Origin: Marine Group I thaumarchaeote
Lineage (GTDB): Archaea; Thermoproteota; Nitrososphaeria; Nitrososphaerales; Nitrosopumilaceae
DNA length: 39,747 nt
Direction of reading: 5' to 3'
Assembly (NCBI GenBank): GCA_013390375.1
Contig: JACATA010000010.1
Location: 1 to 39,747, forward strand
Part shown: positions 1-39,747 of the stretch, one piece after another
Layout of the letters: the number at the start of each line of letters is the position of its first letter
Numbering within the stretch: the stretch's first letter is position 1
Notes under the pieces: model-generated
The model's database searches: none
What the model saw: only the letters and a program-made list of their open reading frames with translations
What the model was told of the DNA's origin: nothing
Program-made: the position numbers and the translations under genes

Positions 1-2
1 GC

Positions 3-83
3 AAATATTACAGAGAAATCTTAATTGTAATAGCAGGTGTTACTGGCTTCATACTTTATGTAAATTATGCTAGTATTCACTAG
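3..83 (+). CDS. Possible 3' end of a membrane protein (cut by left edge)
   Basis: An open frame of 26 codons runs in from the left edge and ends at TAG 81-83. It reads as a charged, tyrosine-rich start followed by about 18 hydrophobic residues (ILIVIAGVTGFILYVNYA), which would be a C-terminal membrane helix. There is no start codon inside the window, so only the tail of a gene could be present. The frame is short and could be chance. The main support is its clear membrane-helix character and the convergent arrangement with the small gene that ends at 102. Confidence 0.35.
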   Translation, partial: KYYREILIVIAGVTGFILYVNYASIH

Positions 84-101
84 GCTTTGAGATTCTTGAT
101 T

Positions 102-254
102 CTAATCGTCATATTCGTCAAACTCGTCTAAACAATAAGGACAATCAGCGCTTTTGTCATGCCAATTAGTTAACAGTAAAAAATACCTAGCTAATGCAAG
201 AAAAGAAGAAAAAAGAATGAAGAAGAATATCAGGTTTAATTTCTCATAGTACAC
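102..254 (-). CDS. Small membrane protein with CPYC motif and acidic tail (50 aa)
   Basis: From GTG (252-254) this frame encodes 50 residues. A strongly hydrophobic stretch at about 8-28 (phenylalanine- and leucine-rich) is followed by WHDKSADCPYC and an acidic tail ending DEFDEYDD. The layout of one membrane helix, a CxxC pair and an acidic C-terminus is unlikely by chance in a random AT-rich frame. The cysteine pair could bind metal or be redox active; the function is unknown. An AT-rich ATTATGTA element sits about 25 bases before the GTG, consistent with a leaderless start. The non-ATG start and short length keep confidence moderate. Confidence 0.45.
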   Translation of the reverse strand: MYYEKLNLIFFFILFSSFLALARYFLLLTNWHDKSADCPYCLDEFDEYDD

Positions 255-373
255 GTACTAGCTATTTCTTACATAATTCCTGTTTTTTGCAGTTTTCAAA
301 AAAATAAAAGGATGGATACTGTAAAGCTAGTTACTTTATAGAAATTAAGAAAATTAATCTAAAATTACTAATC

Positions 374-568
374 TTACTCTACTCGTTTTACTTTAACAGC
401 GTTTGGGCCTTTTTCGGTTTCTCCAACGTCAAACTCGACTTTGTCTCCATCATGAATTTCGCCTTCCAACTCTGTCTGGTGGACAAAGAGGTCTTTCGCT
501 TCGCCTTCTCGTTCGATGAAACCAAATCCTTTTGATTGGTTGAACCATTTTACGGTACCTGTTTCCAT
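374..568 (-). CDS. Cold-shock domain protein (CspA family)
   Basis: This 64-residue protein is a single OB-fold cold-shock domain. RNP-1 is visible as KGFGFIER (about 13-20) and RNP-2 as LFVHQTEL (about 27-34), after the family start TGTVKWFNQ. These motifs bind single-stranded RNA or DNA, and family members act as RNA chaperones in the cytoplasm. Length equals the bacterial CspA norm. Cold-shock proteins are rare in archaea but are known from Thaumarchaeota, where transfer from bacteria is generally assumed. The gene is monocistronic and divergent from metG. A TATA-like box (594-601) and a 7-bp inverted repeat (604-624) lie upstream. Confidence 0.95.
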
Positions 569-593
569 ATTGAGATTCCTCTAAAAAATACTA

Positions 594-601
594 TGTATAA
601 A
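594..601 (-). promoter_or_regulatory. TATA-like box of the cold-shock gene
   Basis: TTTATACA on the minus strand is centred about 29 bases before the ATG at 568. That spacing would place the transcription start within a few bases of the start codon, so the mRNA would be nearly leaderless. Confidence 0.45.
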
Positions 602-603
602 CC

Positions 604-624
604 ATGAAGCTGTTTATGCTTCAT
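604..624. promoter_or_regulatory. Inverted repeat next to the cold-shock promoter
   Basis: Arms ATGAAGC (604-610) and GCTTCAT (618-624) are perfect and separated by 7 bases. The repeat abuts the upstream side of the TATA-like box, where a transcription factor could act on TFB/TBP binding. It lies upstream of the predicted transcription start, so an operator is more likely than an RNA hairpin. Functional assignment is inference. Confidence 0.35.
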
Positions 625-634
625 TGTCTTAAAT

Positions 635-664
635 AATCTCAAAGAATCTCAAAGAATCTTAAAG
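635..664. repeat. Three tandem 10-bp repeats between the cold-shock gene and metG
   Basis: AATCTCAAAG occurs twice in direct succession (635-644, 645-654), followed by AATCTTAAAG (655-664). The 10-bp period is close to one helical turn, so all copies face the same side of the DNA. Such an array can serve cooperative binding of a regulator in this divergent intergenic region. It could also be a minor slippage repeat. Confidence 0.5.
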
Positions 665-754
665 ATACGCTTGATTTTTCTTAAATTATCAACTAGCATT
701 AACTAATTTGACTAGAACAAACTTCTTAACCAAACTTTACAAAATCTATATCAA

Positions 755-2410
755 ATGAACTCAAAAGCAATCATCACAAGTGCTCTACCGTATGCAAACG
801 GGGAAATTCATATCGGTCATGTTGCTTCTACATACCTTCCGGCTGATGTTACAACAAGGTTTCTAAAGCAAAAAGGAGTTGAAGCATATTACATATGTGC
901 ATCTGATGATTTTGGAACTCCTATCCTTGTACAATCTGAAAAAGAAGGAAAAACACCTGAAGAATATGTACAGTATTGGAACAAGCGTGATTTTGAAGAC
1001 TTTGAGGCATTTAACATAAAATTTGATTTTTTTTACAAAACCAGCTCATCAGAAAACAGGCAGTTTGTGCAGGATGTTTTCAAAAAACTTGAGCGGGCTG
1101 GGCATATTTATGAAAATGAAATCATACAGCTTTACTGCAACACGGACAAGAAATTTTTGCCAGACAGATATGTAGTTGGGACATGCCCATACTGTAAAGC
1201 GGATGATCAATACTCTGATCTATGCGAAAAATGTGGTCGTGTTCCAGAAGAAATTGAAAATCCACATTGCTCAATTTGTGGGCAGACACCAGTTAAGAAA
1301 AAAACAATGCACTATTTTTTTAAGCTGAAAAACTTTTCAGACAAGATATCTCAATACCTTGAAGACAATAAGAATCTCCAAAAAGACGTAAAAAAATATG
1401 TGCAAAACTGGATTAAAGAAGGACTGACTGATTGGGATATAACTCGTGACATATCTTGGGGCATTCCTATCCCAACTGATGGTCCAAGTGAAAAGGTATT
1501 CTATGGTTGGTTTGACAACCATCTTGCGTACATTTCATCCACAATAAAATTTCTGAATGACAATGACATAGACGGAAAAAAATTTTGGAACGAGTCTGAC
1601 ATCTATCATTTTATTGGAAAAGATATTGTTTATCATCATTATCTGTTCTTGCCAGCAATGCGTCTAGGAATTGGTGAAGAATACAAACTTCCTGATTACA
1701 TTCCAACTAGAGGCCATCTTACGTTACAGTCAAAGAAAATTTCAAAGAGCAGAAACTGGTATATCGGCCTTAAGGACTTTTTGGCAATTTTTCCCGCAGA
1801 CTATCTAAGATTTTATCTTATCTCGATAAATCCATATTCACAGGATGATCTCAATTTTAACTGGGATGAGTTTGCGACAAAAATCAATTCTGAGCTAATA
1901 GGAAACCTTGGAAACTTGGTTAATCGTGTACTTGGTTTTACTGTAAAATCTTTTAACAGTATTGTTCCAGGTCCGGATGAATTTGATGATATGGATAAAG
2001 AATCAGAAAAAATGATCAACGAACTTGTGTCACATCTAGACACACTGATGACAGAAAATCATCTTGACAGGTCACTAAAAAAGATACTGCAGTTTTCTGC
2101 TCACTTTAACCAATACTTTCAACACAAGGAACCATGGAAGAATGGTCCTGGTACTAACTCCTGTATTTTTTTGTCAGTCAATGCGATACGAAGTTTGGCA
2201 ATAGCCATTTATCCATTCTTGCCAGAGTCATCACAAAAAATCTGGTCACAGCTTGGATTGGAGGGGAATGTCTCAGCACAGATGTTTGATGAGATTTCAA
2301 GTATTACGCTAAAGGAAGGTCACAAGCTAGGGTCAGTTTCTCCGTTGTTTGAAAAAGTTGAAGAATCTGTTATAGAGGAACAGAAATCAAAGCTTGGGGC
2401 CAGCAGCTAA
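755..2410 (+). CDS. metG: Methionyl-tRNA synthetase
   Basis: Charges tRNA(Met) with methionine in the cytoplasm. The class I signature HIGH is at residues 19-22 and the KMSKS loop appears as KISKS at 328-332. Between them is a zinc-knuckle insertion with CPYC, CEKCG and CSICG pairs (about residues 147-178), the two-knuckle form common in archaea. The anticodon-binding helical region fills roughly 390-540. At 551 residues it lacks the C-terminal EMAP-like tRNA-binding domain found on many longer MetRS proteins. ATG 755 gives the expected N-terminus right before the Rossmann fold. It is the first gene of a run continuing through 4078. Confidence 0.97.
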   Translation: MNSKAIITSALPYANGEIHIGHVASTYLPADVTTRFLKQKGVEAYYICASDDFGTPILVQSEKEGKTPEEYVQYWNKRDFEDFEAFNIKFDFFYKTSSSENRQFVQDVFKKLERAGHIYENEIIQLYCNTDKKFLPDRYVVGTCPYCKADDQYSDLCEKCGRVPEEIENPHCSICGQTPVKKKTMHYFFKLKNFSDKISQYLEDNKNLQKDVKKYVQNWIKEGLTDWDITRDISWGIPIPTDGPSEKVFYGWFDNHLAYISSTIKFLNDNDIDGKKFWNESDIYHFIGKDIVYHHYLFLPAMRLGIGEEYKLPDYIPTRGHLTLQSKKISKSRNWYIGLKDFLAIFPADYLRFYLISINPYSQDDLNFNWDEFATKINSELIGNLGNLVNRVLGFTVKSFNSIVPGPDEFDDMDKESEKMINELVSHLDTLMTENHLDRSLKKILQFSAHFNQYFQHKEPWKNGPGTNSCIFLSVNAIRSLAIAIYPFLPESSQKIWSQLGLEGNVSAQMFDEISSITLKEGHKLGSVSPLFEKVEESVIEEQKSKLGASS

Positions 2411-2411
2411 A

Positions 2412-3164
2412 TTGAAAAAGATTTTTCCTCGCATATCTACCAGAGGATTTTATGATCTTTATTCTGGCAGAACAATAAAAAATGAACCATATCGCTTGTA
2501 CCCAAAAAGAGATTTTGAGGCATTAATTGGTTCAAAGGAGATTACTATAATGATTCATGGGTTGAGAAACAATGCTTCCGCCGCACTAACAAAATTTGTA
2601 ATTGCAAAAAGAAGATTGGCGCAGCTTGGTTACAAAAATCCTGTAATAGGATACAGCTACGATTCAAACATTGCACACGCACAGTATATCATGTATGCGC
2701 TGCATGCACTGAATACTGGTATAATCATAGCAAACAAGAACGGAAGAAACTTGGCAAGATTTGTCACTGACTTTAAACGTAAAAGCCCAGGTACAAAGAT
2801 TCGCCTGATGGGACATTCGCTTGGTGCGCACGTAATTCTGAGTACGATAAAAAATCTTGCAAAAAATGCCAAAAACGTGGGAATCCTAGAGGCAGTTTAT
2901 TTTTTTGGAGCCTCGATTCCTAGCGATGCGCTAAGTACAAGAAATGGTTCTGCCGCACAAAAAATTGTTGCAACAAAAATTAGGAACTATTACAGCCAAT
3001 ATGATGATGTGCTTCGTGTAGCAGATGATTGGAATTGGTTGGTTACTCCAATCGGTTATAGTGGTGCATATGGAAAAACAATATCAAAATATTCCCAAAC
3101 GATGGTAAAACCGAAAAACCATCGCTTTGCAAGTTATGCTGCAGTTCTTAGGTCATTTCCATGA
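2412..3164 (+). CDS. Alpha/beta-hydrolase fold protein
   Basis: A roughly 250-residue hydrolase. The nucleophile elbow GHSLGAH (about residues 134-140) fits GxSxG. A preceding IMIHGLRN gives the usual HG oxyanion motif, YDD near residue 197 can supply the acid, and NHRF near the C-terminus the histidine. Substrate is unknown; an esterase or lipase-like activity is the general expectation. There is no signal peptide, so it is probably cytoplasmic. No ATG precedes the conserved region: TTG 2412, one base after the metG stop, is chosen, and TTG 2394 inside metG is the alternative. Its stop overlaps the next start as ATGA. Confidence 0.75.
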   Translation: MKKIFPRISTRGFYDLYSGRTIKNEPYRLYPKRDFEALIGSKEITIMIHGLRNNASAALTKFVIAKRRLAQLGYKNPVIGYSYDSNIAHAQYIMYALHALNTGIIIANKNGRNLARFVTDFKRKSPGTKIRLMGHSLGAHVILSTIKNLAKNAKNVGILEAVYFFGASIPSDALSTRNGSAAQKIVATKIRNYYSQYDDVLRVADDWNWLVTPIGYSGAYGKTISKYSQTMVKPKNHRFASYAAVLRSFP

Positions 3165-4078
3165 ACTCGATCAATTTTGTTGTTCTTGGAGAACAGACAA
3201 TTGCAAATGATTTTGGCAAAAAAGGTACTACAACTGATCTTACACTTTATGACAAAAAGGAATCCGATATTATTAGAACATGGGTAGCCCCAAATGGTTT
3301 TCCAGAAAAGATCCAACCTCTGTTACAGGCAATAAACATTGCAGAGTATGTAATTTTCTATATTGCATCGCTTGACAAGTATGTTGGAGAACAAATTATT
3401 GCATTGGATATGCTAGGAAAAAAAGATGGAATTATAAGCCATTCTTACGAAGTCGATGAAAATCGCCTTAATTCTATGATCAAAGGAACAGTTTTGAATA
3501 ATTACAAGAAAGTTGATTCACCAAACATTAAACAGGAATTAACAAAATTTCCATCAATTTCAAGCGATGGTGCTGTACAAATTGTAATAGATCATTGTTT
3601 TGACGTAAAAGGTGTTGGGACTGTCGTGTTAGGCAAAGTATTACAAGGCATAGTAAATCAGTATGATAAGCTAAGGCATTTACCGTCAGGATCTGAGATT
3701 ATGATAAAGTCCATTCAAATGCATGACGATGACGTAAAACAGGCAATTTGTTCAGCAAGAGTTGGTCTTTCACTAAAGGGAATCAAGCCGGATGAAATTC
3801 AAAGAGGTGACATTCTTACAATTGACGATTCCTTAGAAGTAAAAACTGAACTTATGATTAATTTTAACCAGTCACCATTTTACAAAGGAGAAATTTCGGA
3901 GAATCAGATGTGTCTTCTTAGCGTTGGACTTCAAATAAAGGCAGCAAAGATTTCATCCGTGTCACCATTCAAGTTAACGTTGGAAAAACCAATTATCTAT
4001 AAGAAAAATGATATTTGTATTGTCATAAAACCGGAATCCACGACAGTACGAATAATAGGCAGTGGGAAAATCAATTAA
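3161..4078 (+). CDS. SelB-like / EF-Tu domain protein with degenerate GTPase domain
   Basis: The second half is recognisable as translational-GTPase domains 2 and 3: VKGVGTVVLGKV (149-160) matches the start of domain 2, and VGLSLKGIKPDEIQRGD (201-217) the conserved strand and turn before domain 3. The first 130 residues resemble a shrunken G domain: an AEYVIFYIASLD stretch (61-72) sits where the G3-G4 region would be. There is no GxxxxGK[ST] P-loop, no DxxG and no NKxD. It therefore probably does not hydrolyse GTP. It fits the archaeal SelB-like (aSelBL) family described in the literature. Nothing here suggests selenocysteine use. It may bind tRNA or the ribosome. It overlaps the hydrolase by four bases. 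Confidence 0.7.
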   Translation: MNSINFVVLGEQTIANDFGKKGTTTDLTLYDKKESDIIRTWVAPNGFPEKIQPLLQAINIAEYVIFYIASLDKYVGEQIIALDMLGKKDGIISHSYEVDENRLNSMIKGTVLNNYKKVDSPNIKQELTKFPSISSDGAVQIVIDHCFDVKGVGTVVLGKVLQGIVNQYDKLRHLPSGSEIMIKSIQMHDDDVKQAICSARVGLSLKGIKPDEIQRGDILTIDDSLEVKTELMINFNQSPFYKGEISENQMCLLSVGLQIKAAKISSVSPFKLTLEKPIIYKKNDICIVIKPESTTVRIIGSGKIN

Positions 4079-4108
4079 CTTCAAATGTTAGTCACAAAAA
4101 TATAATTT

Positions 4109-4228
4109 GTGAAGCCAGTACGGGCATGCCCAATTTGTACAAATTGTGGTTCAAAAAAGTTTGAGCGTCTTGATTCTGATGGCGTGAAAGTTAGATGTGT
4201 TAAATGCAATAGGGAATACAAGATATAG
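4109..4228 (+). CDS. Small zinc-ribbon protein (39 aa)
   Basis: From GTG 4109 the frame encodes 39 residues dominated by one zinc ribbon: CPICTNCGSKKFE, then a short acidic turn, then VRCVKCNREY and the stop at 4226-4228. The CxxCxxC and CxxC groups, with the aromatic and basic residues around them, fit a treble-clef or ribbon nucleic-acid binder. It starts 30 bases after the SelB-like gene and may be its last cistron, or may use the AT-rich TATAATTT just before the GTG. The specific function is unknown. Confidence 0.65.
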   Translation: MKPVRACPICTNCGSKKFERLDSDGVKVRCVKCNREYKI

Positions 4229-4237
4229 ATTATATGT
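4229..4237 (+). promoter_or_regulatory. TATA-like box of ilvC
   Basis: ATTATATGT is centred about 26 bases before the ilvC ATG (4259). That spacing predicts transcription starting at or next to the start codon. Confidence 0.45.
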
Positions 4238-4258
4238 GTAGAATCTTGAATTTTTTCA

Positions 4259-5257
4259 ATGGTAAAGACCTGGAAAGATTCTGATATTAGCCTAGATCCA
4301 ATCAAAGATCAAACAATCGGAATCATTGGATATGGTATCCAAGGAGATGCACAGGCAAACAATCTCAAAGATTCTGGTCTCAAAGTAATCGTTGGACTGA
4401 AAGAAGGCGGCTCTAGCTGGAACAAGGCAAAGAATGACGGCCATGAAGTAATGTCAGTAGCCGAGGCTTGCAAAAAGGCTGACATCATCCATATCTTAAT
4501 TCCTGACATGGTTCAATCCAAGGTCTACAAGGATGAGATAGAACCAAATCTTTCTGAGGGAAAGGCATTAGCATTTTCACATGCAGCTGCAATTTATTGG
4601 GGATGGATAAAGGCACCTGACAATGTTGATATTATCATGGTTGCACCAAAGGGTCCGGGTTCCAAGGTAAGAGAAACATATCTTGACGGATTTGGAACAC
4701 CGTCAATTGTTGCGGTTGAACAAGACAAGACTGGAAGAGCTTGGGATAGAACACTTGGAATTGCCAAGGGAATAGGAAGTGCACGTGCGGGCTTGATCAA
4801 AACTACGTTTAAAGAAGAAGTTGAGACTGATTGGTTTGGTGAACAGGCTGATCTTTGTGGCGGTTCTGCTTCTATGGTTGTAAATGCATTTGAAACATTG
4901 GTTGAAGCTGGCTATCAACCAGAAATTGCATACTTTGAAGTTTTACATGAATTGAAACTGATTGTAGACATGATTCAGAAATATGGAATAAACGGAATGT
5001 GGAGACGTGTAAGTGAAACTGCAAGATATGGCGGTCTTACTCGTGGTCCAATGGTTATGAACAAGCAGAACAAGGAAGAGATGAAAAAAGTTCTGCAACG
5101 AATACAGGATGGAACATTCAACAAAGAGTGGCTAAGTGAATATGAAAAAAACGGCAAAAACGCATTTGACAAGTACATGAAACAGCTAGATTCGCATCAA
5201 ATAGAGCAAGTAGGAAAACAAATGCGAAAAATGATGTGGCCTGATTCAACCGAATAA
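4259..5257 (+). CDS. ilvC: Ketol-acid reductoisomerase
   Basis: Second common step of branched-chain amino-acid synthesis: Mg-dependent alkyl migration plus NADPH reduction of acetolactate or acetohydroxybutyrate. The Rossmann fingerprint GYGIQG is at residues 24-29, with a following GLKEGGSSWNKA loop that carries the serines usual for NADPH preference. The C-terminal knotted domain supplies the metal ligands in GEQADLCGG and in PEIAYFEVLHE. At 332 residues it is a standard class I enzyme. It is the only branched-chain biosynthesis gene here, preceded by its own TATA-like box. Its stop codon directly abuts the stop of the convergent mutase gene. Confidence 0.97.
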   Translation: MVKTWKDSDISLDPIKDQTIGIIGYGIQGDAQANNLKDSGLKVIVGLKEGGSSWNKAKNDGHEVMSVAEACKKADIIHILIPDMVQSKVYKDEIEPNLSEGKALAFSHAAAIYWGWIKAPDNVDIIMVAPKGPGSKVRETYLDGFGTPSIVAVEQDKTGRAWDRTLGIAKGIGSARAGLIKTTFKEEVETDWFGEQADLCGGSASMVVNAFETLVEAGYQPEIAYFEVLHELKLIVDMIQKYGINGMWRRVSETARYGGLTRGPMVMNKQNKEEMKKVLQRIQDGTFNKEWLSEYEKNGKNAFDKYMKQLDSHQIEQVGKQMRKMMWPDSTE

Positions 5258-5680
5258 TTACAGTTTTCTTAGTTTTGATACGCCCTTCTTAATATGATTG
5301 ATAACATCATCAAGTGATGTTCCTGGTCCAAAATTTCCAGTAACGCCAGACTTTTCAAGCGCCTTTTTATCTTCATCTGGAATTGTTCCACCGCCTACAA
5401 TAAGTACATCCTTGATTCCTCTCTTCTTTAATTCCTTAACAACTCTGGGAAACAACGTTCTATGCGCTCCGTTTAAGAGACTAAGTGCAACTGCATCAAC
5501 ATCCTCATCTTCAGCAATTTGTGCTATTCTATTTGGTGTGGCAAACAGACCAGAGTAAATTACTTCCATTCCAGCATCCCTGAATCCACGGCACAACACA
5601 AGTGCACCTCTGTCATGACCGTCTAAGCCCAGTTTTGCAACCAGGATCTTAATATTGCGAGATGCAGTTTTTTGCTTCAT
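5258..5680 (-). CDS. mcmA2: Methylmalonyl-CoA mutase, cobalamin-binding small subunit
   Basis: A 140-residue stand-alone B12-binding domain. The base-off/His-on signature DGHDRG (20-25, His22 as the lower cobalt ligand) is followed by ALSLLNG and VGGGTIPDED, which cradle the nucleotide tail. It pairs with the large subunit encoded at 9938-11521 to isomerise methylmalonyl-CoA and succinyl-CoA. In this lineage that reaction belongs to the 3-hydroxypropionate/4-hydroxybutyrate carbon-fixation cycle. The two subunits are separated by about 4 kb and lie on opposite strands, so they must be co-regulated by separate promoters. Length is typical for archaeal split mutases. Confidence 0.95.
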   Translation of the reverse strand: MKQKTASRNIKILVAKLGLDGHDRGALVLCRGFRDAGMEVIYSGLFATPNRIAQIAEDEDVDAVALSLLNGAHRTLFPRVVKELKKRGIKDVLIVGGGTIPDEDKKALEKSGVTGNFGPGTSLDDVINHIKKGVSKLRKL

Positions 5681-5757
5681 AATGTAACATTCTCATATTT
5701 ACCTTAAAATCTTTTGAATCTGAATAAACTTACATAACGTTTCAAATTATTCACGAT

Positions 5758-8256
5758 ATGGCAGGCATCACTCCAGTCAACTATGAGCTTAAGTTTGAGC
5801 CATCATTCCATAATTTCAAATTTAATGGTACAGAAACCATCACTCTCAATTTGTCAAAATCTACCAATTCAATTATTCTAGATGCTGCTGAACTTACAAT
5901 AAAAAAATGTCATGCTGTTCAAGGAACGAAAATCATCTCTGCAAAACCATCTATCAATGAGAAAAATGAAAGACTGACAATCAAACTTGCAAAAAAAATA
6001 AAGGGAAAGGCAAAACTTTGCATCGAGTTTACGGGAATTCTAAACGATAGGCTTTTAGGATTTTACAAAAGCCAGTACAAGGACAAAAAAGGAAAGACAA
6101 AGTATCTCGCAACAACACAGTTCGAGGCTGCCGATGCTAGAAGGGCATTCCCATGCTGGGACGAACCTGCTGTTAAGGCAACATTTGATGTCACACTTTT
6201 GGTAGACAAACATCTTGATGCAATTTCAAACATGCCAGTTACATCCAAGAAAAATGTCGGTTCAAAAATTCTATACAAGTTTGGTCGTACACCAATAATG
6301 TCAACGTATCTTTTGTACCTAGGTGTAGGTGAATTTGAATATCTGTATGGAAAGTTACGAAACATCAAGATAAGAATTGTTACAACAAAGGGTAACAAGA
6401 ACAAGGGAAAACTATCATTAGACTTTACCAAAAAGTTTCTTGGTGAATATGAGAAATATTTCGGCATAAAGTATCCCCTTCCAAAACTTGACATGATAGC
6501 AATACCTGACTTTGCTGCTGGTGCAATGGAGAATTGGGGCGCAATTACATTTAGGGAGGCAATTTTGCTTTATGATCCAAAAACATCTTCAACCAGGACA
6601 AAGCAGTACATTGCGGAGGTAATATCACATGAGATTGCTCACCAATGGTTTGGTAATCTTGTCACAATGAAATGGTGGAATGATCTTTGGCTGAACGAAA
6701 GCTTTGCAACATTCATGGCAACAAAAATCGTGAATAAGTTTTATCCAGAGTGGGATCTTTGGGACCAGTTTCTAGATGATGCAATGTTACAAGCTATGAG
6801 TCTTGACGCATTAAAAAATTCTCACCCAATAAATGTGGACGTAAAACATCCAGCACAAATCAGAGAAATCTTTGACGCAATCAGCTACGATAAGGGTGGA
6901 AGTGTTTTACGTATGTTGGAGAATTATGTTGGAATAGAAAACTTCCGTAAGGGACTGAAACATTATCTTGCTAAGCATAGATATTCAAATGCTGAAGGAC
7001 GGGATTTATGGAATTCAATTGGGAAAATTGCACACAAGCCTGTAGACTCTATGATGAAAACATGGATTGACCAAGTTGGCTATCCAATTGTAGTTGTTAA
7101 GCGAGACAATTCAAAAATATCATTAACACAGAAGCGTTTCTTATCTGATGGGAGTAGAGTTTCTAAAAATAAATGGGCAATTCCAATACAGATTGAAGAG
7201 GGAAATTACGAAAACTCAATCTTAATGAAATCACACTCTAGCAGTGTATCGCTTAAAAACAAGGATTCAAATTTTATAATAAATTCAGGCCGTTATGGGT
7301 TTTACAGAGTTCAATATGATGATCATAGTTTAGCGAATCTATCATTGCTGATTGATGAAAAAATATTGAATCATGTTGATAGATGGAGTTTACAAAATGA
7401 TTTGTTTTCACAGTGTATATCAGGCACAAAACAACTCCAGGAATATCTTGATTTTACAACATCATATCACGATGAAGATGATTATATCACTCTGCTAAAT
7501 TTAGCGCAAAATCTTTACTATCTATACAAACTAACTATTAAAGAAAAATTCTCTGATGAGATCAGAACATACACTGTACAATTTTTGGGAACAATATTTG
7601 ATCGCCTTGGTTGGGATTCCAAAAAAAATGAGAAGCATACCGATTCACTGTTACGTAGTTTTGTAATTACTGCACTTGGTAAACTTGGTGATAAGGAGAT
7701 ACTCGGCGAAGCAAACAAACGCTTTAATAAATTTCTTAAAAATAAAAATTCCCTCGTTGCTGATCTGCAGGAACCAGTTTTTGTACTAGCTGCATGGCAG
7801 GGAGATAAAAAAACTTACAGTAAACTTTTGTCGCTTTACAGAAAGTCTACTTTACAAGAAGAAAAGATTAGATTTCTTATGGCAATGTGTAATTTCAAGC
7901 AAAAAAATTTACTGCTTAAAACATTAGCTCTTTCCCTAACCCCAGATGTACGTTCACAAAACATCCGCGTTCCAATTATGGGTATATCAGCCAATATTCA
8001 TGGCAGAGATGTTCTTTGGCCATGGTTAAAGAAGCATTGGAAAAAATTAATTAGAAAGTTTGGGGTTGGAAACCCACTTGCGAATAGAATTGTAGCCAGC
8101 GTTGGTGGCGTAATTGATGATAAACAGGAAAGGGATGTACGTAACTTTTTCAAAAGAAATCCTTTACCTGGAACAGAGCGTGTTATAGAACAAACATTAG
8201 AAAGGGTTAGAATTAGATCAAAGTTTTTGCGACGCATCAAAAAAGAATTCATATAA
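5758..8256 (+). CDS. M1-family zinc aminopeptidase (tricorn-factor F2/F3 type)
   Basis: An 832-residue gluzincin that removes N-terminal residues from peptides, probably finishing products of the proteasome in the cytoplasm. The substrate-anchoring GAMEN motif is at 255-259, the zinc motif HEIAH at 291-295, and the third ligand, Glu314, follows in NESFA. The N-terminal beta domain (about 1-190) and the C-terminal helical ERAP1-like domain (about 520-830) are both present, so it is full length. No signal peptide is seen. Transcribed away from the mutase small subunit; the intergenic region has a TACATAA element about 25 bases upstream of the ATG. Confidence 0.95.
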   Translation: MAGITPVNYELKFEPSFHNFKFNGTETITLNLSKSTNSIILDAAELTIKKCHAVQGTKIISAKPSINEKNERLTIKLAKKIKGKAKLCIEFTGILNDRLLGFYKSQYKDKKGKTKYLATTQFEAADARRAFPCWDEPAVKATFDVTLLVDKHLDAISNMPVTSKKNVGSKILYKFGRTPIMSTYLLYLGVGEFEYLYGKLRNIKIRIVTTKGNKNKGKLSLDFTKKFLGEYEKYFGIKYPLPKLDMIAIPDFAAGAMENWGAITFREAILLYDPKTSSTRTKQYIAEVISHEIAHQWFGNLVTMKWWNDLWLNESFATFMATKIVNKFYPEWDLWDQFLDDAMLQAMSLDALKNSHPINVDVKHPAQIREIFDAISYDKGGSVLRMLENYVGIENFRKGLKHYLAKHRYSNAEGRDLWNSIGKIAHKPVDSMMKTWIDQVGYPIVVVKRDNSKISLTQKRFLSDGSRVSKNKWAIPIQIEEGNYENSILMKSHSSSVSLKNKDSNFIINSGRYGFYRVQYDDHSLANLSLLIDEKILNHVDRWSLQNDLFSQCISGTKQLQEYLDFTTSYHDEDDYITLLNLAQNLYYLYKLTIKEKFSDEIRTYTVQFLGTIFDRLGWDSKKNEKHTDSLLRSFVITALGKLGDKEILGEANKRFNKFLKNKNSLVADLQEPVFVLAAWQGDKKTYSKLLSLYRKSTLQEEKIRFLMAMCNFKQKNLLLKTLALSLTPDVRSQNIRVPIMGISANIHGRDVLWPWLKKHWKKLIRKFGVGNPLANRIVASVGGVIDDKQERDVRNFFKRNPLPGTERVIEQTLERVRIRSKFLRRIKKEFI

Positions 8257-8284
8257 TTATATGAACAGAAGCGAAGTGTACTAA

Positions 8285-8785
8285 ATGGTTTTTTGGAGAA
8301 AGAAATCTATTATGATTGTAGAAATTACCACAGTGGCTTTAGTATTATCTTCAATTGCTGTAGTGTCTTTTTTACATACAGATGAACAGGCAACATCACA
8401 TCCATGCCCGGAAACACATAAGCTATTCTGTAATTCATTATTTGTGGATGCTGTATACGAACCAGAGAACAATATCGTTAAAATTACTTACAGTGACAAT
8501 TCTAAAATGACTAGCCTTGTTATTCTTGAGATTTTAGGTATGGAAGAAACGTTCCATAAAGAATTTTCACAACAATCATTTGTGGAAATTGTTCAATTTG
8601 ATTCTGCGCCAAAATATGGCTGGGCATCAATGCCAGTTGTGTTTTCTATAAATCATGAAGTACTTGGTAAGATTGAATTAAAAACTGAGATTCATCCATA
8701 TGATGAACCAAAGCCCAAAGTTATCTACAGTATAATCTGGCATTTTGAGCAGCGTTCTTTCATCGACCCAATGCACCAGCCATAG
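8285..8785 (+). CDS. Membrane-anchored protein of unknown function
   Basis: 166 residues. A basic start (FWRKK) precedes a hydrophobic segment at about 9-30, giving a signal anchor or signal peptide. The rest is a soluble, probably extracytoplasmic, beta-rich domain with a cysteine pair (CPETHKLFC, about 41-49) that could form a disulfide outside the cell. I recognise no family; proteins of this shape are common in ammonia-oxidising archaea. The start could also be the ATG at 8312, which would shorten the basic head. It follows the aminopeptidase by 28 bases and may be co-transcribed. Confidence 0.65.
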   Translation: MVFWRKKSIMIVEITTVALVLSSIAVVSFLHTDEQATSHPCPETHKLFCNSLFVDAVYEPENNIVKITYSDNSKMTSLVILEILGMEETFHKEFSQQSFVEIVQFDSAPKYGWASMPVVFSINHEVLGKIELKTEIHPYDEPKPKVIYSIIWHFEQRSFIDPMHQP

Positions 8786-8867
8786 TTGGAGTGGGGAAAA
8801 ATCCTGTTACTGGTCTTGCCGCGTAAATCAATAGATCTATAAGCTATTAGAGCCTCTATTTTCTAGA

Positions 8868-8942
8868 TTGGCTGAAGAATTTGTAAAATGGTGGAAAGGT
8901 CTTGGAGAAGACCTTGAAGAAGACATTGAAGCAAATTCCTGA
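8868..8942 (+). CDS. Candidate 24-residue peptide ORF
   Basis: TTG 8868 to TGA 8940-8942 would encode a 24-residue amphipathic acidic peptide beginning AEEFVKWWKGLGEDLEEDIE. A TATA-like ATCTATAAG at about 8833-8841 is spaced for transcription to start near the TTG. The same bases form a perfect 8-bp inverted repeat (8896-8915), so the signal may instead be a structured RNA or an operator. The non-ATG start and length make this a weak coding call. Confidence 0.25.
   Translation: MAEEFVKWWKGLGEDLEEDIEANS
8896..8915 (+). promoter_or_regulatory. Perfect 8-bp inverted repeat upstream of meaB
   Basis: AAGGTCTT (8896-8903) and AAGACCTT (8908-8915) are exact reverse complements around a GGAG loop. 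It sits about 100 bases before the meaB start. As RNA it would be a stable short hairpin. As DNA it is a candidate operator for the mutase operon. Confidence 0.4.
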
Positions 8943-9015
8943 GTGTATAGATATTAGTACAACCTAAAGGTCAAGGATAACCAATATTTATCGTAGAAAC
9001 AAAAGATAATTGTAC

Positions 9016-9933
9016 ATGGATATTACTTCTGATTTGAAAAAAGCAAAGCGTGGAGCAATCGCAAAGGCAATTTCAATTTTTGAAAACGACGAAAAAGAAT
9101 CAAGAAAATTAATTAAAAAAATATTCAAATCTTCTGGAAAGTCTGTAATCATAGGCATAACTGGACCAGCAGGAGCCGGAAAATCATCACTGATAGATAA
9201 AACTGTGATTAAATTGAAGAAATTGGGTATGAAACCTGCAGTACTGGCAATAGATCCTACCAGCCACATATCTGGCGGTGCAATACTTGGCGACAGGGTA
9301 CGAATGACAGAAGCAACAGATTCTGGAACATATATCAGAAGCATAGCATCCAGGGGTGCTACTGGAGCAATCTCAAGGTCAATACGGAACAGTATACGTG
9401 TACTGGAATATGCTGGATTTGATCCTATAATTATAGAGAGTGTTGGTGCAGGACAGACGGAAATAGAAATCTCTAACATAGCTGACATTACAGTGGTTGT
9501 ATTCAACCCACACACAGGAGATAGCATCCAAACCATAAAAGCAGGAATTACTGAAATTGGTGACATTTACCTTGTACATAAAAGTGACCTTGAAGGAGCA
9601 TCACAGTTATTTCAATCGGCTCAAGACTTTATTGGAACAGTAGAAAAAAACCCGCCAATTCTCAAGGTATCATCAAAGACTGAGGAGGGAATTTCTGAAT
9701 TTCTAGCAGAATTGAAAAAGCTCATAACAAAAAGAAGAAAAGAAAAAAAATTATCAGAAAAGCAAAAACTTTCCAAAGAACTTGATGATATTATTTTAAA
9801 TAATATTAACCGAAAAGTTGCAACAATGCTTCATTCAAGCAAATCCTACTCAGATTATCTTAAAAAAGTTCAAGACAGAAAGATGGATCCGTTTGAAGCT
9901 GCTGACAAAATATCTAATGGTATAGTAAAGTGA
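9016..9933 (+). CDS. meaB: MeaB-type GTPase, methylmalonyl-CoA mutase chaperone
   Basis: A G3E-family P-loop GTPase that guards cobalamin loading and protects methylmalonyl-CoA mutase from inactivation. The Walker A motif GPAGAGKS is at about 50-57, followed by the family segment VLAIDPTSHISGGAILGDR, then ESVGAGQTE, and HKSD in the guanine-specificity position. At 305 residues it is a normal length. ATG 9016 is preferred over the TTG at 9010 because it has the usual short N-terminus and lies about 28 bases after a TATTTA element. It is followed four bases later by the mutase large subunit, which fits the chaperone role. Confidence 0.95.
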   Translation: MDITSDLKKAKRGAIAKAISIFENDEKESRKLIKKIFKSSGKSVIIGITGPAGAGKSSLIDKTVIKLKKLGMKPAVLAIDPTSHISGGAILGDRVRMTEATDSGTYIRSIASRGATGAISRSIRNSIRVLEYAGFDPIIIESVGAGQTEIEISNIADITVVVFNPHTGDSIQTIKAGITEIGDIYLVHKSDLEGASQLFQSAQDFIGTVEKNPPILKVSSKTEEGISEFLAELKKLITKRRKEKKLSEKQKLSKELDDIILNNINRKVATMLHSSKSYSDYLKKVQDRKMDPFEAADKISNGIVK

Positions 9934-9937
9934 TTGT

Positions 9938-11521
9938 ATGGAAAAGAAGAAAGCAAAAACCAATGAATTTGTAACAGATTCTAATATACCTGTTAAACCA
10001 ATTTATAACCAATCAAAAAATTCAAAGGAAAGTCCTGGTAAGTATCCATTTACACGCGGAATTCATTCTGGAATGTATCGTGATAGACTCTGGACGATGC
10101 GTCAATATTCTGGCTTTGGAGATGCGGCACAGTCAAACAAACGTTACAAATTCATGCTAGATAGTGGTCAGACTGGTCTTTCAATGGCTTTTGATTTACC
10201 TACGCAAATTGGTCATGATCCTGATTCATCACATGCTGAAGGTGAGGTTGGCAAAGTGGGTGTATCAATTGCGTCACTAAAAGATATGCAAACTGCATTC
10301 AACGGAATCAATCTAGGAAAGGTTTCAACGTCTATGACAATTAACGCCACGGCATCTACGCTTCTAGCATATTATATTGCTGTAGGAAAGTTACAGGGAA
10401 TTTCAAGTAAAGAACTTAGAGGCACAACTCAAAATGACATATTGAAAGAATATGTTGCTAGAAATACATACATCTATCCGCCACAGCCATCTATGAGATT
10501 AATAGGTGACATGATTGATTACTGTGCAAAAAATGTACCACAGTGGTATCCAATTTCAATCTCAGGTTACCATATGCGTGAAGCTGGAGCAACTGCAGTT
10601 CAGGAAATTGCGTTTACAATTGCAAATGGAATTGAATATATTCAAACATGCATAGACCGCGGATTAAAGATTGATGATTTTGCACCCAGACTTTCCTTTT
10701 TCTTTTGTTGTACTATAGAATTTTTTGAAGAGGTTGCAAAGTTTAGAACTGCAAGAAAAGTATACGCAAAAATCCTAAAGGAAAGATTTCATGCAAAGAA
10801 TCCTAAATCTTTACAACTTAGATTTCATACTCAGACAAGTGGTGAATCATTAACAGCACAGCAACCTGACAATAATATTGTTCGTGTGGCAGTACAAGCA
10901 ATGGCTGCAGTTCTTGGCGGAACACAGTCACTTCATACAAATTCGAAGGATGAGGCATTAGCACTTCCATCACAAGAGGCTGCAAAGATTGCATTGCGAA
11001 CACAACAAATTATTGGGTATGAAAGTGGAATAACAAAGACAGTTGATCCAATGGCTGGGTCTTATTACATGGAATCGCTTTGTGATGAGATTGAAGAACA
11101 AACATTGAGTTATCTCAAAAAAATTGATAAGATGGGTGGTGCACTTGGGGCAATTGAGAAAGGATTTTTCCAATCAGAAATTAGGCAAAACGCATACCGA
11201 CTCAAGAAAGAAGTTGATAGCAATGAGCGCATACTAGTGGGTGTTAACAAATTTGACGAGAAATCTGAGAAGAAACAGAATCTACTAAGAATAGGTGATT
11301 CACTAGGAAAAAAGCAGGAAAGAGCAATAAAGCAACTTAGAAAGTCACGAGATAATAAAAAAACAGAATATGCCTTATCAAAAATGCAAAAGGCAGCTGA
11401 AACTGACAAAAACTTGATGCCATTTATTTTGGATGCTGTACTGGTCAATGCTACAACAGGTGAGATTAGCAATACATTCAGGGAGGTTTTTGGTGAGTAT
11501 AGACCAAAGGAGGTGTTCTGA
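9938..11521 (+). CDS. mcmA1: Methylmalonyl-CoA mutase, large (substrate-binding) subunit
   Basis: A 527-residue TIM-barrel subunit that holds the acyl-CoA. Family signatures include GLSMAFDLPTQIGHDPD (about 78-94), TMTINATAS, YPISISGYHMREAGATA, the LHTNSKDEALALPS region and TVDPMAGSYY. The B12-binding domain is absent, as expected for the split archaeal form, and is supplied by the gene at 5258-5680. With the epimerase immediately downstream it carries methylmalonyl-CoA to succinyl-CoA in the autotrophic cycle. It starts 4 bases after meaB, and its TGA overlaps the ATG of the epimerase by one base. Confidence 0.97.
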   Translation: MEKKKAKTNEFVTDSNIPVKPIYNQSKNSKESPGKYPFTRGIHSGMYRDRLWTMRQYSGFGDAAQSNKRYKFMLDSGQTGLSMAFDLPTQIGHDPDSSHAEGEVGKVGVSIASLKDMQTAFNGINLGKVSTSMTINATASTLLAYYIAVGKLQGISSKELRGTTQNDILKEYVARNTYIYPPQPSMRLIGDMIDYCAKNVPQWYPISISGYHMREAGATAVQEIAFTIANGIEYIQTCIDRGLKIDDFAPRLSFFFCCTIEFFEEVAKFRTARKVYAKILKERFHAKNPKSLQLRFHTQTSGESLTAQQPDNNIVRVAVQAMAAVLGGTQSLHTNSKDEALALPSQEAAKIALRTQQIIGYESGITKTVDPMAGSYYMESLCDEIEEQTLSYLKKIDKMGGALGAIEKGFFQSEIRQNAYRLKKEVDSNERILVGVNKFDEKSEKKQNLLRIGDSLGKKQERAIKQLRKSRDNKKTEYALSKMQKAAETDKNLMPFILDAVLVNATTGEISNTFREVFGEYRPKEVF

Positions 11522-11913
11522 TGAAAATAAACCATGTTGCAATTGCGGTAGAAAACGTTGAGGATGCTGCCAAGGCTTACCAGGACGCACTTGATATCAA
11601 GAGTGTTGAATTTGAAACCGTAGAATCTGAGGGGGTCAAAGTTGCTATCCTACACCTAGAAAATGCTAACATAGAACTCATGGAACCTACAAATGATTCA
11701 AGTCCAATAAAGAAATTTTTAGAAAAACGCGGAAGCGGACTACATCATATAGCACTTGAGACACCAGACATAGAAGGTGAAGTTTCTAGGATGGAAGGAT
11801 GTGGTATACAATTCCTAGGAAAAATTCGAGATGGATCTGCTGGAACCAAAGTTACATTCATTCATCCAAAATCTCTTAAGGGTGTTTTAACAGAGCTCTG
11901 TTCCAATGGATAG
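11521..11913 (+). CDS. mce: Methylmalonyl-CoA epimerase
   Basis: A 130-residue vicinal-oxygen-chelate protein made of two beta-alpha-beta-beta-beta modules. It interconverts (S)- and (R)-methylmalonyl-CoA so the mutase receives its substrate. Metal ligands are visible as His4 in KINHVAIAVE, His in GLHHIALE near residue 78, and the C-terminal LTELC glutamate. Length and motif order match the family. Translation is coupled to the upstream mutase gene by a one-base overlap, and the next ORF begins inside its last codons. Confidence 0.95.
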   Translation: MKINHVAIAVENVEDAAKAYQDALDIKSVEFETVESEGVKVAILHLENANIELMEPTNDSSPIKKFLEKRGSGLHHIALETPDIEGEVSRMEGCGIQFLGKIRDGSAGTKVTFIHPKSLKGVLTELCSNG

Positions 11914-12151
11914 ATGTGGTAGTGGTACTGCATACCGTCATGGAAAAACATACGAGGAATGCAAACAGTTAGCTGAGGATTTTACTGCTCAACTAAAGCC
12001 AAAAATTGATGAAAATGGTAAACTAATGTGGTCATCCCTATTGGAAACTGTAAATCATGACGAATTGGTATACAAGCTTACCCTCAAATATCTTAGACGA
12101 GATGGATATGATATAGGGAATCGCGATAACCCTGAAATAAAAAAACTTTGA
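11906..12151 (+). CDS. Conserved-looking 81-aa protein, function unknown
   Basis: Starts eight bases inside the epimerase gene, the typical overlap of a co-translated cistron. The 81-residue product is mixed alpha-helical, rich in charged residues, with two cysteines near the N-terminus (DRCGSG, EECKQ) and a basic KYLRRDGYDIGN segment at 63-74. I recognise no domain. Its position at the end of the meaB-mcmA1-mce operon suggests a role linked to the mutase pathway, but that is inference only. It converges with the regulator gene ending at 12157. Confidence 0.7.
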   Translation: MDRCGSGTAYRHGKTYEECKQLAEDFTAQLKPKIDENGKLMWSSLLETVNHDELVYKLTLKYLRRDGYDIGNRDNPEIKKL

Positions 12152-12156
12152 TGGTC

Positions 12157-12693
12157 TTACATCATTTTTAGCAAGTCTGATGAAGTGATTATTCCTACAA
12201 TTTTAGAATTTTTTTCCACAAGAACACAACCAGAAATTCTAGTTAATTGCGAAAGGGCGTTTGCAGGGAATTCAAAATCAATTACAGGTGGTTTTGGGTT
12301 CATTACATTTTTAATTTTGGTGTCTTTACGTTCTGTGTATTCATTAACAATATCAATAGTGATTAGTCCTTTTAGTCCATCCTCATCAAAAATTGGTATC
12401 TGATCAATTGTTTTTTCATGCATTTTTTTTCCTGCATCGCGAACCGTGTTACTAGGTGCCAGTCTAATTATTTTTCCACTGCAGATGTCTCCTGCATTGC
12501 GTGTTGATGTTTGGCCCTCAAGTTTTGCCAAACTTTCAAATATTTTTTTTGCAGTATCGTATGACGGCTTGCATCTTCCTGATTCTATCTGGTTTATCAT
12601 GGATGTACTAACACCAGTCATACCCGCTAACTTTTTCTGAGTTAGGTGGAGTTTCTGCCGTTCTTCCTTTATGGTCTCCAGTCTCGGCAGCAT
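12157..12693 (-). CDS. HTH (XRE-type) regulator with paired CBS domains
   Basis: Residues 5-60 form a Cro/C1-type helix-turn-helix (QKKLAGMTGVSTSMINQIES). After a short linker, two CBS motifs follow (about 65-120 and 125-178; GLITIDIVNEYTERK and the C-terminal VGIITSSDLLKM). CBS pairs usually bind AMP, ATP or S-adenosylmethionine, so this is probably a DNA-binding sensor of energy or methyl status. It lies between the mutase operon and PPDK. The upstream sequence holds a TTTATAAT box about 27 bases before the ATG plus short AACTTAA-type repeats that could be an autoregulatory site. Confidence 0.88.
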   Translation of the reverse strand: MLPRLETIKEERQKLHLTQKKLAGMTGVSTSMINQIESGRCKPSYDTAKKIFESLAKLEGQTSTRNAGDICSGKIIRLAPSNTVRDAGKKMHEKTIDQIPIFDEDGLKGLITIDIVNEYTERKDTKIKNVMNPKPPVIDFEFPANALSQLTRISGCVLVEKNSKIVGIITSSDLLKMM

Positions 12694-12751
12694 GAAATAA
12701 TTAACTTAATTTTGATTATAAAAATTTTAGTATTACTTAACTAAGTTTTTT

Positions 12752-15352
12752 TTATTTTTTGTTGATTGCAGCCTGAGCAGCAGCAACAATTGCTACTGGG
12801 ATTCTAAACGGTGATGCACTAACATATGAAATGTCTGCAGAGTGACAAAATCTGATTGAATCTGGATCACCACCATGCTCGCCGCAAATTCCTATTTCCA
12901 AATCACTTTTGATTTTTCTTCCACGTGAAACTGCGATATTCATTAGATTTCCTACACCATTTTCATCGATTGATTGGAATGGACTTATTTCTAGAATTTC
13001 CTTTTTCTTATATTCTTCCAGAAACTTGCTTTCTGCATCTTCCCTGCTAAAGCTAAAGACAGCTTGTGTTAGGTCATTTGTTCCAAAGCTGAAGAACTCG
13101 GCAGTCTTTGCTAATTCATCTGATGTTAAACATGCGCGAACGACTTCCAACATTGTTCCAAAATTTATTTTAAATTTAGTCCTGTATTTCTTTTCTATAT
13201 CTGATTTTACATTATCATAAATTGATTTGATGTGATTGAGCTCCTCAATGCTACCAACTTGCGGTATCATGATTTGTGGTTTCGCATCGATCTTTTTCTT
13301 TACAAGTTTTGCTGTTGCCTCAAAGACTGCTCTGATCTGCATTTCATAAATTTCTGGGTATGTAATTCCAAGCCTGACGCCACGGTGTCCCATCATCGGG
13401 TTAACTTCCTCTAGCTCTTTGGCTCTAGCCAAAACTTTCTTATTTTTTGAAGATGGTAAAAATTCATGTAATGGCGGATCAAACAATCGTATAGTCACCT
13501 TGTAACCTTCCATTGCTTTTAGGATTTGTACAAAGTCATCTTTCAGCAGAGGTAAAAGTTTCTTCAACACTTCTTTCCTTTGGTTTACATCTCTTGCCAT
13601 AATCATATCCACAAAAATTCCTTGTCTGTCAGCTGCGTTAAACATTCGTTCAGTTCTGCATAGACCTATTCCTTCTGCACCATACTTTCTTGCTCGTTTT
13701 GCATCATCTGGTGTATCTGCATTTGCACGTACACCAAGACGTTTTGTTTTTTGCGCCCATGATAGAAGAATTGGCCATTCCATAGGTATTTTTGGTTTGA
13801 TTGTGGGAACTTCGCCAACGAAAACGTTACCAGAACTCCCATCAATTGTTATTGGATCTCCTTCTCGAATAGTTATTCCATCAGCCATACACTTTTTTCT
13901 TTCATAATCAACTTTCAATTTACCGCATCCTACAACACATGGTTTTCCCATGCTTCTAGCTACTAATGCTGCATGTGATGATTTTCCGCCTTCACTCGTC
14001 AAGATTCCTCTCGATGGAAAAAATGCTGGTACATCTTCCGGTTTGGTTACTTTTCTGACTAGAATAATCTTAAGTTTAGGATTGGCAGCGCACATATCTA
14101 TTGCTCTTCTGACATCAAAAACAGCTATACCATTTGCAGCACCAGGCGCAGCATTGATTCCTTTTGCAAGCTTCACAAATTTTTTTACCTCCTTTTTATC
14201 AATTATTGGATGTAGTAACTCTTCCAATTGTTCTGCAGGTATCCTAGTCAGAGCTTTATTTTTACTGATGAATTTTTCTTTAACAAAGTCTACCGAAGTT
14301 TTACACCATGCAAATGCAGTCATTTTTGCTGCCCTTGTTTGTAAAAGATAGAATTTGCCTTGTTCAATTGTAAATTCAATGTCTTGTACTTCTCTAAAAT
14401 GTGTCTCTAATTTTTTGCATGCCTTGTCTAATTCATTATATAATTTTGGCATTTCGTTTCGAAGTTTTAAAATAGCCTTTCCGGTTCTTATCCCAGCAAC
14501 CACGTCTTCACCTTGTGCATTTATGAGATATTCACCTGATAGTTCGTTAGTGCCATCAGTTTCATTTCTTGTAAATACCACACCAGTTGCACTATCATTT
14601 CCCATGTTTCCAAATACCATTGTTTGAACATTTACAGCAGTTCCATTTGCAATGTCTTTTGAAATCTTATTCTTTTCTCTGTATACAATGGCTCTTTCAC
14701 CCATCCAACTCTTGAAGACAGCTTCAATTGCTAATTGCAATTGTTCGTTTGGGCTTGTTGGAAACTTCCGTTTAGTGTGCTTTTCACAAATTTTTTTATA
14801 TTCAGTGACGATTCTTTTAAGTGAGTTAACATCAAGTTCGCTATCATCTTTTGCTCTCTGTTTTTTCTTTGCTGCATCTAAAACATCATCAAATTTTTCA
14901 TCCTTAACACCGAATACAACCTTTCCAAAAAGTTGGATAAATCTTCTGTAGGAATCCCAGGCAAATCTTGGGTTGTTTGTTTTTTTTGCTAAACCAAGAA
15001 CAGTTTGATCATTTAGACCTAGATTAAGAATAGTATCCATCATTCCAGGCATCGAGATAGCAGCACCAGATCTAACCGAAACTAGCAATGGATTAACACT
15101 AGAATTCCATTTTTTACCAGTCTTTTTTTCAATTTTTGAGATATTCTTACTAACTTCTACCATGAGATTTTTTGGAAGACGTTTTTTATTTTTATAATAA
15201 TTATTACAGACTTCAGTAGTAATTGTAAATCCAGACGAGACAGGAAGTTTGAGTCTTGTCATTTCACTTAAGCCGGCACCCTTACCACCTAGCAGCATTC
15301 TGTTTTTGCTGTTTGCATCCTCAAACGCATAGATCGATTTCACTGCTATCAC
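12752..15352 (-). CDS. ppdK: Pyruvate, phosphate dikinase
   Basis: Interconverts pyruvate, ATP and phosphate with PEP, AMP and pyrophosphate; in an autotroph it feeds PEP to gluconeogenesis. Order: ATP-grasp nucleotide-binding domain (about 1-340, starting LLGGKGAGLSEM), swivelling phosphohistidine domain with GGKSSHAALVARSMGKPC, then the PEP/pyruvate barrel with the catalytic cysteine in GICGEHGGDP near the C-terminus. 866 residues is close to bacterial and plant enzymes. GTG 15352 is used as the start; GTG 15343 is possible. It is the last gene of a minus-strand run, 29 bases after tpiA. Confidence 0.96.
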   Translation of the reverse strand: MIAVKSIYAFEDANSKNRMLLGGKGAGLSEMTRLKLPVSSGFTITTEVCNNYYKNKKRLPKNLMVEVSKNISKIEKKTGKKWNSSVNPLLVSVRSGAAISMPGMMDTILNLGLNDQTVLGLAKKTNNPRFAWDSYRRFIQLFGKVVFGVKDEKFDDVLDAAKKKQRAKDDSELDVNSLKRIVTEYKKICEKHTKRKFPTSPNEQLQLAIEAVFKSWMGERAIVYREKNKISKDIANGTAVNVQTMVFGNMGNDSATGVVFTRNETDGTNELSGEYLINAQGEDVVAGIRTGKAILKLRNEMPKLYNELDKACKKLETHFREVQDIEFTIEQGKFYLLQTRAAKMTAFAWCKTSVDFVKEKFISKNKALTRIPAEQLEELLHPIIDKKEVKKFVKLAKGINAAPGAANGIAVFDVRRAIDMCAANPKLKIILVRKVTKPEDVPAFFPSRGILTSEGGKSSHAALVARSMGKPCVVGCGKLKVDYERKKCMADGITIREGDPITIDGSSGNVFVGEVPTIKPKIPMEWPILLSWAQKTKRLGVRANADTPDDAKRARKYGAEGIGLCRTERMFNAADRQGIFVDMIMARDVNQRKEVLKKLLPLLKDDFVQILKAMEGYKVTIRLFDPPLHEFLPSSKNKKVLARAKELEEVNPMMGHRGVRLGITYPEIYEMQIRAVFEATAKLVKKKIDAKPQIMIPQVGSIEELNHIKSIYDNVKSDIEKKYRTKFKINFGTMLEVVRACLTSDELAKTAEFFSFGTNDLTQAVFSFSREDAESKFLEEYKKKEILEISPFQSIDENGVGNLMNIAVSRGRKIKSDLEIGICGEHGGDPDSIRFCHSADISYVSASPFRIPVAIVAAAQAAINKK

Positions 15353-15381
15353 TTAGATTATCAAATCAAACTGAGCCGTTT

Positions 15382-16047
15382 TTAAAGGATTGCCTTAGCA
15401 AAGCCTTCAATATCTCTCTGCCAATTTCTGGATTTAACAATTCCACTTGCTACTAGAATGCCATGTGAGCCTAATTCAATTGCACGTTTAACATCCTTAT
15501 TCGTTACAATTCCCGCACCACAAAGAAGCTTTGTTGAATTTTTTGCTTTTTTTACTACATGCAATGACTTTGTAATCAGTTCTGGTCTCTCATTTGAAAT
15601 TGCTCTGCCTGTACCAATCAATTCAGGTGGTTCGATTGCAATGTATGTAGGGTTTAGCTTTGCATATTTTTCTGCCTCACGTACATTTTTTACACAAACA
15701 ACAGTCTTCATTTTTAATTTTTTGAGTCTTTTAACTAGATTTGTAATTTCTTTTGGTGAAATTCTATGTTCACTGTGGTTAATCAATGCACCATTAACAT
15801 TAGATTTTTTTACAATTTCAGGAATCATATATCCAGTTGTACTTCCAACTTTGGCATCATCAAGATGCTGTGCAAACACAAGTAATTTTGATTTTTTTAT
15901 TGATGCTAATTGATGATGAGGTGGAGCTACAGCAATCGGAATCTTGTATTTTTTTGAAATTTTTTCTGCAATGTTTGCAAGCTTGTTAATTTTTTCACCA
16001 GAGATTTCATTATAGTTTTTACAGTTAATTATGAACATGTTATTCAC
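15382..16047 (-). CDS. tpiA: Triosephosphate isomerase
   Basis: Archaeal-type short TIM (221 residues against about 250 in bacteria). The catalytic lysine is in FIINCKNY, the histidine in ALINHSEHR, and the glutamate in YIAIEPPELIGTG, followed by the phosphate-binding loop LCGAGIVTNKD and GSHGILVASGIVKS. It interconverts dihydroxyacetone phosphate and glyceraldehyde 3-phosphate, here probably in gluconeogenesis together with the downstream PPDK. Its ATG overlaps the stop of the SemiSWEET gene (ATGA). A start three codons later (MFIIN) is possible. Confidence 0.95.
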   Translation of the reverse strand: MNNMFIINCKNYNEISGEKINKLANIAEKISKKYKIPIAVAPPHHQLASIKKSKLLVFAQHLDDAKVGSTTGYMIPEIVKKSNVNGALINHSEHRISPKEITNLVKRLKKLKMKTVVCVKNVREAEKYAKLNPTYIAIEPPELIGTGRAISNERPELITKSLHVVKKAKNSTKLLCGAGIVTNKDVKRAIELGSHGILVASGIVKSRNWQRDIEGFAKAIL

Positions 16048-16328
16048 TTGTTGTGTGTAGCTTTCTCATATTTTAGTTTCATAGATAATACAATCATTGT
16101 TAAAACCATTGCAGCCAGGTTAACACCCATAATGTAAACATCATCCAAAGCCATTCCGTAGATCAACCATAAAACTGCACCAGCAAAAATTAGGATCATT
16201 AGATATGACGAAATATCATTCAATCTTTTAGTTTTATAGCCTTTAACTATTTGTGGAACCCAGCCTGACAAGATTAAGATACCAGCAATGATACCAATCA
16301 CCCCCATCGTTGTTTCGTCTAATTCCAT
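16044..16328 (-). CDS. SemiSWEET / PQ-loop membrane protein
   Basis: A 94-residue protein with three membrane helices (about 8-28, 40-58, 64-84). The first helix ends in GWVPQIVKGYKTK, the PQ-loop that lets these half-transporters hinge. Such units dimerise into a pore for small sugars; the actual substrate in this organism is unknown. The size is the SemiSWEET norm. It is translated between DNA polymerase B (6 bases upstream) and triosephosphate isomerase (4-base overlap), an odd context for a transporter, so the operon gives little functional help apart from a link to carbohydrate metabolism. Confidence 0.85.
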   Translation of the reverse strand: MELDETTMGVIGIIAGILILSGWVPQIVKGYKTKRLNDISSYLMILIFAGAVLWLIYGMALDDVYIMGVNLAAMVLTMIVLSMKLKYEKATHNK

Positions 16329-16334
16329 TGTATT

Positions 16335-18893
16335 CTAATTCCAGAAGAATTGTTCAAGTCCAGTTTGTTTTGGTTTTCCTAAGATTGTATCAAAATCCAA
16401 GTCCATTGATGACGTTATCTGGTCTAGCATGCTTTCCATAAATTCCATATATTTCGATGAATCAATCTCACTTTTACGTGCCATTTCAATTGGTTTGACT
16501 CCAGGCTTGTTTAATATTTTAACATATGATATTATGTCTCCTTTTTTTATTTCTCTGATAGACTCTAATTGTTTTGCTGCACGAATATGTTGTGGTACAG
16601 TTTTTGTATAATCTTTTGGTGCTTTGCTTAACATTACATTGAAAACCAGATCCTGTAATGGTATTTCTTTAGCTTGCACCTTTCTTGCACATTGAGCAAT
16701 CTTGTCAGAAATTTTATTTTTTGCACTTTCAAACTCTCCAACTGTTTTAATTTTAGACAGTATATCAAGTATTTCATAAAACAATGTTTTGATAAATGGC
16801 GGTGTATGTGATTTTTTTCCTGTTAGGCCCTTAACATCAACTTTGCCATTTTTTGTAACACCAAGATAATTCTTCTTTCTACCGCTTAATACTACATATC
16901 TGTATTCTTTGTCAATTTCTAATTCTACATTATGATCTATCTTTGCGCTAGTGATTATATCCTCAATTTGTTTAGGGGTAGGTTTCTTTACAAATAGTGA
17001 ATCAGTATCGCCATACAGAACATCAATTCCAGATTCTTTACATTTGTTAATAGTGCTTAGAATAATGTGTCTACCTGTTGCAGTTGTTGCTTCTGCCGCA
17101 GGCAAAAAGTATAATGGAAAAATCTCTGCGCCCATAACTCCATAGCTTGCATTAAGTATGACTTTTAGCGCCTGACTAACAACAGTGAAAAGTTGCCTTT
17201 CCTCAGCCGTGAGCGTGTCTTTTTTTGCCATATTTTTGTAATAGTTTACTCTCAAGTCCCTTAAGGAACCAATTAGAACAGAGGTCAGGCCATTTTTTTT
17301 GGTGCAGACCCAATGATTTGTTTGAGGTATAGTATTTTTCTTACACTCATCATGCGAGCATCTTACCGTTTCGTATGATAGATTTTTGACTTTTATAATG
17401 CTTGGATAGAGGCTTGCAAAATCCATAACTGTGACGTCAAAATGTATTCCCACTTTCGGTTCAACGACTAACCCACCTCGAAATTTCTTATCCTTGATTA
17501 TTGCATCATTTGATACACCAGATGATTTATTGTCAAGCTCTTGTCTTCTGGGAATTAATATTCCATTCTGTCTATGTTCATAATATAGCAAACTGCGAAT
17601 CCATTGTGACACACCCATCCTAGATATATCATCAATTGGCATTCTTGCAATCCTACTAATTACAACAAGTAAATTCATCAACAAATCATTGTTGAAGCCA
17701 GTTAGGTTGTATGTTATCCTAGCATCATTTTGACAATAATTCGCAGTCTGGTATAATGTTAAATTACCAAGTTCAACACCATAATCAATTTTCTTTTCAC
17801 CAAGCAATCCTTTTGCTACACTGTTTAACGAAAAATCACTATACTTTTGACCAAAGGCGTAAATTTGAAATGCACGATTAGACATGGTTCTATACAAGTC
17901 AAGATGTACACCGTCAGTTAGTGTAGCTGAATCCCTCATCATGTATAGCGGGTTTTTTTGTCTATCAATTCCTAGTCTATTAGCACGGTTATACAGATAT
18001 GGTAAATCAAATCCATCACCATTGTATGTAATAAGTAATGGATATTTTTCTATTAATTCAAATGTATCTAATATCATCTCCCTTTCTTTCGTTTCGTCAT
18101 AAAATATGATCTTGACACCGGATAATAGCTCATTTACACCTTCTTCAATTCCACTTCGCCGTAAAATGAAAACCTGTTTTAATCCATCACTACCTTCAAA
18201 ACCTACAGCTGTGATTTTTTTTTCTGCGGTCTTAGGATCAGGAATACGACCAACTTCTGATTCAACTTCAATGTCCAAACTCACTCTTTTGATTTTTGGT
18301 ATGGGCTGATTGAGAAGATTTGCCCACTGCGCAACATGCTCATCAAATTGCTTTGGGTCGGGCAAGTTGGTATCACTTTGTTTGTCTAACAACATGTTCT
18401 TTAATGACAATTGAGTTTCATCAGAAATTTCTAAATCGTATGGGATAATTGCATCATTTTCTATTTTGTAATATTTCCCAACAATCAGTGAATTATCGTA
18501 AAGATAATTTTCATAATATTTTATATCCGATTCCCATGTATCAATTAAGTTTCTGATGCTTTTGTTTGTCTGTGTGCCACCTATTGCTAACGGATCCTTA
18601 ACTACTATTTTTGAAACATTTATCGGTTTATCGTTTAATATGTCCAGCAGTTTAACCTGTTTTATCTCAATAACGTCATCCCGTTCAGAAATTTCAGTTG
18701 GTATCTCATCGGGTGATAATTTGGAATAACAGTACGGCTTGTGCCCTGATTTATCAGCCCATAAAAAAATCCTTTGAGATGTTGGATCATAGAATTTTAA
18801 AACTGCTGCATTTTTTTGGCTATTGTATGTAGCTGAAATTAATAATCCATATGGCATGTTTTCCATTTCATTTTTTTCTAGTTGATTTGACAT
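16335..18893 (-). CDS. polB: Family B DNA polymerase with proofreading exonuclease
   Basis: 852 residues. The 3'-5' exonuclease motifs are intact: DIE at 207-209 (Exo I), YNGDGFDLPYL at 290-300 (Exo II), and YCQNDARITYN at 386-396 (Exo III). Polymerase motifs are DFASLYPSI at 491-499 (A), KVILNASYG at 577-585 (B) and YGDTDS at 627-632 (C). All catalytic aspartates are present, so the enzyme should be active and proofreading. It is the PolB candidate for chromosomal replication; a family D enzyme is also usual in this phylum but is not in this window. The gene starts one base after the dCMP deaminase stop, linking dNTP supply to replication. Confidence 0.97.
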   Translation of the reverse strand: MSNQLEKNEMENMPYGLLISATYNSQKNAAVLKFYDPTSQRIFLWADKSGHKPYCYSKLSPDEIPTEISERDDVIEIKQVKLLDILNDKPINVSKIVVKDPLAIGGTQTNKSIRNLIDTWESDIKYYENYLYDNSLIVGKYYKIENDAIIPYDLEISDETQLSLKNMLLDKQSDTNLPDPKQFDEHVAQWANLLNQPIPKIKRVSLDIEVESEVGRIPDPKTAEKKITAVGFEGSDGLKQVFILRRSGIEEGVNELLSGVKIIFYDETKEREMILDTFELIEKYPLLITYNGDGFDLPYLYNRANRLGIDRQKNPLYMMRDSATLTDGVHLDLYRTMSNRAFQIYAFGQKYSDFSLNSVAKGLLGEKKIDYGVELGNLTLYQTANYCQNDARITYNLTGFNNDLLMNLLVVISRIARMPIDDISRMGVSQWIRSLLYYEHRQNGILIPRRQELDNKSSGVSNDAIIKDKKFRGGLVVEPKVGIHFDVTVMDFASLYPSIIKVKNLSYETVRCSHDECKKNTIPQTNHWVCTKKNGLTSVLIGSLRDLRVNYYKNMAKKDTLTAEERQLFTVVSQALKVILNASYGVMGAEIFPLYFLPAAEATTATGRHIILSTINKCKESGIDVLYGDTDSLFVKKPTPKQIEDIITSAKIDHNVELEIDKEYRYVVLSGRKKNYLGVTKNGKVDVKGLTGKKSHTPPFIKTLFYEILDILSKIKTVGEFESAKNKISDKIAQCARKVQAKEIPLQDLVFNVMLSKAPKDYTKTVPQHIRAAKQLESIREIKKGDIISYVKILNKPGVKPIEMARKSEIDSSKYMEFMESMLDQITSSMDLDFDTILGKPKQTGLEQFFWN

Positions 18894-18894
18894 T

Positions 18895-19407
18895 TTACAA
18901 ATTTAGTAATGATTTTGTCCAGTATTGGATTCTATTTTTATCCAGCATTTCAATAGTAACACCTGATTCCTTAATCAGATTATAATCCGTCTCAGGATAA
19001 GTATCAAGACATATTATTTTTTTAATTCCGATGGTAATAGCCATTTTAGTACATTCTAAGCATGGAATAAATGTGGTATACAAAATGGCATCCTTCGTAC
19101 CTGTTCCAATGCCTAAAATTGCGCAATGCATTATTGCATTAGCCTCGGCATGGCTACAAAGACATCGATCAAGAGAGGCACCTGATTCTATTTTACCATC
19201 CATCCTATCTTGGCATCTTTTACATCCACCCTCAAAACAATTTTTAATTCCTGGCGGAGTTCCATTATAACCCGTAGCAATTTGTCTGTGGTCCCGAACT
19301 ATTACAGCACCAACCTTTCGTGTCATGCAGTTTGAACGTAATTTAGCCAATTCAGCTTGCAACATGAAATATTCATCCCACGGTGGCCTTTCAAACTGTA
19401 TTGGCAT
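18895..19407 (-). CDS. Deoxycytidylate (dCMP) deaminase family
   Basis: Zinc-dependent deaminase producing dUMP for thymidylate synthesis. The zinc motif HAE occurs in CSHAEANAI and the second half PCxxC in FIPCLECTKM. GYNGTPPG and the CKRCQDR insert are typical of the ComEB/dCMP branch. Starting at ATG 19407 (MPIQFERPPWDEYFM) gives 170 residues and the usual N-terminus; upstream in-frame starts exist (19422, 19464) and would add an unconserved head. It leads the minus-strand run into polB. The region 19465-19556 is the divergent promoter shared with the helicase. Confidence 0.92.
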   Translation of the reverse strand: MPIQFERPPWDEYFMLQAELAKLRSNCMTRKVGAVIVRDHRQIATGYNGTPPGIKNCFEGGCKRCQDRMDGKIESGASLDRCLCSHAEANAIMHCAILGIGTGTKDAILYTTFIPCLECTKMAITIGIKKIICLDTYPETDYNLIKESGVTIEMLDKNRIQYWTKSLLNL

Positions 19408-19556
19408 GAAATGTATTTTCATATTCTCTAATATAAGATGAAAGAATTTTCTATTAATACTCAAAAAGTATGATTTGTGATTATGAACAAGTCAAAATTA
19501 TGTAATTCAAAACTATAAAATCAAAATAATTCATTAATTCTAATAGATGGGATTAG

Positions 19557-21050
19557 TTGTCTGCAAAAAATGTTGAACATAAATTTATTGTTCCAAATTC
19601 AGTTGAGGTGAGAGATTACCAAATTAATTTAGCCAACCAAGCAAAAAATGAAAATTGTTTAGTCATATTGCCAACTGGGTTAGGAAAAACAGTAGTAGCA
19701 TTACATGTTATTGCTGATTATATTGCTAAAGGAAATGGCGGAGTTTTGTTTTTAGCGCCAACTAAGGTATTAGTAAATCAGCATTACGAGTTTTTGAAAA
19801 ATACACTTGCAATTGATGACATTGTATTAATAACTGGTGAAGATTTACTAGCAAAGAGAAAAAAACTCTGGATCAACAGCATAATTTGTGCAACTCCTGA
19901 GATTACTAGAAATGATATTGCTAGAAAAATAGTTGATACAAATCAATTCAGTCTGATTATTTTTGATGAGGCGCATAGAGCAGTAGGCGATTACGCATAC
20001 GTGAAAATAGCAGAACAATTGAGTGGATTAGATATACGAATACTTGGAATGACAGCTACATTACCTAGTGAAAAAGAAAAAGCAAAAGAAATTTGTGACA
20101 ATTTACATATCAAAAGTCTAGCTGAGCGAAATGATTCAAGCCCAGATGTAAAACCATACATTCAAGAAACTGACACAGAATGGGTTAGAGTAGATCTTTC
20201 ATCTGATATGAAAATTATTCAAAGATACATCAAGCTTGCGTTAGACCAACGTTACACAGAACTTCGGAGAAACGGGCTTAGACTTTCCGATAATAAATCT
20301 CTCTCACAATTATTAAACTCCAGGCAGTTTGTTTTAAAACAAAATCTACGTTCTGCAAAGCCATTATTTACAGCAATCAGAATAACATATGCACTTAATA
20401 TTTTTGAAGCACATGGCATAACACCATTTCTAAAATTTTGTGAGAGGACAAGGAGCAAAAAAGGTGCTGGAATCAAGGAACTTTTTGAGACTGATCAAAA
20501 CTTTACAAGAGCAATTGATTTAGCAAAAAGCGCGCAGGCTAATGGCATTGAACATCCTAAAATTGACAAACTAGTAGAAATTTTACGTAATACGGAATCA
20601 AAAGTATTGATTTTTTCAAGTTATCGTGATTCTGTTGATGTTATTCGGAAACAATTAGTTGAGATGAACATTGCAGCTGAAATTCTAATTGGAAAGGCAG
20701 GTAAAACTGGACTAAAACAGCAAGAACAGATAGAAACTGTACAAAGATTTAGGGATGGCATAACTAAAGCTCTTGTCGCAACAAGAGTTGGTGAGGAAGG
20801 CCTGGACATTTCTGAGGTCAATTTGGTAATTTTTTATGATAATGTGCCAAGCTCAATTAGATTTGTGCAGAGAAAGGGAAGAACGGGTAGAAAAGATAGA
20901 GGTCGTTTGGTGGTATTGATTGCAAAGGATACCATCGATGAGGCGTACTATTGGATTGGTAAACGAAAAGTAAAATTAGCAGATAATATGGGTGATAAGA
21001 TTACTAAGCATCTTGAAAAAAATAAGCAAGTGATGGATGACTTTTTTTAA
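19557..21050 (+). CDS. Hef-type superfamily 2 helicase (no nuclease domain)
   Basis: A 497-residue SF2 helicase related to the helicase half of archaeal Hef and to FANCM. Motif I is LPTGLGKT (about 38-45), motif II DEAH in IIFDEAHRAV, motif III GMTATLP, and motif VI QRKGRTGR near residue 443; a helical insertion lies between the RecA lobes. Euryarchaeal Hef continues into an XPF/ERCC4 nuclease and HhH domain; here the protein stops straight after the second lobe. The role is probably remodelling stalled forks and branched DNA. TTG 19557 is the start in this frame; the nearby ATG 19547 is in another frame. Confidence 0.9.
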   Translation: MSAKNVEHKFIVPNSVEVRDYQINLANQAKNENCLVILPTGLGKTVVALHVIADYIAKGNGGVLFLAPTKVLVNQHYEFLKNTLAIDDIVLITGEDLLAKRKKLWINSIICATPEITRNDIARKIVDTNQFSLIIFDEAHRAVGDYAYVKIAEQLSGLDIRILGMTATLPSEKEKAKEICDNLHIKSLAERNDSSPDVKPYIQETDTEWVRVDLSSDMKIIQRYIKLALDQRYTELRRNGLRLSDNKSLSQLLNSRQFVLKQNLRSAKPLFTAIRITYALNIFEAHGITPFLKFCERTRSKKGAGIKELFETDQNFTRAIDLAKSAQANGIEHPKIDKLVEILRNTESKVLIFSSYRDSVDVIRKQLVEMNIAAEILIGKAGKTGLKQQEQIETVQRFRDGITKALVATRVGEEGLDISEVNLVIFYDNVPSSIRFVQRKGRTGRKDRGRLVVLIAKDTIDEAYYWIGKRKVKLADNMGDKITKHLEKNKQVMDDFF

Positions 21051-21329
21051 TTATGATTTGATAAAATTACGCATACATTGAATAACTTGAGCAGTGTCAT
21101 GTGATGACATTTCCTTATGACAACTTGGACAAACTGTTGATTTCTCCAATCTTTGAGTGAAATATTTTCGGAAAATTTGCCTCTTCTCAATTTTTTCATT
21201 AATAGAATCAAGCATAATTTGATAATGAATTTTCAAACTCTTATCTATATTATCAGACTTTAATCTAGTTTCGTACATCTCTTTCAAATCGTATAATTCA
21301 CTTAATTTCTTATCGTGGTTAGTTGACAA
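21051..21329 (-). CDS. Small coiled-coil protein with C-terminal zinc finger
   Basis: 92 residues. A long charged helix with heptad-like pattern (about 5-65) is followed by STVCPSCHKEMSSHD and a later cysteine (VIQC), enough for a small zinc site. I recognise no named family. It begins four bases after the parvulin gene and should be in the same transcript. It ends immediately beside the stop of the convergent helicase gene. Confidence 0.7.
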   Translation of the reverse strand: MSTNHDKKLSELYDLKEMYETRLKSDNIDKSLKIHYQIMLDSINEKIEKRQIFRKYFTQRLEKSTVCPSCHKEMSSHDTAQVIQCMRNFIKS

Positions 21330-21333
21330 AAGC

Positions 21334-21612
21334 TTAGCTAAGTCTCTTGATGATATGATAACCGTATTGGGTTTTCACAGGTTCTGAAATTTTACCAACT
21401 TCCAAATTAAATGCTGCAGTTTCAAACTCCTTGACCATTTTTCCCCTACCAAAATATCCTAAATTACCATCTCGTTTTGCGCTCCCTGAATCAACAGAAA
21501 GCTCTCTGGCTAGTTTTCCAAATTTTTCACCTTGCCTTATTTTATCTAATATGGCAATTGCCTCACTTTGTTTCTGTACAAGAATATGTGAGCACTTTAT
21601 TTTATTTGCCAA
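21334..21612 (-). CDS. Parvulin-type peptidyl-prolyl isomerase
   Basis: A single stand-alone parvulin domain of 92 residues. Family marks are CSHILV at the N-terminus, DSGSAKRDGNLGYFGRGKMV in the active-site face, FETAAFNLEVG, and the end SEPVKTQYGYHIIKRL. It lacks a signal peptide, WW domain or membrane anchor, like the single-domain thaumarchaeal parvulins characterised from Cenarchaeum and Nitrosopumilus. It accelerates cis-trans isomerisation of prolyl bonds during folding. Among archaea these proteins are characteristic of Thaumarchaeota, which supports the taxonomic call. Confidence 0.95.
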   Translation of the reverse strand: MANKIKCSHILVQKQSEAIAILDKIRQGEKFGKLARELSVDSGSAKRDGNLGYFGRGKMVKEFETAAFNLEVGKISEPVKTQYGYHIIKRLS

Positions 21613-21682
21613 AGTTAATGTTTGTTAATTCAGAAAACAATATATGATTTACTTTAAATTATTCAATTCTAAATAATGTTTT

Positions 21683-22084
21683 ATGAAATCGTACTTTTCT
21701 GTGAATGATGCTAACAAAATTCTTCCTACAGTAATTAAGAAATTTAGTTATGCAAAAAAAATGAAGGCTGAAGTTATGAAAATGGAACAGCAATTAGCAT
21801 CTGGCATTACACCTACGGCTTCTTTAGAAGAATACGCTATTATCAAAAGAAAACTTAATTCTACAATCACAAAATTTTACCAATCAATAGAAGACTTGGA
21901 AAGCACAGGTGTATTCTTGAAGGGACTTGATGAGGGCTTGCTTGACTTTCCTGCAAAGCGTTTTGATGAAGAGATTTGGCTTTGTTGGAAAGAAGGGGAG
22001 ACAGTGATTAAATTTTGGCATGAAAAAGACACTGGTTTTATGGGAAGAAAACCAATTAGTGTGAGTAATGAATCGTTAGTGTAA
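21683..22084 (+). CDS. DUF2203-family protein
   Basis: 133 residues, helical in the first 90 and ending with the recognisable stretch GLLDFPAKRFDEEIWLCWK, then GETVIKFWHEKDTGFMGRKP. This pattern, with conserved tryptophan, glutamate and histidine, is that of DUF2203, found in bacteria and archaea without a known role. It is cytoplasmic. The stop codon overlaps the start of the prenyltransferase gene by one base, so the two are translationally coupled. Confidence 0.8.
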   Translation: MKSYFSVNDANKILPTVIKKFSYAKKMKAEVMKMEQQLASGITPTASLEEYAIIKRKLNSTITKFYQSIEDLESTGVFLKGLDEGLLDFPAKRFDEEIWLCWKEGETVIKFWHEKDTGFMGRKPISVSNESLV

Positions 22085-22971
22085 TGATTTCTGTTTGGCT
22101 ACGTGTGATACGCGTTCGTTTTTTACTAGCATCAATAATAGCTGTATCTGTAGGTTTAGCAATTACTTGGTGGAATACCAGCAGTATTACTATATTTGAT
22201 GCCATACTTACAATATGCGGTGTACTAGCTCTTCATGCTAGTGTGGATTTACTTAATGATTATTGGGATTTCAAACGAGGGATAGATACTACAACACATA
22301 GAACAAAAATGAGTGGTGGTTCAGGCGTTCTTCCCGAAGGCCTACTAAAGCCTGCTCAAGTCTATGCAGCTGGCATTACTTTTTTAATAATCGGAACCGC
22401 AATTGGCATATATTTTGTTGCAACTGATGGTATTGTTATAGGAATAATTCTAGCCTTTGCAGTAATATCGATTTACTTTTACTCAACCAAAATTGTTGAC
22501 TGGGGATTAGCAGAAGTTTTTGTTGCAATTAAAGGAAGTATGATTGTTATAGGAACATATTTTGTCCAAACGTCACAGATTACAGAGTCAACAGTATTGG
22601 CTGGAATTGTTATAGGTGTATTATCCTCGCTCGTCCTATTCATTACATCATTTCCTGATCATGATGCAGATAAGGCAAAAGGAAGAAAAACACTTGTTAT
22701 CAATCTGGGAAAGCAAAAAGCATGCACCATTTTATGGATATTCCCCGCAATTACTTACGGGATAACTATAATTGCTGTCATTTTTGAAATTTTTCCAGTT
22801 TTTTGTTTAATTATTTTATCAACAGTTCCTTTGATAATAAGATCTGGACTAAAATTAAAACAAAACTATGATAAATTAACCAATCTTATTCCAGTTATGA
22901 GTTCAACATTATATTTCAGTAGAATTACTGGTGTACTACTTGTTGTAGGTTTTCTTGTAAACATTGTTTGA
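22084..22971 (+). CDS. UbiA/MenA-type membrane prenyltransferase
   Basis: 295 residues with about eight to nine membrane helices. Two aspartate-rich Mg/diphosphate sites are present: DLLNDYWDFKRGID (about 56-69; NDxxD) and DHDADKAKGRKTL (about 192-204; DxxxD). It transfers an isoprenoid chain to an aromatic or alcohol acceptor. The length and the NDYWD signature fit MenA-like enzymes of quinone synthesis; other UbiA members make archaeal lipids or haem, so the acceptor is not certain. It is coupled to the DUF2203 gene upstream and followed by a small YHS gene. Confidence 0.9.
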   Translation: MISVWLRVIRVRFLLASIIAVSVGLAITWWNTSSITIFDAILTICGVLALHASVDLLNDYWDFKRGIDTTTHRTKMSGGSGVLPEGLLKPAQVYAAGITFLIIGTAIGIYFVATDGIVIGIILAFAVISIYFYSTKIVDWGLAEVFVAIKGSMIVIGTYFVQTSQITESTVLAGIVIGVLSSLVLFITSFPDHDADKAKGRKTLVINLGKQKACTILWIFPAITYGITIIAVIFEIFPVFCLIILSTVPLIIRSGLKLKQNYDKLTNLIPVMSSTLYFSRITGVLLVVGFLVNIV

Positions 22972-22990
22972 AAAAATTCAATAACATACT

Positions 22991-22997
22991 TATAGAT
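22991..22997 (+). promoter_or_regulatory. TATA-like box of the YHS gene
   Basis: TATAGAT is centred about 22 bases before GTG 23016. This supports GTG 23016 as a leaderless start instead of TTG 22968, which overlaps the prenyltransferase stop. Confidence 0.35.
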
Positions 22998-23015
22998 TAT
23001 AATAAAAATATTACC

Positions 23016-23162
23016 GTGCCAGTTGATCCTGTTTGTGGAATAGAAATGGATGAAAGTCTTGCACTTGTTCATGAACATAAGGGCAAAAAATATTATTTTT
23101 GTTGCAATGGTTGCAGAAAAATTTTTATAAAAAAACCAAAAAAATATAAAAACAAATCTTAG
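23016..23162 (+). CDS. Small YHS-domain metal-binding protein
   Basis: 48 residues from GTG 23016, nearly all YHS domain: VDPVCGIEMDE, KYYFCCNGCRKIFIKKPKKY. The cysteines match the metal site seen in YHS/TRASH modules of copper ATPases and metallochaperones, so heavy-metal (perhaps copper) handling is plausible. Copper is important in ammonia-oxidising archaea, but that link is inference. An upstream TTG (22968) overlapping the prenyltransferase stop would add 16 unconserved residues. It overlaps the end of the convergent AsnB-like gene by 4 bases. Confidence 0.75.
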   Translation: MPVDPVCGIEMDESLALVHEHKGKKYYFCCNGCRKIFIKKPKKYKNKS

Positions 23163-24127
23163 ATAGGAAACTTTCCACACATTCTACAAAATTTTGAATT
23201 ACTAACTATTTCAGCATTACAGTCTGAACATAGATTTTTTCTGTCTTGGCAATCAGGAATTCTAAAATTTTCTTTGTAGAGTTCGTAGTAATGTAATGAT
23301 TCTTTTGTTCTGATCGTTACATTATCCCCACTTTTGATTTTTTTTGTCTTTTCTTCAAAAATATCATCTGTAATGATTGAGTCAAACAGTTTGGTCAAGC
23401 TGACAGTACCTGAACCATCTTGCATCGGTGTTTTTTCTCTCCATATCACGCTGGATGGCAAGTCATTTTCAAATGCCTTTCGCAGAATCCATTTACCAAA
23501 TTTGATACCGTCTTTTTGGTTTATTAGTAAATTATCTGGTAACGTTTCAACTGACCTGATAATGTTTTCATCAACAAACGGCATCTGAATTGATATGCTT
23601 AATTCGTTGGCAATTTTTTGTGATGTAAAATGCATTATTTCTTTGATTCTTTTCAGTTCGCTTTTCAGTTCTGTATGATCCTTTTTTACTAAGAAATTAT
23701 ATCCAGCAAATATTTCATCTGCACCATCGCCAGTAATTACTTTTGTTACGTTTTTTTCCTTTAGTGTATTCAAGTAAAGATATGGAACAATTGAGTTTCT
23801 AATCTCAATATCGTTAAAATTTTTTAAGATTTTGATTGTGCTTTCTATCGCACTTAACATCTCATCAATATTTACATATTTTAATTCTAAAGGAATATCA
23901 ATATGTTTTGCAGCAATTTGTGAATATGGTAAATCAGTTCCAAGAAAATCTTTGGCAATAATTGTTATGGCATTCAAACCTTGATCTTTTTTTATTTGTG
24001 CTAGAATACTACTATCAAGTCCGCCTGAGAATGCAATCCAATTTGCGTCACACTGTATAGTGATCTCTTCTAAGAGTAATCTAATATTTTCTATAGATTC
24101 ACCCATTAATCTCAAAAATGTATACAA
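23159..24127 (-). CDS. Asparagine-synthetase-like ATP-pyrophosphatase with C-terminal zinc ribbon
   Basis: 322 residues. The PP-loop SGGLDSS (34-40) and TGDGADEIFAGYNF are characteristic of the synthetase half of AsnB, which adenylates a carboxylate and attacks it with ammonia. The N-terminal glutaminase domain is absent: nothing precedes the PP-loop except about 30 residues. The last 30 residues contain LCSDC and FCRMCGK, a four-cysteine zinc ribbon that is not part of normal AsnB. It could be an ammonia-dependent amide synthetase or act on a macromolecule such as tRNA or protein. ATG 24106 is an alternative start. It is divergent from an HTH regulator. Confidence 0.8.
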   Translation of the reverse strand: MYTFLRLMGESIENIRLLLEEITIQCDANWIAFSGGLDSSILAQIKKDQGLNAITIIAKDFLGTDLPYSQIAAKHIDIPLELKYVNIDEMLSAIESTIKILKNFNDIEIRNSIVPYLYLNTLKEKNVTKVITGDGADEIFAGYNFLVKKDHTELKSELKRIKEIMHFTSQKIANELSISIQMPFVDENIIRSVETLPDNLLINQKDGIKFGKWILRKAFENDLPSSVIWREKTPMQDGSGTVSLTKLFDSIITDDIFEEKTKKIKSGDNVTIRTKESLHYYELYKENFRIPDCQDRKNLCSDCNAEIVSNSKFCRMCGKFPI

Positions 24128-24192
24128 GTAATGAGTAAATAGTTATAGCTAATTTTAATCGGATTTTTATATCATTGATAGTGTGATGGATT

Positions 24193-24609
24193 ATGCTATT
24201 ACCTGCTGAAATAGAATCAAAATCATTGATTCCTGCACTACGAGCAATTTTAGCAAAGGATCTTGCTAAAAAACATAACATACGTGAAGACGAAATATCA
24301 CGATTGTTGGGTGTTACTCAAGCTGCAGTTAGTAACTATATTCGTGGAATACGCGGTGATCCTAAACTAATTGAGAAACTTCTAGAAGAAAAGCAAGTTG
24401 CAAGTATGATCACTGAGATAACTGATAACTTGGCTTCTGACGATGCATACACTCCATTAAGTTTATCAAAATTTATTGGGTTATGTAATTACATAAAATC
24501 TAGCTTGCTTATCTGTGATATTCATCACAATCTAGAGTCGGATATTGATGAAGTTGTATGTAAAGAATGCGAAAATATGCTACTCAAAGGTCCTGGCAGT
24601 GTTTATTAG
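24193..24609 (+). CDS. HTH transcriptional regulator (COG2522-like)
   Basis: 138 residues. A helix-turn-helix at about 32-52 reads EDEISRLLGVTQAAVSNYI, followed by a basic RGIRGDPK wing. The C-terminal half ends with a possible metal site formed by CDIHH and CKEC (about 111-131). This combination resembles the archaeal COG2522 group of predicted regulators. The ligand is unknown; the Cys/His group suggests metal or redox sensing. It is divergent from the AsnB-like gene, with a TTTTTATATC box about 25 bases before the ATG, and it overlaps the convergent Alba-like gene at its 3' end. Confidence 0.8.
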   Translation: MLLPAEIESKSLIPALRAILAKDLAKKHNIREDEISRLLGVTQAAVSNYIRGIRGDPKLIEKLLEEKQVASMITEITDNLASDDAYTPLSLSKFIGLCNYIKSSLLICDIHHNLESDIDEVVCKECENMLLKGPGSVY

Positions 24610-24893
24610 CTACTAATCTTTGTTATAATAATTTCAATTGTTGAAATCAGACGCCCGTCATCTGAAATTTCACTGTCAACAGAAATTTTCTCAGTTTTTG
24701 TAATACCATTTAAAATATTTTGGGTAATTATATTAGCAACAGACACTGTGGCTGGGCATGATTCGTCCTTTCCTATGATTGTTATTTTACCAATTTTATT
24801 TAATACTTGTAATACGTCCATTGCTAATATCATCACAGGTTCATTGGTAATTAGAAATTTTTCATCTGTGTAATCAATTGTAGATTTGAACAT
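24606..24893 (-). CDS. Alba-family nucleic-acid-binding protein, divergent
   Basis: 95 residues that follow the Alba fold: FLITNEPVMILAMDVLQVLN for the first strand and helix, IGKITIIGKDE, then NIITQNILNG and the end GRLISTIEIIITK. Canonical Alba has a GKKP motif whose lysines contact DNA and can be acetylated; here that position is TNEP (16-19), so both lysines are missing. It may bind RNA or partner with a normal Alba as heterodimer. Length is typical. Its 3' end overlaps the HTH gene by four bases. Confidence 0.75.
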   Translation of the reverse strand: MFKSTIDYTDEKFLITNEPVMILAMDVLQVLNKIGKITIIGKDESCPATVSVANIITQNILNGITKTEKISVDSEISDDGRLISTIEIIITKISS

Positions 24894-24960
24894 TTTGACA
24901 TCCTTTACTATTTATTAATAAACAAAATTTTATTTCTTTTAAATTTTATAGATGATTGAT

Positions 24961-25476
24961 CTATTCAAATTTGTCTAGTGGAAGGTTCTGATAATCCCCA
25001 TTAGGTAATGTTCTTTTAATTACAATTGGTATCACTCTTTGTTTTAATTCTTCCATTGCGATTTCAAGTGATGTTGTTGCATTTTTTGGAATTTCAATGA
25101 ATACAGGCGCACCAAGAGATAGTTGAAGTGTACGTGCACCCATAATTCTCGCCTTTTCAAATCTAGTTAACATCGGTGGTCCAATAACAATTTGGCCATC
25201 CTTGCTAGTAATTTCTACCTTTTTGTGCGGTAAGTCTTTAGTTATTATTTCACGATTTCTAATAATCTCACATTCTTTATCAATTTCTGCCATTTCTTTT
25301 TCAGTAATTTCCTTTCTACCATTTTCACGTACTTTTCTATATTGTTCAATGGCAGTTTCAGTACTTTTATTCAGCATTTTGGTAATGTTTTCATTGACCG
25401 AGTCATCATCTTCTGAATTGACGGCTTCATGTGTTTCGTCTATATTTTCATCTGACTTAGGCAACCGTAAAATCAT
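24961..25476 (-). CDS. rpoK: RNA polymerase subunit K (Rpb6 homologue) with long acidic N-terminal extension
   Basis: The conserved Rpb6/omega domain is the C-terminal half: LTRFEKARIMGARTLQLSLG, then ATTSLEIAMEELKQRVIPI, then IKRTLPNG. It wraps around the largest RNA polymerase subunit and helps assembly. Archaeal RpoK is usually under 100 residues; here about 80-90 extra residues, acidic and predicted helical, precede the domain, in the manner of the acidic tail of eukaryotic Rpb6. ATG 25476 is chosen; an upstream start at 25521 would run through the promoter region it shares with the divergent gene, and TTG 25464 is a further possibility. Confidence 0.88.
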   Translation of the reverse strand: MILRLPKSDENIDETHEAVNSEDDDSVNENITKMLNKSTETAIEQYRKVRENGRKEITEKEMAEIDKECEIIRNREIITKDLPHKKVEITSKDGQIVIGPPMLTRFEKARIMGARTLQLSLGAPVFIEIPKNATTSLEIAMEELKQRVIPIVIKRTLPNGDYQNLPLDKFE

Positions 25477-25486
25477 CTGAAAGCGG

Positions 25487-25495
25487 TTATATATT
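25487..25495. promoter_or_regulatory. Shared TATA-like element of divergent genes
   Basis: TTATATATT is nearly symmetrical. For the plus strand it is centred about 25 bases before ATG 25516, fitting a leaderless start. For the minus strand the same element would start transcription near 25465, which is why the RpoK start is uncertain. Confidence 0.4.
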
Positions 25496-25515
25496 CTACG
25501 AGCTAGAATCGAGAA

Positions 25516-25896
25516 ATGCAATCAGGAACGGTTTCAAGAGTTGATGTAATTTTAGAAATTAATGGTGCTGAAAGAATTTCATGCCAATTAAAACGTCATC
25601 TTTCTCCAACGACAGTAGGGTTAATCACACGCATGTTACCTTTGAATGGAAATGCACATCATATGGGGCAATCTGTTGTATATTTTGAGACGAGAATTAA
25701 TTCAGGAATAGAACGGAAAAGAACAGATTTTAAAAAAGGTGATATTGCATTTTTACCAACAGAAGGAAGTATTTGCTTTTATATGGATGATGTATTTGGC
25801 GGAAAACTGATGACAATTGTTGGTAAAATAACAGGTGATATTAAAAAATTAAAGGCAATAAAATCTAGCGATGTTTTATCACTTTCCAGAAACTGA
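25516..25896 (+). CDS. Cyclophilin-like fold protein (DUF369/TM1367 type)
   Basis: 126 residues, nearly all beta-strand. Segments such as CQLKRHLSPTTVGLITRMLP, HHMGQSVVYFE, FKKGDIAFLPTEGSICFYMD and a final GKLMTIVGKITGD match the small cyclophilin-like family typified by TM1367. The fold is that of cyclophilin, but the catalytic arginine arrangement is not evident, so isomerase activity should not be assumed. It is divergent from rpoK. Its last 18 bases overlap the convergent S25e gene. Confidence 0.75.
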   Translation: MQSGTVSRVDVILEINGAERISCQLKRHLSPTTVGLITRMLPLNGNAHHMGQSVVYFETRINSGIERKRTDFKKGDIAFLPTEGSICFYMDDVFGGKLMTIVGKITGDIKKLKAIKSSDVLSLSRN

Positions 25897-26184
25897 TTTG
25901 TATAAATGATGACCGCTGAAACCTCCAATCCTTTCCACTGTTCCCTCACCAAGTAATTTTTGTAAGAATGAATTAGCTGCAGAAATTTTAACATCAGTTT
26001 GTCTTGCTAAATCCTGTACAGTAATTACTTTGGCAGCATTGATGTATTTTATTGCCTTGGATTCATCAATAATTACTGAAGGCCCAGTCTTTGCTACATT
26101 ACTCTTTTCAGATTTTTTAGATTTTGCATCTTTTTTTTGTGATTTATCTTTTTGTGCTGGGGATTTATTTTTTGATCCGCCCAT
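25879..26184 (-). CDS. rps25e: 30S ribosomal protein S25e
   Basis: A lysine-rich N-terminal tail (about 1-40) leads into a winged-helix core: VITVQDLARQTDVKISAAN, FLQKLLGEGTVERIGG, HHLYK. This is eukaryotic-type S25, found in Thermoproteota and Thaumarchaeota but not in most Euryarchaeota, so it supports the lineage call. ATG 26184 (MGGSKNKS) is the natural start; the frame extends to TTG 26193. The 3' end overlaps the convergent cyclophilin-like gene. Confidence 0.93.
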   Translation of the reverse strand: MGGSKNKSPAQKDKSQKKDAKSKKSEKSNVAKTGPSVIIDESKAIKYINAAKVITVQDLARQTDVKISAANSFLQKLLGEGTVERIGGFSGHHLYKSVSGK

Positions 26185-26301
26185 TTTATTCAAAAAAAGA
26201 ATTCCTACTTATAAACGAATAATTAATTAATTTTGCAAATATTTTTTAGAATTTATTATTGTAATGGCATAATTTATTATCTATAAGTGCACAAAAATTT
26301 T

Positions 26302-26514
26302 ATGGGAATAATTGCAAAGGGTGCAAAATGTAATGTGTCTGGTTGTGATAACGACGGATTTCGTTCTCTAAACACCAAAAAAATTGAAGGAGCTGGTTTA
26401 CGTGTATCTGTTAATAGCAAAAAGGCCGCTCTTTGCAAAGATCATTACAAAGAATGGAAAAAAGAAACTAGAGATGATAGATCTTTAGAACGTGCAAGAT
26501 TTGATATATATTAA
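26302..26514 (+). CDS. Small zinc-binding protein, function unknown
   Basis: 70 residues starting MGIIAKGAKCNVSGCDNDG, with a second pair later as LCKDHYKEWKK, giving a C-x4-C / C-x2-H site. Short proteins with this start and Cys/His spacing occur in many archaea, with no known role. The C-terminal tail is highly charged (DDRSLERARFD). ATG 26302 is preferred; GTG 26287 would add five residues. A TATAA element lies about 25 bases upstream (near 26280), fitting a leaderless start. Confidence 0.75.
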   Translation: MGIIAKGAKCNVSGCDNDGFRSLNTKKIEGAGLRVSVNSKKAALCKDHYKEWKKETRDDRSLERARFDIY

Positions 26515-26532
26515 GAAATATTTATTCAGAAT

Positions 26533-27612
26533 CTATTTATCATAATATTTTTCAGCATTTTTAAAAAATTCCCTTTTGAGATTATTATAGTATGTATCAA
26601 GTTTTTTGTAAAGACGTTTTGGTTTTCTTGGTTTTTGGTTACTAATTACATACAGCGCAAGAATTGGAAACGCTATAGTTGCATCAGTGTAAACAGTTAC
26701 CATATCATGATTAGCATCTTTTACCTTACCCCAGCTTTTTCCTTCTTGCAGTGTGGCACCTGACAATCCGCCAGTATCAGGTCTTGCATCTGTGATCTGT
26801 ATTATGTAATCTTGGCCACCAGTGTTTTGGCGAAGTATTTGGTCAAGAAGTGGACCAGTCTGTTGAGCAGTATTTTTTGGAACACCGCCACCTAATTCAA
26901 CTATTCCAGATTTTTTAGAGTTGAATAGAATAGATGCTTGTTCTAAAATTTCTCTTACAAAATCTAAGCTATACGTCTTCCCTCTTAATCTATGAACTGC
27001 TAAATTAAGGGCAAGAGAAGAGTCTTTTAGCGTTGATATGTAAATTGGTACATCATAATTATACGCTGTAGTAACAAAACTTCTTTCAGGATATTTTGAG
27101 TTTTCACTGCTTATTTTACCCAAAAAATTACAAAACTCAGCGGTAGTAAATGGTTTATCAACAAAATTGTTTTTGAATGCTTTTTGAATAACTTGGTCTT
27201 GAGCTTCTAACGTTTCATAAAATTTGATAAACACATCTCTAATCCGAACAATTCCCATATCATATAATTTCTCATCATCAACTTGGAAATCACCTTGTTT
27301 TACTGGTAATCCCCATGCAAAATGGTCTTCGTGATACACATTAGCACCAGTTGTAATTATCCAATCTACAAACCCTCTTTCAATTAGAGTTTTAAAAATT
27401 CCACCAAAGCCAACTGGTGCCAAAGCTCCAGAAGCAGTTAAACAAATAGTTGCATTTTCTTTTATCATTTTTGCATAAACCTTTGCAGCCTCGCCAAGTT
27501 TTCGTCCGTTAAATCCAGATTCTGAATAAATTTTCACCAAGTCTTCTATTGACATATTGGGGTCAAGTTTGATATGTGGAATATCATTACCCCTAAAATG
27601 ATGTTGATCCAT
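26533..27612 (-). CDS. dys: Deoxyhypusine synthase
   Basis: Transfers the aminobutyl group of spermidine to a lysine of initiation factor aIF5A, NAD-dependent. The catalytic lysine lies in GKSWGKVKD near the C-terminus. Other family stretches are LTASGALAPVGFGG, DWIITTGANVYHEDHF, GGGVPKN and TDARPDTGGLSGAT. 359 residues is a normal length. It implies that the cell makes or imports spermidine; the agmatinase at 31072-31941 could supply putrescine upstream. It is monocistronic, transcribed toward the small zinc protein. Confidence 0.96.
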   Translation of the reverse strand: MDQHHFRGNDIPHIKLDPNMSIEDLVKIYSESGFNGRKLGEAAKVYAKMIKENATICLTASGALAPVGFGGIFKTLIERGFVDWIITTGANVYHEDHFAWGLPVKQGDFQVDDEKLYDMGIVRIRDVFIKFYETLEAQDQVIQKAFKNNFVDKPFTTAEFCNFLGKISSENSKYPERSFVTTAYNYDVPIYISTLKDSSLALNLAVHRLRGKTYSLDFVREILEQASILFNSKKSGIVELGGGVPKNTAQQTGPLLDQILRQNTGGQDYIIQITDARPDTGGLSGATLQEGKSWGKVKDANHDMVTVYTDATIAFPILALYVISNQKPRKPKRLYKKLDTYYNNLKREFFKNAEKYYDK

Positions 27613-27697
27613 TACATGAAGTCTAATATTGATAAATAAACCTGTTTTGGCGTGACCATTTCAAAAAATCTAAATTCAAAACAGTTTAAAATCTACT

Positions 27698-28027
27698 ATG
27701 AAGTATGTTGATATCTCAAATCCAGAACGAATAGACCGGATTCCCGATAAAATTATTCAGATACTTTCTGGCGGGGATATAGCAGAGCGTGGTTACAAAA
27801 TAAAAAACATCCAGTTACGATTATACACTGAAAAAAATGATAAAAAACTGGGACCATATTCTCTAATTACATCATTAGTTGAAACTGACAAGGGTTCCGT
27901 TGAAATGGTTTATGATGAAGGATTTCGTGGGAATAACGCATTAGAACGTTCTAGTAAATTTTTAACTGATAATTTGGGTATTTCTGGCTTAATACTACGT
28001 TCATTAATATTTTTAGATGGAAAATGA
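27698..28027 (+). CDS. Conserved-looking 109-aa protein, function unknown
   Basis: A soluble alpha/beta protein with no cysteines and no membrane segment. The regular alternation of charged helices and a hydrophobic end (LGISGLILRSLIFLDGK) suggests a folded domain, but I recognise no family. A TTTAAAATC element lies roughly 15 bases before the ATG. It opens a run of very small genes and shares ATGA with the next one (28024), so those two are probably co-translated. Confidence 0.65.
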   Translation: MKYVDISNPERIDRIPDKIIQILSGGDIAERGYKIKNIQLRLYTEKNDKKLGPYSLITSLVETDKGSVEMVYDEGFRGNNALERSSKFLTDNLGISGLILRSLIFLDGK

Positions 28028-28173
28028 CAAACACAGCTTATCACCAAAAACTATCCTCGGATGATAAAAAGCCAATTTGTTCATTGTGTAAGGAAGAGTC
28101 ACTTTACTATTGTACAATGAATGACGAATATTATTGCATTAATCATGTTTTAGGTCATGATGAAAATGAATAG
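28024..28173 (+). CDS. Tiny zinc-finger protein (49 aa)
   Basis: The ATG overlaps the stop of the previous gene (ATGA). The product has CSLCKEE, then YYCTMNDEYYCINHVLGHD: a CxxC pair, two further cysteines and flanking histidines, like a small B-box or treble-clef site. The cysteine spacing plus the coupled start make it likely to be real despite its size. Function unknown; the pair may act together with the 109-residue upstream protein. Confidence 0.65.
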   Translation: MTNTAYHQKLSSDDKKPICSLCKEESLYYCTMNDEYYCINHVLGHDENE

Positions 28174-28211
28174 TTGGTATATTTTTTAAAAGACAATTAG
28201 CTGATTAATTT

Positions 28212-28463
28212 ATGGAAGAATCTGAACACAATTTAAGAATTGAAAAAATTGCTGAATTGATTTTATCTGATAATATTTCTCTTGATGAGCAGGACCAAAA
28301 CAAACTCAGAAAGTATCATGATTTTGCAAAACAGAATTATGGGCTTGATCAGGATGCAGCATCTGATCTAGTTAATGAGGCATTTTTATATCTAAAATTA
28401 AAGCAAGCGCCTGACATTGACCCATTAACTAAAGGTGACGAATTTGGGGCTGGATTTAGTTAA
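28212..28463 (+). CDS. Small helical protein, function unknown
   Basis: 83 residues, charged and almost wholly alpha-helical (IEKIAELILSDNISLDEQD, then DAASDLVNEAFLYLKLKQ), ending in a glycine-rich GDEFGAGFS tail. No cysteine, membrane segment or known motif. It starts 38 bases after the zinc-finger gene and may belong to the same transcript. A 7-bp inverted repeat follows its stop. Confidence 0.6.
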   Translation: MEESEHNLRIEKIAELILSDNISLDEQDQNKLRKYHDFAKQNYGLDQDAASDLVNEAFLYLKLKQAPDIDPLTKGDEFGAGFS

Positions 28464-28479
28464 TGATATAGATATATCA
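28464..28479. promoter_or_regulatory. AT-rich inverted repeat after the 83-aa gene
   Basis: TGATATA (28464-28470) and TATATCA (28473-28479) are perfect inverted arms separated by GA, directly after the stop codon. Either an operator-like palindrome or part of a 3' end. The rest of 28480-28616 holds no ORF that I can support. Confidence 0.3.
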
Positions 28480-28616
28480 AATTGATAACACGAAACTAGT
28501 CAAGATTTACCAATTAAAATCAAGAAAAAATTTCAAAAAATTAGAATTGTTGAATTAATCTAGCTATTTTTTTAAATGCAATCTTCTTTTTAAGAAAGCT
28601 GAAAGTATAATTCAGC

Positions 28617-28718
28617 ATGGCTGAATCCTCAATCTTGCCTTACATCCTTGTAGGAACTGCTATAGCTGTTGCAGTTGTGGTTATATCGATAATACGTAGA
28701 AAACGACAGGGTTTCTAG
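28617..28718 (+). CDS. Single-helix membrane miniprotein (33 aa)
   Basis: ATG 28617 gives 33 residues: a short head (MAESSILPY), one membrane helix (ILVGTAIAVAVVVISII) and a basic end RRKRQGF that would stay in the cytoplasm. A TTTTTAAGA element (about 28588-28596) lies 25 bases upstream of the ATG. Helix plus positive-inside end is a typical small membrane protein, perhaps a subunit or regulator of a larger complex. The partner is unknown. Confidence 0.6.
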   Translation: MAESSILPYILVGTAIAVAVVVISIIRRKRQGF

Positions 28719-28810
28719 TTGGAAAAGGATCAAGAATAAGATTTTTGCATTATATCGCTAATAAAGGCTAATCCTAACACTTTATTGTAAACAATTTATC
28801 ATTTAAAATT

Positions 28811-28969
28811 ATGAATTTTTTTAGAAGGAATAAGGAGATTGTAATTACTGGTACAACCTGTAAATTTTGTGGAATGGAATTTTCAGCTCCAGATAGAATG
28901 GTAAAACATATGCTAAAAGCTCATGGTAAACCCAAAAAGAATAAAGGTTCTAGTTGTCCAAATTGCTGA
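28811..28969 (+). CDS. Tiny C2H2-type zinc-finger protein (52 aa)
   Basis: A single classical finger, CKFCGMEF then HMLKAH (C-x2-C-x13-H-x4-H), sits after a basic head and before KPKKNKGSSCPNC, where a terminal CPNC adds another thiol pair. Short archaeal proteins with one C2H2 finger are known and are usually assigned DNA or RNA binding. The ATG is preceded by an AATTTATCA element about 22 bases upstream. The target is unknown. Confidence 0.65.
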   Translation: MNFFRRNKEIVITGTTCKFCGMEFSAPDRMVKHMLKAHGKPKKNKGSSCPNC

Positions 28970-28981
28970 TAATTGGTTATA

Positions 28982-29098
28982 ATGCGACAACATGAGATAA
29001 ACAAAAGAAGAAAATTAAAACGAAAACGTTTAGAATCTTCTAAATCACAAGTGGAAAAAAAACATAAACAAAAATTCAAAGGCAAGAGAAGATCGTAG
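28982..29098 (+). CDS. Highly basic 38-residue protein
   Basis: ATG 28982 begins 12 bases after the zinc-finger gene. Of 38 residues, 17 are lysine or arginine (for example NKRRKLKRKRLESSK and FKGKRRS). Such composition indicates binding to RNA, the ribosome or DNA. Because AAA-rich sequence easily yields lysine-rich frames, the call is moderate; the proximity to the upstream gene and the mix of AGA, CGA and CGT arginine codons argue for a real gene. Confidence 0.45.
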   Translation: MRQHEINKRRKLKRKRLESSKSQVEKKHKQKFKGKRRS

Positions 29099-29118
29099 AG
29101 GCGATTTACCAGTTAATT

Positions 29119-29137
29119 TTAGCTAGAATCTAGCTAA
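29119..29137. promoter_or_regulatory. Inverted repeat 1 upstream of thrS
   Basis: TTAGCTAGA (29119-29127) and TCTAGCTAA (29129-29137) are perfect 9-bp inverted arms around one base. Together with the second repeat it forms an array of four TAGCTA cores between the basic miniprotein gene and thrS. Confidence 0.5.
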
Positions 29138-29143
29138 TCACTT

Positions 29144-29170
29144 TAGCTATGACTAGTTTAGTCATAGCTA
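29144..29170. promoter_or_regulatory. Inverted repeat 2 upstream of thrS
   Basis: TAGCTATGACT (29144-29154) and AGTCATAGCTA (29160-29170) are perfect 11-bp arms around AGTTT. This is the strongest dyad noticed in the window. It lies upstream of the likely thrS TATA region (TTAATTC near 29187), so it would not be in a leaderless thrS mRNA. It is either an operator or the 3' end of the upstream transcript. Confidence 0.6.
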
Positions 29171-29216
29171 GTAGTAATCATAACACTTAATTCAATAATT
29201 CAATTTGTGTGAGATT

Positions 29217-31067
29217 ATGCGCATTTTACAATTACATTGCGATAGTATAGAGTATACACCAACAAAAAAAGAAATAAAATCTGCAGAAGAAATAGAACCT
29301 AAAAAAATTAGTATAGAAGAAGTTGTAGTATGTTTTACTGCAATTGAGGAAGGCGATGATTCAGATACAGCAAAAAATGCTATCATTGATATTCAAAAAT
29401 CAATGAAGCAAATTGGTTGCAATAAATTACTGTTGTATCCATATGCACATTTAAGCTCTAATCTTGCATCACCTGGCACTGGTCTTAAAATTTTAAAAGA
29501 AATGCAAGAATCATGCACTGGGATTGATGCTATGCGTGCACCATTTGGATGGACAAAGGCTTTTAGCATACAAGTAAAGGGTCATCCTCTTGCAGAAAGT
29601 TCCAAAGTTTTTTCTAAGGATTCAATTAAGGAAAAAACATCTACAGCATTAGAATCTGAATCTAAGATCAAATCATATTGGTACATAATGACACCAGACG
29701 GTAAAATGGAAGAGATTGAAAAATTTAATTTCTCTAATCATAAACAGCTCGAAATATTTGCAAAGTATGAATCAGCAAAAAAAAGAAGTGTCGATGAGCC
29801 TCCACCACATATTAACCTGATGAAAAAACTTGCAATTGCTGATTACGAACCAGCATCTGATCCTGGTAATATGAGATTTTATCCTAATGGTAGGCTAATT
29901 AAATCCCAAATTGAACAGTATGTTACAGACAAAGTTCATGACTATGGTGGCGTTGAGGTTGAAACCCCAATCATGTATGATTCACACCATCCAAGTATGG
30001 AAAGTTACTTTAACAGATTTCCTGCAAGACAATATAGTATAGATTCAGAAGGTAGGCATCTTTTCTTAAGATTTTCTGCATGCTTTGGACAATTTTTAAT
30101 GGCAAGTGATTTTCAATTGTCATACAAAAATCTACCATACAAACTCTATGAACTTACTCGTTATAGTTTCAGACGAGAACAATCTGGAGAACTTGTTGGT
30201 CTAAGAAGACTAAGAGCATTTACTATGCCTGACTGCCATGCGTTTTGTAAAGATATGTCACAAGCAATCGACGAATTTAGAAAAAGGTTTGATCTTTCTC
30301 GTGAAGTTTTGTCAGGATTAGGAATTGAAGAAAATGATTATGAAACGGGTATTAGATTTACTGAGGACTTTTATAATAAAAACAAAGAATTAATCAAACA
30401 GTTGGTTTCAAAGGTGGGAAAACCAGTTTTAGTTGAGATGTGGAAAGAGCAATTCTTTTACTTCGTAATGAAATGGGAATTTAATTTTGTTGATAATTTA
30501 GGCAAAGCGAGCGCATTGTCAACTGATCAAATCGATGTTGAAAACGCTAAACGTTACGGAATTACATTTACTGATGAAAAAAATAAACAACAACACCCAA
30601 TCATTTTACATAACTCGCCATCTGGCGCAGTAGAACGTGTGATTTACGCATTATTGGAAAAGTTTGCTAAGCAAATAAAAGATGGGAAAAGACCACAATT
30701 TCCACTTTGGTTAGCACCTACACAAGTAAGAGTAATTCCTCTAAAGAATGATTTTCTAGAATTTAGTAATGATCTTGCTAGCAAATTAACTAAGCAGAAT
30801 ATACGAGTTGATATTGATGACAGGAATGATACAATCAGTAAAAGAATTAGGGATGCAGAAAAAGAATGGATTAGTTATGTTTTGGTAATTGGAGAAAAAG
30901 AAGTGAAGTCTACTAGTTTGAGTGTTCGTGATAGAACAACTGGTGATGTGCGTCAACTTTCTGTTGAGGACTTTGTAAAGGAGATTCACGATGCAATAAG
31001 TGGTAAACCAATTTCAAAATTAAACTCACCAATCTTGTTATCACGAAGGCCACAGATAATGGTGTAA
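29217..31067 (+). CDS. thrS: Threonyl-tRNA synthetase (archaeal type)
   Basis: Charges tRNA(Thr). The N-terminal ~140 residues form the archaeal DTD-like editing domain that clears mischarged serine (start MRILQLHCDSIEYTP). The class II catalytic core follows, with motif 2 around YSFRREQSGELVGLRRLRAF and zinc ligands in FSACFGQF, MPDCHAF and ILHNSPSG. The anticodon-binding domain ends the protein (APTQVRVIPL onward). 616 residues, full length. ATG 29217 is chosen over an in-frame GTG at 29205 because it gives the canonical N-terminus. The agmatinase gene starts four bases after its stop. Confidence 0.96.
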   Translation: MRILQLHCDSIEYTPTKKEIKSAEEIEPKKISIEEVVVCFTAIEEGDDSDTAKNAIIDIQKSMKQIGCNKLLLYPYAHLSSNLASPGTGLKILKEMQESCTGIDAMRAPFGWTKAFSIQVKGHPLAESSKVFSKDSIKEKTSTALESESKIKSYWYIMTPDGKMEEIEKFNFSNHKQLEIFAKYESAKKRSVDEPPPHINLMKKLAIADYEPASDPGNMRFYPNGRLIKSQIEQYVTDKVHDYGGVEVETPIMYDSHHPSMESYFNRFPARQYSIDSEGRHLFLRFSACFGQFLMASDFQLSYKNLPYKLYELTRYSFRREQSGELVGLRRLRAFTMPDCHAFCKDMSQAIDEFRKRFDLSREVLSGLGIEENDYETGIRFTEDFYNKNKELIKQLVSKVGKPVLVEMWKEQFFYFVMKWEFNFVDNLGKASALSTDQIDVENAKRYGITFTDEKNKQQHPIILHNSPSGAVERVIYALLEKFAKQIKDGKRPQFPLWLAPTQVRVIPLKNDFLEFSNDLASKLTKQNIRVDIDDRNDTISKRIRDAEKEWISYVLVIGEKEVKSTSLSVRDRTTGDVRQLSVEDFVKEIHDAISGKPISKLNSPILLSRRPQIMV

Positions 31068-31071
31068 TAAA

Positions 31072-31941
31072 ATGAGTTTTCTGGACCTTCATATGACAAA
31101 TTCACCATTGATTATTAATCCTAATGATGACTCTGAATCAGTAGCTGTTATTTTTGGTGTACCATTTGACTCAACGCATTCTTACAAACCAGGTTGTCGT
31201 TTTGGACCTGATGCAATGCGTGACGCATTTAATAATATTGAAATTTTTCAACCAGAGTTTGGCGTTGACTTGGAAACAGTAAATATTAATGATCTTGGTA
31301 ATACTAAAACTACAGTCGTTGCAGCGGAAATGCTGCAAATGGTTGAAAACATTACTTCAGAATTAAAAAAACAAAACAAACAGATAATAATTTTAGGTGG
31401 TGAACACTTGATTACTCTAGGAAGTTTTACATGCTTTCCGAAGGATACTGGATACGTAGTATTTGACGCGCATTATGATCTAAGAGATCAATACGCAGAC
31501 ATTAAACTTAGTCACGCTGCATATCTAAGGAGAATAGTTGAAAAACGTGGGTCTGAAAACATTGTTCATGTAGGAGCAAGGGCGTTTGTCAAAGAGGAAC
31601 TTGCATTTCTAAAGGAACATAACATTGCAACAGTATCAGACAAAGAAATTCGTAATGGTAATGGAACTAAATCACTCAAAGATATCACATCAACTTTTGA
31701 CAGTCTTTATCTGAGTATAGACCTAGATGTATTGGATCCTGCATTTGCGCCAGGCGTCGGTAATCCCGAGGCTGTAGGAATTTCATCTAGAGAATTATAT
31801 GATTTGATTACAACACTACAAAACAAAAAGATTGTAGCTGCAGATATAGTAGAACTTAATCCAACTTATGATAACGGTTCTACCGCATCTATGGCTGCAA
31901 AATTGATAGCTACAATTATTGCGATGAATCTAAGCAGGTGA
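31072..31941 (+). CDS. speB: Agmatinase / ureohydrolase family
   Basis: Binuclear manganese hydrolase that splits a guanidino compound into an amine and urea. Metal ligands are seen in GGEHLITLGS, FDAHYDLRDQY and SIDLDVLDPAFAPG. The short loop after DAHYD and the overall size (289 residues) favour agmatinase over arginase. The product putrescine would lead to spermidine for deoxyhypusine synthase (26533-27612); urea would be a second product. It is tightly packed after thrS, and its stop overlaps the start of the next gene. Confidence 0.9.
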   Translation: MSFLDLHMTNSPLIINPNDDSESVAVIFGVPFDSTHSYKPGCRFGPDAMRDAFNNIEIFQPEFGVDLETVNINDLGNTKTTVVAAEMLQMVENITSELKKQNKQIIILGGEHLITLGSFTCFPKDTGYVVFDAHYDLRDQYADIKLSHAAYLRRIVEKRGSENIVHVGARAFVKEELAFLKEHNIATVSDKEIRNGNGTKSLKDITSTFDSLYLSIDLDVLDPAFAPGVGNPEAVGISSRELYDLITTLQNKKIVAADIVELNPTYDNGSTASMAAKLIATIIAMNLSR

Positions 31942-32519
31942 AATTAGTGTTAAATAATTTACGGGATTCGTTACAGCCACATCTTGAAAAATTAGGCAAG
32001 AGCTTTGCATCAACTGGTATTTCACCAAATGGATGGTCGTGTATAGGTTTGACCTTTGCGTTTGCTTCTGCATTCATTTATGGTTGGAATATTGAATTTT
32101 CACTGATTATAGGCGGAATACTTCTACTTGTTGCAGGGTTTTTTGATATTGTTGATGGTCAGGTTGCCAGAGTTTCTCAAAAAATTACTAAATCTGGCAG
32201 TTTTCTTGATTCAGCATTTGATAAGATAGCAGAAGTTGCTGTATTTCTTGGAATACTAGTAGGTGGTTTTGCAGAACCATATTTGGTATTTTTAGCGATT
32301 ACATTTTCACTACTTGTAAGCTTTACACGATCAAAAGCTGAATCTCTCGGGGTAAACTTGCAGGGTGTTGGAATCGGTGAGCGTGCTGAAAGACTTCTTG
32401 TGATTGCTATTATTGGAATTATCGGGTTTATGGAGTATGCAATAATTATTGTGATTATAATTGCAGCCATCACATTCATTCAAAGGATTGTTGTTACTGC
32501 AAAAGCATTAAGAGAATAG
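31938..32519 (+). CDS. CDP-alcohol phosphatidyltransferase (archaetidylinositol-phosphate-synthase-like)
   Basis: 193 residues with about five to six membrane helices. The catalytic CDP-alcohol signature is complete: DIVDGQVARV, then GSFLD and SAFDK, i.e. D-x2-DG-x2-AR-x(n)-G-x3-D-x3-D. It condenses CDP-archaeol with an alcohol phosphate to make polar membrane lipids; inositol phosphate is the usual partner in related archaeal enzymes, but serine or glycerol phosphate cannot be excluded. The GTG start overlaps the agmatinase stop (GTGA), indicating translational coupling. Confidence 0.9.
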   Translation: MKLVLNNLRDSLQPHLEKLGKSFASTGISPNGWSCIGLTFAFASAFIYGWNIEFSLIIGGILLLVAGFFDIVDGQVARVSQKITKSGSFLDSAFDKIAEVAVFLGILVGGFAEPYLVFLAITFSLLVSFTRSKAESLGVNLQGVGIGERAERLLVIAIIGIIGFMEYAIIIVIIIAAITFIQRIVVTAKALRE

Positions 32520-32523
32520 CGAC

Positions 32524-32697
32524 ATGGAATCAGAAAAAAGATGGTGTAGAACCTGTATGAGCAGCACTCAACATGAAATCCTTGATTCTGACAAAGTTAT
32601 GGCTGGAAAGAAAACAAAATTTCTATACAAATGTGTAAATTGTGGTGAGAAAAAACGCATGCCTAAATTTCGAGGTATGGCAGAGTCTACATACTAG
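32524..32697 (+). CDS. Small zinc-ribbon protein (57 aa)
   Basis: ATG 32524 is four bases after the phosphotransferase stop. The product has RWCRTCMSST near its start and YKCVNCGEKKRM later, a standard CxxC...CxxC zinc ribbon with basic flanks, and ends FRGMAESTY. It is probably the last gene of the thrS run. Similar ribbons occur in ribosomal proteins and transcription factors; no exact family is recognised. Confidence 0.7.
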   Translation: MESEKRWCRTCMSSTQHEILDSDKVMAGKKTKFLYKCVNCGEKKRMPKFRGMAESTY

Positions 32698-32733
32698 AAT
32701 CTCATTAAATAAAGTAACGTAATTCGAATAATC

Positions 32734-33021
32734 TTATCTAAGTTTGGTATGCTCTCTTCTTTTTGCAGCCGAACGAATTTTTAGAATTTTAAAGTGAATT
32801 GCACAAGATATGCAATACCATTTTAGAATTTTAGGAGATGCAATGTATGTTCCTTGAGCCCGAAGTTCCTTGGCAAGTTGATGTTCAACCAGACTAAGAC
32901 GTGATGTTACTTTTTTTGCCTTATCTTTTGGTACTGTTTGTCCACAATTGGTACATTGAACTGTACCTGAGGAACCTTTTCCACCCTTCTTACGACCTCT
33001 ACTAACACGCTTTGAAGGCAT
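32734..33021 (-). CDS. rps26e: 30S ribosomal protein S26e
   Basis: 95 residues, strongly basic. VQCTNCGQTVPKDKAKK and WYCISCAIHFKIL supply the four zinc cysteines of eukaryotic-type S26, which lies at the mRNA exit channel of the small subunit. The head KRVSRGRKKGGKG is the typical basic tail. Presence of S26e, as of S25e, marks the Thermoproteota/Thaumarchaeota side of the archaea. Divergent from the PfkB gene; 33022-33074 would contain both promoters. Confidence 0.95.
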   Translation of the reverse strand: MPSKRVSRGRKKGGKGSSGTVQCTNCGQTVPKDKAKKVTSRLSLVEHQLAKELRAQGTYIASPKILKWYCISCAIHFKILKIRSAAKRREHTKLR

Positions 33022-33074
33022 ACTAATGTCCGATTATTCCCATTTATAATCTTGAGTATAAAATTACAACATAG

Positions 33075-33947
33075 ATGAAGTTAGATGTTTTTTCACATTG
33101 CACCATTGATACGATACAGATAAACGATTCAAAATATGTTGTTCCAGGTGGTCCTGCTTGTTATTGTAGTCTGACTGCTAGAATTTTAAAATTTGACGTT
33201 AGATTACATACAAAATTTGGTTCTGATTTTCCACTTGTTAACTATTTAACTGAACAAAAAATTGTATTTGAAGATGCGCTATCAACGAAACCTACTACAC
33301 AATTTATACTAAATTTAGTAAATTCGGAAAGAACATTATTTTTGCAAAACAAATGTGAATCTATTAACAGTGTCACATTGGATACTGACAGTGTCATAAT
33401 CAGTCCGTTATTTGATGAAATTTCAATTGAGTTGTTTGAAAAAATTAAAAAGAATGCAAACTTTGTTTTATTGGATCCTCAAGGATTTTTGAGAAGAAAA
33501 AATTCAGAAAACAAGATATATCTTGAACAGGCTGATCTAAATTTATCTAATATTTCAGCGATAAAAGTAAACCAAGATGAACTAAAATATCTTACAGGTA
33601 CATCCAATGTTGATGGAATAAAAATTCTTCAAAAAAAAGGAATTGATAGTGTGATTCTAACTGATAAGCAAAACATATCATTGTTGTCTAAAAATAGAAT
33701 TTATTCTATAACATTACCTAATCTTGAACTTGTTGATACTACTGGAATTGGTGATATTTTTTGTGCAGCGTTTTGTTGTACCATGTTAAGGGAAAAAGAT
33801 ATTCTTTGGGCACTTAGTTTTGGAGGAGGAGCTGTACAAGCTGCATTAGAAAGTAAGCAAATAGGTCTGGAAAAGATTCCATCAAAAGGCGCTATAGAAT
33901 CAAATGCATATTATTTTTATAACACAGTAAAATTCAAAGAGATTTAA
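33075..33947 (+). CDS. PfkB-family (ribokinase-like) kinase
   Basis: 290 residues. The N-terminal substrate side has VVPGGPACYCS, and the C-terminal signature DTTGIGDIFCAAF contains the anion hole and catalytic aspartate (GxGD). These enzymes phosphorylate sugars, nucleosides or inositol with ATP; the substrate cannot be assigned from sequence alone. The two-glycine GGPA motif and several cysteines are near the substrate site. It is followed after 29 bases by the NAD-kinase-like gene, possibly in the same transcript. Confidence 0.88.
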   Translation: MKLDVFSHCTIDTIQINDSKYVVPGGPACYCSLTARILKFDVRLHTKFGSDFPLVNYLTEQKIVFEDALSTKPTTQFILNLVNSERTLFLQNKCESINSVTLDTDSVIISPLFDEISIELFEKIKKNANFVLLDPQGFLRRKNSENKIYLEQADLNLSNISAIKVNQDELKYLTGTSNVDGIKILQKKGIDSVILTDKQNISLLSKNRIYSITLPNLELVDTTGIGDIFCAAFCCTMLREKDILWALSFGGGAVQAALESKQIGLEKIPSKGAIESNAYYFYNTVKFKEI

Positions 33948-33976
33948 TTTTTATTATACGCTGAAAATTGTCTATT

Positions 33977-34978
33977 ATGCGTATTGGTATAGCAGGGATA
34001 CAGACTACTGAACTTGCAGCAAAATCAATCCGAGAAACACTCTCTGATGCAGGTTTTGAGTCATTTTATTTCAGAAATAATTCTAAAATTACGATGGCCG
34101 ATTTAGTAATTGTTTTAGGAGGTGATCGTGGTGTACGAAATTATTTTCATAGAGCTTTAGATGTAGATACACCAGTTTTAGGAATAAGCGAATCAGAGTC
34201 TAATGGGGTTTTAGCTCAAATTGAATTGAAAGATCTTCCTTCTTATCTTAATCGTATAAAAAAGCAAGATTATGTTATTGAAGATGTTCCAAGAATTGGT
34301 GTAAAGGTTGATGGTAAAAATACCTACCCTGTTCTTAATGACGTATCTGTTTTTACATCAAAAAGTGCTACATTGATGGAATATATTTTACGAGTTAATG
34401 ATGAGGAGGTATGGCATGATAGTAGTGACGGTGTAATTATCTCTACCCCAACTGGTTCTTCTGCGTATTCCTTGTCTGCTGGTGGACCTATTATTTTTCA
34501 GGCTTCAAATGTATTTGGAATTATTTCAGTTAACTCTTTAGATATAACCAGAAGACCAATCATAGTTTCTGATAACAGTATCATAGAAATTGATGAAATT
34601 TCATCACGTTTGCACTGTGATGTAGTTTTAGATGGAATAGATAGATTCAAAATTAACAATAAACTTGAGGCAACAAAGTTTACACCATCAGCAAGGATAA
34701 TTCGTATGAAAGCTGATTCTACAGCTATATCTGCGCTTGCAAACAAAGTAAAACTAGCAGAAGAATTATTGTCTATGCCACCGAGTTCTAAGCTTTTATT
34801 AAAAATATTAGAATATGAGGGTTCAATGACACAGAAAGAGCTTGCATCAAAAACATTACTGCCAGGTAGAACAGTTAGGCTAGCTATGAAGCATTTAATG
34901 GATAAAGGTTACATAAAAAGAAAGGTTTCAATGCAAGATGCTAGACAAAAAATTTATGAAATTGCAAAACTGGATTAA
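33977..34978 (+). CDS. NAD-kinase-like protein fused to a C-terminal winged helix
   Basis: 333 residues from ATG 33977 (TTG 33968 also possible). Residues 1-255 have the NAD kinase fold, best marked by DGVIISTPTGSSAYSLSAGG (151-170). The nucleotide motif that is normally GGDGT is GGDRG here (48-52), the NE motif reads ND (121-122) and the usual GDGQ segment is DGID (219-222). The catalytic aspartate position is kept. Residues 268-333 form a winged helix-turn-helix (LEYEGSMTQKELASKTLLPG, then LMDKGYIKR). It may be the cell's NAD kinase, or a sensor of NAD/NADP or ATP acting as regulator. It ends four bases into the convergent pyrG gene. Confidence 0.85.
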   Translation: MRIGIAGIQTTELAAKSIRETLSDAGFESFYFRNNSKITMADLVIVLGGDRGVRNYFHRALDVDTPVLGISESESNGVLAQIELKDLPSYLNRIKKQDYVIEDVPRIGVKVDGKNTYPVLNDVSVFTSKSATLMEYILRVNDEEVWHDSSDGVIISTPTGSSAYSLSAGGPIIFQASNVFGIISVNSLDITRRPIIVSDNSIIEIDEISSRLHCDVVLDGIDRFKINNKLEATKFTPSARIIRMKADSTAISALANKVKLAEELLSMPPSSKLLLKILEYEGSMTQKELASKTLLPGRTVRLAMKHLMDKGYIKRKVSMQDARQKIYEIAKLD

Positions 34979-36576
34979 TTTTGTGAAGCAACAGTAACAA
35001 ATGTTTTAAACACATCTTCTGGAAATCCAGGTCTGCTGTTGAACTCTGGATGAAACTGTACACCTAAAAAGAATTTATGTGATGGAACTTCTAAAATTTC
35101 CATTCTTTTTCCATCATCGCTTTCTCCTGAAAAAATCATTCCTTTTTTTAGAAACTCTTCACGATATTTAGTATTAAATTCATATCTATGTCTATGTCTT
35201 TTGAAAATTTTGTTAGTATTGTATATTTTATACGCTAGCGAGTCTTGATTAATTTTAATTTCATTTGCACCTAATCGTAACGAACCACCCATGTCTGTTT
35301 CCTGTTTTTGTTCTGGTAAAAGATCAATAACTGGATTCTTTGTATCTGCGACAATCTCAGTTGAGTTTGCATTTTCAAGATTACACATTTTACGACCAAA
35401 TGCAATTGCTGCCAGTTGAAAGCCAAAACAAATTCCAAGATAAGGTATGTTTTTCTCCAGTGAATAGATAGCTGTATCTATGATTCCCTCAGAACCGCGT
35501 GTTCCAAATCCACCAGGTACTAACACACCATCAAAATTATCCAGCTGTTTAAGATTTCCATTGAGCGTTTCCGAATCAATCCAATCAATATTAACAGATC
35601 TTCCAATTGAGGCACAAGCATGTTTGAGTGCTTCATTAACACTAACATAACTATCTGCTAATGTAACATATTTACCAACCATTGCGATTTTAATTGCATT
35701 ATCTGTTTTTTGCAATGAGTTGACGATAACGTTCCAATTATCCCAATTTTTTGATGTGTCAACATATCCCACTTTTGCAAATTTCTTAAAAATCACATCA
35801 ACTAATCCCTGTTCATACAACATTTGTGGTATTATGAAAATTGATTTTACATCATGACATGAAAATACATCATCAACGGCTACATTTGTAAACAACGAGA
35901 TCTTTTTTCTAGTTTTTTCCAGCAGTGGCATTGTACAACGGACACATAATAGATCTGGCTGAATACCTATTCTTCTTAATTCTTGGACACTATGCTGCGT
36001 GGGTTTTGTCTTTTGTTCTCCAACAACTTCTAATGATGGAGCCAATGTTACATGCACAAAAATAACATTTTCAGGACCATCTTCTAATCTAATTTGTCTT
36101 AATGCCTCAAGAAATGGGAGGCTTTCTATATCACCTACAGTACCACCACATTCTACAATTAACACATCAAGATGCTCATCATTTACAATTGTTCTAATGC
36201 GGTTTTTTATCTCATCGGTAATGTGTGGAATAATCTGAACGCATGCACCCAAATATTTCCCTTTTCGTTCAGCATCAATAACACTGGAATAAATCTGAGC
36301 AGTTGTAATATTATGAGATTTTGGGATATCCTGGTTAAGATATCTTTCATAACTTCCAATATCCATATCGCATTCACCCCCATCTTCTGTGACAAACACT
36401 TCGCCATGCATAATAGGATTCATTGTCCCAGCATCAAAATTTAGATATGGATCAATTTTTACACATGAAACTTTTTGATTTGATAATTGTAAGAGTTTTG
36501 AAATTGAAGAGGAAACAATACCTTTACCAAGACCAGACATCACACCGCCTGTAACAAAAATAAACTTCGTCTGCAT
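34975..36576 (-). CDS. pyrG: CTP synthase
   Basis: Makes CTP from UTP, ATP and glutamine. The N-terminal synthetase domain begins [17 protein letters not shown] and includes [13 protein letters not shown] and the [11 protein letters not shown] motif. The C-terminal class I glutaminase has the nucleophile in [10 protein letters not shown] and the His-Glu pair in [10 protein letters not shown]. 533 residues is full length. It lies 36 bases after trpA on the same strand and may be partly read from the trp operon. Confidence 0.97.
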
Positions 36577-36612
36577 AGATATGTAACTATTTTCCTCCTT
36601 ATGTAGCTTTTC

Positions 36613-37416
36613 CTAGATTCTTGTACTTCTCTTCAACTTTTTTGTATATTCTGTAATTTTATTCTGTAATTTCGATGAAGACGTATTCTCAATAATCTTA
36701 AGATTGGCACTTCCTACAATGACTGCATCCACACCCGCCGAAACATACTTTTTCACATCGACCGGAGTTGATACACCAAATCCAATTCCTAGAGGTAGTT
36801 TTCTATTAACAACTTTTTTGGCATTTTTTATTGCATCTATAGTATATTTGTGAATTTTTGTTTGTACACCAGTTGTGCCAAAGACAGCAACCAAATACAA
36901 AAAGCCAGTGCTAGCCTTGGCTATCTTTTTGAGTCTATCATTCTTTGTATTTGGTGAAACCAAAAAGATTGTATCAAGATTGTTTTTTTTAGCAGACTTA
37001 AGATACTCCTTTGATTCTTCAATGGACATATCTGGTAGGATAAGACCATCAATACCTGCACTTTTTGCTTTTAACATAAATGCAGAATATCCGTGTGTAT
37101 AAAGGACATTCGTATACGTCATTAAAACAAGAGGAATATCAGTCTCTTTTCTAATTTTTTTCACGATCTTGAAAAATTTTTCAATCTTTGCACCTTTGTT
37201 TAATGAAACAGTACTTGCATTTTGTATGACAGGACCATCCGCTATAGGATCAGAGAATGGAAACCCTAACTCAAGAATGTCTGCTCCACCTTTAACAAGA
37301 CCTCTAACTATTGATAGTGTTGCATTCTCATTGGGAAATCCTGTCATAATGTACGAAATCAGTGCTTTTTCGTTCTTGGATTTTAATTCCTTGAACTTAT
37401 CTTGAATTTTTGACAT
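36613..37416 (-). CDS. trpA: Tryptophan synthase alpha chain
   Basis: TIM-barrel subunit that releases indole from indole-3-glycerol phosphate. The catalytic glutamate is in [18 protein letters not shown] and the aspartate in [11 protein letters not shown]; the phosphate site is GIGFGVSTP and VIVGSANLK. 267 residues, full length. It begins 20 bases inside the end of trpB, a strong sign of translational coupling between subunits that form one complex. Confidence 0.96.
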
Positions 37417-38587
37417 TTTTCCTTAGATATTGTTTTACGATGTCAATGTCTTTGTCTCCACGACCTGATAGTGTAACTACTATTGAATCAGATTTTGGTT
37501 TTGTCTTAGCGATTTTAATTGCATGTGAAATTGCATGGGCAGATTCTAGTGCGGGTATGATTCCTTCAGTTCTTGTTAGTGTTAAAAAGGCATCAATCAC
37601 CTCGCTGTCTGTTGCACTTTTGTATTCCACCTTGCCAACATCCTTCAAAAAAGCATGCTCTGGACCAACTCCTGGATAATCCAATCCTGCTGAAATACTG
37701 TGAGTTTCCTTAATCTGCCCATCATTGTCCTGTAGTAGATAAGTCATCATACCATGCAACACACCCTTTTTTCCTGCATTTAGTGTAGCAGAATGCTTGC
37801 CCGTCTTCAATCCCTTCCCTGCAGCTTCAACACCAATCATCTCCACACCGTCATCAATCATTGGATAAAATGTACCGATTGCATTTGAACCGCCACCAAC
37901 GCATGCAATTACTGTGTCAGGAACATTTTTCATCTGTTTTTTTATTTCCTTTCCAATAATAGATTGAAAGTCACGTACCATCACGGGGTACGGATGCGGA
38001 CCCACAGCTGAACCAAGCAGATAGTATGTTGTATCAACATTAGTTATCCAGTCACGAATTGCCTCGTTAATTGCATCTTTAAGAGTCTGTGAACCTGATT
38101 TTACAGGATACACTTTACAACCAAGCAAATCCATTCTGAAAACATTTTGCTGCTGTCTGACTGTGTCCTTGTATCCCATGTAAACCTCTGATGGTAACCC
38201 TAAGCAGGAGCAAGCCATTGCTGTTGCAACGCCATGTTGCCCCGCACCAGTTTCCGCAATGATTCGTTTTTTCTTCATCTTTTTTGCAAGTAGAGCCTGA
38301 CCAAGTGTATTGTTAATTTTATGTGCTCCTCCATGAAGCAAATCCTCTCTCTTGAGATAGATTTTTGCACCACCAGCAAAATTTGTTAGATTTTTTGCAA
38401 AATAAAGTGGGGTTGGTCTTCCCGCATAATTTTTTAAGTAATAATCAAGTTCGTTTTGGAAGCTTTTGTCACTTTTAATTTTCTGATAATTCTCCTCAAG
38501 TTCTTCAATAGCAGGTACTAGTGTTTCTGGGATATACTTTCCTCCAAAATCTCCAAATCTTCCATCTTTTGGCATTCCTATTTTCAT
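37397..38587 (-). CDS. trpB: Tryptophan synthase beta chain
   Basis: PLP enzyme joining indole with serine. The Schiff-base lysine is Lys90 in [16 protein letters not shown]; the phosphate loop [10 protein letters not shown] and the GRGDKD end are also present. ATG 38587 ([16 protein letters not shown]) gives the standard TrpB1 N-terminus and 396 residues; the open frame extends 29 codons upstream into trpC, but those residues are not TrpB-like. It overlaps the trpC stop as ATGA, and trpF is not found between trpC and trpB. Confidence 0.97.
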
Positions 38588-39396
38588 ATTGCATTCACCA
38601 ATTCTGATACTGTCTTTTGTATATCTGAGCTTTTCATTATACTTGTACCTATAAGAAATGCATCTGCACCACAATTGTGTAAAAAGTCTATATCATTTGT
38701 TGATTTGATTCCGCTTTCAGATACTATCATTTTTCCGTATACAGGTTCAAACGGCATTTTTTTGCTTCTCCACCTCCTCCTGTAATTGTGTAGAAGGTTT
38801 CTTGTGGTGTCAAGATTGATTTCAAGTGTATTTAGATTTCTATTATTAATCCCAACAATATCTGCTCTAGTTTTTAATGCATTTTCAAACTCCGTTTTAG
38901 TATGTGCTTCTAGTAAAATCTTCAGACCATTTCTATGACCATATCTAATCAGTTCGTCTATGTCATCAACAAAACCTTTGTCAAATAATGCCTGAATAAG
39001 TAAAAAATAGTCTGCGCCCATTTTTTTTGCTGCATCAATCTGTATTTTGTCAATGATAATATCCTTCATTAATAATGGAATTTTCACGTTTTTTCTTATT
39101 TTGATAAAGTAATCCGGTGAACCATCGAATAGATACGGCTGCGTTAAAATGGAAAGTGCTTTTGTACCACCAGACATCATTGATTTAGCTATTTGCACTG
39201 GATCAGAGTATTTTTTAATTTTGCCTTCAGCTGGAGATGAAAATTTTATTTCAGTAATAAGAGATGCATGTTTGTTATCTCTTATTGATTTCTTTAAATC
39301 AATTTTTGATTTTGGTAGTGTTTTAGTGATATTATAACATCCTTCATCAATTGCCTTTCGTGAATTCATAACTAATTTTTCTAGAACATTCTTCAT
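38584..39396 (-). CDS. trpC: Indole-3-glycerol phosphate synthase
   Basis: Barrel enzyme that closes the indole ring from CdRP. Catalytic lysines lie in [15 protein letters not shown] and LLMKDIIID, glutamate in ILLEAHT, the asparagine motif in [12 protein letters not shown], and the phosphate site in VSESGIKS and AFLIGTSIM. 270 residues, a single-function protein with no fused TrpF. Its ATG overlaps the trpD stop by four bases. Confidence 0.96.
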
Positions 39397-39747
39397 AATT
39401 TTTTAACCTCTTCTAATTTTTTTATGTCGCCACAGTTTTTTACAAAGTTTTCTAGTTTATCAAATGCCTTACCGCTATGAATAGCATTTAACGTTAACTC
39501 AACTGCATCAGTAAAACTATCTGCGATATCTGACACTATTAATCCACCAGCAGCATTTAGTGCTGTAATTTCAATTTTTGTTTTATTTGCTGAGCCATTC
39601 AGAACAGTCAAGAATGATTCAATCGCATCTTTTTTTGAGCTTATTTGTATGTCAGAGATGTTACCTTTTTCTAATCCAACTTCCTGAGGATCTAAAATCA
39701 TTTTTGTAATTGTGCCATTCTTTAACATACAGATTTGGTTTTTAGAT
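39393..39747 (-). CDS. trpD: Anthranilate phosphoribosyltransferase, C-terminal part (cut by right edge)
   Basis: The frame is open to the right edge of the window, so only about the last 117 residues are seen. The segment ICMLKNGTITKMILDPQEVGL matches the TrpD strand following the active site, and ALNAAGGLIVSDIADSF matches the conserved helix with NAA. The first half, with the PRPP site, lies outside. Its position before trpC in a D-C-B-A order and the ATGA overlap support the assignment. An internal ATG at 39728 is not the true start. Confidence 0.92.
   Translation of the reverse strand, partial: SKNQICMLKNGTITKMILDPQEVGLEKGNISDIQISSKKDAIESFLTVLNGSANKTKIEITALNAAGGLIVSDIADSFTDAVELTLNAIHSGKAFDKLENFVKNCGDIKKLEEVKKL

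Follow-up and report, generated by a model that had tools for sequence, protein, structure and literature searches.

The gene at positions 33977-34978 of the window, the whole stretch of 39,747 nucleotides from a Marine Group I thaumarchaeote that was analysed, very probably encodes a ligand-controlled transcription factor that sets NAD supply, either through synthesis or through precursor uptake, with GGCAA-N3-TTGCC as its putative operator. In the model that we suggest, this factor is a paralogue of NAD kinase that, as its sequence and the kinase-domain tree show, has lost the G-T of the phosphate-donor loop, has kept the catalytic Asp and the NAD pocket, and carries a C-terminal winged helix. 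As an oligomer, it would bind GGCAA-N3-TTGCC, often together with a second, weaker site at a distance of 30-31 bp, or about three helical turns. Where NAD is made de novo, the target would be nadA; in several organisms without this route, it would instead be a transporter gene whose product probably takes up a pyridine precursor. NAD or NADP in the pocket would change DNA binding, such that expression of nadA or the transporter gene would fall at high cofactor levels, and the NAD kinase activity of the cell would be supplied by a separate, canonical enzyme.

The original prediction had proposed that a kinase-like domain joined to a DNA-binding domain may be a regulator sensing NAD, NADP or ATP, or a bifunctional kinase-repressor, and could link redox status to transcription. 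The winged-helix match, the presence of the fusion in relatives and the existence of a second NAD kinase all favor the regulator as read from the sequence. The link to transcription is also supported, in a narrower form: gene adjacency and a common palindrome point to the biosynthesis of NAD, and probably to the uptake of its precursors, and not to redox status in general.

Domains and nucleotide pocket of the fusion protein

The fusion gene and its parts are located in the window as follows.

33977-34978, plus strand: NAD-kinase-like/winged-helix fusion protein, 333 aa plus stop (open reading frame, Pfam, phmmer)
33977-34711, plus strand: NAD-kinase-like ligand domain, residues 1-245 (Pfam PF20143 and PF01513; Foldseek to NAD kinases)
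34118-34132, plus strand: GGDRG, residues 48-52, replacing GGDGT (alignment of 50 fusions)
34337-34342, plus strand: N121-D122, the NE/D motif, retained (alignment)
34442-34468, plus strand: STPTGSSAY, residues 156-164, NAD-pocket motif, retained (alignment)
34631-34636, plus strand: D219-G220, the DG of the C-terminal DGQ-like segment, retained (alignment)
34781-34975, plus strand: winged helix-turn-helix, residues 269-333 (Pfam HTH_24 and MarR; model and Foldseek; conservation)

The open reading frame begins with ATG, and an in-frame TTG lies at 33968. Pfam, phmmer and Foldseek agree on the NAD kinase fold that had been predicted for the N-terminal part, which we place at residues 1-245. In Pfam, NAD_kinase_C (PF20143) matches residues 120-228 with 1.5e-19, over the cut-off, and the N-terminal NAD_kinase domain (PF01513) matches residues 39-99 with 4e-5, just under it. 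A phmmer search with the fusion protein returned NAD kinases of known structure (7mh7, 7qvs and 1yt5) with E-values of 1e-18 to 1e-20. The NCBIfam NAD kinase equivalogs match at 1e-34; because the best score, about 118 bits, falls far short of the cut-off (326), the fusion is a relative and not a member. The overlay on NAD kinases that had been proposed as a check was likewise obtained, with an AlphaFold2 model that was built from 14 close sequences and is of modest quality (pLDDT 66.8); Foldseek aligned it to NAD kinases (E-value 5e-20), among them the structures 7qvs, 1u0t and 1yt5.

The last 65 residues had been described as a winged helix, and both Pfam and Foldseek bear this out. HTH_24 (PF13412; 1.6e-7) and MarR (PF01047; 2.9e-6) match residues 273-324, both over their cut-offs. 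Folded alone, the C-terminal 89 residues reached a pLDDT of 80.6 and were paired by Foldseek with winged helices of the MarR, TrmB and Lrp type with a probability near 1.0; the E-values were weak, as the small size of the domain would lead one to expect. In the model, the wing takes the form of a helix, with low confidence. In the alignment, LP-R-T at residues 295-299 and R323 are nearly invariant in the winged helix across the phylum.

The nucleotide pocket was compared between 50 aligned fusion proteins and 11 canonical paralogues. All 50 fusions share G48, D50, N121, D148, D151, G152, P158, G160, S161, G169, G170, D219 and G220, and the TPxGS motif of the NAD pocket is kept; from NAD kinase structures, we take D50 to be the catalytic Asp that points to the 2'-OH group of NAD. 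By contrast, T52 is lost in 50/50 fusions and position 51 is R or K in 41/50, while G51-T52 is kept in 11/11 canonical paralogues. Thus, the predicted replacement of GGDGT by GGDRG at residues 48-52 holds, and the loss of G-T is a real change. With GGDRG, the fusion does not match the phosphate-donor motif GGDG(T/N/S/M); the active variants of NAD kinase that have been reported differ at the position following GGDG (N, S, M and others) and not at that G (PMC8553519). Together, the conserved pocket residues and the lost G51-T52 indicate that the site has been preserved on its NAD side and altered on its phosphate-donor side. The DG of the segment read as DGID is D219-G220, as had been stated. 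Residues 121-122 do read ND in place of NE; the idea that this is an altered motif was dropped, since NE (23/50) and ND (27/50) are both found among the fusions.

Distribution of the fusion and its gene neighbors

The second NAD kinase that the original prediction had envisaged is encoded elsewhere in the same genome and is canonical, with GGDGT and no winged helix. In a class-level sample of 200 genomes, nearly all Nitrosopumilaceae hold the fusion, as do further families of the order and the class, and the genomes that have it usually hold a second, canonical-type match as well; families f4, f6, f7, f13 and f15 gave a weaker, canonical-type match only. When whole fusions were sought in Thermoproteota with a profile search of 398 genomes at the level of the phylum, full-length fusions were found in many distant families. 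Thus, nearly all close relatives hold the fusion, as expected for the proposed regulator, and its reach extends far beyond the class. The fusion was not found in three Nitrosopumilaceae genomes that are more than 90% complete (G154, G175 and G177). In the viral contigs scanned, matches to the NAD kinase domain (24-34% identity) and to the HTH were separate, and none covered the whole fusion.

In a kinase-domain tree, 40 fusions and 11 canonical enzymes, all of the latter from the class of the window organism, separate cleanly with an SH-aLRT support of 100. Given this clean split, a single origin of the fusion is the simplest reading.

In six distant families (f19, f22, f26, f43, f60 and f75), nadA, which encodes quinolinate synthase, lies directly beside the fusion in 20 loci, mostly in divergent orientation, and is often followed by nadC and nadX; the identities of NadA, NadC and aspartate dehydrogenase were confirmed on example loci. 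A transporter gene adjoins the fusion in several of the fusion-bearing families where nadA was not found, and encodes an MFS protein of the aromatic acid/H+ symport class, an ABC system or a transporter of the amino-acid-permease type. We infer that these transporters probably carry niacin or another pyridine precursor. In some families, the genes flanking the fusion include neither nadA nor an obvious transporter gene.

Two of the families deserve separate description. In family f45 (L175-L177, L179 and L180), a branched-chain-type ABC operon with a binding protein is divergent from the fusion and may serve to import a pyridine precursor; these loci yielded no strong palindrome. In family f35 (L127-L130 and L198), the fusion and an amino-acid-permease-like gene are transcribed divergently, and the spacer in L129 and L198 holds GGCATTTTTTGCC; nadA was not found in the four f35-group genomes tested.

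The arrangement is a different one in most ammonia-oxidising archaea examined: the fusion follows pfkB, near a divergent rpS26e, and is convergent to pyrG. In ammonia oxidisers, the fusion gene is not adjacent to nadA. Two further features of the window belong to this neighborhood.

33075-33947, plus strand: PfkB-family kinase gene immediately upstream of the fusion (23 bp gap), a conserved partner in most ammonia-oxidising archaea examined
33022-33074, no strand assigned: divergent spacer between rpS26e and pfkB, the presumed promoter region of the pfkB-fusion pair; no GGCAA-N3-TTGCC, best nearby match 7/10

The PfkB-family kinase at 33075-33947 is divergent in sequence, with a Pfam E-value of 4e-12 and scores far under those of the ribokinase equivalogs. 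Self-regulation of the fusion in ammonia oxidisers was considered and dropped, as the promoter of the pfkB-fusion pair is without the site.

The palindrome GGCAA-N3-TTGCC

Most fusion-bearing genomes carry GGCAA-N3-TTGCC in front of nadA or of the transporter gene. The divergent spacers between nadA and the fusion hold GGCAA-n3-TTGC(A/C). In the genome of the window, GGCAAAACTTGCC lies upstream of nadA, between nadX and nadA, on another contig (G000:C11:19770-19782), and is the sole intergenic perfect copy in this genome, the other two perfect copies lying within coding sequence. At this locus (L253:3935-6649 of G000:C11), the palindrome separates the tandem genes nadX and nadA, and nadC lies in convergent orientation; the regions in front of nadX and nadC showed no match of 8/10 or better.

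Sites were scored as the number of matches to ten fixed positions within about 220 bp upstream of nadA, and the very incomplete genomes G538 and G550 were set aside from the comparison of promoters. A score of at least 9/10 was reached by 32/42 nadA promoters in fusion-bearing genomes versus 1/18 where the fusion was not found (p 3e-7, corrected for G154) and, at the level of the genus, by 16/24 with the fusion versus 0/13 without it (p 6e-5, from the first Fisher counts, which placed G154 among the fusion-bearing genomes); these p-values are to be read with the age of both traits in mind, because of which phylogenetically independent contrasts of site against fusion are few (3-5 pairs, not significant) and significance is out of their reach. 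The exception is G154, a genome from the genus of the window organism that has a perfect nadA site and in which no fusion was found; because it is 92% complete, the gene may have been missed in an assembly gap or may have been lost recently. The nadA promoters of four fusion-bearing genomes (G188, G196, G559 and G561; L227, L259, L229 and L234) are without the standard palindrome, and those of G196 and G188 hold GGCAA and TTGCC half-sites at other spacings.

In genomes without nadA, the palindrome precedes the transporter gene, with a score of 10/10 in L143, L214 and L216 and of 9/10 in L140, L215, L219, L221 and L198. Across about 100 neighborhoods, 16 of the 17 intergenic sites scoring at least 9/10 sit at the fusion, nadA or a transporter gene. 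Within the Nitrosopumilaceae, among the matches listed, which comprise one or two loci per genome, all perfect palindromes inspected that lie between genes and have a gene downstream stand in front of nadA, 56-78 bp from its start. Perfect 15-mers (TGGCAA-N3-TTGCCA) occur seven times in 30 genomes; three are in coding sequence and four precede nadA, one of the latter in the distant family f38. A wide regulon was considered and dropped, because the other perfect palindromes inspected lie in coding sequence, save one at a contig edge.

A spacing of 30-31 bp between two sites is seen repeatedly (L140, L214, L215 and L218), and a degenerate, weaker second site in nadA promoters peaks at +31 bp. 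In the nadA promoter of the window's genome, the end of this second site lies, by eye, some 12 bp upstream of a CTTTAAA TATA-like box. Such a geometry suits a tetramer or paired dimers beside the TATA box, and fits repression or activation alike.

Alternative readings and relation to known systems

An enzyme that still phosphorylates NAD, perhaps with a phosphate donor other than the usual ones, while acting as a transcriptional regulator too (compare bacterial NadR, which joins enzyme and repressor activities) would be in keeping with the invariance of D50 and of the NAD-pocket residues in 50/50 fusions. We nevertheless consider such a bifunctional protein unlikely, as T52 is missing from all 50 fusions and R/K mostly replaces G51, versus G-T in each of the 11 canonical paralogues, the genome already holds a canonical NAD kinase, and the active variants reported change only the residue after GGDG (PMC8553519). 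Instead, we infer that kinase activity has been lost in the fusion. It is also quite unlikely that the fusion is a regulator while the palindrome belongs to a different, co-occurring transcription factor. The distance between fusion and nadA in the genomes of ammonia oxidisers would fit such a factor, the phylogenetic contrasts are underpowered and the assignment of the site to the fusion is drawn from sequence; however, distant families carry the site in the very spacer between the fusion and nadA or the transporter gene, nadA promoters nearly lack it where the fusion was not found, and the residues of the putative DNA-reading helix are strongly conserved. Adjacency and co-occurrence thus suggest that the fusion itself binds the palindrome.

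Winged helices can serve as protein-protein modules, and together with the low confidence of the modelled wing this leaves some room for an NAD-kinase-like enzyme whose winged helix is for oligomerisation only, with no role in transcription. The phylum-wide conservation of LP-R-T and R323, and the adjacency to the genes of one pathway combined with a common palindrome, make this reading very improbable.

As for the ligand, the transcription factor that we favor probably senses NAD(P). Because Arg/Lys 51 lies beside the Asp facing the 2'-OH of NAD, we speculate that NADP may plausibly be preferred. More tentatively, the fusion may represent a phylum-wide NAD regulator made from a retired kinase, in which R/K 51 would have produced a dedicated NADP(H) sensor that reads the product of the active paralogue and sets de novo synthesis or uptake.

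The NAD regulators that we found described (NadR, NiaR and NrtR) are bacterial. In Sulfolobus, nadA and nadB rose upon deletions of Nudix genes, and an NrtR-like HTH was sought among the Nudix proteins and none was found (PMC10311068). Our literature search, which had most subscription journals outside its reach, returned no paper on an NAD-kinase winged-helix regulator. The analysis names a candidate regulator, a putative operator and candidate target genes for NAD supply, conserved from ammonia oxidisers to distant Thermoproteota, and would provide an example of a kinase converted into a sensor alongside an active paralogue that was kept.

The design has parallels in several known systems. 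In NrtR, the enzyme domain of a cofactor metabolism has likewise been turned into a sensor and carries a C-terminal winged-helix-like DNA-binding domain, and the mycobacterial nrtR gene is divergent from nadA-nadB-nadC with its site between them (PMC6800001). However, the sensor of NrtR is a Nudix domain, while that of the fusion is an NAD kinase, with no Nudix match in Pfam at E-values up to 1. Similarly, NadR joins a repressor to enzyme domains of NAD metabolism and controls de novo NAD synthesis (PMC6800001). NadR consists of an N-terminal HTH, an NMN adenylyltransferase and a ribosylnicotinamide kinase, whereas the fusion has a C-terminal HTH on an NAD kinase fold, and Pfam detected neither of the two NadR enzyme domains in it. 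The proposed mode of action thus resembles that of NrtR and NadR, but because the defining domains of both are absent, the fusion falls outside these two groups. The ligand domain of NiaR is unrelated to NAD kinase. NiaR resembles the proposed regulator in its targets, in that it controls genes for NAD synthesis and niacin uptake (PMC5343564, PMC6800001). With NAD kinase itself (NadK/PpnK), the fusion shares the fold, the catalytic Asp, the NE/D motif and the TPTGSTAY-type motif, but it differs in the altered GGDGT, the added winged HTH, its separate clade and its scores far under the NCBIfam equivalog cut-offs; we do not class it with the NAD kinases, since its phosphate-donor motif departs from that of the enzyme. 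Finally, the fusion has its winged HTH in common with transcription factors of the MarR/TrmB type (PF13412, PF01047 and Foldseek).
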